Positions 1 through 64,000 of a DNA stretch of 64,000 nt are shown one piece after another. The stretch is taken from positions 64,241,205 to 64,305,204 of the forward strand of contig OX457038.1 of assembly GCA_949752735.1 (NCBI GenBank). The letters run 5' to 3'. The DNA is from Lumbricus terrestris (taxonomy: Eukaryota > Annelida > Clitellata > Crassiclitellata > Lumbricidae). The notes beneath the pieces were generated by a model, which saw only the letters and a program-made list of their open reading frames with translations, ran no database searches and was not told the DNA's origin. Position numbers and translations under genes: made by a program. Position 1 is the first letter of the stretch. Every line of letters starts with the position of its first letter.

Positions 1-292
1 GGTCGAGGCGGCTCAGCACAAATGCAAGGACAAGAGATGCTGCAGCTTTAGGTCAGAGAGCGAGCAATGACCCTGAGCTGCCGCAGTTGGTAGCAGCAGC
101 TGCGACATCGATCATGTGCCTAATTATTTATAGCACGTGGTGTTAATTTAGTGGGCGGCGGCGTGAAAGAAGGCAATTAGGCTAATTAGAATTTAATTGC
201 GTTCGTTCTCGTGGCCGCCTGCCTGAATTCTTTCAAAACAACGTAAAATTAGAAAGGAAGCAGAAATTAAGATAGCCTGCCGAGTTTAATTT
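1..292. other. Non-coding, nothing recognised
   Basis: No coding region, RNA gene or clear repeat is visible here. The last 8 bases (285-292, tttaattt) are the left target-site duplication of the next element. Confidence 0.5.
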
Positions 293-582
293 CATGGGCG
301 GAGACCTAGGGGAGGACAGGGGGGACGGTCCCCCCAATAAAAGTGTTGGGGGGACGGCCCATGCATTTGCCCCCCCCCAATGTTTGAGCGTCAAGACTTT
401 TTGGGGCGGCGAAAATAGAAAATTTCGTCGAGATTTGGCCGGATGACTAAAAAAAAAGGTCATCAACTTTTTTTGGCGGCGAAAAGAATTTTTTTTCCAG
501 GTTTCGCCGGTCGTCAGAAATTTTTCGGAAGATTTCGCGTCTTTCCGTCCCCCCCAATTCTCGGCCCAGGTCTCCGCCTATG
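293..582. mobile_element. hAT-like MITE, 290 bp
   Basis: The ends are inverted: catgggcggagacctagg on the left and ccaggtctccgcctatg on the right. Direct 8-bp duplications tttaattt flank it (285-292 and 583-590), the duplication length typical of hAT transposons. The inside is rich in G and C runs and carries a GATGACT...AGTCATC-type hairpin (about 440-465). No transposase is encoded, so it is non-autonomous. Confidence 0.8.
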
Positions 583-884
583 TTTAATTTGAAAATAAGT
601 GGGCCTAGACCTAAACCAATCGAAAATTGATATCAAAGAGTTGAAAATAACTAGGCTATATATAGGCCTAATTGATGCAGACATAGGTCTAGGCCTCATT
701 ATAGTCTATTATAATTAGGCCTGATTGTGTTTGTTCTTTCACGCACAGGTTCATTAGATCATTAGATCTACCATCTAGTAGGCTACACAGCAAAGTAAAA
801 CTAGAATCGAAAAAAAACCGATTGCCTTAGTAGGTCTACATAGGCCTAAACTATATAGGTCTAAAAAGAATTTTAAAAACAGGA
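583..884. other. AGGCCTA-rich non-coding DNA
   Basis: No gene is seen. The stretch is dense in AGGCCTA/TAGGTCTA-type words, a pattern that recurs through the window's intergenic DNA. Confidence 0.5.
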
Positions 885-892
885 GCGTGCGT

Positions 893-2074
893 CATGGGCG
901 CCCGCAGAAATTTTTGCAGGGGGGGGCAAAATTTTAAAGATGGTCACAGTTAAATTTCTTAGTCGCAAGAGCTTAAAAATTGCAAAGCACAGCACGGGTA
1001 TTTTTCAAAGAGGTTTCTTAATGCATATTTCTTAGCTTCATTTTGTGTAGGCCTATCATTTTCAATATGAATAGTTTTCTTAGTGCAAAGAAATTTATTA
1101 AAAATCAAAAGTAGAATGTTAAAAAGTAGATTTTTAAAGGGGTGGCAATATAATGAATGAATGAATAAATGAACAAAAAATAGGTATCAGTTTTAATTAA
1201 AGGGGCAAGTGCTCCATCAAGTTACTTCTATATTTCAATCGTAATTTCTAAACTTCTAAAGTGTCACTCCAAAGTCAATTGTAGGGCACCAGCTTCTTCA
1301 GAAGCGATGCATCGAGACAGCAGGCTGTTCAAAGGGGTAGTCAAGAAAGAGGTCCGAGTTCAATAGCCAGAGGGTCAGATGTTAATGCAGGTGTCGTTTA
1401 AGAAGGTGAAGGATCCCGAGGATCAGAAGAATGGGGTATTAAGTATTCTTTTTAACAGACGAGACGTTGGTTTTGGGATAAAATCTTGAGGCGTGATAAC
1501 CAGAGCCAATTATCCAAGTTTCTCCTCAGCTTGACCTAATTAAATTCTGAACTGGCAGCATGCAAAATGGACAAAATGCAGCCTGACTTACAACAGACTT
1601 GATTCCATATATAATTAACGCTGGTGAATACGTAGGTCTGTCTTACTTAATTTCATTCAGGTGTTTATAAATTTCAAATTTTTACATTAGGCCTAGTGTA
1701 ATTTATCGATTACTAATTTTTTGTGCAGTTGTGAAAAATTGCATTAGTCTACTGTAACAGCGAGATTCCAGTCAAGTAGGCCATAATCGATAGGAATACT
1801 ATTTGCATGGGCACCCGCGGGAGGGTTAAAGTCATTGTTACCGTTTTCAGCAAGAACTTTAAAAAAATGCAAGGCAGAAAATGAAGAGCCTCTATATTTC
1901 TAGAGAGATTTCTATACTTCAATTTCTGACTTTCACTTAAGTGTATCATTTGTAACAATAGTATTTTAATGGGAAGAAATTTCTTAAACCCCAAAAGTAG
2001 TAGTTAAAAACATAGGTGTCAATTTTCCAGGGGGGGCAAGTGCCCCCCCTTGCCCCTGTGTGCGGGCGCCCATG
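893..2074. mobile_element. hAT-like non-autonomous element, 1.2 kb
   Basis: The inverted ends are catgggcgcccgca and tgcgggcgcccatg, flanked by the exact 8-bp duplication gcgtgcgt (885-892 and 2075-2082). The inside has no transposase. At about 1240-1312 it carries a LINE 3' tail in minus orientation, similar to those at 2989, 17560 and 49945, so a LINE end was captured or inserted there. Confidence 0.78.
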
Positions 2075-2082
2075 GCGTGCGT

Positions 2083-2988
2083 GCCTCTTGCATCAACGTG
2101 CCGGGCTCCCTTGTAACCTTCTTGTTCACAAGTTGTTCGGATCAGTCAAGCGCTCCCCCCCAAGTCCAATTTTGCGTGAAAATTAGTAGGCTAATTACCA
2201 CCACTATAATACAGACACACGGGCAAACCCACCACTACATAGGCTATTAGTTATCAATCATAGCTTTATTGGGTAGGCTAAGGCCTAGGCTACTAAAAGA
2301 GTCTCCAGCATAGGCGTAAATTAGGCGATAATAAGCAGAAATTAAAATAAGCATAAGTAAACATTACCGACAAACACTTGATCGATCGCTGACATCTGCG
2401 GCTATATATATAGTCTGCATAACATGTAGAAAATACAGATATTTAACGTTTAGCTCGCATGCGTCATGACCTAGAACGTACAAATCCAATCAAACAGTCT
2501 GTTGAAAGAAATTGAAACAAGAATATTGCCCTTTGGCTGAGCAGCCCGTCTGGGTCACCGCGTATATTGCTCTCCTGTCTTCGCAGTTCGACAACATATT
2601 AGGCCTAGGCCTATAGGGTCTATAGGGCGGAGCTTCGCATAGGCCTAGACCTATGTCCATAACATAGCCTAGTATAAATTATGTGGTTCGACTAGGCTAT
2701 GTCAGACATCGTGGAAAGAAAACAGGATAGCTTTTTCGCTGCTGTTTATCTCGATTCCAGGATTAGAAAGCGGACCCGATTGGCGGGAAAATGTTGATGC
2801 GCATGAACAGATGCCATTTAATTAGAAACGGCGCAATACAAGTTGTGCTACAATAATATTCAATCACACGAATATACGAACGATAAATCGCACGATAATA
2901 ATTATTGCTTGTGCATACGCTGGCGATAAAAGCGAGTGGACTGAAGTAACTTTCTCATTAACATATGATATATAGCCTAAGCCGGTGC
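2083..2988. other. Non-coding, AGGCCTA-rich
   Basis: No coding region or RNA gene is supported. Clusters of AGGCCTA words occur at about 2275-2300 and 2600-2700. Confidence 0.5.
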
Positions 2989-3040
2989 CCCGCGCTTGGC
3001 TTTCGAGCAGCACTTCAGAAGTTTGGGGATTACGATTAGG
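2989..3040 (+). mobile_element. LINE 3'-end fragment
   Basis: This short piece matches the dispersed LINE 3' tail seen at 49945 (plus strand) and at 17560 (minus strand). It ends in gattacgattagg, the simple-repeat tail of this family. A hAT element has inserted directly into that tail. Confidence 0.6.
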
Positions 3041-3379
3041 CAGAGGCGGGTCAAGGGGGCAATCCGGCCATGGCCCCCCATTTAGAAATTTCTTTATTTT
3101 TGACCAGCAATTCTGGGACGGAAAGTTGAAGTCCCCCACCCCCATGAGCAGCTCCGTAGGCCCTCCCACGCTCAAGGGGTCCGTACAAGATGTTTGTAAG
3201 ACTAAAAAAGGTTATCAACTATTTCGGCGGATAAAATGATAAAAAAAATCTTGTGAATTCGAGACAAAAGACTAAAAAAGGTCATCAGATTTTCGGCGAC
3301 CAAGACGAACATTTTCCCCCTGCTCCATCCCAAGACCGAAAATTGTGGCCCCCTTCGGAAATTTCTGTATCCGCCCTTG
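3041..3379. mobile_element. hAT-like MITE, 339 bp
   Basis: The termini cagaggcggg and ccgcccttg are imperfectly inverted. The 8-bp duplication cgattagg is exact on both sides (3033-3040 and 3380-3387). The inside holds the recurring 'actaaaaaaggtcatc' hairpin module. It is non-autonomous. Confidence 0.78.
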
Positions 3380-3387
3380 CGATTAGG

Positions 3388-3634
3388 ATATTACATGCTG
3401 TGGTTGCGGCCATGCCTTGCCTATAGTGCCTGGACAGCGGTATTGCAGCCAGTACGATGTGTCAGTGAACTGCAGGTCTAATTCTTTGTGTGCAGTGATT
3501 GAATACTGTCGGTAAATCTATTTTGCACACTATTCGTATTCGGTCGATCGGGTCGAATAGTTGGTTCAATTATTCGTTTTCGGCCGAATAGTAATAATCA
3601 CATATTCGGTACAGCACTATTACATATATATATA
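3388..3634. other. Non-coding DNA
   Basis: No gene is visible. The stretch has several attcg-type words (3530-3605) similar to the tcacgaatatt subrepeats of the element at 43618. Confidence 0.4.
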
Positions 3635-4605
3635 CACCGTGTCTCAATAAAAACTGTGCAGAATTGTTTTTGTCAGAACTTCGTCAAATTTCCACCAATC
3701 TTAATAACTTTTGGTAGGTAGACGGCAAAGTGGCTGAAATTTCATGTTATATATAAATTTTCCACCTCACCTGACTCATTTCATCGCACTACCTTGTTAA
3801 ACACAGATGTACCAATTTTTCATATAACGCATAGATTTTATTACCTGCAACAAATTATCTGACGACTGAATTAGCACGCACTAAAGTAAAATATGGTTTA
3901 CTTAGCAGAGTGTTTTAATAGCCATGACAGATCTGCTTAAAAGTGTTAGAATTGGTGCTCGAAATGTGCCCCGTATATACGGACACAAGCTCTTAGACGG
4001 CGACGCAACTGGCCGATAGCAGCATCAATGATGCTGGTCAAAGCGCGCCCACTCGTCAAGCAGGAGCGTTTTTGAGTTCGTCGACGTTGGCTATTCTGGA
4101 CCGGTAAACATCCTGCAGCACACTCCATATGCTATAGTCGACTGGATTAATATCCAGTATATTCGGTGGCCACAGTATTGGAGAGATGAAGTCGGGCGTC
4201 TCTCGCTCCAGGAAAGAGACAAGTGTCGCGCGCTTGATGCGCCGGGGCGCCATCCTGTTGAAAGACAATAAACTCGCCCTGGGATATCCGGCGTATGTCT
4301 GACGGTATCTTCTGGGCAAGAAGGTTGTCGCGATAGTAGGCCTATGCCCCATTCACTTTGACATCCGGCTCGATGCAATGGATTTCAGTGCAGCCAAGCT
4401 TCGAGACGCCGTAATATGAAAAATTGGTACATCTGTGTTTAACAAGGTAGTGCGGTGATATGATTCAGGTGAGGTGGAAAATTTATATATAGCATGACAT
4501 TTCAGCCATTTTGCCATCTACATATCAAAAGTTTTTAAGATTGGTGGAAATTTGACGAAGTTCTGACAAAAACAATTCTGCACAGTTTTTTTTTGAGACA
4601 CGGTG
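3635..4605. mobile_element. Decayed mariner-like transposon with ~190-bp TIRs
   Basis: Inverted ends start caccgtgtctcaataaaaac on the left and match tttttgagacacggtg on the right. A TA dinucleotide lies on each side, as expected for Tc1/mariner. The similarity between the arms runs for about 190 bp (3635-3826 against 4413-4605). A broken transposase lies between them on the minus strand. Confidence 0.88.
3946..4380 (-). pseudogene. mariner transposase remnant (frameshifted)
   Basis: On the minus strand three overlapping frames read as pieces of a mariner/IS630-type transposase. One frame holds FQQDGAPAH with the second catalytic Asp (about 4262-4236). Another holds LERETPDF and NPVDYSIW (about 4220-4120), the region of the third catalytic acid. 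A third ends in GAHFEHQF followed by a stop at 3946. At least two frameshifts separate them, and the motif around the third acid is altered (PNILDINPVDY), so the copy is inactive. The N-terminal DNA-binding part is missing. Confidence 0.82.
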
Positions 4606-4621
4606 TATATATGGGCATTAT

Positions 4622-4624
4622 TTG

Positions 4625-4668
<44 letters not shown>

Positions 4669-4677
4669 TGTGTGTGT
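4622..4677. repeat. (GT)n microsatellite
   Basis: A nearly pure tg/gt dinucleotide run with a few substitutions, just outside the mariner-like element. Confidence 0.9.
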
Positions 4678-4785
4678 ATAAAGACAAATTATAATGTAAA
4701 ATTGTGTAGGGCTTCCCACTGACATCTACACAAAGGTTTCTGAGCAAGTAAACTGCAACGAGTGTAATTAATAATGATTTCTTTA

Positions 4786-4982
4786 TTGAGCCACGGTGTA
4801 GAAGCGTGCACCGTAACCAAGGCATAGCCTACATATAATTATATAGACCAGCAGAGTATCGCCTCATCGCTAGCATATATATATATATAGAATATGTATA
4901 TATATAGTATAATGTATATATAGAATATGTATATATATATAGTATGTGTGTATATATATATAGTATATATATACTTGGCCTA
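4786..4982. repeat. TA-rich simple repeats beside a transposon end
   Basis: The word tgagccacggtgta (about 4788-4801) resembles the terminus of the element at 3635-4605 and may be a relic of a second mariner copy. It is followed by (TA)n and tatatagtatatg repeats from about 4876 to 4972. Confidence 0.45.
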
Positions 4983-6784
4983 CCATACAGCCGACATTGT
5001 TTCAATCGAGCTCAAGCTTCCATCCATTTCTAAATAATGAATTGTGTACTTAAACATCCGGCCAACAGCTGGCCTACGCCTAATATTAATATAATAATGC
5101 ATTAGCGCTTTCGTGACCGCATTTCTGGTACTCATAGCCTTATAGGCCTACTGTATTTTTTAGATAAATGTTCACAGGTGATCGGCAGAGGTCGAATTGA
5201 TTTCTCGCCAGGCCGAGCACAACATTTTGGTTAATCGTGAACTAGGCCTACAGCTTAGGCCTAATGTAACGACATTAAAATTTAAATGTCACCGTAATTA
5301 AACGGCCATCTAAAACTGGTAGGCCTGCTAGGTTCAATTGACACGTGTTTTGACGCCAGTATGCCACTGTATGTGGGCCCACTTAGATAAGCCTATTGCA
5401 AAACAATATTTATATTAGGCCTATGGCGCCATTAAAAAACACTGGCAAACTCCGCAGCAATTAGGCCTAGCCTAATACCGGCGTAGCATAGGCCTATAGA
5501 TAGCCTAGGTCTAGGCCAAGGCCTAATTATCGCAGATCTCAGTCCAGTTTCAAATAGGCCTAGGCCTTATCTAATAATTAATTAATCAAATAGATTAACG
5601 TGCATTGGTCATAGCACAATCATAGGATTCATGGCGTACACGACATTGTAGGCCACATAACAGAAATATTCTCGTGATGGCTGAATAACGCTTACCGTAC
5701 AACTTCACGTGCGACTGTTGGAAAATTTCACTGTCATCAACTCCACCGTTGTAAAGCGTTCGTGGTAGGCCTACACTTTTCAAAGTTATGTCAAGTGCGT
5801 ACCCGAATTAAACATTCCACTCGTAGCAGATTCAGTCCGGAAATTGTACCAGCCTAATACTTACAATATTTTACATTCGAACAATCTGTAGAAGGTTACC
5901 CGTAGCAGTCCTTGCTGTTACACTGTCAGTAAATTACAGATTCCTAGCACTTAGCCTAAATTCGAGCGTCATGTGTTTTGCATCTGCGTTTTCAACGATG
6001 CATGCAGCTTAGCCTATTAGATGCGGTTCTACAGTTTCAACGCCCCTTGCTGGAAGCATTCTCAAGACCGTAGGCCAATGTTTTCGCCGCAACGTGCGGA
6101 TTAGCGCTAGCCTACCGTAAAGGCCTAAACAGACAGCAGCCTAAAGGCCCACTTCGGTAAACCAATAGATTGACTGGATTGTTCAAATAGGACTACCCGC
6201 CGCTATTTCGGCAACGAGTTTCACAGTTTGAGAATAATAATTATTGCAGCTTGAAGATCAGTGCGCATGTTGATAACGCACGCCGTCAACAATGGAAAAT
6301 TCCATTCGCCAAGAAACCAGATGCGTGTAACGTCTGCAAACAGTGCAGAGAGTGCGAAACGCGGTGTGGCCACTGGACATAATACTGTGTTGCAGCTGTG
6401 TTGGTCGGTTGCCGACTAGGCGTGCATTGGCTCAACGCGCGAATGAGATGGATGGATCAACAGCAGTGGTAACGGAAACTTACACGTCGTTTAGTAAGCT
6501 GACGGCTTTGGTAACGGTGCCATTAAATTTACGATTATCATCAGACACAGGGTTGACAGGTTGCTGCGAAAAACGCGAGTTGGGCTCCTTTTCAAAGCGC
6601 TCGCGACTATTATTTTCGTTTTCGCGACCTCACGATATTTTGGGCTCCTTTTGAAAAATCCCGCGCTCGCGAGGGCGACATTGTGAACTCATAATTTGAC
6701 CTTTAGGTGACCTGTATGTCGTGTGGCTAACTTAATAAACAATTCAAGCTCGATTGCAAACTGTCTACTCCATGGGTCAAAACT
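4983..6784. other. Non-coding DNA, no gene recognised
   Basis: About 1.8 kb without a credible exon. AGGCCTA words are very dense at 5085-5560. The segment at 6540-6680 has cgcgag/ctcgcg words and two copies of tgggctccttttcaaa/tgaaaa. Confidence 0.45.
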
Positions 6785-7130
6785 AATCGCAATCGTAATC
6801 TCGAGACTTCTACAGCGCCCACAAAAGCCAAGTCGCGGGAACCAGCTTATTCACAGGCGCTCAATCAAAACAAAATTGATAGGCAGCGGGTCAAGTCCGG
6901 AGAGTCAGGCAGGCAGGCAGATAGATGGACGGCTAAGGTGGGTGATGTAACACTGTGTTTAGAGTTGAAATGGCGATGAATGTGAGGAGAAGAGGAAGAA
7001 TCAGGATAGGATTTTTGAAAGAGCAATGTTTTCAGTTTTGAGTGAAAGACCTGCGGGGAGATAGCGAGAGGTGGAGTTTTGATGGTGAGTTCGTATGATG
7101 GGTCGGAAGTTTGCCGAAGTGCTGGCGGAC
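6785..7130 (-). mobile_element. LINE 3' UTR fragment, copy A (interrupted)
   Basis: The order of sequence blocks (simple tail at 6785, then gcgcccacaaaagccaag, accagcttattcac, later ttttgagtgaaagacc) follows that of the LINE copy at 17546-18146, whose minus-strand frame encodes a reverse-transcriptase C-terminus. The fragment stops at 7130 and resumes at about 17493, because a MITE has inserted into the word gctggcgga, present at both junctions. Only the 3' untranslated part is seen. Confidence 0.6.
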
Positions 7131-7826
7131 AGGCCTGTTTTTAAGACATTTTTAGAACTGCACAACCAGTGGCGTCTACCAATGGAAGGGTTGGGAGAAC
7201 GTTCTCCCACGGTTTCTGAATGTGGGGGGGTTTGACGTTTTTCCGGTGTAAATTGGGGGGGTTGGTGAATTTCTATTAAATAAAGGCCTGGAATACGAAA
7301 ATTATTATTTGTGCATCATTTATGTATCGAAAAACATTATTACCTTGGAGTAACGAACCCACGGTTCGCATAATGTCACTTATATTTGGTAGGGAGCAGG
7401 ACAACTCATAGACATTAGTGTCAGTCAGGTCCCTGGCATACAAGGGTGGAACACACCCATTCGGGATTGACCTCTTATCGCTAATCACGTTTACTGACGG
7501 AGCCAAGCCGAAGCCCCACCCTTGGCAGGTGATGAAGGCAACAAAATTAATGATTGCGACGGTCGCGCAGCAAAGAATCAAACGACCCGTTTGACACTTG
7601 CTGTGCACGTGTAGCCTACCCCAGTCTTCGGACAGTGGTCCCTTCTGTAAAAGTAGCCTAAGCCTAATGAAGCTAATAACAGATGTTTCGCATTAGATTC
7701 CCAGCCAGCATATCGCTGAAATGGATAAGAGCAGCTCTGATGTAAAGCAGAGTCTTTCCATGCAATATAGAGATGCAGCCATAAGTGCAGGAAGCTAGAT
7801 GGTAGTCATTATGCAATATACATGGT

Positions 7827-8034
7827 AGTAGTGGGTATAGTGAGATTACTACCTCAAGGGTATACTGAGAGTACTGCCTCAGCAATTAAAAAACCATTAA
7901 AAGACTGCCTCAGCAATTAAAAAGTCATTAGTCACGCCCATTAGTCACGCCCCCCAGTGAGCTAGTAATCCTAATTAATATTCATGTAAAATAGTCACGT
8001 GACTAATTAATATTCATGAATGCAGTGACGTCAT
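7827..8034 (+). repeat. Left terminal inverted repeat of the PolB element
   Basis: Pairs with 16079-16243. The first 63 bp are identical. After that the left arm carries an extra ~45 bp that includes a second copy of actgcctcagcaattaa. Further in, both arms share tcatgtaaaatagtcacgtg, the palindrome gtcacgtgac and atgaatgcagtgac. Confidence 0.9.
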
Positions 8035-8345
8035 ATTCGAGAACTTTCTGGACCATTCCAGAAGGACTATTGTTGTTTGTCCGTCTGTTTGTATGTCTGC
8101 CTGTCTGTCTACCTGTCTGTGTGTATACCTACGTGAGTAAGAGGTCGTTAATGATGTAGCTTCGGGTGATGGTTTTATTAGATGCGATAAGGATCTCTAC
8201 GGCGCCATAACACACATGAACTGACTGTCTGCATACCTAAGTGCTTAAGAGTTCATTAGTGACGTCATCGTTCTGGAACTTTCGATAATTAGCGTTCTAG
8301 AACATTCAGGTCTTTTCCAGAATTCCAAAAGATAGTTCCGCTGTA
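8020..8345. repeat. Left subterminal repeats with TGACGTCA motifs
   Basis: Two copies of the palindrome TGACGTCA (8026-8033 and 8260-8267) lie next to ttctggaac/ccattccagaag-type words and tgtctgcctgtctg runs. The same words occur, inverted, in the right subterminal region. Possible roles are promoter, transposition-protein or origin recognition; this is inference. Confidence 0.65.
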
Positions 8346-8531
8346 TGTAAAAGAAAGTAGATCCTCACACATTTCTTATATTGAATCAGCTCGTATGGAC
8401 ACAGATTAACATTATGGTGTGCTATGTATTAATGCGCCGCAGCTATTATAAAAATTCACCCTTTTCACACTGCTTCATTCGACAACGATATCGCAGAGGG
8501 CATTCTTCATCTCTTTACGAAGCTATCTGCT

Positions 8532-9343
8532 ATGGATCTGAAAATGAAGACCGAGAAACCTTGGAACGTTGCAAGATCTACAATGATTCCAAAAACAGTG
8601 AGTATTTTAATTTTGTTTTTGTGTATACAGAATAAAGCGTTTGTAAGATCTTGTGATGACACTTGAGAGCTTGTTTGCAGTAAGAATATGTAATGTTACT
8701 TGAGTACTTCTTCTTCTTCTTCTTCTTCGCAATCCATACACTCTGTGCTATAGCTAGAGATGAAACTTTATTTGTATCAGATTCTATTATATTGAAATTC
8801 TTGTTTTCTTTGGATTTGTAGACTGGCACTCATATGTTTAAAGAGTCCATTGGGAACAACCGATATCTAACTGCGAGCGTCTACAAGGACGAATTGATGG
8901 TGCACATTCGAGAATATGATGAGATGAACAACCAATCGTATCCAACGAAAAAGGGAGCATCATTCAACAAGTCAGCATGGGTGAGATTCCTCGGTCACTT
9001 CGATGAAATGGAGAGAAACGTTGATCTACTCAGAGCGAATCAGCCGGTTGACTATTATCAGCATGTGGGAGGCCGGTACTACGTCTCTATCAACCAAGCC
9101 TACAAGTGTGTGAACATTCGGCGCTATTTTCTCCCTCCAAACACCACTACGGAACGTCCAACTCGTAGCGGCATCGCTCTTCGATTGGCAGAATGGGACA
9201 ATCTTCTTCAGAAAATCCCCATCTTGCACGAACGTTTACCCGAACTGAAAAGCGCCACATCGTGCAATGGCGTCTTAGATCACTTGAATCAGTTGGACTA
9301 TTTGAATTGTAACATGTGTAATCCTTTCCAGACTAAATATTAG
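8532..9343 (+). CDS. Tandem PC4-like (p15/SUB1) single-stranded-DNA-binding protein
   Basis: Two coding exons, 8532-8597 and 8822-9343, joined in phase 0 (donor ACA|GTGAGT, acceptor TTTGTAG|ACT), give 195 residues. Two PC4-like units follow each other. The first spans about residues 35-92 (MVHIREY, then PTKKG and a conserved W). The second spans about 107-163 (CVNIRRYF, then PTRSGIAL and a W). Cellular PC4 has one such unit, dimerises and binds single-stranded DNA; a tandem protein could act as an intramolecular dimer. Lying beside a protein-primed polymerase, it may coat displaced strands during replication or act in transcription; both are inference. A C-terminal Cys pair (CNMC) is present. 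The intron holds a TTC microsatellite. A variant poly(A) signal, ATTAAA, lies near 9432. Confidence 0.78.
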
Positions 9344-10065
9344 CATTTACGCAAAGGGACCTTTCGAACATTACATTAGATTTTCAATAGTATACTTCTT
9401 TTTTGTTGTTGTCATTAATCTTTGGCTGTTGTATTAAATGTTAATTAAACCTTTTCTTCGTTGCATTTATTGAACTCTAGATAGCTGAGTTGAAGTTAAG
9501 TAAGAGTAAGAGTAAGAGTAAGAGTAAGCAAGGTATGGGCTTTAAGTCTAAACTGATGAGTTTAACTATTAGTAAGAAAAACGCAAATTCAACGGTTTGA
9601 TAACTTTTTCCAACACAAGAAAACTTAAGCAAAAATGATACAAGTAGCAGTAGTGTCTTTTTTCCAATATACAAGCAACAATGTTCTTTCCTTTATACAA
9701 TATTGTCAATGTCCTTTCCACTATACAATTAAAACATATTCATGTGTTATTGTTCTTTCCCACACACACAGCTAAAATATTAACTTTTTTCCCAACACAA
9801 GCAGAAATAATACAAGTAACATATGTGTCCTTTTTCCAATATACAAGCAACAATGTTCTTTCCATTATACAATTGTCAATGTCCATTCCAATATACAATT
9901 AAAACATATGTGGATGTCAATGTTCTTTCCAACACACAGCTAAAAATATAAACAAGTGGTAGTGTTCTTTCTCCAATCCACATAACCTTTTCCAGCATGA
10001 ATATCTCCAACGTATTATACAATATTTACAATTTGAATTTACAGTGAGTTTATGGATCAGAAGGA
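9344..10065. repeat. Tandem repeats between the convergent element genes
   Basis: This gap holds a 6-bp array (gtaaga, about 9498-9530) and then two to three diverged copies of a ~165-bp unit built from caatgttctttcc, ctatacaattaaaacatat and acacacagctaaaa (about 9660-9960). No coding potential. It probably contains both transcript ends. Confidence 0.65.
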
Positions 10066-13000
10066 CTAGCATTTAAGCGACACATGGCCGTAGGCAAGCG
10101 AAGCGCTATTATTTAACAGATATCTCTTGTCGTCGTACGGCGAAAGAGCGGATTTCGAAATTTCGGCGGTATGCAGTTGGTGTTTAACACTTCGTATCGT
10201 GTAAAATTTCGCAGTGGTCGGCGCTTCGTCGAACAGACAGTTTGCATAATCTCGATGACGAATGTATTTGGACACGCACGACTTTTTCACACCTTTGGCC
10301 GTTTTCTTTTCGTAATCATTGGGAAGCAAAAGACTATACATTTTTGATCGTAAACCTACAAACTCCAAAGGTGGTTGCCCATTCGACTCATCTTTGAACT
10401 TGCCAATCACTTTCGCATTAGCTTTGCTATGCAGAAAGTGATCGGCGGGGTAGTCGGATGTGTCGTATTCGGTCATGTGATGACGCATGTCCAAATACAC
10501 ATCGTCGGTTCGAATATGATAGCACAAACTGTCTGTATCGGTAAATAATAACTTTGCTCTTTCACCGTACAACCTCTGCATATGCTCGTAGTGAAACCGA
10601 TACATATGCAGCTTGGAGATATCCAAAATACTCATGCCGACGTATATTGGCTTGTCCAGCATCACATCGGATTTTATCATTTGGATGATGGTAAGGTCTT
10701 CATTTATGATGCTGAATGTCTTGAACGTCGGCCGAGCTATGTAACGCTTCGCTTGCCTCTCGTTCGTGACTAATCGCACATCCAGATGATTACGATTATT
10801 CTGCATGGTCTTCCCATACACCGAATTGTTCATCAACTTGAACAGATCTTTCTCGAACGAGTTAGCGGCCATCTGTCGCTTAGCGGTGTTAAAATCAATA
10901 TATGGTTTCAACCATCGAGATTGGTCAAACTCTAGGATTCTGTGAATTTTGGTAAGTTTAAGACCCATTGCCACGTAGAACTGCAAATTTCTGTAATGTA
11001 GGATGTAATTTACCTTGGAATTTAAATTTGGGATCAATTTTTGAATTTTGTTATTGAATTTGATACCCAATTTGCCGGCCAATTCATTTGCATAAGGGGA
11101 AAGTATGTCTTTCGTTATCGCCATCTTTTCAGGAGCTAGCGGATAATCGTTATGTGGATTGTGCAGATGAGGCGGATATTCTATATCCACCTCGAGAATG
11201 TACCCCTTCAAATCGTCTTCATGTTTGGAACTCACATCGAAATTCTCGATTTCTTCGGGGTTCAGGAATCGGAATTTGCCGGTTGGTAATGGTTCGCTCA
11301 TGGCGAAGCCATACAGATTGTTGCAGTCCAAGTACATTATGTAACTTGTTTCTGCAGTGGCATCATATCCTTGAGCGAGATATGGGTTGTTGGCCTTGGC
11401 GTATCGATTTGTTATCATGCTCACCCCACCTCGCATTCCCTTCTCGACGAAAAGGAACTGATCTGGATCGACGATCAATTCCAGCGAGACATCGGTCATC
11501 TTGAGACATGCGTCGAAACTCAGACCTGGACTTGAAAAATAATGCAGCGGATCCAGCCGATAGAAATTCGAAGACATCTTACGAAATTCTTCGAATACAT
11601 CGGCCAGAAGCACTACATCAGTTTCCAAGTACAGGTCGTGATAGTCTTTCATCGAACGCATGCCAAATTTTGACCAGGTGTCTCGAGCGTGTGAATAATC
11701 GTCATCACTGATATGTTCATCCGTCAAACGACTGAAGAACTTGTCCTGCGGTGGCAAGCATGACTCGTACATTCTTTCCGCACAATCCATGTATTCATAT
11801 GGGTAAACTCCTTTCCGAAGCAACGGCTTGAATTGATCATCGTTCGGATGGAGTCTACGCATATGAACGAATTTGGAATTTCCGTCTTTTGTTAAATTTT
11901 TCACCAAGGTGTCAAGACTACAGTTGAGAAATTGGAGGGAATCCACGAAACGTAGGCCATCGATTTCAAACGCTAGATATTTCTCCATATTGGTGGCGAT
12001 AACGAAGACATCTTTCGAAGCGAAAAATCGGGACAGATGCTTGAGGATGATATGTGAATCATATCCCTTTAGGTTGTGAAATACAACAGGAATGAGATAG
12101 TTGTATTCGTTCTCCCCAACTTTCGACCTCTTGTATCTGTACTGTAGGTTACAGTTGTTACATAGCGCGGAAATGAATTGGCCGGTTACGTGGCAATGGT
12201 GTCTTACTTTGCTTTCTTTAGTAAGATTGGTGTCGCATGATGGGCAATTGGTACAATTTGCAAAGGCGGTCAATTGCAAGTCCGAAAGCGGTGTCATGGG
12301 TTCGTTCTTAGCCAGAATTTTGTTGATTCGCACTTGCTCCGATTTTAAATGTACAAAGAACGCACCGACGACATTGTCGCCACTGTACACATATGGTCGC
12401 TCGTTATTATAGCCGTCGATGGTCGAAACCGTTAAACAGCAAAATCCGCTTGGGGTGTGGGTGTCACAAAATTTGGTTGAGCTACCCGCATCGATATCAG
12501 TTTTGCTAAGGAAGGCCTCGAAGTCCGCGTATATTGTGAATGGAATCTGCATTTGGTTTTGTATGTTTGAAAATTTCAAAATGTTGTTTTCGGGTGAAGG
12601 GTAATGGACTTTCTGTACGCCATGTGTGCTACATTCCGGAACGTGGTTCCGCATACCCAATTCAGTCGTGAAGCAATGGAGACAGAAAGGGCAAGGGAAT
12701 ATTTGTCCGTTGTGTGAATTTCGCCCGGATAAAAGACGGGAAAGGCTTCGAATCAATATGTAATGTCGCCTTTCGCCTTCACTCAACAACAGTAAGTTTA
12801 CTGTATGTTTTCGATCTCGGTGTTCGGATGCGAATAAAGGTACGAATGTGTGGTCTTCGTTCGACCTGATGCAGATAACATTGATCGCGAAATCGGGATT
12901 CTTTGTTTCAAATAGTGGTATTTGACCAATCTCGATGGGAAATGCCAATCCTTCAATGGTTAAATCTTGTATGTATGGAGTGTATTTTGAAATGCGTTCT

Positions 13001-14963
13001 GCATTTTTCTTTACATGATGGGCATGCGCAAGAACACAGTAAACAAAACATTGATCGTCAGTGTTCTGAATATTTAGAGTAGCTTTCTTGTTTGATAACC
13101 ATTTAGGTGTGGGAATATACGAGGACCCCCCAATGGGATCGTATTCGGCCACATGAAGTGTGAGATTTTGTATTCGGTCGATAGACCAGCCAGACCCGTC
13201 GTTGGTGAAAGTGTCGGCCAACGACTCCAATCTTTCTATCGCATCCTCGATGTGTTGATGAGTTGCTGTATGATTCAAAAGAATTGTTGGATTTGATTTG
13301 AAGTAGGCTGTGGTTTTCCTGGTGCCACCTTCGGGGTCTTCTCGGTTGAACTGAAAGTCAGCTGCCAGATACCATTTGATAGGACTGAAATAAAATAAAG
13401 TTTCGAATATCATCGAATTGATGATTTAATTAATCCATTAATATAGGATTAAATATTGCTTTCTAACAGCGTTTAGGATTCGATTGTGAAAGAATGGCTT
13501 ACCCTTTTCCGGCTAGCCGTTGCTCCAAGGCGGACGAGATTCCATTTTCCAGGTTGTGAACGAGCATGCGTACATCTGAGGCGTTCGGATCGGTTGGTAA
13601 TTGTTCCTGCTCAAAGACGTTCCTCACGGATGTTCGAACACGATTGGATGGCGGTCTTATGCATGTGTTGCAAATTGTTGAATTGTTGTTGAAGAACTGA
13701 GATTGACGACGAAGTTGGCAGACGCTGCAGATTCTCCTATTTGTGCAGATTTCGCACAAACCGTTGTCGTTCAATCTCGTCTTTTTGTACGCAGAACAGT
13801 AGCGACAATATGTGTCTTTTTCTTAAAAAAGATACAAAAACATATCCGTTCAAATATCTAAAACTTAAAAATTTGGGGATAAATTATAAATCTAAAACCA
13901 TTCACATAAAATAAATTTGAAACCATTCACAAAGGATAATTTTGAAATAATAGAATAAATCTTTGGCATAAATTTCAACTTACTTTGAATCTTCGCCGAG
14001 GTTGATGGTTCGTCTTCTGTGCGTCTTTTCGTCGCTAAAAAATTTACCAATGTAATAATTTAACATCGAAACACTTGGAAAATAACGAAGAGTCGAAATT
14101 TGTATGAAATCTGAAAATAACGAAAACTGAAATTGGAACAGCCTAAAATAAATGAAACTGAATTCATAAACTTGTCAGAAAATTTAATTTCTATGAAAGG
14201 TTGTTCAAACAATAGTTAATGACATACCTAGATTCTTCGAATCTTGTCGCTGAAGTCTGAAATCAGAATCTCTAACGTCCATTCTACGAGTCCATCGACG
14301 ATCCAATTCGTCCATGGCACTCTGATATTCGGAATCTGATATATTTCCATCGATAACAGCTGAAATATCATACAAAACGAATATTTTATTCGAACATAAT
14401 ATCGAATTCACACAATCGCAGTTCAATTGTATGATAATTTGAAATTATTTACACATTTCCAAATTTTTATGTTGCTGTGTTTAAAGAATATAAAAAATTA
14501 TCTTTGTTTTACTATCCTAGATAATATTCTTGGAATTACTCACAGAATTTGTTTGTAGATGTAGCTCCTTCATCGGATGGCTCCATTTTCCGCTTCTTCA
14601 CTGTAAAGACAACAAGCATCGACTTTAGAATAATTGCAAGACTAAAAGACTAACAATGTAAAAAATATGTTGAAGAGAAGATATGTTGCACAATAATACA
14701 GAGCTCTACACACCTAGTGCTTTCCCACGCTCCAACCTCCGTGCCTCTTTTTCTTCATCTGAGTTTGTATGTTGCATCGGTTCTTCGTCTGACAACGTGA
14801 CATCCTGCATATCTATGAAAGATAAAATAGATTGTTTATAACAAATGCGAAAATAAACGTGTACATAGTTTTTACTTCTTCATGAGATATATATGAAATA
14901 TTTACAATTACTACAGAGTGGAAATGGAAGAAATATGACCAACATACCCTGTATGTGTCCCAT
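10066..14963 (-). CDS. polB: Protein-primed type B DNA polymerase, seven coding exons
   Basis: Coding exons 14963-14948, 14812-14714, 14600-14544, 14359-14228, 14034-13984, 13821-13503 and 13384-10066 have GT/AG ends and fully consistent phases, giving 1,330 residues. Order: acidic N-terminus, KKRK nuclear-localisation-like motif (exon 3), Cys-rich zinc-finger region (CRYC, CEIC, CSVC, CNTC; exon 6), a conserved domain with CF and HY residues, a C2H2-like finger (CPFCLHCF), ExoI YADFEA (about residue 510), a CTNC/HHCH/CNNC zinc insertion, ExoII FHNLKGYDSH, ExoIII YLETDVVLLAD, PolA YLDCNNLYG (about 909), PolB NNSVYG and PolC DTDS (about 1174). All exonuclease and polymerase acids are present, so it looks functional. 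Such enzymes copy linear DNA from a terminal protein. The last exon alone is open for over 1,100 codons. Start chosen as the first ATG giving phase continuity; it leaves a 5-residue first exon and is the least certain part. Confidence 0.88.
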
Positions 14964-15440
14964 ATTCACTGATTCTTGATGCTCGACGATTGATGCATTG
15001 CGCCGGTCACGCTGCGTGGTTTCTGGTGTCGTTGACCCGATGTTCTGCGCAAACTCCGATATTCAGCGAGTATACGCTCGCACCCTTACTCTAAACTTCT
15101 ATGTGTTCCAAATTTTATCCTTATATTTCCAATACGTTTATTAGATGCGCCTTGCGTAGAAAGGACTGTCTGTCGCTCTGCCAGTGTAGTTCCTGCATAA
15201 TCGAGGAGGGTGTCGTAAATGTTTCCTCTTTTTAAGATGCAATGCTGAATAAATTTTAAGAAACGACGCTGCTGATTGTATTGATTTTTTTGCTTATGTC
15301 AAGTGTGAATAACAGGTTATGTAGCTCATATATAGAATGAAGATTGAACTATGTGAGTGAAGCTGGGCAATTCTTAGTACTTTTTAAAATTAATGCGAGA
15401 CGAGGACGGTTGGGTTGATAGTGATCTCACACGCATAATG
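14964..15440. promoter_or_regulatory. Probable 5' region of the polymerase gene
   Basis: No coding sequence is seen upstream of the first coding exon. The short reading frame at about 15000-14970 ends before the chosen start. The region is likely leader and promoter, but no core promoter motif is convincing. Confidence 0.35.
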
Positions 15441-16078
15441 AGAGTCACATACACAAAGGACAATATGCAAATAGGCAAATCGTTATAGCATTTAGGTATG
15501 CACACAGCCAGGCACAAACACGCACACAGAGAGACAGCCATACACGTGCTCGAATGTTCCAGGTCCTTCTAGCAAATACTGACGTCACCTCATGAATATT
15601 AATTAGGCATGCCCTTAAAGGCTGATTAGTGTGTTAGGTATATACACACGTATACACACAGACACACACAAACAGGCACACATACAGACAGACATACAAA
15701 AGCTCGAATGTTCCAGCGCCTTCTAGCAAATGACGTCACATCATGAATATTAATAAGCAAAGGACAATAGGAATTCTCTTTGGAACTCGAATTTTCTAGA
15801 ATGATGCCGGCATTAACGTCCTCTTAATCACCTAGGTATACACACAGACAGGCAGACGTACAGGCAGGCGGACAAAGAGCCGGACAAACAACAATAGCTC
15901 TTCTAGAATGGTCCACAAAGTTCCAGAAGATGACGTCACTGCATACATGAATAGTAATGAGCACAATGCATGCTAATGGCACATACACACACAGACAGGC
16001 AGACAGACAGATAAACAGACATACACACATACATACACACATACAAACACACATACGGCTTCTAGAACGTACTCCAAT
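15440..16078. repeat. Right subterminal repeats of the PolB element
   Basis: Units of about 150-200 bp each combine a CA-rich cagacaggcagac run, an ttctag(a/c) word, a TGACGTCA palindrome (15580, 15731, 15931; degenerate TGATGTCA at 16081) and catgaatattaat. They mirror the two left units in reverse orientation, so the inverted-repeat architecture extends well beyond the TIR proper. Confidence 0.75.
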
Positions 16079-16243
16079 TATGATGTCACTGCATTCATGA
16101 ATATTAATTAGTCACGTGACTATTTTACATGAATATTAATTAGAATTACTAGCTCAGTGGTGGGGGAGCTAATTGGTTTCTTAATTGCTGAGGCAGTACT
16201 CTCAGTATACCCTTGAGGTAGTAATCTCACTATACCCACTACT
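16079..16243 (-). repeat. Right terminal inverted repeat of the PolB element
   Basis: Reverse complement of the left TIR. The outermost 63 bp are identical, and the inner part shares the gtcacgtgac palindrome and catgaatattaattag. Confidence 0.9.
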
Positions 16244-16780
16244 CATGTAGGTCTACCATAGACAACCGAATTTGACTGTTTCTGTGTTATAAGTTTTTTC
16301 TTATTTCGCGAAGAGTTGCATCGACATCAGCAGGAGTTGTTGTCTGCCTACAGTCCCTACACAGAGAGCTTCTGTGGAGAATTCGAATTATTAGCTTTCA
16401 ACTTCTAAGCGCATGGACGGAGATTTAAAGGGGTGGCGGAGATGCCTGTATCGCCCCAATGTTTCAGAAATATTTCATAAATATCATTATAATTTACTAC
16501 AGTGTTATTCATTGAGCTTATTTATCTATAATGAAAATTCGTCTAAGATGGCAACTTAAAAGCCAAATTTAAAAAAAATTAAGCATTGAGAGCGACATTT
16601 ATTGAAGTCTTGAACCACATCTCTGAGCACTGAGATCATGACAGCTTGAAATGCTACGTACGGCAGCAATGTGCAAATCCAAAAATTGTATGCAATTGGG
16701 AGACGACACTCTAAGGTCTCAAACCATGCCTAGGCTAGTATCAGCTAGTATGGAAAAATGAGTACCGGTAATTTTATTAA

Positions 16781-17100
16781 GACGACACCTTAAAATGCTG
16801 CCATTGCATTGTGGAAATTCAAAAAGTTTCTAATGGGCCACTGAAAAAGTACAGCTATTTTGTTAAGACGGCACCTTAAAATGCTGCCATTGCAATGTGC
16901 AAATTTAAAAAGTTTCCAATGGGTCACTGAAAAAGTACAGCTATATTGTTAAGACGACACCTTAAAATGCTGCCATTGCATTGTGGAAATTCAAAAAGTT
17001 TCTAATGGGCCACTGAAAAAGTACAGCTATTTTGTTAAGACGACACCTTAAAATGCTGCCATTGCAATGTACAAATTCAAAAAGTTTCTGATGGGGAGGG
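16781..17100. repeat. Four 86-bp tandem repeats inside the hAT element
   Basis: The word gacgacacct or gacggcacct recurs at 16781, 16867, 16953 and 17039, exactly 86 bp apart. Each unit contains aaaatgctgccattgca and a aaaaagtacagctat word. Related modules lie inverted in the hAT at 20463-20550 and in the element at 54052-55020. Confidence 0.88.
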
Positions 17101-17492
17101 GTGCATCCCCTCCCCATACCCCTCACAGTGCAACGCGCATCACGAGCATCCTTCGGACGCTCAATTGTCTTCCCCCCACTAGAAACCTCAATTCCCCCCA
17201 GAGGAGACTAGATTAAACACTGTGCATACGTAGCCTAACATATGAACAAATTCCCATACAATTGTTTTAAGTCGGCGAAATGGGGGGGTTTGTTCTCCCA
17301 CTCCAAGTGGGGAGGTTAGACGCCACTGTGCACAACTCCTTTCCTTTCCCATCCTCCATGGTAAATTACTTCCAATCGGAAGACAATGACCTTTTGCTAG
17401 TTTTAACTGTTCATACAGAAGTGCTTCTACAACAGCACAAATAATTCATTTGGAACTGCACATTTTGTGTACAAATGCACGTTAAAAACAGC

Positions 17493-17945
17493 CATATGCT
17501 GGCGGAAGTTTGTTCCAGGGAACTAGGTCGTCTGCCATCTGAATTTTTACGTCGTTATCGTAATCGTAATCGTAAACTCGAAATTTCTAAAGCGCCACTC
17601 GAAAGCCAAGCGCGGGGCACCAGCTTATTCACGAGCGCTGCGTTGCGTTAGAATGGTTGTCCGTGAGAATAGTCCGTGGTGGTCCGGGTCGAGTTACCAT
17701 AGGATCAGGATCAAATGCGTTGTGTTAGAAGGGTTGTCCGTTAGAGTAGTCCGTGGTGGTCCGGGTCGAGTTACCATAGGATCAGAGGGGCGGAACAGCT
17801 ACTAAGGTGGGTGTCGTCTGGGCCGGGAATTGGAGGGTGGAGGATCAGTTGAGATAGGGTAAGAGATCGTGAAAAGGAGTGTCTTAAGTTTCGAATGAAA
17901 AGCCCGAGGTGTGATGGATAGAGGAGCCTGAGGAAGGTTGTGGTG
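17493..17945 (-). mobile_element. LINE 3' UTR, copies A (end) and B
   Basis: 17493-17545 continues copy A after the nested insertions. Copy B begins with its simple tail (cgttatcgtaatcgtaatcg, about 17551) and runs on the minus strand toward its coding end at 17946. An ~80-bp segment (ttgtccgt...gagtagtccgtggtgg) is duplicated in tandem at about 17640-17785. Confidence 0.65.
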
Positions 17946-18146
17946 TCACTGGTGTGTGATTAGAAATGATGATGAAGGGACTGAAAAGGATCGGAATTCA
18001 GGAGGCAGATCATTCCAAAGGCGTGGTGCTGAGATGGATATGGCTCGGTTGGAGAACTTGAGATGTTCTAACGTCGTTAGCTTCATCGCGTGTCTTACGA
18101 CGCGCCTAATGAAAGCAATATGGTAGCCTACGTGTTTAATGTGCAT
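17946..18146 (-). pseudogene. LINE reverse-transcriptase C-terminus (fragment)
   Basis: The minus-strand frame contains SAPRLWNDLPPEFR and ends ITHQ before a stop. The LWNxLP motif near the C-terminus is typical of CR1/L2/jockey-type LINE ORF2 proteins, and the LINE at 29083 has RCWNSLPSDIR in the same place. The catalytic domain is absent, as in most 5'-truncated copies. Confidence 0.75.
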
Positions 18147-18462
18147 AGCACAAACTTTCTGATATCTTCATTTGGCTGCTCATCTCGCGACTTTTGGGCG
18201 ACCTTTCAACGTGATCTCGCGACAAAGCGTTTGTCTGGTAACCCTGTCAGACATGTCCGAGGCTCCGAGCGCCGACCAGAGAACTCTGCTACTCTGTACA
18301 GAATCAAAATGTGACAGCTAGGTCGGGTTACAATTAACGGCCTGACATGACTGTGCATGCCAAACGTATTCGTAATGGCGACTTTTAACCATAACATAAT
18401 TAGAGCAACATCACAAGGTTTACGGTGGTTCGGATGAATAAAATCTGTGTGAAAACCGCCTC
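18147..18462. other. Non-coding DNA
   Basis: No gene is recognised. Some ctcgcgac words resemble those at 6590-6680. Confidence 0.4.
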
Positions 18463-18470
18463 ATAGACCT

Positions 18471-18755
18471 CAGTGGCGGCGCAAGGGGGGGCTGGGGGGC
18501 TAAGCCCCCCTACAAGAGGCTCAGCCCCCTTAAAAAGGGCCATCCGAATTTTTTTTACATTGAAATATCCACGATAGGTTATTCGGCTGACGACTAAAAA
18601 AGTCGTCAGAAATTTTGGCGGCGGAAATGAAAAATTTTCACGAGATTTCGGTCGATGACTAAAAAAAACGTCAGAAATTTTGACGGATGAAAATGTGAAA
18701 TTTTCGCTGCGAGGCTTCAGCCTCCCCCCAAACTGAAATCCTGGCGCCGCCACTG
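18471..18755. mobile_element. hAT-like MITE, 285 bp
   Basis: The ends cagtggcggcgc and gcgccgccactg are inverted. The 8-bp duplication atagacct is exact (18463-18470 and 18756-18763). It carries actaaaaaagtcgtcag hairpin modules like the elements at 293 and 48173. Confidence 0.88.
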
Positions 18756-18838
18756 ATAGACCTAGGCTATAGGTAGGCCTACATGGTTTAATATAATTAT
18801 CTCATTCGCCCGAGCTTGCTTTGCCTTGAAGTCGAGGG

Positions 18839-18984
18839 TAGTGTGAGAATTGTGAAAAACTAACTCGGGGAGGGGTTGGACTATTATCCACTTGGAATTG
18901 GGGTGTGAAAAACAGACTTTACTAGGCCTATGGGACTCTGACAAAGAAAGACGGGATCGTTTACCCCCGCCAATTCTCACCCTG
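18839..18984. mobile_element. Short hAT-like MITE, 146 bp
   Basis: The ends tagtgtgagaattg and caattctcaccctg are inverted. The 8-bp duplication gtcgaggg is exact on both sides (18831-18838 and 18985-18992). It is the same family as 57758-57902. Confidence 0.82.
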
Positions 18985-18992
18985 GTCGAGGG

Positions 18993-19546
18993 TCTCCAAC
19001 GGGCAATAGGTGAGCATGGGTTCTGTTCGAAATTAGCTCCCACCTCTAATTGTTCTAATAAGTTTATTTGGTCGAAGTCTTGGAAAATGCATGGTCCATT
19101 TTCATCCGCCAAAAAAATTCGTCAATGTTCAGCTTTCAAACAAGAGTCTGAAACGTGCTCTATAGTCGATGTCAACAGCGAAAATGCGTTAATTTCTGGG
19201 GCGGAGCCCCAGACCCATGGGTTTCGCGCCTTCGGCGCTTGCAATATGAGCACCCTCAAGGAAATTTTATAGTTGCGCCCCTGGCAGGGTGAAGGGGCTT
19301 AGACTTCACCCCCCCCCCCCCAAGGGCTCCAAACCTGAAATACTGTCGCCTACCTGTCTGCTGCTGCTGACGACTAGAAATGGTTAATTCGGTGAATTAT
19401 AAACACGACCTTAATTCAGCTTGCCCTCTCTTTGTAAGTTTAGGCCTCCACCGTCTCCACGTACGTGATTACCGTAACCTAGCGAAGGCATATAGGCCTA
19501 CCATGAATCCATGATTGCTGTAGGTTATATTAACAGGCTGCATAAT
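18993..19546. other. Non-coding DNA
   Basis: No gene is recognised. A G/C-rich segment at 19195-19330 (ggggcggagccccag, and a C run) looks like a transposon remnant without clear ends. Confidence 0.4.
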
Positions 19547-19615
19547 GAATTAGTCTAAAACAGAGATCCTGAGTGGCCGAGTGGGTTGGTAGCCCGCTCG
19601 CCACGCTGGTGTCAC

Positions 19616-20059
19616 GAAATAGAGTATTCCCCGTATTAATTGTATCCCCCAAATTAAAAAAAGTGGAAAAAATCGCCTCCGCGTGTATTTTGTTTCGCAA
19701 ATTGAGTTTCATCTGCTTTGTTTTGAACAATGACACTAACAGGCATGTTTATTCCTACTATATAATTTGTTTTGCCCTGTTTTTAGAGCACTTAAAATAT
19801 TTAAAACACTTAAGAACACTGGGAGTCACTAAATAAATTCGAGTTGCCTTTATCTGAGCATTGCTTAGGACACTTAAAACAATTAGAATCACATAAAATT
19901 TTGAATACAGCATAGGCCTAAATGTTTTTATTATGCGCATTTTTCAAAAAAGGGGATAGAATGGTTTATCCGCCCGGATGGTATAGACCGGTTAATTCCA
20001 TCCGGGAGGATAGATTGATTCATCCCCCCGGATAGCTATCATGGGGGATACTCCGTTTC
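19616..20059. mobile_element. DNA transposon inserted in the SINE head
   Basis: The termini gaaatagagtattcccc and gggggatactccgtttc are imperfectly inverted. The word gtgtcac is duplicated on both sides (19609-19615 and 20060-20066; 7 bp exact). No coding capacity. Its superfamily is unclear, possibly hAT-like. Confidence 0.65.
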
Positions 20060-20226
20060 GTGTCACCGGCGGCCCGGGTTCGATTCCCAGTCGGTCGGTT
20101 TATCAGAGATTAATTTCTCGGATCTTTACTGCGGGTGGCTCGGTCGCAATATAAACGTGGAGTGAGGTTGTACTCTGCCTCCGACACTAATCATCTTCGA
20201 AATGAAAAAGTGTCGTTAAGCCCGAT

Positions 20227-22401
20227 CAGTGGCGGATCCAGAACGTTTCGAAGGGGGGGGCCAAAAATTTTTGGGGTGGGGTCGAAAAATTTAACTTTTT
20301 TAGTCGTTTTTGCCCGAAACCATGCAGATTTTAATTTAGCCCCCACCTCTGGGGGATTGAGGTTTCCAGAGGGGTAGATAATTGACCGTCTGAAGACAAT
20401 CATGAGGCGCGCAGCGCCGAGAGTGGTAGGGGAGGGGTGCGGGGAGGGGATATGCCCCTGCCCACCAGAAACTTTTTGAATTTTCACATTGCAATGGTAG
20501 CATTTTAAGCTGTTATCTTAACAAAATAGCTGTACTTTTCAGTGCTTATAAGAGTGCCATAAGGTCTCAATAAATATAGACTTTACTTAAAAACTTCTTT
20601 CACGAAAACTATATGTTCTTTTTTAAGTTATCCGCCGAAAATCTTCAAAAAGGGTGTTCAATTTTCCTTCCCAGAAAACTGATGACATTTTTTGGTCATT
20701 CGTGCAAAATCTTAAAAAAGGTGTTTAATTTTTCGTCTAAAAAGAGTGATGACTTTTTAGTCTTCCGTGCGAAATTTTCAAAAAAGGGTGTTCAATTTAG
20801 CATCCCAAAAAACTGATGAATTTTTGTAGTCATCCGTGAGAAATCTTAAAAAAGGTGTTTAATTTTTCGTCTTAAAAGAGTGATGACTTTTTAGTCTTCC
20901 GTGCGAAACTTTCAAAAAAAGGTGTTGAATTTCGCATCCCAAAAAACTGATGACTTTTGTAGCCATCCGTGCGAAATCTTAAAAAAGGTGTTTAATTTTT
21001 CGTCTTAAAAGAGTGATGACTTTTTTGTCTTCCGTGCGAAACTTTCAAAAAAGGTGTTTGATTTCGCATCCCAAAAAACTGATGACTTTTTGTAGTCATC
21101 CGTGCGAAATATTAAAAAAGGTGTTTAATTTTTCGTCTAAAAAGAGTGATGACTTTTTAGTCTTTCGTGCAAAATTTTCAAAAAAGGTGTTCTATTTAGC
21201 ATCCCAAAACACTGATGTCTTTTTGTAGTCATCCCTGCGAAATCGTAAAAAATGTGTTTAATTTTTCGCCTAAAAGGAGTGATGACTTTTTAGTCTTCCG
21301 TGCGAATTTTAAAAAAAGTATTCAATTTCGCATCCCAAAAAACGATAACTTGCTGTAGTCATCCGTGCGAAATCTTCAAAAAGGTTTTTAATTTTTCGTC
21401 TAAAAAGAGTAATGACTTTTTAGTCTTCCGTGAGAAATTTTCAAAAAAGGTGTTCAATTTAGAATCCAAAAAACTAATGACTTTTTGTAGTCATCCGTGC
21501 GAAATCTTAAAAAAGGTGTTTGCTATTTCGTCTAAAAAGAGCGATGACTTTATATTCTTCCGTGCGAAATTTTAAAAAGGTGTTCAATTTCGCTTCCCAA
21601 AAACTTATGAAGTTTTATTGAACCGTCCGAAATCTTCAAAAAGGTGTTCAATTTTCCTTCTAAAAAACTGATGACTTTTTAAGACTAGAATAAATAAAAT
21701 ACTTCCCACTACTGAATGATATATAGTAAGATATAAATAAAAACAAGGAGTAAACATGTGTTATCATTCACCGCATTTTCTTGCACATATAGACTAAACT
21801 CAAAACTTAACATGTTTCGCCCTGAAATTTTTTGGCATCTGCAAAAAATAAATTACATCCCAAACACTGTTGTTAGTGTTGACTTGATTTGTATTTAATA
21901 GTTAGTTGTACTTAGTTATAATTGTGTTTATTGGTGTTAATGTTTTTTCAATTTACTACGAATATATACACGAGTAATATACATTGCATGCCATAAATCA
22001 TAGTTGGATACTGTTGAAAGATTGTTTCATTTCGATGAAAAAAAAAAAAAAACTTCGAAAGAAGAAAGCTCATAAGTGCTGTAATATGCCGAGCAAATTT
22101 CTGTCCAGGGTAACGGCCTCTGTTGTCATAGACCCTGGTCAAATCGGATCCATCCATCCATTTCGATGCTTTATATTAAGACAATGCAATTGCGTGAGAG
22201 ACTTAGATTAGATTTTAATTACATTTATACATTATTTTTATTATAGATTTTAATTACATTTATAGGCCTACATTAATTCTCCTGTGCATGACTGACACCC
22301 TGAATTTTTTTTTGGGCCACCGTGGATGGGGGGGCCACGTCACATGGTGATTTGAAATGGGGGGGCCATGGCCGGATTGGCCCCCCCTGGATCCGCCCCT
22401 G
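20227..22401. mobile_element. hAT-like non-autonomous element, 2.2 kb, with tandem array
   Basis: The ends cagtggcggatccag and ctggatccgcccctg are inverted. The 8-bp duplication agcccgat is exact (20219-20226 and 22402-22409). Its left part (20463-20550) holds an inverted copy of the 86-bp module of 16781-17100, and its centre a ~1-kb tandem array. No transposase is visible. Confidence 0.9.
20640..21690. repeat. ~132-bp tandem array made of two ~66-bp halves
   Basis: The word gatgactttttagtcttccg recurs at about 20747, 20881, 21014, 21150, 21281, 21411 and 21543, spaced 130-136 bp. It alternates with a related half unit, gatgactttttgtagtcatc. Each half carries an imperfect hairpin of the GATGACT...AGTCATC type followed by gtgcgaaat and a poly-A run. 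Roughly eight double units are present. Confidence 0.88.
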
Positions 22402-22426
22402 AGCCCGATCAACGAATTAGTCTAAA

Positions 22427-22814
22427 TGGATTTCGATCGTGTATCCGATAGACTCTTTGGACATTGCAGAGCGAAGTCGACACCAAACGTTCGCTAAAAA
22501 CTGCGTACGGTACATTCACATATATAATGCAATCCCTATTCGAGCTGCTCTTGTCATGATGGGTGCGAATCATAGACATCTTACAGTGATAGATGACGTC
22601 TATGGTGCGAATAATAGACCCGATTAATGTTTCAAAATGCGATGGGTAAAAACTTGCCGTGCTGTGAGCACAGTAGGCCTATAGCCTCTATAGTCCTAGC
22701 TACGTTGGCCGGAGGATGCAGAACACCAATGGATATCACACTTGGCACAATAGGCCTACATGATTTATAGAATTTTGAGTAGGCCTATTTTATCGGCCCA
22801 AAGACGGACTCGGG
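22427..22814. other. Non-coding DNA
   Basis: No recognised gene. A short open frame at 22439-22627 shows no familiar motif. Confidence 0.4.
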
Positions 22815-23017
22815 GCTGTTTTTAAGGAATTTTTAGAACTGCACAACCCCTTCTTTCCTTTCCCTTCCTCCATGGTAAATTACTTCCAATCGGAGGACAA
22901 TTACCTTTTTGACAGTTTTAATTAACTGTAGGCCTACAGAAGTGCTTCTACAACTGCACAAATCCATTTAGAACTGCACATTTTGTGTACAACTGTCAAC
23001 TGCACGTTAAAAAAGCC
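22815..23017. mobile_element. ~200-bp MITE, unbroken copy
   Basis: Runs from ggctgtttttaagg to gcacgttaaaaaagcc. It matches the split copy at 7131-7166 plus 17329-17492, including tttagaactgcacaac, ccatggtaaattacttcc and gaagtgcttctacaac. It represents the pre-insertion state of that site. Confidence 0.75.
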
Positions 23018-23048
23018 TTGGACTGACCATCCTAGCTGTTATAGGACC

Positions 23049-23215
23049 CAGGGCTTAAAGTGTGGCTGGACGGCGTCCATGCACTTATTTTAAAATCTGA
23101 ATGCCGTCCTGGCACTTATTGGCTAGCACCGACTGGAAAGGTAAGGGGCGTCCAGGCACTTCTTTCGGAAAGGTGAGGGCATCCAGGCACTAATTTGTCC
23201 ACACTTTAAGCACTG
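23049..23215. mobile_element. Short hAT-like MITE, 167 bp
   Basis: The ends cagggcttaaagtgtgg and ccacactttaagcactg are inverted. The flanks ataggacc and atagggcc (23041-23048 and 23216-23223) match at 7 of 8 bases. Confidence 0.78.
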
Positions 23216-23223
23216 ATAGGGCC

Positions 23224-24616
23224 TATACCTTTCATATTATTTTAGGCTACTGGCATACCTACTGCATGCTTTTACTTGCAAATCGATATCAGATCTCTCG
23301 ACAATAGGGGTCTATCACACATGCCTTTTCTTCAGGAATACGTAGTGTACGTATAAGATTATTATTGAAATTTTTTACATAGGTCTATCATATAAATGCA
23401 TAAGCTACTCGCACACACAAATCATCATCGTCGTCATCATTATCATCATCATCACATCACATGCGTAGGCTACATGAATACATGTGCACAGGCATAATTA
23501 TTAGGGTTCTTGCCAGTTTCACGACCCCCAAACAAATTAACCTTTTCTTAAAGAGTCCGTTTCAAATTTGTTAAAGAGATATATATAGCATGAGGGTCGG
23601 TTATAAGGCTCAGGTTAGGCATTGTGAGGGTCGGTTAGGGTTAGTGCAGTCATTCGGTCTCGAATACTTCTTGGGTGTCATGAAACTGACAAGTACTATT
23701 ATGAGTTCATTGCAGAATGTAGGTCCATTGGCTTTCTTTATGCCACTTGGATACGAGGTGTGTGAGGTGGTTACCCGTTTTCTTCCTCACAAGCAAGCTT
23801 AGGTGAGCAACTTGTCCATGGTCAAAATATGCTGTGGCTTGAGGTAGATTCGAACATGACATACCACAGGCATATCTTTGCCCAATTGTGAAGCGTCAAA
23901 TTTCTACAGGTCCACATGAGAGTTGAACCACAGGCTTCAACACACATCATAAATAAATGCTGTTAGCTAACAAACAAAGCTAACAAAGCAGAGGGCAACT
24001 AGATTAAACCCTCACCATCTCTTTTTTTCTATTATGCTTTATTATTTGTTAAATCTGTCGCTTTTCTAGGCTTTGTGACAGCAACAAAAACCATATCTCC
24101 ATAATATCTGTATAATATTATGGTTTTGATGTCAATCCACCAAACGCTGGCATCTTACATTTTTTAGACCAAACCACAGAGATCATGGAATATGCTGTCA
24201 CTTTCCAACGTTAATCAGCTGACTAATGTGATATTGGATGCATATCTGACAAGCCAATCTACTTACGGTATATTTTGAAGTGTTTTATAATTTATATTAA
24301 ACTTCCAGGTTTGTTTAAATGAAGTTCTGGACACCAAATTAACTTAGCAAGGGATTTCCATAAAGGATTTTGGTCCAAGTAGGGCTGTTCTGATTTCAGC
24401 ACAAAATAATACGACATGAAACAACAAGCAATCTATTCTTCAGCCTTGAATTTTGCTTTAGATAAACTTTTCTTGCATTTCAAACAATCTTAAACAACTG
24501 AAAACACTCCAGCTTAAAAAATTACACAAAAATTTATTCCAAAAAATAAATATTAGAGTTCTAAAAGTCCTAACAGTAGAATCGAAGTCTATGAAAGCTT
24601 CTTTCTGGCCACAACT
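23224..24616. other. Non-coding DNA with a telomere-like repeat patch
   Basis: No exon is recognised. At 23589-23662 ggtcggttagggttag-type words form a short patch related to the repeats at 33905 and 44995. A (TCA)n run lies at 23425-23460. The end of this stretch probably holds the 3' UTR of the C6orf118-like gene. Confidence 0.45.
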
Positions 24617-27600
24617 TCACGAGATGTACCAGTTCCATTTGTCGGAATCGTCCTCATCTGACCCTGGGTCATCCTTCTTCGTATCAGCCCCACCCCCTGC
24701 ACTTCCCCAAAAACCTGTGCCCAGATAGGTTGCAGATTTCTGAGGCTGTGATTCAAGCTTTTTCCAGATTTTCCTACAAAAGTGCAGAAATAAAATTTAA
24801 ATCTGGATTTCTTCTGCATAACATAATGAGTAGCACTGTGCTGATATGCCTTGTAAAAATAAGTATGTAAATAGAACCTTAGTAGGTCCACATTCTTCTG
24901 TAGTTGGACGGTATAACCTCAATGCTGTTTGTCTTTCAAGGGAGTTTATCTGGAGGGTTTTCTTCACCACTGCAGCCTGTTTTAATGGGTGCCACATAAT
25001 ATTTAGGTCTTCACCGTGTATGAACTATGAACCAAATAGTAAACTGAATATGCAAACTGGCTTCCTCCTGCATAAAATGTGTCTTATTGTAACACTCTGC
25101 CCAAGAACTGATTGTACCGGTACACATGCCTCCCTTGGATTCTTGAAGAAATCAAATAGCGAGTAGACCTATTTATCCTTGGTGGACTGGCCATTCTGCC
25201 CTTCCATGCATGGAAGTGCATGGCAGCCCATCGGATGGAAAGGAATAAATTATATGTCCGTACGTACTGGTCTATCGCACCGGGATTGCTTCTGAAAGGC
25301 TTAGCTGAGAGAAGCACTTTATAAATGGTCATATATACGATACAATACAATACATACATGTAAATTCATCCATATATTCAAACTCCAAAAGCATGGAGAC
25401 CCTTGCACTACTGAGATGACATGACCCCCAAAATGACAACATTGAAACCCTTGCACTTGTAAGCAATGACTGAAAAACTTATGTAAGAGAATTTCCTTAT
25501 GCTAAACCCATGGCAGTAATAAGCATGAAATGCTCGTAATTTCTAATTTCTTAGCCTTGGCTTGTGAAAGCCGGTGACCAGACCTCTTCCTCTCCTCACC
25601 TTCTGATCTTCACACCGACAAAGCATGGTTAGTATATTAATTTTTGTAGAGTTTAAACAGGAAATCATTAATCACGTGAAGACTTACTTTGCATCGCTTT
25701 CTGTAGTGTCCGCTGTCTCAATTGCCTCTCGTAAGTCTCCTGTCAGTTCTGAAATGCTGCGCTCGTAATACTCCTTCTGTGATGTCATGCGCTGAACCTC
25801 CACCTAAAGTTAAAGTGCATCTAGACTAAAACCATGCGTAAGCAGTAAGACAACCTGCTGTATATAAACGACAATGGAACTCTGCAATGCAATGTAAATC
25901 TACATTTTCAGTGCATACAAATGCTTCATCCTTGAAACCAGCTGATGCAGCAGTGCATTATCAAGTTTACACAAGCCAAGACGTTTTGGCAGCTGTGGTG
26001 TTAGGTCAGATGCTAGTCTAAAGAGATTGTGCTGTAAAGTTACAGGATATAATTATGCAAACATTTGGAAAATGATATAGTGTAAACAGAAAGACAATAC
26101 AGATATTTTTCTTTTCTTGTGCGGTGTTCAAGGTTGCGATGTATCAACCTGTAAGCTAATAACCAGTAGATTGGTATGTTTGTGTGTACATATAATTAAT
26201 TAATTAAATTATTTATTCACACAATAGTCAGGCAGCTGGCAATAAATCGAGTCCACGTGAGGCAGCATGTCTGGGCAGTTTCGATGCTGTGGAGGTTATG
26301 TAAACATAACTAGTGTAAACAGACTTGGCATTGTTTCTGCTGTTTCTATCATGGGATTCCAGATATGCCAAAGAAAACTGCTTTGTGAGGTGCCTACAAG
26401 TCACAATGGAATTTCTGCAAATACGTAGAACAATAGCAACTAATAGAAAACAATGGTTCATACGTCATTTTCTTTGATGCAGTGCCTTAGATAGTTGCAG
26501 ACGGTCGTTGGAACACATTCTTTGCGAATCTTGACGCGGAGTTGTTTCGTTAAGTCTAGAACGTTGCAGATGGCACCGTTGAGTTGCTGCACCTGCTCAG
26601 AAGGTTCCAGCTGTTCTGACCGTACAACAGTTGGCCTTGATATCTCTGCAAATAACAAAAAGATAAAAAACGTACACCTTTAAAATTTTTATTTACTGAT
26701 TATTCATCTAAAGCAGGAGTGTCAAAGAGCTGGCCCGTGGGCCATTTCTGGCCCGCCAACGATTTTTTCTGGCTCACGGAGCCTTCCCTAAAGATTACAA
26801 AATTAGAGGATAAAAGTTCAATTTTTTTTATATTACAGTCAGTGCCAAATACATGGAGGTTTTTCTTACTGATGTCACTTTTGCTCAGACGCACAGCTCT
26901 GTGTATACTGTGTATCTATGGTTTCTGGTTTATAGTCTGTTAACAAAATTATGAAAGTTACGAAGTCTTATAATATTTAAATTGTTGTCAAAATTTAATA
27001 AGAAGCAAAAAGCGGTCAATGAATCAAGATCTTTTCGCGATATTTGGATAAGATCACTACCCAATAATTTGCTCAGGAGCTTCGACACCATGGCCCGCCA
27101 CTTGTTGAAAGATGTTCACACTGGCCCGCCACTAAAAAAGGTCTGACAACCCTGATCTAAAGAACTGATGGTGCAATACTTGCACTTACCCCTACAATCC
27201 CACATTGAACTGTTCCACCGGAGAAGGCCTCAACGACACTATTAAGATGAACCTTTTACATTTATTGGATAACCACATTTCACAGTATTTAAAAAGTATT
27301 TCTAATAAATGACGTGAAGACCAAACCATGTGAGGACCAAACCATGTGAGAATCAAACCATGTGAGGACCAAACCATGTGAGAATCAAACCATGTGAGGA
27401 CCAAACCATGTGAGAATCAAACCATGTGAGGACCAAACCATGTGAGAATCAAACCATGTGAGGACCAAACCATGTGAGGACCAAACCACGTGAGAACCAA
27501 ACCACGTGAGAACCAAACCATGTGAAGGCCAAACCATGTGAGGACCAAACCATGTGAAGACCAAACCATGTGAGGACCAAACCATGTGAGGATCAAATCA

Positions 27601-28354
27601 TGTGATGACCAAACCACGTGAGAACCAAACCATGTGAGGTCAAACCATGTGAAGACCAAACCATGTGAGGACCAAATCATATGAGGACTAAACCATGTGA
27701 GGACCAAACCATGTGAGGACCAAATCATATGAGGACCAAACCATGTGAGGACCAAACCATGTGAGGACCAAACCATGTGAGGACCAAACCATGTGAGGAC
27801 CAAACCATGAGAGGACCAAACCATGAGAGGACCAAACCATGTGAGGACCAAACCATGTGAGGACCAAACCATGTGAGGACCAAACCATGTGAGGACCAAA
27901 CCATGTGAGGACCAAACCATGTGAGGACCAAACCATGTGAGGACCAAACCATGTGAGGACCAAACCATGTGAGGACCAAACCATGCAAGACCAAATCAAG
28001 TGAGGATCATCATACCTGGCTGTTGCAGACTGGCCAATTCTTTTTCTCGTCTCAGTTCAGCTCGTATCCTAAACAGAAATCAGGAACAGAAGAACTTTTA
28101 AAAAGCATGAACATTGAACACATGTCATACATGCATTAAATCAAATATACAATTTACAGCATGTAATTAAAAATATATATTCATTCATTCACTCTGAGAA
28201 TTTTTATAGCACCTCTGCACGATATCTACTCAGATGTACCTTTTAATATGATGCTAAATATAATTACAACGAATAATTACATCAGTTAGCTGAAACCGAA
28301 AGAGTCGCCCATGGCAGGCACATGCACACACATGGAACCAATCAACGGATGATT

Positions 28355-28392
<38 letters not shown>

Positions 28393-31300
28393 CATATAAT
28401 TATACATATAATATAGCTATATAAAATTGTATAATTATATAAAAAATATATATTAATTGATATATATATATATATCAATTAATATATATTTTTTATATAA
28501 TTATACAATTTTATATAGCTATATTATATGTATAATTAATTGATGACATTCGTTGCTGGAAAACAAGAGCTGAAGAGCTGAAATTCATCAAGACTTTCAA
28601 ACTAAAAAAGGTTTTATATATACAAAGATTCCTCATGCAATATTTAGAATTTCCAAAAGCCATCCATATTTCTTTTTGAGAATGTATTTGCTCTCAGATT
28701 CAAGAAACCTGCTTTTAATATAAGTTCGCAACATGGAACTGTCCCAGTATAAAGTTTGTAAGGTTATAGTTAAATATCACCTTAGCCACTTTGGGATATA
28801 ATCAGTGATATATGGCTTATCTGAGTTCCCCTTCAATTAATTGTAGTAAAATGAGGATACAATGAGGGTCTTGGAGACCCCTATGTTTTGTCGAGTAAAT
28901 GCGACAAGTAGTCATCATAAGATAAGATAAATACTACAATAATGGAAATGCCAACAATGTAAGGCATGACAAAAGTACCATGATCAGGTAAGGTAGATGC
29001 TACGATAAGGCAAAACAAATTGAGGCAGACATAAAGGTATGGTAACACATGGTAAAGTTAGCTGAAACCGAAAGAGTCGCCCATGGCAGCTAACACATGG
29101 CTCGACTGGTTCCGCTCCTACCTCAGGGGTCGCCAACAGTCAGTGCTCTTCGACGGGGTTCTTTCATCCGTCCGCTCCCTCGTCTGTGGAGTCCCTCAGG
29201 GCTCCGTGCTCGGTCCGCTGCTTTTCCTACTCTACACGGCCGACGTGGGAGAGCTTGCCACGAGTCTCGGCCTGTCATCACACTTCTATGCCGACGACAC
29301 GCAGCTCTACACGTCAGGACCTCCATCAACGGCTGTACACCAGCGGCAGCGAATGGAGCTTGGTATTGAGCGGATCGCAGAGTGGATGAGATCGAACAGA
29401 CTGCGGCTCAACCCCGAGAAGACAGACTTTATGTGGTGCGCAACCAGTAGACGGTGCCTTCATCTTGACACCGGTGCGCTCAGCGTCTGCGGGGCTTCGA
29501 TCACGCCTTCGACCTCGGTGCGTGATCTGGGCGTTGTGCTGGAGTCTGACTTGTCCATGAGGCGCCATGTGGCTAGGACGGTCAGCAGCTGTTTTCGCCA
29601 GCTCCGTCTCATCAGGAGCTGTATCAAGTCCTTGCCTTTCGAGGCCGCTAGAGCAGCCGTCACTGCTTTCGTCATCTCTCAAGTGGACCGCTGTAACAGT
29701 CTGCTGGCCGGAGCGCCTGCGTGTCTTTTGGACGGACTTCAGTCGGTGCTCAATGCCGCGGCCAAGCTCATTTGTAATAGGAGAAAATATGATCATGTTA
29801 CACCACTCCTACGCGACGTCTTGCATTGGCTGCCTGTCCCGTTCCGAATTGAGTTCAAGCTCAGTTTGCTGGTCTACAAATCGCTTCATGGGACTGCGCC
29901 TGAATACATCCGCGACTACTGTTCCGAGACCCATTCCTCCGCTTCCGGGCTGCGACTCAGGTCGCTTGGGAAGACCGACCTCCGTGTACGGAGGATGAAG
30001 ACACGTTTCGGCGACCGCGCATTCTCGGTTGCTGGTCCCAGATGCTGGAACAGTCTTCCATCGGACATTAGATTGGCCGCCTCAGTGGACTCTTTCAAAA
30101 CAAAGCTTAAAACTTATCTGTTTGCTAAGGCGTATCCCGCAGTTGGCCGTTTGTGAGGCGCCCTTGTAGCGGTATGGCCGCGTTACGGCGCCATATAAAT
30201 TGTCGTTATTATTATTATCGTTATTATTAAAGTAAGATAATCAAACACCTCTTGTTCCTTTCAAGTGCGTCTATGGCTTGCTGTTCAAGTTCTTCCAGCG
30301 TCTGAGCCTCTTTCTGGATTGCAGCTGCATTGCCAGCATGCATATCTGTCAACTGGGTCAGCTGGTCTTGGAGAACTCTATGTTTTGTCACATGACCATC
30401 GAGTAAATGCGATAGGTAGTCATCATATGCTCTCTGAAATGCGAAAAAGTCACATTCATGTATGGTAAACTTTAAAATAAGGTAACTGCTTAGGCACGGC
30501 AACTGCGAATGATACTGTGAGATGTACTAAGTTAAGGTCCGATCAGGTATAGTAAGGTAAACACTAAGAAAAGGAAAATTAAATGCAGTCCCATTAGGCA
30601 CCAATTTCTGCGCAAATTCGCTCAATGTATGACTGCACTGGTTCTCACTACTGTTTGCATATAGCACATTAAAAATGAAATAATCGTGTATATTATGTTT
30701 TAGCGTAAACATCTAAATATTTACATACTACCTTGCTGAGCGCTACCAGCCTCTCACAAATTCTGAAGCATGACAGATAACCATGATGTAAGACAAGTCA
30801 AACCTTAACTAACGTAACACACAATTACAAACCTTAATCTTTCCTAGAAGACCTCCAAAAGTCTTGGAACCACGGTTGATTTGGTCGAAAGCTGCGCTAT
30901 GTGCTTCAAGACGATGAAATCCAAGTCCAAAGCCACTAGACTCGAGACGATCGAGTTCCTGAATGAAAAGCAGCTCTTTGCATGAAGTCGCCACAACATT
31001 TATATAGCACCTCTCAAATGAAAATACCACTGTGACCTAATGCAATCACTGCTGGATCCTAAGTACACTTGCAGCTGCTGTTTGAAGTACCAGTACTTAG
31101 CTGTTTTTGATGTCAGGGAAGCTCGCGCTGCGGCTACTACCTCGGAATAATTTGCCTGCTTCTACCAGTTGCTCAAGACCTTTCTCTTTAGCCGTGGCTG
31201 AGCTGGGAGCGATTCTGAGTAGGCTTCCTGGAGGGGTGCTATATGAATTTTTGGAATGACATTCATTTCATTCATTGAACGAAAATAAATATGGCATTTC

Positions 31301-32686
31301 CAAACATTCAGTCATTGACTTGTTGGAGAGAGCGTTAAACAAAGACTAATGTTCACTTTAGTCACTGACATAATATTTGAATCATATTGTTTCGAAATGT
31401 TGTCTTTAGAAGTTGTTAATGGCAGCTTTAAAATGTTTATAGATATTTACTCAAAATTTTTTTCAAGCATAGACGCTTGGTTATCAAATTATTTAGGAAT
31501 GTTACATTTAGGAATGTGCTGCACACATTGAAATTCTTGTTGAAATGTGATTATTAGTACGAGTTGTATAAAAGCTTCACTCATCCCAAAACTTGATATT
31601 ATCTATGATTAAGTGATATACACAAAAACAACTTCTGAGCACATTCATACAGTTCAGTCCAAATTCAGCCACATTATAGAACTTTATAAAACAACAACTT
31701 CAAAATGGCAGCATCTTATAGCACAGTACTTGCCCTGAGGCAAAAATAGTATTACAAAGACAATCATGCATGTTAGCCTAGTTTGTGAATATAGTTTGTA
31801 AAATGTTGCCAACCTGAGAAAACTTCATATAGATAAAGGCACTAATTCGGGGGGGACTTAGCAGCATACAAGCCCAGAACCTTTATTGTGGCAAAATATT
31901 TTAGACAGTTGAGCTATGTTTAAAATCTTTCAAACACAACACCACAAAATTTTTAATGCCTTTGGCCTAGTATTTCTTCTTACTATTTTCTATTTTCACA
32001 TACCTTATGACAACTTTTATAAACTCTCAAGATTTTTATTAAAGATTTTACAGATCTATTACTACAATAAATTCACAAGCTTTTCAACCAACCTTGTCGA
32101 GCTGGTGGGTCAGCTGGTCGATCCTATCCTGACCTGTACACAAACTTCCCCGCAGTACTGACTTCTTCTGTAGGATATCTGCTTCGAAATCCCTCATCTT
32201 CCGAAATTCCTCGGCTTTCATGATCGACTCCAGGTGCTTTGGAACAACCCTCCGGCTTTCTCCCTGAAACCTGTCCACCTTTGCGCTCAACCCGTGCCCT
32301 ACGTGGCTGCTAGGAAACATCTGGAGAACAGAATCACTAGTCTCCGAGCTCTGCCTCAAACTCTGCAACCCCTTTCCTGGCATTTCACCAGCTTCCGTAA
32401 CTGAGCTGCCCAAGCCGAGCGCAAAACTTGCAAGCGCGCTCTGCATCTTCGTTGCATCAGCACATTCTGGTGAGAATGTGCTGTGGTGCGCCGATGCACG
32501 ACGTCGGCTGCTCGACCATGTCGACGGTCGGGGAGACGAGGAGGGTGGAGGATGGAATAGCTTGCTTTCATTCAGATGGCCAGAGCTGTATGCATAGATG
32601 TCTTCTTTCTGGGCTTCTACGAGCCGGTCAAGAAGCTCTCGGAGGCTGCGTTTAGTCTCCAGCTTTGCACTCATGCTGTCAAACAT
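24617..32686 (-). CDS. C6orf118-like protein with TSNAXIP1_N domain
   Basis: Coding exons 32686-32093, 30958-30833, 30433-30249, 28068-28016, 26645-26464, 25803-25688 and 24773-24617 join in phase and give 470 residues with a stop at 24619-24617. The N-terminal 60 residues carry a KEDIYAYSSGHLNESKLF motif. A long mostly helical segment follows. Residues ~210-260 (FDQINRGSKTFGGLLGKIK, then YDDYLSHL) match the TSNAXIP1 N-terminal domain, in which a KTF/KTY...LL..IK core is typical. Coiled coil continues to about residue 415. The tail is acidic (DDPGSDEDDSDKWNWYIS). Length and layout resemble vertebrate C6orf118, a poorly known protein mostly reported from testis and ciliated tissue; the orthology is my inference. 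Some donors are weak (GTTGGT, GTGTTT). A second ATG four codons downstream (32674) is an alternative start. Confidence 0.75.
26714..27154. mobile_element. hAT-like MITE in an intron, 441 bp
   Basis: The ends caggagtgtcaaa and ctgacaaccctg are imperfectly inverted, with several ggcccg words near each end. The 8-bp duplication atctaaag is exact (26706-26713 and 27155-27162). It lies in the intron after the 28068-28016 exon of the C6orf118-like gene. Confidence 0.85.
27316..28002. repeat. 16-bp minisatellite, ~42 copies, intronic
   Basis: Unit ccatgtgaggaccaaa, with variants aatcaaac, gaccacgtga and catgaga. Because 16 is not a multiple of 3, all three frames of the minus strand stay open and repeat the same 16-residue peptide; these frames are not genes. 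The array ends about 14 bp from the donor of the exon at 28068-28016. Confidence 0.95.
28358..28538. repeat. (AT)n run and 142-bp perfect palindrome
   Basis: An (AT)n run at 28358-28389 is followed by two 71-bp arms (28397-28467 and 28468-28538) that are exact reverse complements with no spacer. The centre is a tatata run. It lies in an intron of the C6orf118-like gene. Confidence 0.92.
28866..28919 (-). pseudogene. Decayed duplicate of a C6orf118-like exon
   Basis: Matches part of the exon at 30433-30249, sharing ctatgttttgtc, cgagtaaatgcga and gtagtcatcat, with a 12-base deletion. On the minus strand it still reads YDDYLSHLLD but meets a stop soon after. Flanking intron words (gatcaggta...) are also duplicated, so this was a segmental duplication and not exon shuffling. 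Confidence 0.7.
29056..29089. repeat. 34-bp filler copy at the LINE 5' junction
   Basis: The segment that begins gttagctgaaaccgaaagag is found identically at 28283-28317, about 770 bp upstream. Here it sits exactly between host DNA and the truncated LINE, so it looks like filler copied at the 5' junction during insertion. Confidence 0.7.
29083..30235 (+). pseudogene. 5'-truncated LINE (CR1/L2-like) reverse transcriptase
   Basis: The open frame 29083-30156 (357 codons) encodes the C-terminal half of a reverse transcriptase: GVPQGSVLGPLLF (motif 4), FYADDTQLY (the YADD catalytic box), LNPEKTDFM, then DVLHWLPV and RCWNSLPSDIR of the C-terminal region. The endonuclease domain and start of the RT are missing. 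The first residues come from filler, so the ATG is accidental. The tail (ggcgccatataaatt then ttattattattatcg) is the family's 3' end. The frame is intact and GC-richer than its surroundings, pointing to recent insertion. It lies antisense in an intron, its tail within about 20 bp of the donor of the 30433-30249 exon. Confidence 0.88.
31085..31290 (+). mobile_element. LINE 3' tail
   Basis: Contains aataatttgcctgcttctac, gctcaagacctttctcttta and ggaggggtgctatatgaatt, followed by attcattcattg. The same blocks occur at 37140, 41400 and 63215. Intronic. Confidence 0.7.
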
Positions 32687-34893
32687 AAATTCAACTTTTA
32701 TGTACTGTTGAAATAAACTGGAGACTGCATTTAGTTCAGCATTGCAGCTGCATTTTGAAAGCTATGAGTAAACACGTGCGCATTGTGGTCTAGAATCATT
32801 TTCATGGTGATAAACTGAGCATCAGTTTTTGCATATCTTCAGGGAAGATCAACGAGTATTAGTCAGTCAGACAATGATCAGCTAATGCCACTGACGTAAG
32901 GTGATGAGAGTCTTACAGGTTGTCTAAATGTGAAATTTGTGTAGCTTCACAGAGAGAGTCCCAATAAACACAACAGAAGGTTGTTGTCTCTAGCTAGTAA
33001 GCAAGTTGTGGTTCTGTGATGTTTGTTTGAAATAATCACACCGTGCATACCCGGTACTGTTGACCTCTTGGATAATAATCATTAGACAATGAGATAGAGT
33101 GAGGCAACTTCTCAACTATCAGCTATGGTGGAAAAAAAGGAAGTGCATTCTCTGAAGCCAATGCCAATGGCCAGCCATGGGTATGAACTATGAACACATA
33201 ATTATCAACTTCCTTTACATACTAATGCAAAGTAGAAATAATAAACATTTACAATCAACTGATAATTATCGCCGTGGTTACCATCCACTCTGATTTGGTG
33301 ACGGTTCGACCATGTGCGGTTGCCCCTTGGCCCACATAAGAGTAGTCCTGTTGTGTGTCTTTTCTTGGTGCTGTTGATGAACCATTAAATAGCTTCAAAC
33401 CAATTCAGTATTAATACATCACATTCCGCTTAGCATTCAGCAGATGTCCATGATTGTGGGTGATCAACTAGATTGATTGGAGCCATGAGAACTGTTCACA
33501 ACAACACAATGCATGAAGGTGCCTTTTCATTCTTCAGATAAGAAAACCGATAATCAAAATGGCAGAATTTATTGTAATACAATGCTTCCAGCTCAGAGTT
33601 GCTGCAGTGACACGAGGCAATGGAGTCTCGAAATATTTTCCAGACCATCTATCAACCTAGCAAACATGCAGGTGATGACCACCCTATTTACTTACTTACG
33701 ACAGGCATTACGGCACTTGACGGTGCATTATTTTCTCTCGCAATACGTTCATTGAGAAAACAAGGTGTGGGGTTGTAGGCCTACCAATAAACGCTGAGGC
33801 CATTTGTCTCATTACCTCACTTTAAACAACTCATTGTGCGTTGTGCCTAACAAAATAAAATTTGCTCAAAGTGTGGACATAATTGCTGTATCGGTACCCA
33901 AGTGTCGTTTAGGGTCAGGTCAGGCGTCTGAGAGTCGGTAAGGTTCAGATCAGGCGTCGTTAGAGTCGGTTAAGGTCAGGTTTAAGCATCGTGGGTGTCG
34001 GTTAGGATCAGTTTAGGCGCCGTGAGCGTCGGATAGAGTGGGTCGTCATTAGACACTGCCCAAAGACACTGTCATAGGGCGGTCCCCGATACTGCCATTA
34101 CGCCATAGTTTGATGGCTTTGTGGCAACTATATCATAATAATTAGAGTACTTTTACCATTAACACCGGAAAAAAATCGTGAAAAAGCACTATAGGCCTAC
34201 CCATCGGCAACACACACAGCGATGTTTCAAAAACTATATTGTGCGACACATCAGGTCGCATCAATTGCTGACATATCACAGCGACGAAACTTTGTTTTAA
34301 ATATTTCCGAACACACTTAATAGCGTTCAATGATGATTTAAATTTTGTAGAGCGACTTATTTGGAGCGAATGTTTTTGATAGTTCGTTGCTACGCCGCCA
34401 TATTTATCGCAACAGATCAAAGATCCTTTATAGTCAATATTGTTTTGTAGCACTATACTTTTTAATAATAATAATAATATTTTTTCTTTAATTAAACGCC
34501 TGCAAGACGCACTGCGCTTTACATTTACAAGTTATGCAGTAATCTTAATTAAACTTAACTACCAACTGAACAGACAGCTTTGTAATTACACAGTGTAAAT
34601 ATAGCATCATCTTCGAAAAGCTATGTAGAGGTAGAACCACAGTATAGAATACTATAGATAATGTTATCTATACTGTGGTAGAACCATAGGCCAATTTATT
34701 TCATGCAATTAAATTTCTTGCAACATTCTGATCATTTTATTTTGAGACCAAAATACATTTTCATCTTATTGTATAACTTGTGGGAAATATTTATTTTTAC
34801 AAGACACAATGTATCACCACAGTGTATCACTTTTTCAGCACTTATTTAGGGCGATTCACTGGAAAAGCTTCATTGCACGAGGAGAAAACTTAC
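32687..34893. other. Intergenic DNA with a telomere-like TIR element
   Basis: No exon is recognised. At about 33886-34096 a small element has ends like tgtatcggtaccc and gtccccgatactgcc, with ~29-bp units resembling gtcggttaggatcag between them. It is the same family as 44888-45130. An imperfect palindrome lies at about 34625-34690. Confidence 0.45.
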
Positions 34894-34901
34894 CATGCTA
34901 G

Positions 34902-35353
34902 TAGGGCTGCCAACCGTCCCGGATTCGCCGGGACAGTCCCGGAATCGGCACTGTGAGTCCTGTGTCCCGGATTGTTCTCAAATTGTCCCGGAATTTGTGG
35001 TAGAGATGCACTTGACAAAATGCTGTTATTTTGCACACTAGACTCGACAAGTTATGTGATGATTTTCCGTTCTGCGCTCTGTTAGACCTGACGTTGTTGG
35101 CTGAACATCGAATGTTGGACAGCTCTGGGTTCAAGACTCGAAAACTTTACAAACCACTGGGCATTCAGTAGCATATTGTGTCCTATGTATTGTTAGCCGG
35201 TCCTACTGCTTTTTGAGAGATGACGTGCTGATTTCCACAACTTTGTGCCTATGCAAAATATGTGGGCAGTGTAAATTAGTAGCCTAAATGTCATAGGCCT
35301 ATCTGGTGACTGCGGGCGTCCCGGAATGGCAAAATCAAAAGTTGGCAGCCCTA
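34902..35353. mobile_element. hAT-like MITE, 452 bp
   Basis: The ends tagggctgccaac and gttggcagcccta are perfectly inverted. The flanks catgctag and catgttag (34894-34901 and 35354-35361) match at 7 of 8 bases. GTCCCGGA words repeat near both ends. Confidence 0.85.
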
Positions 35354-35599
35354 CATGTTAGACATATGAATTAACTCACTGAAGGTATTTTAGGCACAGG
35401 CTACACTTTTATGTATGTATAATGTACGTTTATCTTTAAAAAAACAAAGCACTCAAGGTGCATATTATAGTAACAATTGACAGTATAGATGCCTATGTTT
35501 GAGATTGCCAGCACCTGTTTCTATTTCATATTCTTAGGAAGTTAGGATTAAGTTTGTCATCTTATCGAGGATAAAAAGACTAAGCAATTTGATGAAAGT

Positions 35600-35935
35600 A
35601 ATTCATTCATTCATTCTATAGCGTCTCTTCAAGGGACTACTAACTCTAGCATTGCAAAAAGTGCAGTTGAGTTGAGCAACAGAAATGCTTCTGTACACGT
35701 TCTAGGAAGCAGGTGCTTCTCCTGGGGACCATTCCAGACCACTGGGCCAACCACGAAAAAGGCTCGATTCTGCGTAATTGAAGATCATGCAAATGAAACC
35801 AAGAGCACCCCCTCTGTGTAGAGCGGAGGGAAGGTATTCTTGGATACTTGAAGTGCAATAAAGCTCTAACTAGTAGTCCAGGCAGAAACGCAAATGACAT
35901 TACAAAACCAGGGCAGCAATTGTATAACAATGGGC
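35600..35935 (-). mobile_element. LINE 3' UTR fragment
   Basis: Starts with an attcattcattc simple repeat and gcgtctcttcaaggg (the tail read in reverse). It continues through tggggaccattccag and gaaaaaggctcgattctg, words seen in LINE 3' regions elsewhere in the window. Confidence 0.5.
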
Positions 35936-38302
35936 TGCCATGTACATTGTCTCCAGCATTTATTTGTCAGATACAAATTAATATAAAAAAATAAGTGAAA
36001 ACACTTTTATTTAGAACGACTAACAAAATTAGTAAAACCTCATACAAATTTGGGGCAAATCTGAAATATTTTAATAAAAACATAATTTAGCTTCCGTTTC
36101 TATTTAACTACTTCACACAAAAGGAAGAAAGGTGCAATTAAGGTTCTTATATAGAATAATACGAAATCCTCTACAATATGTTGGAATAGCAACAAACAAT
36201 ACTATAATCTACTATTCGATATCAATTACAAATTTAACAATACTGCATCATTAGTAAACAACAAATATTAGAAATACATGTCAGCAATAACAATGAAAAC
36301 ATTTCTTGTTTAACAGAAACAGAAATTAATTTTAAACAATTTATTTATTTATTAATACAAAATTTGTACTTTATACCTCGACTGTTATAACATATCTTAA
36401 AAACATCATCATATCAGAAACATTCCAATTTGTAGTTCCATGAATTATCTTAAGAACATTGCGCTCATTTTCTGACTAATGTACCACATGAATTGGAATA
36501 GGTTTATTAGCTGTTTAAAGAATATACAATATGATACAAACTTAATTACTAACTTGAATAGCGCATCAAAAGCAGATAAATTTTATTATCTATGCACAGA
36601 TTCTTTGTGTTGCATTTGTTTCCATAAAGAAGAAGAAAATAATATGTGCAGGTCTCTACAAAATAATGGATGTTATGCCAAGGTACGTGCCACATAAGAG
36701 TTGGAAATTCAAAAATTAACAAAACAAGACTATATCAGTTTAATATTAAGCTTTTTTTATAAAACCTTCACAAATTCATCACACGAGTCTTTAGAAGAGG
36801 TCTGCTTAATCAAGTGCACACCAGTTAACTTTATCAGAAGCTTATTGTCAAAAATAGCAGCCAGCTTTCAAGAGAAGCTTTATCCTGACACGGCACATAT
36901 ATGAGGTTCAAAGTCAAATCTAAAACTGTTGACTTTTATTATAACTCCTCTATTTAGAAATTAGCTACTAAAAAAATGATAGGCCTATACCTTCGTATAA
37001 AGTTTAAGAGAGATAAGCAATTATAAACAATATTTGCTTCGAATACAGAAGACATTTCTATATGGCCATTCAAAGTTATGCCTGAGCAGTGTAGTTAAAC
37101 AATTATACATGATTAATGTTGGCCCCCCATTGAGCTTAATACCTTGGAATAATTTGCCTGCTTTCTACCAGTTGCTCAAGACCTTTCTCTCTAGCAGTAG
37201 GCCTCTTGAAGGGGCACAATATATATATATTTCTGGAATGAATAAATACAAGCGACACGTTTCTACGATGCTTAAGTAATCAATTCAATGTAAAAAGAGC
37301 AGACACATGGTCGCTAGAGAAAAATATGCACCTTTACATTTAATAAGTGTCTGGATACACAAGCTGTAACATAAACATTATTAAAACTATAAGTATTACC
37401 GATTTCTCAGTTACATGTACTTGGTTGTATACTTGTACACAGATAATAATTCATCAAGGAACACAATGAAAGCCATCATAAACAAGTATCGTTACAACAT
37501 AGACACTATGGCATAGCAACAAAAACAAGCCAAATCAAACGTATCATAATTAAAGCCAGAAGTTAACGGAGTTGCAAAAATAGCTTTCAGTTTATGCTTG
37601 CGGTAAATCTGGTAGATTTTATAACTGCTGACACAAACAAAAGTGCTCATGATGCAGAGGAAGAAAGCGAACTTCAGTTGTGAGCAATAAACATTCAAGA
37701 ATTCACACAGTGACTCGTTCTAGCTACCTTCATAAATTGATAATGAATAATTACCAAGAATCTATAAGCTATCTGCACTTCAGTAGTGCTACTTTCAGTA
37801 ATACACTACAAACCAAAATGCAATCTCAAAAGAACAATCGCAGTATGGAAAACTTGATCTCACAAGAATAGCAAGCAGACACCAGGAACTACTTGAAGAT
37901 CAAAATTCCTTTGCGAATTGCAGGCGACAATTATCGTGTCACGCTTAGCAATTGATTATTTCCAGCTACCACGAGCATCAACAACTTCCATTTTTCTAAA
38001 TCTAATTTTCTCATTTCAGCAGCAAATACTGTTCAAACAGAGCCTACTACCACAGCCAAACACAGTCTGCATTTAACAGCATCTGCACATAACAATATAC
38101 ATGTGAGTAGCAGAGTAGGGAAGTATAAAATCAATCACCTTGGTAACTGTGCAGTGTGCAGGTCACTCTCTGCTACAGCACACTATAGAAGCCTCTTCAA
38201 ATGAACACGGTCACCGTTCCAACTGCTTATTCTAAGTTAACTTTCCATACATCTTCAAAAATATAAGAAATTCTATTATTCCATTTATCACGTGTTCAAG
38301 TT

Positions 38303-39134
38303 AGGGCCCCCAGAAATTTGCGTCAAAAAAGTGAAAAAATTGCGCACCAAAAACGATAAATTTGCGCGAATTTTTCGCAAGTCCAAAAATCAAAATTTTC
38401 GTTATTTTTTTCATTGAATCAGTGCACCAAAGTATCTAACAGTGTTTTTTTCACTTAGTGTAAAGCTTTGGCGTTTTAGAAATTAGACAATCAAGCCAAA
38501 AATGCAGTAATAAAGTTCCTATAACCATAAGATCAATGTATTCAGACGATCCAAATAATTTTATTTTTGCAAAATTTTCGCCCACCGAAATCTACGCTCA
38601 TTACAAATGTAACTTTAAAATAGTATTATATATGCTTATATTATAATGAATCACAAAGTTACACAACGTGCTGGGTACTAGCCTTCCGTCTTTGTGTGCA
38701 CGCCTGACGCCTAGAGATTAAATGCGTTCGTTCTGTCACAAGCCGAGACAGCAAGCGACGGTGCTGTGTCACCGTTTTGAGAAACTTCGTCCAACGCATT
38801 TTATTGTGTGGCCGTGAAGTTCTGGAATTTTTTGTACTATAAATTTGTGCATTACTACCAAAAATAACGATCTTCAACTAAAAATTCATCTATAATTTCA
38901 TCCTTTTCGGCGGCCGCCGTTTTGATTATAGCGCACCGGTCGTCGTTGCTATCTTGAGCTGTCATGGGCCGCGGTGATTTTAAGTCAATCAAAGCCCAAT
39001 TTAGATAAATTAGCAAGATTTTGTCAAAATTTGCGCTAAAATCGCGCGGATTGCCAATTTTTGCGCTGTTGCGCTAAACATGGAAATTTGCGCAAAATTT
39101 GCGCTGCGCAAGATCGCGATTTTCTGGGGGCCCT
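38303..39134. mobile_element. hAT-like element, 832 bp
   Basis: The ends agggcccccagaaa and tttctgggggccct are inverted, and gcgcaaatttgcg-type words repeat near both ends. The flanks ttcaagtt and atcaagtt match at 7 of 8. No transposase. Confidence 0.78.
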
Positions 39135-40374
39135 ATCAAGTTAACAAAGCACTCACAATAATTTTTAAACTGGAAACTCATTCTAATTTACTAAACCATA
39201 CAAAACAAAAAATATCAAACAAATTTTCTCATTGTTAGAAAATAATAACAAAAGATCTGGAATAAAATTCATAACAATGAATGGAATGCAACATAACAGT
39301 TTTGTACCACTTAGAAATGAAAAGTGTGAGAATGTTGCGAAACAAGAACACGAAGAATTTGTTTAGATCAAATAGCAGCTACCTAAAACCGAGATGAGGA
39401 TTTAAATGACCGCCATGATAACTGGAAACACAAGTTGTGCTACCCCCATCACCAAAAACATGGATATGCACAGCAACATTTCACAATGTGTCCAACTTAA
39501 CAAACTGACACCAACAAATGATATCTTCACCACAGATTCAATTTTTTATCGTGTCATGATTCTAAATCTTCCTCGGCGTTCCCACTGCTCACCCAAACCA
39601 CTTTAACAAGTGGCAATTTGCGAATTCTGAATAAGCATGCATAAAAAGCTACTCCTCTTAGACTGAAGGAAATTGGCAATGCTATCAGAGAATAGAAAAT
39701 CGCCTACTTACCAACACATATGCAAACTGCTGCTGAACTTGAATAAAATTCACAGCACAGAAAAGCCAACGTGACACAAAATCTATCTCCGTTTAAAATG
39801 CTAACAACGACAAATATTTACAGTAATGGCTATCGACCTCTCGTAACGTAACCCTAATATATATATATAATTATTTTTATCTATACACCAGTAAACACGC
39901 AAGAAATATGTTTTCTTTATCAAGCTACATGACAGACATGCAAAGGCTAAGCACACTCGAACAAGACGCAAAGGCAGGCAGACTAACATAAGCTCAAGCC
40001 ACTGATATATGATGGCACGTTACAGCAGGTTTGACAGCTTCGTTTATAATAGCGCCACCTAAAAACAAAACAAAAACCTAATATCAAAGAAACTATAACT
40101 CTTAAAAAATACTTTTAAGAATATAAAAAATTAAAATAAGCATGTTATCACAATGAAAGGCATGAACTACATGCAATATGTCAGTTCTTATGACATTTGC
40201 ATTAGGTAAAGTAAGAAGAAATCCTATGTCCCAGATGGAAGGTAATCTGTCCTGCTCTATGGTTCTCAAGCTACCAGTATTAAAATGAAGCCCAACATTT
40301 ATGGACAGTTTACTTCCAGGCTTACACAATACTCAAAAATAATACATGATAAATAAAGTAAGTCATGATGATCA

Positions 40375-40620
40375 TGCATGATCAAATCTGTACCATATTC
40401 AAAACCACAGCATAATGAAATCTATGCCATAATCAAAACCATAGCCAAATCAAATCTGTGCCATAATCAAAAAATAGCGCCTGTTATGAAACCTATACCA
40501 TAATCAAAACCCTATAGCCAAATCAAATCTGTGCAATAATAAAAAATAGCACTTTTGATCAAACTTATACCATAATCAAACCATAGCAAAATCAAATCTG
40601 TGCCATAATCAAAACTGATT
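40375..40620. repeat. Degenerate ~35-bp / ~110-bp tandem array
   Basis: Repeats of caaatctgtgccataatc and atagccaaatcaaat words in the region following the SH3BGRL stop codon; probably within its 3' UTR. Confidence 0.7.
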
Positions 40621-40761
40621 TCTGGCCAAGTCCAAGTCAAATAAGCAATGGCTTACACTGATTCATGTAACTGAAAATTATGCCACATCTGTGTGATCAA
40701 CTACAACTTAGATCTCTAATAGAAAAACTTACATAACAGCAAAGGGTCTTCAGGTTATTGT

Positions 40762-43067
40762 TTAGACAATTTTCAGAAATGAATTCAACTCGTTGATTTC
40801 ATTGGCTTCATGGAAACCCTCGTAGTCCTAAGAAAATCAAAAACAAGTGAGTGGTGAACGTAAAAAAATCAACACAGGTGGTAACACACTTATTTACATG
40901 TTGATTGTGAATGGAAATTCCTCAAAAGCACGACTGTAAATTATATAACACTCTTGTCTAAACGTCGCTAAGAAATTTCATAGAAATTTAAATAATAATT
41001 TACAGGTTTCTTCACAAATAAGCACAGAAACTACTCGAAAGCATCAAGACAGGGATTAAAAGCCAAAGTGAAAACTTTTCAAGATGCCTGGGTTATACAA
41101 CCGATAGAAAACTTTTCGCAATACAATCAGGCAGACAAATTCCAGGCTCCTAGACAGAGCAGCCACAACGGGTCCCTAGACTATCTTAAAAGGCTTTGTT
41201 ATAAACAATTTTTTTAAACAAATTGAAATAATAAAAAGTGCAGGTATGACCATAATGTACCATTATGATCTAATTCAGCTGTTAATTTGAAGTTCATACT
41301 GACAGCAGTCAAGTGTCAGTATTAACCCTCTACCTCTTTCGGGACGCCTGAATGCAATAAAACAACTTCGTAGATACTTGTTCATAGGGGTCTCAGATGG
41401 GTTCAAGTGCAGTCGATTAGAGCGCCTCTGAGTAGCTTCTTGAAGGGGCACTATATAATGCTCCGAATGAATGAATGAATGAATGAATCCATGCTTCTAC
41501 AGCATCCAAAGTCCTGCAAATTATCCAAACCGTTTAGATAACATTAGAAGGTAGAAAATGGGTAGAAGCATGGATGTCAACAGCATATTGCTGACCCGAA
41601 ACCGCATGCACCCATCAGAAGTCTGGCAAGACTTGCGACTTATGGCACCAGGGACTGAGCCCTTGGGCAGACCATATTGTGCAGGCATACATGAGAACAT
41701 AGTAGAGTCATGGACCACACATAGGGAATGCTCATGAAGAATATTATATAATTTTGCAATAATACACTTGCAGGTAAACTTAACAAATCCTATGAGCACT
41801 GTTAGTTATACATACACCACAATAGTCTCCTTCAGAAAAGATCTGAGGTGGCATCGGAACCTTATCGTTGCCCGATGGTTTACTGTGCTGCTGCATAAAC
41901 TTTTTGTCTTCCTCGTGGGTTGGATCGGAAATGTCGATCGCCTCAAAGGAGATCTTCTTACCTTCCAGGATCGAGATCACAAAATCCTGTTTTCTTTTGA
42001 TCTATTTCCACAAAAAAGACACTTGAAATAAAGTTGAATAATATCGTTCGTTGGTAATCCTGAAGACTATGTGCCTGTCCATGTAAACAGTATGTCTGCC
42101 CAACAAATCGCTAAAATAGAGTGCTGCGGCCTTAGTTTTGAATTTTATGTTTACTCGTGTGTGCTGCATATTTCCCCACATTCATAATTTTATTAACCCG
42201 ACCATTTTATATAGATCTCGCGTTGATTACTTACTTATTGAGCGCATTGTTATTATGAGATGCGACTGATAGGCTGCAGCGCTCTATTTTAGCTAAGTCG
42301 TTGGCAACATATTGTTTTGGGTAATCTCTCGTTTTAGCGGAATCAATTATTCGTCAATGCATGTGATTTAGCCTTGATGGCATACAAGCCAGATCAACTA
42401 AAAGAATTCTTGCCAAATAGAAGTCGGATTGATGAAAATAATTTGTAATTCAATAGAAGTGAAATTTATGAAAGCATTAATGTTGAAATTGGAGTTGGAT
42501 TGATGAAAAATAATTGTTATTGAAATAGAAGTTGGACTTATTAAAAGCAGTTATTGTTGAAATAGAAGCGGGATTTATCAAATGATTTCTTGCGTAAATG
42601 GATGCCCCATTGATGAGAATGATTCATGCCAAAGAAGAAGCCGGATTGAGGAAAAATAATGCTGCGCCTGTCCAAAATTTAGTATAATTTATTCCGCTAA
42701 AACGATAGATTACCTTGTTTTGTACACAGGCACGCAGTCTTCTGGATTACCCGCTCGTTTTATGCTATTTCCTGGACCGCGGTTAATCGGCCTTTACCAC
42801 ACACACAAACATGCGAAGAACTTTCTTGAACGAACGTAGCCTGTAAGGCTTCTCGGTTCTGCAGCAAACTACCTTTAAATAGCACAATCATATCGAAAAG
42901 CGTTCCGCACCATTTACCAAGCGTTCCATTAATACACAATCTAGCATTCTTAAACCGGGAAGCCGATTAATAGGATGTAAAATGTCCCAATATACCACAC
43001 ACCTGCGTACATGTTTCCCTACCTCTTTATTACCAGACACTGACGAGAAGTACACCTTTACGACCAT
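40762..43067 (-). CDS. SH3BGRL2: SH3BGRL family protein (thioredoxin-like fold)
   Basis: Exons 43067-43023, 42001-41816 and 40827-40762 join in phase 0 throughout and give 98 residues. The N-terminus MVVKVYFSSVSG is the first strand and loop of the fold. KRKQDFVISILEGKKISFEAID follows in the usual place. The signature PMPPQIF (residues ~66-72) corresponds to the family's PLPPQIF SH3/EVH1-binding motif. GDYEGFHEANE is the C-terminal helix. The protein is glutaredoxin-like but has no CxxC active site, as is normal for SH3BGRL proteins, so it is probably a non-catalytic adaptor in the cytosol. Length fits SH3BGRL/2/3 (about 93-114 residues). I use the symbol SH3BGRL2 because of the LCA5 neighbour; the exact paralogue cannot be set from sequence alone. 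It is transcribed head to head with LCA5. Confidence 0.9.
41325..41492 (+). mobile_element. LINE 3' tail in SH3BGRL intron 2
   Basis: Contains gagcgcctctgagtagcttc, gaaggggcactatataat and then (gaat)n, the 3' end of the dispersed LINE family. Confidence 0.75.
42405..42660. repeat. Degenerate ~36-bp array in SH3BGRL intron 1
   Basis: Six to seven diverged units built from tagaagtcggattgatgaaa and attcttgccaaa words. They are clearly related to the much purer 35-bp array at 46880-47420. Confidence 0.75.
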
Positions 43068-43597
43068 CTTCGGTACAGTACAACGGATAGACTCAATAGA
43101 AATGGCTGTTCTGTTTTAAAAAATACGCAACTGGATTTGGAAGTCACAACCCCGAATTTTGACACACCCCTCCAGGATGTAATTTAACGAAAACTGACAT
43201 ATCGTCAAAAATAAACAGGAAGTAATCAACTCGAGAGGACAAGAAAATAAGTAAGCACGTGCTTAAGATATTTCACATACCCACTGTTAGGAAAATATTA
43301 CCTGCAGATTTTGTACATGGTTCGACATTATGTTATACGAAAATCAGAGGCACAAAGAATAATATTTCTTAAATGCAGCGTATCGCATAGACATCTAATC
43401 GTAGACATCACGCACGTGATTATGGAGTTTAATGAGTCTAATGCGCATTACAAGTTTATGACAAGCGTAAATGACCCACGCTTAACTGTAGGCTACAAAT
43501 AAAAGCCAATAGCGGCTGTTGAACAGCCTAGGCCTGCTCATTGTTCCAACTGTGTTACTGTTCAATTATAGACCCCAATAACAGCTGTACTATTGTC
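43068..43597. other. SH3BGRL upstream DNA
   Basis: No exon is recognised. The SH3BGRL leader and promoter should lie here. No core motif is convincing. Confidence 0.4.
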
Positions 43598-43605
43598 GTT
43601 ACAGC

Positions 43606-44578
43606 CATAGGCGCAACCATAGATTGAGTATTCGCATATTACGAATATTAAGATTTTCAAATATTCACGAATATTAACGAATATTAAAACTGCCAACGAA
43701 TATTATATTCGTAAAATATTATGTTCTTTCAGGAAATTCTCTATTCTTCATTTTTATTTTGTTATTTTATGAAAATGTTTAACTTGTAGGCTACTGAATG
43801 AATTGTACAAAATTTAGTTAGCTTACGCATAGACCTAGGCATATATTAGTATGTGACACTAACTTTAATAGATTTATTGTTAAAAAATTCCAGGTCTCTG
43901 CTGGGTCTGGCCAATGTAACCATGCAGCATTCATAGGTCTATCACATTCGATACTTAATGTTAGTCACTTTGTCTGACTTCTGACCATCCTCCCCAACTG
44001 AAAAGAGGCAGAGCCACCGATGGCAGTTGACAAGTGGCAGTAATAGTAGACTAAATTAGAAATAAACTTTAACTGCCTATAATAGTAACGGAAAATTGAT
44101 AAAGTAGGCTACTTTTATACAGTGTAGCAGGATGAGTAGACCCAAATATAAATGCAAACGCAGGAAATAATAGTGCCAGATTACAAACAAAAATTATTCC
44201 GATCTCAGCATTAGCGCATCGCATATTTTACTTCAGCCCTGCTCTGAATGCGAGTGAATGTCATGGAGATATACAGAAACTTAAACTGCTTAATACCGAG
44301 TAACATTGTGGTTTCGATTGTTCACTTTAATCCGTTAACGAATATTTACGAATATTTACGAATATTAAAAAATCTTAATATTCACGAATATTTACGAATA
44401 TTAAACCCAAAAGTCACGAATACTCAATCTATGGGCGCAACCACCCTATGGGACCCACGGGACGCGTCCCCCAACTTTTGAGTGGTCCCCTAACTTTATT
44501 ATTATGGTTTCCCCCCCAACTTTTAGGACGTGATTCATTATGGTCCCCCCCAACTCTTAGGACGTGATTGCGCCTATG
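43606..44578. mobile_element. Outer hAT-like element (nested pair)
   Basis: The ends cataggcgcaa and ttgcgcctatg are inverted. The flanks gttacagc and gttgcagc (43598-43605 and 44579-44586) match at 7 of 8. Only about 12 bp of its left end and 145 bp of its right part are its own; the rest is the element 43618-44433. Confidence 0.75.
43618..44433. mobile_element. Inner hAT-like element, 816 bp, with ACGAATATT subrepeats
   Basis: The ends catagattgagtattcg and cgaatactcaatctatg are perfectly inverted over about 17 bp. The exact 8-bp duplication ggcgcaac lies at 43610-43617 and 44434-44441, inside the outer element. Both arms contain repeated acgaatatt words, opposed in orientation. Confidence 0.82.
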
Positions 44579-44734
44579 GTTGCAGCAGGAATATAATCAA
44601 TAGGCCTAATTAAATCACTGTATGCGTCACATTGTCATGGCCGCTGACAGATAGATTTCCAAGCACAGTATAGGCCTAATAATTAAGTAGGCCTAACTAG
44701 CAGTTACTCTCGCATTGCAATCATCCATTGGTCT

Positions 44735-44800
44735 AAAGTCGTAATCGTAACTATATAGCTGTCATCTCAAAATTTCTAAAGGGTCACTTGAAACTATTAA
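44735..44800 (-). mobile_element. LINE 3'-tail fragment
   Basis: gtaatcgtaac followed by aaaatttctaaagggtcact is a diverged copy of the tail seen at 17551-17640. Confidence 0.5.
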
Positions 44801-44887
44801 TAATTAATTGCTTAAGCACAGTTTGTTTACGTTTCAGAGATTATCCAGTGGTGATCGCTGCTCGATCGGTTGTCTTGCCAAAGACCG

Positions 44888-45130
44888 GGGCGAAACTATA
44901 GTATCCGGGACCGAAGTTACACAATATCTGAGCATATATATAGTATAGTATCTAGTATCTAATGACGAGTTGACGACAGTAACCTAGCTATAACACTGAC
45001 CCTAACCGATCGACCCTCACGACGCTTAACCTGATCCTAACCGACCCTCACGACGCATAACCTGACCCTAACCGACCCTCAAGATTGGAAATTCTCAACG
45101 TTATAAACATCGATCGGTCCCGGATACTAT
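44888..45130. mobile_element. Small TIR element with telomere-like core
   Basis: Perfect 27-bp inverted ends (44888-44914 and 45104-45130) beginning gggcgaaactatagtatccg. The core (44995-45085) is three ~30-bp units of cctaaccgaccctcacgacg. Related copies are at about 33886-34096 and 23589. No clear target duplication. Confidence 0.72.
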
Positions 45131-45414
45131 AGTTTCGCCCATAGGCCTAGGCTATATCTAAAGGAGCTGCTATAGGTTAGCGTCGTTTAGGCCTAGCTAG
45201 CTATAGGCCAAATTGAAATTGAAAGGTAGATGATCAAATGCTTCAAAGTAGAAATTCTGGAAAATAATAGCTAGGCCTACTTTAATTTTGAGTGGATTCG
45301 AAGCATCGAGCGCTCGAGCGATGATAGGGGAGCCTGAGATAAACTAGGCCTAACTAATGTGTGAGAGTTTATAGCCTAATATTGATTTCAGGATCGATAG
45401 ACGTATACTATCAT

Positions 45415-45758
45415 CAGCGGCGCCCGCAGGATTTTTTTTTTGTACGCACAGAAATTTTCGAAGAGGGCCGAACAGGGAAAATTTTTCGTTAGGTCGCCGA
45501 AAAAACTGATGACCTTTTTTTTTTTTTTTTTTTTTTTAGTCATCAACCAAAAAATTTCCCAAAACATACCTTTTCTATCCGCCGAAAAAACTGATGACCT
45601 TTTTTTTTTTTTTTTTTTTTTTTTAGTCATCAACCGAAAATTTTTCAAAAACATACCTTTTGGGTCATCGCGCTGTACGCACTTACCTATGTGCGTATGT
45701 CTGCGGGCGCCGCTGCTGTACGCACTTGCGTAAGTGCGTACGCCTGCGGGCGCCGCTG
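45415..45758. mobile_element. hAT-like MITE, 344 bp
   Basis: The ends cagcggcgcccgcagg and cctgcgggcgccgctg are perfectly inverted. The 8-bp duplication actatcat is exact (45407-45414 and 45759-45766). Two copies of a ~90-bp unit carry a long poly-T tract in gatgacc(T)nagtcatcaac hairpins. Confidence 0.9.
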
Positions 45759-45770
45759 ACTATCATAGAA

Positions 45771-46262
45771 CAGTGGTTCTCAAAGTGGTGGTCCGCGGAC
45801 CGGTGCCGGTCCGCGGGCCATAAATCACCGGTCCGTGGAGAAGAGTTGAGAATATATGTTAATTTTTTTAATCTATACCTATTTCTATAATTTTTTGGGT
45901 TTCTGTGTTTTATTTCGAGCAGATGTTCCATCATTAGCACAATCTTTGTAGGCCTAATGTGTCATTAGCTTTATTTTTGCAGATCCACTTACAATTAGGC
46001 TACAAAATTAAAAATCACTTCTAATAGCCTATAGTCTGACATTCGGGTTTCACTTTAAAAAATAGCCTATAATTAAATTGAGAAATAAAATTTCATGGAT
46101 ATTTTTTGATAATTGAAACAAATTCCTAATTGTGAATATATCCTTAGAGCCTACAATTATAGACTTTTTATAACATACATGTACGTCGGTTTGTTTGCGG
46201 TCCGTGAGCTTCGACCAAAAATTATTGCCGGTCCGTGGGCAGCAGAAGTTTGAGAACCACTG
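45771..46262. mobile_element. hAT-Charlie-like MITE, 492 bp
   Basis: The ends cagtggttctcaaa and tttgagaaccactg are inverted, the terminus type common in Charlie-group hATs. The exact 8-bp duplication tcatagaa lies at 45763-45770 and 46263-46270. The left duplication overlaps that of the preceding element by 4 bp. Confidence 0.9.
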
Positions 46263-46417
46263 TCATAGAATACTCGTAGGCCTACGTACGCAGTGGCGGC
46301 GCTACGCCAGGGCATGGCAGGGCAAATGCCGTGGTTAAAAAAAGCCGTTGCCCTGGTCGTTGCCCTGCCAAATATTTTGCCCTGTCAGAATTTGTTTGGG
46401 CATATTGTTTCGGTTCA

Positions 46418-47615
46418 CTATCGATAAGGCGACTTCGAAAGGGCGACCATCAAAAGAGCGACTTCAAAAGGGCGCCGATTTTAAAGGCGACTGATCAAAA
46501 GAGCGACCATCAAAAGGGCGACCGATCTAAAGGGCGACCATCAAAAGGGCGACCCATTGGCTGAATTCGGTCGGTGAAAGACGGTAGATCTAAGAAAAAT
46601 ACGCAAACAGGCTGTTTGTTGACTCCTTTTGGGCAATCTAATGGGTCAGCATCGAACGTTCTCAATGGTTCAATGAAAAGGGTCGATGAAAGACGGTATA
46701 TGTAAGAGAAATACCGACTGAGGATTAGGTAGCTATGTCTGTGGTAGGCATATCTGTCGTAACTACTATGAATGGTCAGTGGTCGGTATTTACTCTTTAG
46801 TTCAATTAAAGCGGTCGGCCTACATGAAAGAAAAATACGAAAAAGGCTTATTCAGGCCTACGCTATGAGTAGTCCTCTTTATCGCTTAAATGGAATCTGG
46901 ATTGATGAAAATATTCTTGCTTAAATGGAAATTGAATTGATGAAAATATTCTTGCTTAAATTGGAGCTGGATTGATGAAATTAGTTTTGCTCAATTGGAA
47001 GCTGGATTGATGAAATGTTATTACTTAAATGGAAGCTGGATTGATGAAAATATTCTAGCTTAAATGGAAGCTGGATTGAGGAAAATATTCTTGTTTAAAC
47101 GGAAGCTGGACTAATGAAAATATTCTTGCTTAAATGGAATCTGGATTGATGAAAATATTCTTGCTTAAATGGAAATTGAATTGATGAAAATATTCTAGCT
47201 TAAATGGAAGCTGGATTGATGAAAATATTCCTGCTCAAATGGAAGCTGGATTGATGAAAATATTCTTGCCTAAATGGAATCTGGATTGATGAAAATATTC
47301 TTGCCTAAATGGAATCTGGATTGATGAAAATATTCTTGCTTAAATGGAGATTGGATTGATGAAAATATTCTTGCTTAACTGGAAGCTGGATTGATGAAAA
47401 TATTCTTGCTTAAATGGAAACTAACGGTTCACACTACTTCTACAGACGCCGTTTTATAAATGATTAAATATTATAATAGGTCGCCCTTTTGATGGTCGCC
47501 CTTTAGATCGGTCGCCCTTTTGATGGTCGCTCTTTTGATCAGTCGCCTTTAAAATCGGCGCCCTTTTGAAGTCGCTCTTTGAAAGGTCGCCCTTTCGAAG
47601 TCGCCTTATTGATAG
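46418..47615. mobile_element. TU-like foldback element with minisatellite core
   Basis: About 138-bp inverted arms (46418-46556 and 47478-47615) are made of short subrepeats of the form aaaagggcgacc(atc). The core has three diverged agacggta...aaaaatacg blocks (46575-46840) and about fifteen 35-bp units (46880-47420, ggattgatgaaaatattctt). Arms of ~15-bp tandem repeats around a non-coding core are the design of sea-urchin TU and Drosophila foldback elements. No transposase. Target duplication not clear. Confidence 0.75.
46880..47420. repeat. 35-bp minisatellite, ~15 copies
   Basis: Unit ggattgatgaaaatattctt plus gcttaaatggaagct, 35 bp, with single-base variants. It lies in the core of the foldback element and is related to the degenerate array at 42405-42660. 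Confidence 0.93.
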
Positions 47616-48172
47616 GATACCTATTGTTTCATACTGTTCAGGTCCGTACGTCTGCCATGGCAAAACTTCCGTTAGGGCACAAATTCTGGAAGAGAAAAAT
47701 TCCGACAGCTATAGGGCAAACGTTCTGGGAGAGAAAAATTCTGGCATGGCAAAAATTCTGGCAGGGCAAACGATCTGACAGGGAAAAATTATGTGGCTGT
47801 TTATTCACATTAATTGCCGTATACAGCCAACAGTATAGGCCTAACTGTCGCTTCATTGTTCTTGAATAAAGCGCAAGCATTTGCGTAAACAATAGATCTC
47901 ATATAGACCTATATGCATGACTCGATCAGTTATTTTATTTGCTTGTTCCTTTAAATTTGCTTTCGAATTGTTGCATAGGGCCTACTCGAAAGGCCTACAA
48001 AATGTTGTGGTTATGGAGTTTTGGTGAATATTGATAGATCAGTAGAATATATATATTAGCTAGGTCATTAGAATATATTTATATACATAGGCCTATAGGC
48101 CTATGCATATATATTTATGTTCTAAAATACGCATAGGTTTTCTATGTACCTTATAGAGAGGCGCAGACTGAT
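47616..48172. other. Non-coding DNA
   Basis: ggcagggcaaa/ggcatggcaaaaattctgg words (47650-47790) recur on both sides of the foldback element (also 46310-46380), so it sits inside an older repeat. AGGCCTA words at 48080-48110. No gene. Confidence 0.45.
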
Positions 48173-48548
48173 CAGTGGCGGCGCCAAAATTTTCGTTTTG
48201 GGGCGGCTGGATTTTCGGGAAAAATTTCCGCTTTTCAGTCGCCAAAATTTCTGACGACTTTTTAGTCATCGACCAAAATCCGAAGAAAATTGTCCATTTC
48301 CGCCGTCAAAATTTCTGACGACCATTTTTTTTAGTCATTTGATCGAAATCTTCGAAAATGGTCCTTTTCATAATCCGCTAAATTGTCTGTCAAACCTCGT
48401 GCTTATACCTTTACGGTTATGTGGGGGAGGGCGGGCTAAAGGAGCTAGGTTAATCGTCCAAACATTTTATTTTTACATGGGAAAAAGGATGGCCTTTTTT
48501 GGGTGTGGCTTAATTAAGCTCCCCTAGCTCCCCCAAGCGCCGCTACTG
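48173..48548. mobile_element. hAT-like MITE, 376 bp
   Basis: The ends cagtggcggcgc and gcgccgctactg are inverted with one mismatch. agactgat flanks it (48165-48172 and 48552-48559) with three extra bases on the right. It contains gacgactttttagtcatcg hairpin modules. Confidence 0.75.
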
Positions 48549-48557
48549 CACAGACTG

Positions 48558-48591
48558 ATATAGTGTGTGTGTGTGTGTGTGTGTGTGCGTG

Positions 48592-48630
<39 letters not shown>

Positions 48631-48642
48631 ATGCATGTATGT
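48558..48642. repeat. (GT)n microsatellite
   Basis: Near-pure tg/gt run with cgtg interruptions, followed by gtatgtatgcatg. Confidence 0.93.
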
Positions 48643-48999
48643 ATGTGTGCATGTATACTGTTTAGCCTTTATGTAGTATGCATATAAACGTGCATTATAG
48701 CCCAACATGTATGCATAATTAGTATATTATAGGCTACGAACAATGCAAACTTGAATGCAGCATTGAATTACGTTATTGAATCGCTGTCAGTTGCTACGCT
48801 ACAGTGGTTGTCAATCGCACCAGGCAAGGTAATGTTTTTCCTCCGATGCTTCTTTGATTGAGTAGATTTTAGGTAATATGGTTGATAAGTCAGATTTCAA
48901 ATACTATGTCTATCACCACGCATAGCACATTGTGAAATTCCGATATTTTTGCCCATAGCGGCTCTGGCTTAGCCTATTGGAGTGATAATCTGATGTTCG

Positions 49000-49194
49000 A
49001 GACTGCATACGTATCAGACTAGGTGCAGCATGGCGGTCAAGCTACTCGCAATTTGACTACGTCACGACTTCATGTGATGCCAAGTTGTTGCTAATGGTGT
49101 GCGATAAACAAATTCATCGAACAAAATATCTTTGACATGAATGGATAATATTCCTGCGACACCATAACGTTCCATCGGCTTGCCGGCAGCAAAA
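49000..49194 (+). promoter_or_regulatory. Candidate LCA5 promoter and non-coding first exon
   Basis: A good donor, AAAA|GTAAGT, at 49194/49195 is followed by the acceptor TTTGTTTAG at 50590, 20 bases before the LCA5 ATG. That acceptor shows that a 5' untranslated exon must exist upstream; this is the best nearby candidate. The start of transcription is not visible. A short upstream frame lies within it. Confidence 0.4.
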
Positions 49195-49924
49195 GTAAGT
49201 TATTAAGTTATTGTATGTTTATGTCTGATTGCTATGGTTGTGTTTCCATAATTTTGACATCAGTACCTTGATATTATTGATAAAAGACCTTAATAAATAC
49301 TTGCGGAGCGTTAATTGGATCAAAATTGGGGTAATAAAATTTTACGATAGCTTGAATTGTATGCGTTCGTACGAGTTTATAGTTGACAGCCCCATGTTTC
49401 ATGAAGGATTTGTTGGGCTGTTATTCAGTTAGGACCATGTGCACTGAAACGTGTTTAATTACTGTCCTTTTGCCGCGGCCGATACAATTATTGGGAAAAA
49501 GTCTACAGCGGCACTGAAATAATACTGACAGCATCAGTTGATGATTGGTACTAGGCAGTCGTGCAAGCCTAACTCCATGGTGGTGTGGTGAAAAACCAGG
49601 AAGATGACAGGGAAATAGCCTACAGTGGAAACGATCGAGTCTAGGAACAGATGTCTTTTAAGTGTTTTTAGTCGTAATCTGAGGGATACAAGAGAATTTG
49701 GAGAGCGAAAGTTTAGCGAATAGACTGTGTCTGTGTCTAGTCCAGCAAACTAGAAGATAAATCTGTTGAAACTAAAACTGTCCTTATTCACGGAATAGTT
49801 TGGTTAAGACAGTCGGAAGTGGAACAAAGTCATCTGAATTGGAATAGACTGAAAATAGGTTGGTTGAATTATGAAGTCTTGTTCATGACTGGCCTAGTCT
49901 TGAATTAATTACGGACAACCCTTC

Positions 49925-50120
49925 TGACTCAAGGCAGCACTCGTGAATAAGCTGGTGCCACCCGCTTGGCTTTCAAGTAGCGCTTTAGAAATTTTGAGTT
50001 TACGTTTACGAATTAATTCATTAAGTGAATTTGTAAAGTGCCTCTTCAAGGGGACTACTCAGAGGCGCTCCCAGCCTCAGCGCAACCAAATAAAACTGTC
50101 TTAAAATGATAGAGGAATGC
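49925..50120 (+). mobile_element. LINE 3' tail
   Basis: gaataagctggtgcc, cttggctttcaag and cgctttagaaattttgag followed by tttacgtttacg is a plus-strand copy of the family seen at 2989. A second fragment with cctcttcaaggggactactc (reverse of the other LINE tail) follows at 50030-50090. Confidence 0.65.
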
Positions 50121-50610
50121 TATTCACTTCCCTAATGACAGCCAATGCAGTGACTTTGATTGGTGTCCATATTTTGGAGTTGCATAATATGCGTAGATGG
50201 TCTGACATTTTCACACATTTTCCAGTTGCTGTGATGTTACAAAGAGGAGAAACTCAGTGTTTTGTATGTCATTTGCCTAACCATTAACTTTACCTTTTAT
50301 TACTTTGACTTGCCTATGAGGAGTGTCCTTTGAGTTGGCGCTATATAAATTTGTGATTTTGATTCCCTATTTCGTCCTAGTTGGTGTTGCCTTCCCTAAC
50401 ATTCTTCACCTTGCCATACCTTACCAAGTACTCTTTCCTTGCTTGGTCTCAATATGTCTTTCCATACTTTACTTTTTCCTTTATCTGATACGACATCCCT
50501 TTTTACCTTATGTAAGTCTCATTTCCATCACCACACCTTACCCTGTTCTTGTATTTGGTTTATAAATGTTCCTACGTTTTGTTTGTTTAGTTTCTATCGA
50601 GACTTGAACG

Positions 50611-53600
50611 ATGTCTGGATCGGAGCGAAGTCGCAGTCGGAGTCAATCACCGACTCTCACCAACCAATCAACAAACAGCAGAGCATCTCGACGTCGAAGT
50701 CGAAGTCCTGGTGAGAAGTCGTACAGTGATGAATCCTTTTATTCGGAAACTTCACGAAAGAATGCAAAGGGCAACAAGAACAAGAAACTCCCTCCCAGTG
50801 AGTGTTCGACCAATTATGCAAATATAGGCAGATTATGCAAATATATTTAGTATTGCTGCTGACTTTGTACTGTTATTGTTATACGAAGTGTCAGGGCTAG
50901 TATAAAGAGGGGTCAGGGTTAGTATAATCTATTAACCTTTTCTGGCTCTTGTTGCACCAGAATAAATTAGTAAGAGACCAGTGAATAGTTCGAAGTTGCT
51001 TCAGGTAAAATGTCATTTGGCATATGGTCTGATTGTACCACCTACCAAAGGATAACCCAGCTTTAGAACCGCTGTGTAGAATGACAGATGGGAGACCCAC
51101 AGTACTGCTGTCTTGGGGGACCCAGGCAACGTTCTGAACCCGCTCCTTCCTTCTGACGCTTCCCTAATCCATGCATTCACCAACTTGATGAGGAAAAGGT
51201 TTTTAACAAGAATTTATCTATGATGGATAAATTCTTGTAAACCAAAGTGGAGTTATGCAGTTGTATAGATAAAGAATGTGTTTACCTACTTGTATCTGCT
51301 TAGAAAGAGAGAGTGACACCAGAGTGAGAATTGCCATGTTCTGTGGGGAGAGGATTTCAACCTTCCTGGTCTTGCTTAGGGCACCACAGTAAAGACCTCA
51401 TTGCACACCCCAAGTCCACATAAATCAACACCTGAACTGTTCTCCCCTCGCCCCCATTATTTCTCCGCAATTGTCATACTGAGTCACACCTAGGTCTCAT
51501 GACTAACGTGGTTTCAATGTTTTCCAGAGGGACCACAGAAAAAAGGCGGCAAGGTTAACAGCAAGGAGGTTAGTCGTCGCAGTTCAACGAACGGTGGTGT
51601 TGGTGTGCGCAACAACCCCTCCACCGTTTCTCGCGTCATGTCGGCCAACCGTCTCCGGATCCAGGAACTTCGGAACCGCATAATGGAACTGACGGACCAG
51701 TGCCTGGTCCTGCAGCAGGATAACCGCGATTACAAGCGCCAGATTGTGAAGCAGGAGCGCAGGCTCAACGGTTACGAGCAGCAGGAGAATGGTATGCCGC
51801 AGATAATGCAGCGCCAGGCGGGTGAGAGTCAGATGCTGCGAGATCAGCTGCGGCAGCAGAAGGAGCGTTCCGATAAGAAGACTAAGAAGCTGAAGGAGAA
51901 GGAAGATGAGCTGGAGGCGATGCGGAGGCTGGTCAAAAAGATGCAGGGTCTCGTCGAGGATAAGAAGCTGATGGAGAGGAAGAAGCTGAGCGAGAAGCTG
52001 AAGGAGACGGAAGACAAGTTGCGCGAAGAGCAGGAAAAGAACCAGGTAAATTTAAGATGTTCTACATGTTTGATCATCTGACTTTCTCATCGTCTTTACA
52101 ATATCATTCTTAATTGCTCTTTGTTGCTTGTTTCGGCTTTATATGTTGATGTTTTTATACTCTAATTTGAGGTTTATTCATAGATATGCATGGTATAAAT
52201 ATCTGATGATGATCATGATGATGACAACGACGACGGCGGCAGCGATGATGATGATGATGATGATGATGATTACTACAATGATTTCTACATCGTCACAACA
52301 CAGCTCATGCCATCGCAAGGGTGTTTAATAGACTTGGCAATTTAGTCAAGGAAAGCAATTTTTAAATAGTGTTTCTTGAGTCTCGTCTTGAAAGTGGTGT
52401 AAGTATTAGATGAGCACATTGAAGACGGATACTATTCTAACACCTGGGCCAGGCAGCAACAGAGAAGGCATGATCTCCACAACATTGTTTTACTTTCGCA
52501 CTCACCGCTGACCTCTGTGCTAGCCTTAGTATTATGAAATGTAAGTAAGAACGGAAAGTCCATAGGATAATACTGATCAGATTGCTGGGAATATCCAGAT
52601 TGGTTGATTCCCACATGCAGGCAGATCCAATCAATGGATTGCATATTAGAGTTGAGAGCTGATACCTTGGTCACAGTTAATGGAACCGCTACGCTCTACT
52701 AGCAAAGTGTATTGACTGTGTATTGGTCGGTCATTAACATTCCATCAGTAGCCAGATACATATATGCATGCATACATTCATATATGCCTGCATAAAATAT
52801 ACTCTTATGCATACATACGTATGTATAATTGTACATGCGTACATATCTGCATAAATACCTATCTACATACATATTTCTGTATATACATGCATGTATAATT
52901 GTATATGTATATTATGTATACTTGAATACTTACATACAGTACATGTTGCATACATGCATGCGTAGTGCATACATACTTCCGGTTGTAATTTGTTGCCAAA
53001 GTGTTGATAATGGGGGCAGGTGTTGGGCCCTGATTCGTGTTAGTAAACCTTCAGATGACAATCTTAAGGACCTCTTCTGTTCAACAGGCGGAAGAAACAG
53101 TTGGTGTGGCCTGCACTACGAGAGTTTCTTATCTGTAGTCAATGTAAGACTAGGTACTTGTACAACGGCAGATTTTAAGAGGTGCTCTACTCCGCTAAAG
53201 GCAGTGGCAGTCTATGAACGTATCAAGTTCTAGACACACTAGTGTGGCTAGAACTCTCAGACATCATCTGACTCACTGATATTGGAGTACATTCGATATT
53301 GCCTACTGCCAGACAGTTTTGTCTAGTTACTGTTAAAGGCTGCATTGTAGAGGACCTGTAGTGTCTAATGGAACAGAATGATCTTTCAACATTTCTTAAT
53401 CGTAAGTTCAAAATTAATCGTAATCATGAGTTCAAATATCTTAAGTGCTGCTTGAAAAGCAAAATGCAGGACATCAGCTTATAATTCACGAATGCTGCAT
53501 CATCAAGTCAGATGGGTTTTCCAAAGGGTGAATGGTAAAGATGATTAGAATAGACATGGCAGCTGCTTGAGCACTGAGCAGGTGTCGTGTGGGACAAGAT

Positions 53601-56600
53601 GCAATGGGAATTCGGCATTCAGACGAGTCAGGGTAGGAATTCATGAAAATGTGAGATATCGATTTTGGGTGGAAATCCCGGGGTGATAATTAGGAAGAGC
53701 CCAAAATGGGTGATGAAGTCGAGTGACTGCTCAACTCAACTTGAGTCCCACCCCAGCAAACTGAGTATTTTTGAGTGCCTTTACCATACAGTCAATTATG
53801 ATATCAGGTGTCAAGACTGAACATGGGCACGCATTCTTGTAGTTAGTGCATCCTTAAGTGTCTTAGCAGAGTACCAGACAGATGCTGTGGCAGAAAAATT
53901 GTTGCAGGACTATAAAGAGGCTCTATATAAATTAAGCTCTGCAGTCAGACAACATATCTCCATTAATCCAAAGAGATCTGTTCTGATAAAAGAACCAAAA
54001 TAAATCAATCTCTCGGGATAAATCGGTCTGTGAAGGATGATCGTCTAGAATCAGGGGCTTCTATCCCTATACATGGCGGGCGCAGCTTGCGCCCAGTGAA
54101 AAATAGGGGGGGGATCAGAAGACAGCCAAAATTCACGTCGGTTGGGGGGGGGAAGGTCGGACATGGAGGGCAGCGTTCAATCTAGGCATCACTAAAGGGG
54201 GATAGTAAAGGAAGATCCCCCAGAAAATACTTCCCTCCATATAAATTTGGACAAAATGGTAGACCTAATAGTTTTTAGCAAAATGTATACACTTTATACA
54301 CTTTGAGTTTTTAGTTAGGCTACTATCTGCATTTTTGAATTACATGAACTGCTATAACAGCTATAATATACTATAAAAATTTCCTATTACATGATTATAA
54401 TTATGTTTTTACTATTTTAATAAATAATACAATCATATTATAATTGAAAAAAATAATGTTAATACAAATACTATTTTGCACAACTAAATGGCTTCTCTCC
54501 AATGTTATCTTTCAAATTTCAGACAGTCAAATTTGGTCCTTGAACACTTAGTAAAGCAACATCATTATTACGTGGGTTTACAATGTAGGACCTACGTTGT
54601 ATTTTATTTATTGCATTGTGCTCTAAAAATTTATGTAACACCTCTCGAGTGCACACTGATCAGAAGCGCAAAACATATGGCTGCCCAATTTTGGCAGCAA
54701 TTCCTCCACTGAAACAGTAGAGTAATTTTGCTAAGAGGACAGCTTAAAATGCTGAAATTGCAATGCGGAAATCGCAAAAATTTCTTATGGGGAGGGGCAC
54801 ATTCCCTCCCATACCAGGTCCCTTCTCGGCGCTATACATGCTTCGGCGATCGTCTGCTGGATGCTCGTTTGTCCCTCTCCAAACAAACCTTCATTCCCAC
54901 ACTAGAGGAGGGCATGCGCTAGATTGCATTATATTGCATACATAGAGGAAGGCCGGTCCAGAAAGGGGGGGGGAAGAAAATGGATTGCGCCCGGTTGCTT
55001 AGGGGGGATAGAAGCCCCTGTCTAGAATCACTGCAAAGTGGATGTTGACGGTTTTTAGAAACTGTTAATAAATGAATATCTAAATACAGAGCAACCCTTC
55101 AGTGCGACACTTGAATGCAAAGCATGTGTGATTGTGTGCAGTATGCAAGTGATAAGTCTTGACTTTACTTGTAGGAACAGTACTTGCAAGTCACTGCATG
55201 CACTGATAATTAATTGGATAATCTGTTGATTAATATCTTCATCATTTGTTTTCTACTCTCAAGACATCGATGGGGTTTGACCTACAGGTCCCTCTTCTGA
55301 TCCAAGCATGCTCTCGGTACTATTCGAACTGTAGATGAACTGTAGTATGATAGCTGATTCTGTTGCCTGCAATCAAGTGTAATGTGGATGGTACAGATAT
55401 GAGTAATTGAGTATCCACTGTGTTGGTCACTCTGAATGGACCTTGAGCAAGCCCTTTACTCACAGTTGCTCAACACAATTCGTTGGTCCACATGTAATCT
55501 TGTTTGCATTTCTGAACCTTACAAGTTGGGTAATCTCAGACGAAGTTGTATTGTATCGTTATTTTTTACTCTATTTTCACATGGAAGAAAGGCAGGAAGA
55601 GGCTTAAAATTCTGCATTGCATAAGGTTTGTTTACAAAGTGGACAATGCTGGAATAAAGTATTTCAGTGTAATGAAAACTATTGTTTTGTATCAAAAGCA
55701 CACAGATTATGGTGTATAACCCATGTTGTGATGCCGATTTAGAAAGAGATTATTATGAAAACATGTTTCTATTGGTAGTAATTAAGCCTTCATGAAACTG
55801 ACTATAGAGACTTCATGTTCCAGCAAGTTTAATATGACTTTTAATGGCTTTGCTGATAATCCATAATTATGAAAGAAGCACTGTTACCCATTTGAGTAGT
55901 CTAGAAAATCAAATAGGCACACTGGCACAATGATGTTCAGAGCATTTTTTAAGATTCCTAATATATGCTATATAAAATTCCAGATACATACTTATATGCA
56001 ATACATACATTGGAATTTCTGTACTTGAGTTTCGTTTTACTCCTGAACCAAGTAGGCCTATCCTTCGAGCAAGCTTCATGGATGACCAGAGCAGTGGCAG
56101 AACACGTCCAGCAACATTCGAGCAGTTGGCTTTGGCTACTTGCCAGCTTTAAGCGAAACCTCGATTGTATTTCATCATTTATTAATACTGGATATGTTGC
56201 GGTTGCAATGATTTATTTTCTCCTCGGAGAATTCCGCAGTGACCCATGGCAATCAGTGGAGATGATACGAGTTTTCTGAGGTCAACTGTTAACAGTGTAA
56301 CCCAATTCTGCCATGCCAAGGGTTCAAAACCTAGTTTCTCAAATGCAATTAGCCTTTTTTAATGTTTGGTGGTGGAAATATTTCCAGGAGTTTGGTTGGG
56401 TCTCTCAACTATTCAGTTACCGGTATATAACATTTATAATGGCTTGACAGTACTACCTAGCAATACATAACATGCTGTTGGGGAGAAATGGTGGCAGCAA
56501 ATTACATTCCTGTTCACACTGGGTTTAGCAGACGAACAATGTCGTGTGCTGATCATTGTTACAATAATTGCGATCATTGATTAAGTATAATATGCTGTAT

Positions 56601-59600
56601 GTGTTGTACTCTATACAATCATATTGCATTGTTGGCATGTACTGTATTGTGATGTGCTGCATCCTATTGCATTGCCTTTGTTGTATTGTACTGCTATGCT
56701 ATTGTACAGTTTATTTTGTTGAAACTACATTACTACAAGTGTATTGTAGTCTACAGTAAAAGGATACACTGCTCTGTGAGTCATGGCATACAATATTGCA
56801 TCTGATTGTATTGCATTGTTTGTTTTATTGTCCTGTTTTCATTACACCGTATTACCAGGTATATTGTTTTGTATTGAGTGCCACTGATATTTTGTTTTTC
56901 ATTGTAAATTATGTCAGATTACAAATGCTTTTACAAAATTAAAATAGAAAGGTATTGTTTGTCAATCAATCCATTGTAATCATCATTGTTTTTGCATTCA
57001 GACCTTGGAGAGACATGTGCAGAACTTGTCCAAGAACCACAAGCACCAGCTGACGTCAGAACGAACGAAAGAACAAGAACTAGAACGACAGATTGAGAAG
57101 CTTCAGGAGAGGTACAACAAATTGGAAATCGACATGAAGGTAAACTACATTGCGTTATACATCACGATAACATACATTCCATTACATTATGATTGGCTAA
57201 TTACTTCATATTCCATACGTTGTGCTATATGTCATGCATTACATTTCATACTAAGCAACACGTTACATTACATTTCATACTAAGCAATACGTTACCTATG
57301 TTGGATTAAATGTTATTGTTGTGCCACAATTGTTATGTTGTCTGACATTGCACTCCATAACAAGTATTGCATTATATTACGTTATATTGGACTTCTTGTT
57401 ATTGCATGAAATTATACCGCATTGCAATTTGCATTACAACCGCTTAGCACCACTTTGCCAATTATACGTATTATAATGTGCTGCATTGCATTACATTACA
57501 GTGCATTAAAGTTGAGAAAGAAATTCGGGTCCTGCCGCCCCTAGGCAGAGCAGTCACAGGCCCCTAAAATATCTTATGGCTTAATGAGAAACAAAATCTT
57601 CAGAAAAAAATAGAGGTGATAAAATTGCAGGTACGACCTACAATTTTATATTTACAAAACATGCTTTTATTCAGTTGTTAACTTGAAGTGTAACTGATCA
57701 TAGTTAATTTTTTCTATAACACTATATTTTTAAAAAGGCATAAGTATACACTTTTCTCAGGGTGAGAATTGCCGGGGGGGTTGGGGGGTTTCGACCCCCC
57801 CAGTCTTTCTTAGAGCCCCATGTTAAAGTATGTTTTTACACCCCAATTCCAAGTGGATAATGGTCCAACCCCCCCAGTTATTTTTCCACAATTCTCACAC
57901 TGACTTTTCTATTCATAGCTACCTAGCCCAAGCCCATAAAAGTCGCCAGGTCCATGGACATTTACCCATCCCTTCCGGAGGCCATGCTATCACAATACAA
58001 CGTTGCACCTGCTATCACAATACAACGTTGCACCTGCTATCACAATACAATGTTGCACCTGCTATCACAATACAACGTTGCACCTGCTATCACAATACAA
58101 CATTGCACCTGCTATCACAATACAACGTTGCACCTGCTATCACAATACAACATTGCACCTGCTATCACAATACAATGTTGCACCTTCTATCACAATGCAA
58201 CGTTGCACCTGCTATCACAATACAATGTTGCACCTGCTATCACAATACAACATTGCACCTGCTATCACAATACAACATTGCACCTGCTATCACAATACAA
58301 TGTTGCACCTTCTATCACAATGCAACGTTGCACCTGCTATCACAATACAATGTTGCACCTGCTATCACAATACAACATTGCACCTGCTATCACAATACAA
58401 CATTGCACTGCTATCAAATACAACGTTGCACCTGCTATCGCAATACAACGTTGCACCTGCTATCACAATACACAACGTTGCACATGCTATCACAATACAA
58501 CATTGCACCTGCTATCACAATGCAACGTTGCACCTGCTATCACAATACAACGTTGCACCTGCTATCACAATACAACATTGCACCTGCTATCACAATACAA
58601 CATTGCACCTGCTATCACAATACAACATTGCACCTGCTATCACAATGCAACGTTGCACCTGCTATCGCAATACAACATTACACCTGCTATCACAATACAA
58701 CATTACACCTGCTATCACAATACAACGTTGCACCTGCTATCACAATACAACGTTGCACCTGCTATCACAATACAACGTTGCACCTGCTATCACAATACAA
58801 CATTACACCTGCTATCACAATACAACATTACACCTGCTATCACAATACAACGTTGCACCTGCTATCACAATACAACGTTGCACCTGCTATCACAATACAA
58901 CATTACACCTGCTATCACAATACAACGTTGCACCTGCTATCACAATACAACATTACACCTGCTATCACAATACAACATTGCACCTGCTATCACAATACAA
59001 CGTTGCACCGGTGACTACAATGAACACATCCTTTTTGTCTTGCAGGAGAAAGACAAAGAGCGAACGCTTCAGAACATCTATTCTCTGCGGTCGATGAGAC
59101 CCCCGCATCGTCTCGACAGTTCGCTGCAATCGTCCTCACAGACGGACCTCGTTCGGACGGTGAAGACTCGACCAGAAAGGGGGAGGGTCGACCGACGAAG
59201 GGTCGGAGGAAGTGGAGATCTGACGGCAAGAACGGACGACTACGGTCCGAAGAAGTCGGAACGCAGATACGAAGTAGGTTCGATCAAATGTCGTCTGGAG
59301 TTAGGAGGGTAGTGTAGAGGATGTATGGTAAGGGAGGGGGAGGTGGTAAGGGGCGGAAAGGATGGGAGGTAAAATAGGGCTGGAATCAAAGGATATCAGG
59401 GAGGTGAGGTAGGGTATGGATGGATCATGAGAGAGAAAGAAGAAAAATAGGATATGGTATAGGAAGGTTGGGAGAGTAGGTGGGAGTGGTAAGGTAAGCT
59501 ATGATATAAGAGGGTAACAGACTAACAGAGGGTAACGAGGAAGGTAAGGTTGGAAAAGAAGGATAAAGCGGAATGGGGAAGCAGGTAATGTAATATGTAG

Positions 59601-62600
59601 TAGGTAATGAAATGCAAGGTAAGCTAACAGAAGGGTATGTAATGGAAAGTACTGTTAGGGAAACTTAATTTAATGTAAATTATGATTGGTAATCTAAATT
59701 GAGATCAGGCCACATATTGCAAATATGTTAATGTACCTTTCGGTAAACGTATGGAATAGATTTGTGCAATGTTATTGTTGAGTGTTGCCATGTAATGGTT
59801 GGATGCCTTTTTGTTGTCAGTGTACACGTTAATTTTGCTACTTAATTAGATGACATGAAGTTAATTGCTATTCAGACTGACCTGAAGTGCACTTAGGAAA
59901 TTAATCATAGCTTATTCCAGATCTTTTGTTATGAGTATTGATTTGTGCTGGGCCTGCTATTCATCTACACCTTATCCGCCCACATTTGTTCAAACTACCG
60001 CTTGATATACTATGGAACTATTGTTCCCATACAAATTGCTCATGCCCATAATTCATTCCTCCTACTCCACTGTTTCCCAACCTGTTTATTATCACTATTG
60101 ACATATATCTACAGGGTGCGCCAAAAACGTAATCCCCTGCGGTTTTTAGCCCATATCTTGGCCAAACATACAAATTTTTAAATGAAATTTTACAGTCTTA
60201 AAGGAAATTCATATATACGTACAATGGTCACATTTCAACAAAATATTTCAAACAGAACAAAAGTTATATCACTTTTAGTGAGGCCACCCACCGTTTTTTG
60301 ACGATTCAAAAACGAAACGCAAAAAATAGGTTTTTTGCTAATATCATAGCCAGAAGTAAGAATTTCAAAGTGAATCTTTACAGGTTTAAAGACAATTCAT
60401 ATTTACATATGATGGCCAGATTTCATCAAAATATTTCAAACACAAAAGTTATGCCACTTTTAGTAAGGCCACCCACCGTTTTTGACGATTAAAAAACGTA
60501 GCGCAACAAAAAAATAACAAAAACCTGATTTTATCAAGTCATATCTCAAATAACTGTTTGGAACTGAACTTGATAGTGATTCACAACTGGTGTTCAATGT
60601 GCCCACCACCAGTGCCAAAACTTCTTTTGAGTCTCTTTGCAAAGTTCTTGATGGACCTGTTGATAATCTGACAGATTTCTTATTTACCAATTTGATTGTC
60701 ATCTTGCTAAGTGACTTCTCAATGATGCGCACCCTGTCCCTTTTTTAAATAGTAATAATAATGATCATCTGGCATTATCAAAGCCTATTTGATAACAATT
60801 ATTTGAGATGAGACTTAATAAAATCGTGTTTTTGCTACTTTTTTACTTTTTTTGCATTACGTCCTTGAATTGTCAAAAACCGGTGGTTGACCTCCTTAAA
60901 AGTGCCATAACTTTTATTCTGTTTGAAATATTTTGCTGAAATCTGGCCATCATGTGTAGATATGAATTGTATTCAAGCCTGTAAAATTTCATTTTGAAAT
61001 TCTTACTTCCGGCCAAAATATTGGCCAGAATAATTAAATTGTTTTTTTGTTACTTTTTGTTGCGTTGTATTTTTGAATCGTCAAAAACCGGTGGGTAGCC
61101 TCACTAAAAGTGATATAACTTTTGTTCTGTTTTAAATATTTTTTTAATTTGACCATGGTACGTAAATATGAATTGCCTTTAAGACTGTAAAGTTTCATTT
61201 AAAAAATTTTATGTTTGGCCAAGATATGGGCTGAAAACCGTAACGGATTACTTTTTTGGGCGCACCCTGTATAGCTATTGTTTTAAGTTGTGGCATTGTT
61301 GAAATTGTAGCAACGCTGAAGTTAAATAAATGGAACATTGTTTGTCATTAAAATGAAGAACTAACTCATAGAAACATACATAACGAAAATAAAGACCAGC
61401 TGCCAGTCACTGAATGACTTCTAGTGAGGGTGCCTTGCTCTGAGAAACATTGGAAGCTACTCTCCCTACTAGCTCATACCGTCTCTCACTAGCAACAAAT
61501 TTACAACATTCATCCTGACATTTTTAATGCTGGTTCAGACTGTATCCCACTAAATATACTTTGGATGCATTTCCCCAATACAATTTTTCTCCTGCCCAGA
61601 GGTATTTCCCTACAGCTGCCCGCTGCCAAGGACATATAGTGCCATGGTCAGCCAGGAGAGAACCTATCCTTACATCCCTTTCCCTTCCAAGCCCTTCCTC
61701 CAATGTGTTACATTGCATATAAGTTACTTTACCTTTCCAGCCCTACTCTCCCCTTCATTTTGCCTCTGTGCAGGTGAGCTTTTGTGGGGTGGAGGGGGAG
61801 TTTATTGCTCTGCTTAGATCATTCAGCAGTGTACCTGATTGACTGAACGTTTCTGATGTTTTCCGTTGTTGTCGATGTGATTGTTGCTGGGCATTGTTGT
61901 CTGCTGCCATGGTGCAACTAATGCCTGTTATTGAACTGCGAATCTCGTTTGCCTTTGTTCAGGATTCATCAGCTGAGGTCAGCCATGGTGATGAATACGG
62001 CTACCAACGAGAGTCACAAGCGTCTGTTTACAGGGCTGAGGACAAAGTGAGCAAGGAGAGGGACACCCCCAGGGACAAGGAAAGGGACATTGCCAGAGAC
62101 AGAGACGAGGATCCACTCTTGCGGCTGCGTGAGGAAAGGACTCGTGAACAGGAGCTGGAACGAAGAAGCCGGGAGAAAGACGATGCAAAGAAGAAAGAAG
62201 AGGCTCGGAGAAGAAGAGAGGAGGAGGAGGAGGAGGAGAAGGAACGGAGAAAAGAGGAGGAACGGAGAAGAGAGGAAGCACGGAGAAGAGAACATGAACG
62301 GCAGGAGGAGGAGGAGGAAAAGAGGAAGGAGCAGGAACAGAAAAGAAGGATGGAAAACCACCAGCAGCCGACACGAAATCACCAACAGGACCAGAATCAT
62401 TTCGACGACAGGAATAACAACAAGAATGATCCTGAAATGCTGAAGAAAGTGAAGAAAGACGATGAAGAAGACAGACTTCTCAAGGATGATCTTCTCGCGA
62501 AACTTCGAGCCATCGATGAGGGAAAACCCGACAGATCGCCGTCATCAAACCGCAAGGAGTACAACTTCACGGAGCCTGTAAATAATCTCCACCAGGGTCT

Positions 62601-63003
62601 GCCTTCGCATGGTAATCGCAAATCAAACATCTTTGGAGATGACAGCCCCACGTTCGGCAGCTACCAACCGTCGTTTATGCTCAGTGATACAAAAATGACG
62701 AAAACAAAGGACGGTAGGACATCCAGCAACAAGATACACCTGGAAAACAAGACAAAACCTTCTGACCTGTTCGGAGAACTTTTTGTCCCCGAACCCAAGC
62801 GAGCGAGTAACGTGTTGACTGATGCTCGCCACGACTCTCCTGTCCTGCTCGATCTCGGGGGGTCGACCATGAAAGCAAAGCCGCATCCAACGCAATTGCA
62901 CCGTGAGAAGCAAGCGATCGTTCCAGTCTTTAGGTCGACCGCCAAGAAGATTGAATTCTCCGATGAAGAGATCGAGGAAATCGAAGAGCTTGCAATCAAG
63001 TGA
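50611..63003 (+). CDS. LCA5: Lebercilin (LCA5), five coding exons
   Basis: Coding exons 50611-50797, 51528-52045, 57002-57139, 59046-59273 and 61963-63003 have GT/AG borders and consistent phases and give 703 residues, close to vertebrate lebercilin (~700). The N-terminus is Ser/Arg-rich (SRSRSQSP, SYSDESFYSETS). The lebercilin coiled-coil domain runs from about residue 100 (MSANRLRIQELRNRIMEL) to about 295 (EKDKERTLQNIYSLR, matching the family's NIYS motif). An R/E-rich helix fills about 390-480. Later family blocks are EEDRLLKDDLLAKLRAID, FGSYQPSF, a DLFGELF segment and the acidic C-terminus EEIEEIEELAIK. Lebercilin binds intraflagellar-transport proteins at the ciliary base and axoneme; human mutations cause Leber congenital amaurosis. 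Introns contain the minisatellite 57984-59010 and several transposons. Confidence 0.93.
52205..52270. repeat. (GAT)n microsatellite in LCA5 intron 2
   Basis: gatgatgatcatgatgatg followed by a pure gatgat run. Confidence 0.9.
52380..53500. other. LCA5 intron 2: LINE remnants and simple repeats
   Basis: Fragments resembling LINE 3' UTRs (52380-52640 and about 53400-53500) flank a tacata/tgcatg-rich stretch (52755-52975). At 53225-53254 there is a 30-bp palindrome with one mismatched pair (agttctaga...ctagaact). No exon. Confidence 0.5.
54052..55020. mobile_element. hAT-like element in LCA5 intron 2, 969 bp
   Basis: The ends caggggcttctatccc and gggatagaagcccctg are perfectly inverted. The 8-bp duplication tctagaat is exact (54044-54051 and 55021-55028). 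Around 54735-54790 it carries a version of the cttaaaatgctg/aaaatttct module of the hAT at 16781-17100. Confidence 0.92.
55029..57001. other. Rest of LCA5 intron 2
   Basis: No exon or element with clear ends. From 56568 to 56860 the sequence is dominated by ttgcattg/tgtattg words, a low-complexity stretch. Confidence 0.5.
57758..57902. mobile_element. Short hAT-like MITE in LCA5 intron 3, 145 bp
   Basis: The ends cagggtgagaattg and caattctcacactg are inverted. The 8-bp duplication acttttct is exact (57750-57757 and 57903-57910). Same family as 18839-18984. Confidence 0.88.
57984..59010. repeat. 25-bp minisatellite next to an LCA5 splice acceptor, ~41 copies
   Basis: Unit cacctgctatcacaatacaa plus cgttg, 25 bp. 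The last five bases vary among cgttg, cattg, tgttg and catta along the array. It ends about 35 bp before LCA5 exon 4 (59046). As 25 is 1 modulo 3, all three forward frames stay open for hundreds of codons, which only mimics coding sequence. Confidence 0.95.
59274..60111. other. G-rich start of LCA5 intron 4
   Basis: Downstream of the exon 4 donor the coding strand is rich in GGG and GGTAAGG words (59300-59540), including gggagggggaggtgg followed by taaggggcgg. G runs near a donor can act as splicing enhancers or form quadruplexes; this is inference. No exon. Confidence 0.5.
60112..61269. mobile_element. mariner-like element with two-tier inverted arms
   Basis: The ends cagggtgcgccaaaaacgta and gggcgcaccctg are inverted with TA on both sides. 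Each arm contains two related ~190-bp blocks (left 60112-60310 and 60311-60500; right 60840-61030 and 61040-61269) sharing accggtggg/ggccacccaccg and aatatttcaaacag words. Between them lies a remnant of a transposase. Confidence 0.85.
60580..60672 (-). pseudogene. mariner transposase C-terminal stub
   Basis: The minus strand reads QIINRSIKNFAKRLKR and then GTGGGHIEHQL before a stop (about 60586). The GGGHIEHQ ending is typical of mariner/IS630 transposases. No catalytic residues remain. Confidence 0.72.
61270..61962. other. End of LCA5 intron 4
   Basis: No exon seen. The open frame upstream of 61963 is accidental; the acceptor TTGTTCAG at 61962 sets the exon start. Confidence 0.55.
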
Positions 63004-63214
63004 ATCATCCTAAACCAACATTGACTTTTCCTGATTCGTAACAGCCTATTTTTACTGCCATTTCTGCGATGAGGTCATCATTGTCTTGATGGCATCATTG
63101 CATTCCCCAAATGGTATAATGTTATCTGAGATGGCTTCAGTCTCAATGGTGATTACATTACTTTTAGTCCGATATTATCTATGGTGATGTCATCTGTTTT
63201 TGCAGATCCATCAT
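63004..63214. other. Proximal LCA5 3' region
   Basis: Follows the LCA5 stop. No poly(A) signal is convincing in this stretch. Confidence 0.4.
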
Positions 63215-63342
63215 TGCATCATTTGCCTGCTTTCTACCATTTGCCTAAGATCTTTCTCTTTGGCTGGGCTGGGGGCGGCTCTAAGCATCCTTCTGGAAGG
63301 GGCGCTATATAAATCTTCGGAATGAATGAATGCAATGCAAGA
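63215..63342 (+). mobile_element. LINE 3' tail
   Basis: Contains atttgcctgctttctacc, gaaggggcgctatataaatc and gaatgaatgaatg, as at 31085, 37125 and 41400. Confidence 0.75.
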
Positions 63343-63371
63343 TGACATCAATATCTTCCCAGACAACCATA

Positions 63372-63783
63372 TGTGACCCGTCATGACGAAATTAGTCGGA
63401 AGTCGTTCAATGCAGAATGCCGCAAATCGCTTTTAAAGGTGTGCAACCGTCAAATTATTGATTTTGCGATTTTTGCATTTTTTAAATCTACATTATATAA
63501 TGTATCAATGAAATATTGAAACTTATTTTATTTTGCCCTTTTTAATATGTTATTTTGCAAATTAAATGACCAATAAGATTTAAAACCTATATAAAAATTC
63601 AGAAAATCACAATTTCTCAGAATTTTTTATTTCACAAGTCGATCGATTAAAATTTTTATATCTTCACAATTTTTGATACATAATAGCTCATTTTGAAGGT
63701 AATTTAACATCGAATAACGTGAAATACATAACTCAAAATACTCAAAAAGTCCTTAGCGACTCATTTCGTCATGACGGGTCACA
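63372..63783. mobile_element. 412-bp TIR element (TA target)
   Basis: The ends tgtgacccgtcatgacgaaa and tttcgtcatgacgggtcaca are inverted, and the inversion continues through the flanking catatg words. A TA dinucleotide on each side would suit Tc1/mariner; a 6-bp catatg duplication is also possible. No coding capacity. Confidence 0.72.
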
Positions 63784-64000
63784 TATGTGTAATATGATGT
63801 AGAATGACATCACATCTTTCGCAACCATCATTCTGCAATCAATATACTCCCTTCCGATTTTCGAATGAAGTGAGTAGCAGTGTTAGGATGACCTGTTTGC
63901 CCTTTCATGCAGAGGCATTTTTCAAGATTAGTTATCCGATAGGAGAGCCAATCAGTGTAGCCATGGTCATGGCATGTTGAGCATTGATCTTGTTGCGGGT
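63784..64000. other. Non-coding DNA to the window end
   Basis: No feature recognised. Confidence 0.4.

What the first reader, a model, noticed from the sequence alone, without database searches (positions are those of the whole stretch)
7827..16243. Compact 8.4-kb PolB element lacking the Polinton integration and capsid modules
TIRs, a protein-primed polymerase and AG...CT termini place it near Maverick/Polinton elements. Yet its whole length is explained by two genes and repeats, with no integrase, ATPase, protease or capsid. Both genes look intact and the TIR tips are identical over 63 bp, while most neighbours are decayed. This fits either a polymerase-bearing derivative mobilised in trans or an undescribed family that copies itself and integrates by another route.
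Basis: partly seen in the sequence, partly recalled or inferred. Interest (0 to 1): 0.88.

Follow-up and report, generated by a model that had tools for sequence, protein, structure and literature searches.

The report
Polymerase half of a split Polinton
This mobile DNA carries only a DNA polymerase and a single-strand-DNA-binding-type protein, while other elements in the same animal-type genome carry the integrase and virus-shell genes between the same ends, so a virus-like transposon seems to live as two complementary halves.

Summary
The 8,417-bp element (7827-16243) is real: inverted ends (99% over 70 bp), an intact protein-primed PolB frame with a probable extra 5' exon, and one other gene, a tandem PC4-fold protein. 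No integrase, ATPase, protease or capsid gene was found in it. It is not a one-off: a 111-residue PolB piece finds 73 places at 76-100% identity (150 of 973 candidates scored), 25 stop-free copies give dN/dS about 0.11, and none of the 73 lies within 20 kb of 279 scored integrase places. New finding: its two ends are the ends of other elements. Nine elements (9.4-11.8 kb) pair its left end (82-99%) with its right end (84-100%; two at 100% over 284 bp). Eight hold an integrase place, seven with a 369-372-aa frame, and the five read have capsid and adenovirus-type protease genes. Best reading: a Polinton split into a replication element and an integration/capsid element that complement each other. 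The 3.8-4.8 kb beside their integrase was not read, so a divergent PolB there is not excluded.

The parts
7827..7896 (+). left terminal inverted repeat tip (AGTAGTGGG...)
   Evidence: 70 nt, 99% complementary to 16174-16243; same start in 7 other copies
16174..16243 (-). right terminal inverted repeat tip
7827..8057 (+). left 231 bp, shared at 96-99% with one end of 8 other places (the protease-side end in the 6 that were read), then divergence
15960..16243 (-). right 284 bp, shared at 84-100% with the opposite end of nine integrase/capsid elements (two at 100%)
7997..8310 (.). left subterminal region with heat-shock-element-like and TGACGTCA motifs
   Evidence: 8 HSE-like sites with at most 1 mismatch in 7827-8350, 0.15 expected from shuffles
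15496..16143 (.). right subterminal repeats, same motif types
   Evidence: 6 HSE-like sites in 15441-16243, 0.10 expected; 3 TGACGTCA, 0.01 expected
8834..9343 (+). PC4-domain protein, 169 aa, modelled as two tandem PC4-like folds
   Evidence: Pfam 7.8e-18; AlphaFold2 mean pLDDT 89 (read from the order of strands and helices, fold search not available)
10066..13384 (-). main exon of protein-primed PolB (open frame starts at 13413): vOTU-like Cys/His, exonuclease and polymerase motifs
13385..13502 (-). candidate GT-AG intron, 118 bp (prediction only; a 151-bp alternative was also open)
13503..13821 (-). candidate upstream PolB exon, Cys-rich, about 107 codons (its 5' limit is the open frame, not a mapped splice site)
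   Evidence: found in 29 of 29 other copies examined, dN/dS 0.09-0.33
9622..9938 (.). direct repeat pairs between the two genes
7821..7826 (.). possible left target-site duplication CATGGT (right counterpart 16244-16249 CATGTA; 4 of 6)

Best explanation
The element is the replication half of a Polinton (Maverick) lineage that in this genome exists as two complementary kinds of TIR-bounded element. Half R, here, makes the protein-primed polymerase and a tandem-PC4, presumably single-strand-DNA-binding, protein. Half I/C makes the chromodomain-type integrase, the capsid proteins and the adenovirus-type protease. Both end in the same sequences. PolB would recognise and protein-prime the shared tips of both halves; PC4 would coat the displaced strand; the half I/C integrase would insert either linear copy, giving a 6-bp duplication. 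Shown: anatomy, shared ends, intact and selected PolB, no integrase or capsid gene found here, their presence between matching ends elsewhere. Inferred: priming, strand coating, integration in trans, and mutual dependence.
For: Family: a 111-aa PolB piece gave 150 scored of 973 candidates, 73 of them at 76-100% identity and then a gap down to 62-65%. PolB dN/dS: median 0.107 over 300 pairs of 25 stop-free copies out of 30 loci. Shared left end: 231 bp at 96-99% in 8 places; in the 6 of these fetched, a capsid C-terminal part (98.9-100% identical) and a Peptidase_C5-type protease (Pfam 1.2e-5) lie just inside. Integrase of that type: 150 scored of 847, mostly 358-376-aa open frames; using the best 69 of these, its C-terminal piece starts 4733-4758 bp from the shared tip in 7 copies, and 4663-4673 bp from a partial match that begins at base 90 of the end in 6 more; two further places (C8, C2) show other distances. 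Shared right end: 284 bp, 100% at C4:30890413 and C4:10319591. Nine elements pair right-type with left-type ends around integrase/capsid genes: 9,386 to 10,321 bp in eight, 11,807 in one. 0 of 73 clade PolBs lie within 20 kb of 150 + 129 scored integrase places. A second PolB element without PC4 (C10, 10.4 kb) has a 238-bp inverted stretch at 99% and, allowing one extra AGT in the right tip, a perfect duplication TGTGAT.
Against: All genome searches score only a capped set of candidates. No ATPase of this lineage was located: the 139 scored of 872 are 72-100% like that of another lineage. Only 5 of the 9 paired I/C elements were read for capsid and protease, and in one of them (L010) the capsid frame is interrupted; one of the nine has no scored integrase and one (C8) only a 190-aa integrase frame. 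Two unpaired right-type ends (C11:4569153, C2:54588019) have an integrase 5.8-6.1 kb away in the opposite orientation. The window copy has only a 4-of-6 duplication. Most PolB copies of the clade lack PC4 near PolB (4 of 30 loci have it) and many have other ends. No activity was tested.
Confidence: 0.6

Rival explanations
1. Satellite: the integrase/capsid elements are complete Polintons with their own, divergent PolB in the unread stretch; the window element is a derivative that kept a PolB and uses the helper's integrase.
For: The unread stretch (3.8-4.8 kb including the end) could just hold a 3.4-kb PolB. For another Polinton lineage of this genome PolB and integrase places lie 9.5 and 14.4 kb apart in 2 of 77 cases.
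Against: None of the 150 best PolB places (62-100% identity) lies within 20 kb of the 150 integrase places of this type; a packaging ATPase would also need room; a redundant PolB would not be expected to keep dN/dS about 0.1.
Confidence: 0.2
2. Complementary deletion derivatives of one full-length ancestor that happen to be abundant; the halves do not depend on each other now.
For: Both ends match, as expected if both come from one ancestor. Chimeric elements exist: C5:20743568-20750198 joins another end type to a truncated integrase plus capsid genes.
Against: No PolB of the clade and integrase were seen together among the 73 PolBs and 279 integrases examined; PolB, capsid part and protease show dN/dS well below 1.
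Confidence: 0.3
3. End exchange: unrelated element families in this genome swap ends by recombination or conversion, so shared ends do not mean shared machinery.
For: The PolB gene block (about 90% DNA identity) sits between different ends in other copies; several end types occur in several combinations; two right-type ends face an integrase in the opposite orientation.
Against: Both ends match in the same pairing in nine I/C elements, with the integrase in the same orientation in the eight that have one; two match at 100% over 284 bp.
Confidence: 0.25
4. An autonomous PolB-only family that integrates without an integrase.
For: The PolB copies of the other groups show no integrase or capsid gene in what was read.
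Against: A TIR-bounded insertion with a 6-bp duplication at C10 is what an RVE-type integrase is expected to leave; integrase elements with the window element's ends exist.
Confidence: 0.07

Closest known systems
Polinton / Maverick (polintovirus)
   Same: protein-primed PolB with vOTU-like domain, inverted ends beginning AG, 6-bp duplication (C10 copy)
   Different: two genes in 8.4 kb; integrase and capsid module sit on separate elements with the same ends
Adintoviridae
   Same: OTU-bearing PolB; partner elements carry an integrase with C-terminal chromodomain, a capsid protein and an adenovirus-type protease
   Different: defined as encoding PolB and hexon together with a chromodomain integrase (passages of PMC11071296); the same paper also reports related genomes that lack recognisable PolB and integrase
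Bidnaviridae
   Same: Polinton-derived PolB and a genome divided over two segments with conserved ends (passages of PMC4061559)
   Different: bidnaviruses are single-stranded DNA viruses with parvovirus-type capsid and helicase; here both halves hold Polinton-type genes and are integrated
Non-autonomous DNA transposons
   Same: lack the integrating enzyme and share ends with elements that have it
   Different: carries its own intact polymerase under purifying selection

Membership tests
Polinton / Maverick | protein-primed family B polymerase | tested here: met
   alignment with 21 relatives, catalytic motif residues kept; priming itself not tested
Polinton / Maverick | RVE integrase in the element | tested here: not met
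   no match in the element; found in elements with the same ends
Polinton / Maverick | ATPase, protease, capsid genes in the element | tested here: not met
   protease and capsid found in partner elements; ATPase of the partner not found
Polinton / Maverick | terminal inverted repeats starting AG (recalled as a Polinton feature) | tested here: met
Polinton / Maverick | 6-bp target-site duplication (recalled) | tested here: inconclusive
   window 4 of 6; C10 copy TGTGAT on both sides if one extra AGT is allowed; C5 TATATA but inside a TA repeat
Polinton / Maverick | length about 15-20 kb | tested here: not met
   8,417 bp; other paired PolB elements 11,982, 12,587 and 15,168 bp, and C10 10.4 kb
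Adintoviridae | PolB with OTU domain, hexon and integrase in one genome | tested here: not met
   OTU-type Cys and His kept, but no hexon or integrase found in this element
Bidnaviridae | parvovirus-type capsid and superfamily 3 helicase | tested here: not met
   three frames of the element scanned against Pfam gave no such domain, and the element has no other stop-to-stop frame of 150 aa or more
Segmented virus | segments packaged in virions | not testable with these tools
   needs particles or packaged DNA

The most novel reading that the evidence does not exclude
A bipartite Polinton: a double-stranded DNA virus-like transposon whose genome is permanently divided into a replication segment (PolB + tandem PC4) and an integration/capsid segment, each about 8-10 kb with matching ends, each unable to spread without the other, kept together through trans-complementation and possibly separate packaging, with heat-shock-type motifs in subterminal repeats of both.
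Probability: 0.4. Interest if true: 0.88.

Novelty: new variant of a known kind. Interest (0 to 1): 0.78.

Why it matters
Polintons are regarded as self-synthesising because one element carries polymerase and integrase together. A lineage in which these functions sit on separate, end-matched elements would be a natural two-component system. It would give a direct test of how division of labour and segmented DNA genomes arise, as proposed for bidnaviruses, and of which sequences PolB and integrase recognise.

Tried and rejected
Rejected or led nowhere. The window PolB found nothing in IMG/VR; a PolB profile found two Polinton-like viruses at 38% identity. The PC4 protein found no relatives in IMG/VR or in the plasmid collection, and its one hit in prokaryote genomes (L003, 26 residues) is taken as chance. 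A further 79-codon 'exon' at 14208-14444 was dropped because its dN/dS is mostly between 0.5 and 2. The C5 6.6-kb element was first taken as the typical partner (note); one search showed it to be a chimera with another end type, so it is not counted among the nine. Integrases found with the viral query belong to another Polinton lineage (PLA2-like gene, integrase, ATPase), not to the partner. The ATPase search found that other lineage only. A script listed one mistyped PolB coordinate (C6:24092428); it was not used. One search was given all 40 right-type matches but only 19 of the 43 left-type matches, 14 of the 150 integrase places and 5 of the 73 PolB places, those seen near such ends, so its pairs are a lower bound; 27 of the 40 right-type matches were left unpaired. 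One search was given 40 of 43 left-type matches and 69 of 150 integrase places. Searches did not complete: PC4 protein, the C10 end and the capsid N-terminus in the own genome.

Papers. Four were seen in part: passages of PMC11071296, passages and section 9 of PMC11071308, passages of PMC4061559 and of PMC6431247. Searches with terms for non-autonomous, segmented, bipartite, in-trans or multipartite Polintons showed no report of a split Polinton in the listings, which were only part of the papers found; absence from print is not claimed.
Full report
What is there. The element 7827-16243 is 8,417 bp long. Its tips are inverted repeats, 70 nt at 99%, followed by imperfect inverted subterminal repeats. 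It encodes a 169-aa PC4-domain protein (plus strand; Pfam 7.8e-18) and a 1115-aa PolB frame (minus strand). Pfam itself gives only a weak endonuclease VII match for PolB, below its cut-off; PHROGs gives a DNA polymerase at 4.7e-15. The alignment with 21 homologues shows the exonuclease and polymerase motif residues. The vOTU-type Cys and His, described as conserved in Polintons (PMC11071308 section 9), are also kept. A Cys-rich frame upstream fits an extra exon: it joins through a 118-bp GT-AG intron and is found in 29 of 29 other copies examined with dN/dS 0.09-0.33.

Relatives outside. 7963 of 8000 scored proteins match the PolB (only the best 8000 candidates were scored, 120 listed). The best is 80% identical and unnamed; the named ones listed are cnidarian and mollusc proteins at 48-51%. 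The host was not identified; a marine invertebrate is my guess. The PC4 protein has a narrow family: 26 proteins by single query, 56 by profile, none with an organism name. It is modelled with pLDDT 89 as two successive strand-rich halves each closed by a helix, which I read as two tandem PC4 folds.

A family, not a single copy. The genome has 1.056 Gb. Whole-PolB search scored 41 of 1635 candidates, 78-100% identical, 33 of 41 without a stop. A 111-residue piece scored 150 of 973: 73 at 76-100%, then 77 at 62-65%. Among the 30 loci fetched, 25 are stop-free (5 with stops were dropped) and 300 pairs give a median dN/dS of 0.107. PC4 lies within 1.5 kb of PolB in 4 of 30 loci (L012, L013, L034, L035); three others show only 31-34-residue traces. 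The other copies share the PolB block at about 90% or 83% DNA identity but differ outside it. AGTAGT-type tips were found by pattern beside PolB in 11 of the 30 copies, counting extra stretches fetched (not tested against chance). One such copy, C10, is 10.4 kb long; a 238-bp stretch of its inverted repeats is 99% identical, and its duplication is TGTGAT if the right tip has one extra AGT. For a second copy read about as far (C2:20891556) no right end was found within the stretch read, and for a third (C15:8114051) no inverted pair at all.

The ends belong to two kinds of element. A search with the left 274 bp found 43 matches (40 of 363 candidates scored). Two of the ten best are PolB elements (window, C6). 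The other eight match over the first 231 bp at 96-99%. In the six of these that were fetched, the next genes inward are the protease (Peptidase_C5, 1.2e-5) and the C-terminal part of a capsid protein (weak double-jelly-roll match, 0.001, below Pfam's cut-off; interrupted in L010); the six loci are 97-99.9% identical to each other. In one (C5) I also read two paralogous genes that I take for minor capsid proteins by position (no Pfam family), a small basic protein and the C-terminal chromodomain part of an integrase (Chromo 2.3e-9). That chromodomain piece finds 150 of 847 candidates, mostly inside full-length frames. With the best 69 of these, it lies 4733-4758 bp from the shared tip in seven copies, and 4663-4673 bp from a partial match starting at base 90 of the end in six; C8 and C2 differ. 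A search with the right 284 bp (40 of 1028 scored) found it at the other end of these same elements: nine elements pair both end types. Eight of them contain a scored integrase, in the same orientation in all eight and with a 369-372-aa frame in seven (190 aa in C8); the ninth (C4:8856111-8865821) was read for capsid and protease only. Lengths are 9,386, 9,711, 9,876, 9,909, 9,946, 9,955, 10,225, 10,321 and 11,807 bp; left ends match ours at 96-99% in seven, 92% (partial) and 82% in two. Two unpaired right-type ends face an integrase in the opposite orientation, and 27 of 40 right-type matches stayed unpaired with the lists given. In the same table the ends pair around PolB in the window (8,417), C6 (11,982), C18 (12,587) and, at only 80-89% identity, C2 (15,168).

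PolB and integrase are apart. None of the 73 clade PolBs lies within 20 kb of the 150 partner-type or 129 other integrase places (0.4 pairs expected by chance for each list); 2 of 77 other PolBs do, 9.5 and 14.4 kb away. All lists are capped, so this is not complete, and the few hits for the other lineage show that the capped lists would miss many true neighbours.

Regulatory motifs. Both subterminal regions are rich in heat-shock-element-like sites (8 and 6 with at most one mismatch; 0.15 and 0.10 expected from shuffles; the whole window, element included, has 0.75 per kb) and in TGACGTCA (2 and 3; 0.01 expected). The protease-side ends of the six capsid loci have three HSE-like sites each; PolB copies with other ends, and the C5 and C1 left ends, have none. 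Binding is not tested.

Mechanism, likelihood and limits. I put 0.6 on a split Polinton with complementation in trans; the stricter claim of obligate mutual dependence or separate packaging gets 0.4. The main gap is the unread stretch of 3.8-4.8 kb in the partner elements. The element itself fails the Polinton membership test on integrase, capsid module and length, while working like the replication half of one.

Noticed in passing
window 7997-8310 and 15496-16143: Dense heat-shock-element-like and TGACGTCA motifs in the subterminal regions, far above shuffles; also at the protease-side ends of the capsid loci.
   Followed up: partly
G000 C1:6303314-6309570, C2:17274636-17281005, C11:34358136-34364028, C16:152502-160828, C4:30119620-30127973: A third element type with its own end sequence (92-99%) at both ends, 5.9-8.4 kb; the first 3 kb of the C1 copy shows repeats and no clear gene.
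   Followed up: partly
G000 C4:12569442-12578832: A 9.4-kb stretch with our right-type end, 100% identical over 284 bp, at both ends; content unread.
   Followed up: no
G000 C5:20743568-20750198 (L059, L011): Chimeric 6.6-kb element: one end of the third type, the other end of the integrase/capsid type, with a truncated integrase.
   Followed up: partly
L049-L058, L061: Another Polinton lineage with a PLA2-like gene, chromodomain integrase and packaging ATPase, numerous (139 ATPase places scored of 872).
   Followed up: partly
G000 C8:14770508, C2:49932223: Subterminal piece of the third end type lies about 3 kb from PolBs of the other (62-65%) group, and 3.08 kb upstream of partner-type integrases at four places; other PolB groups may be split in the same way.
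   Followed up: no
window 16771-17095: 86-bp tandem repeat, 3.8 copies, just outside the right end.
   Followed up: no
window 57827-59312 and 27417-27995: Long open frames that look like tandem repeats only.
   Followed up: no
window 29062-30156: Reverse-transcriptase-like open frame, 364 aa, LINE-like by eye; not searched.
   Followed up: no
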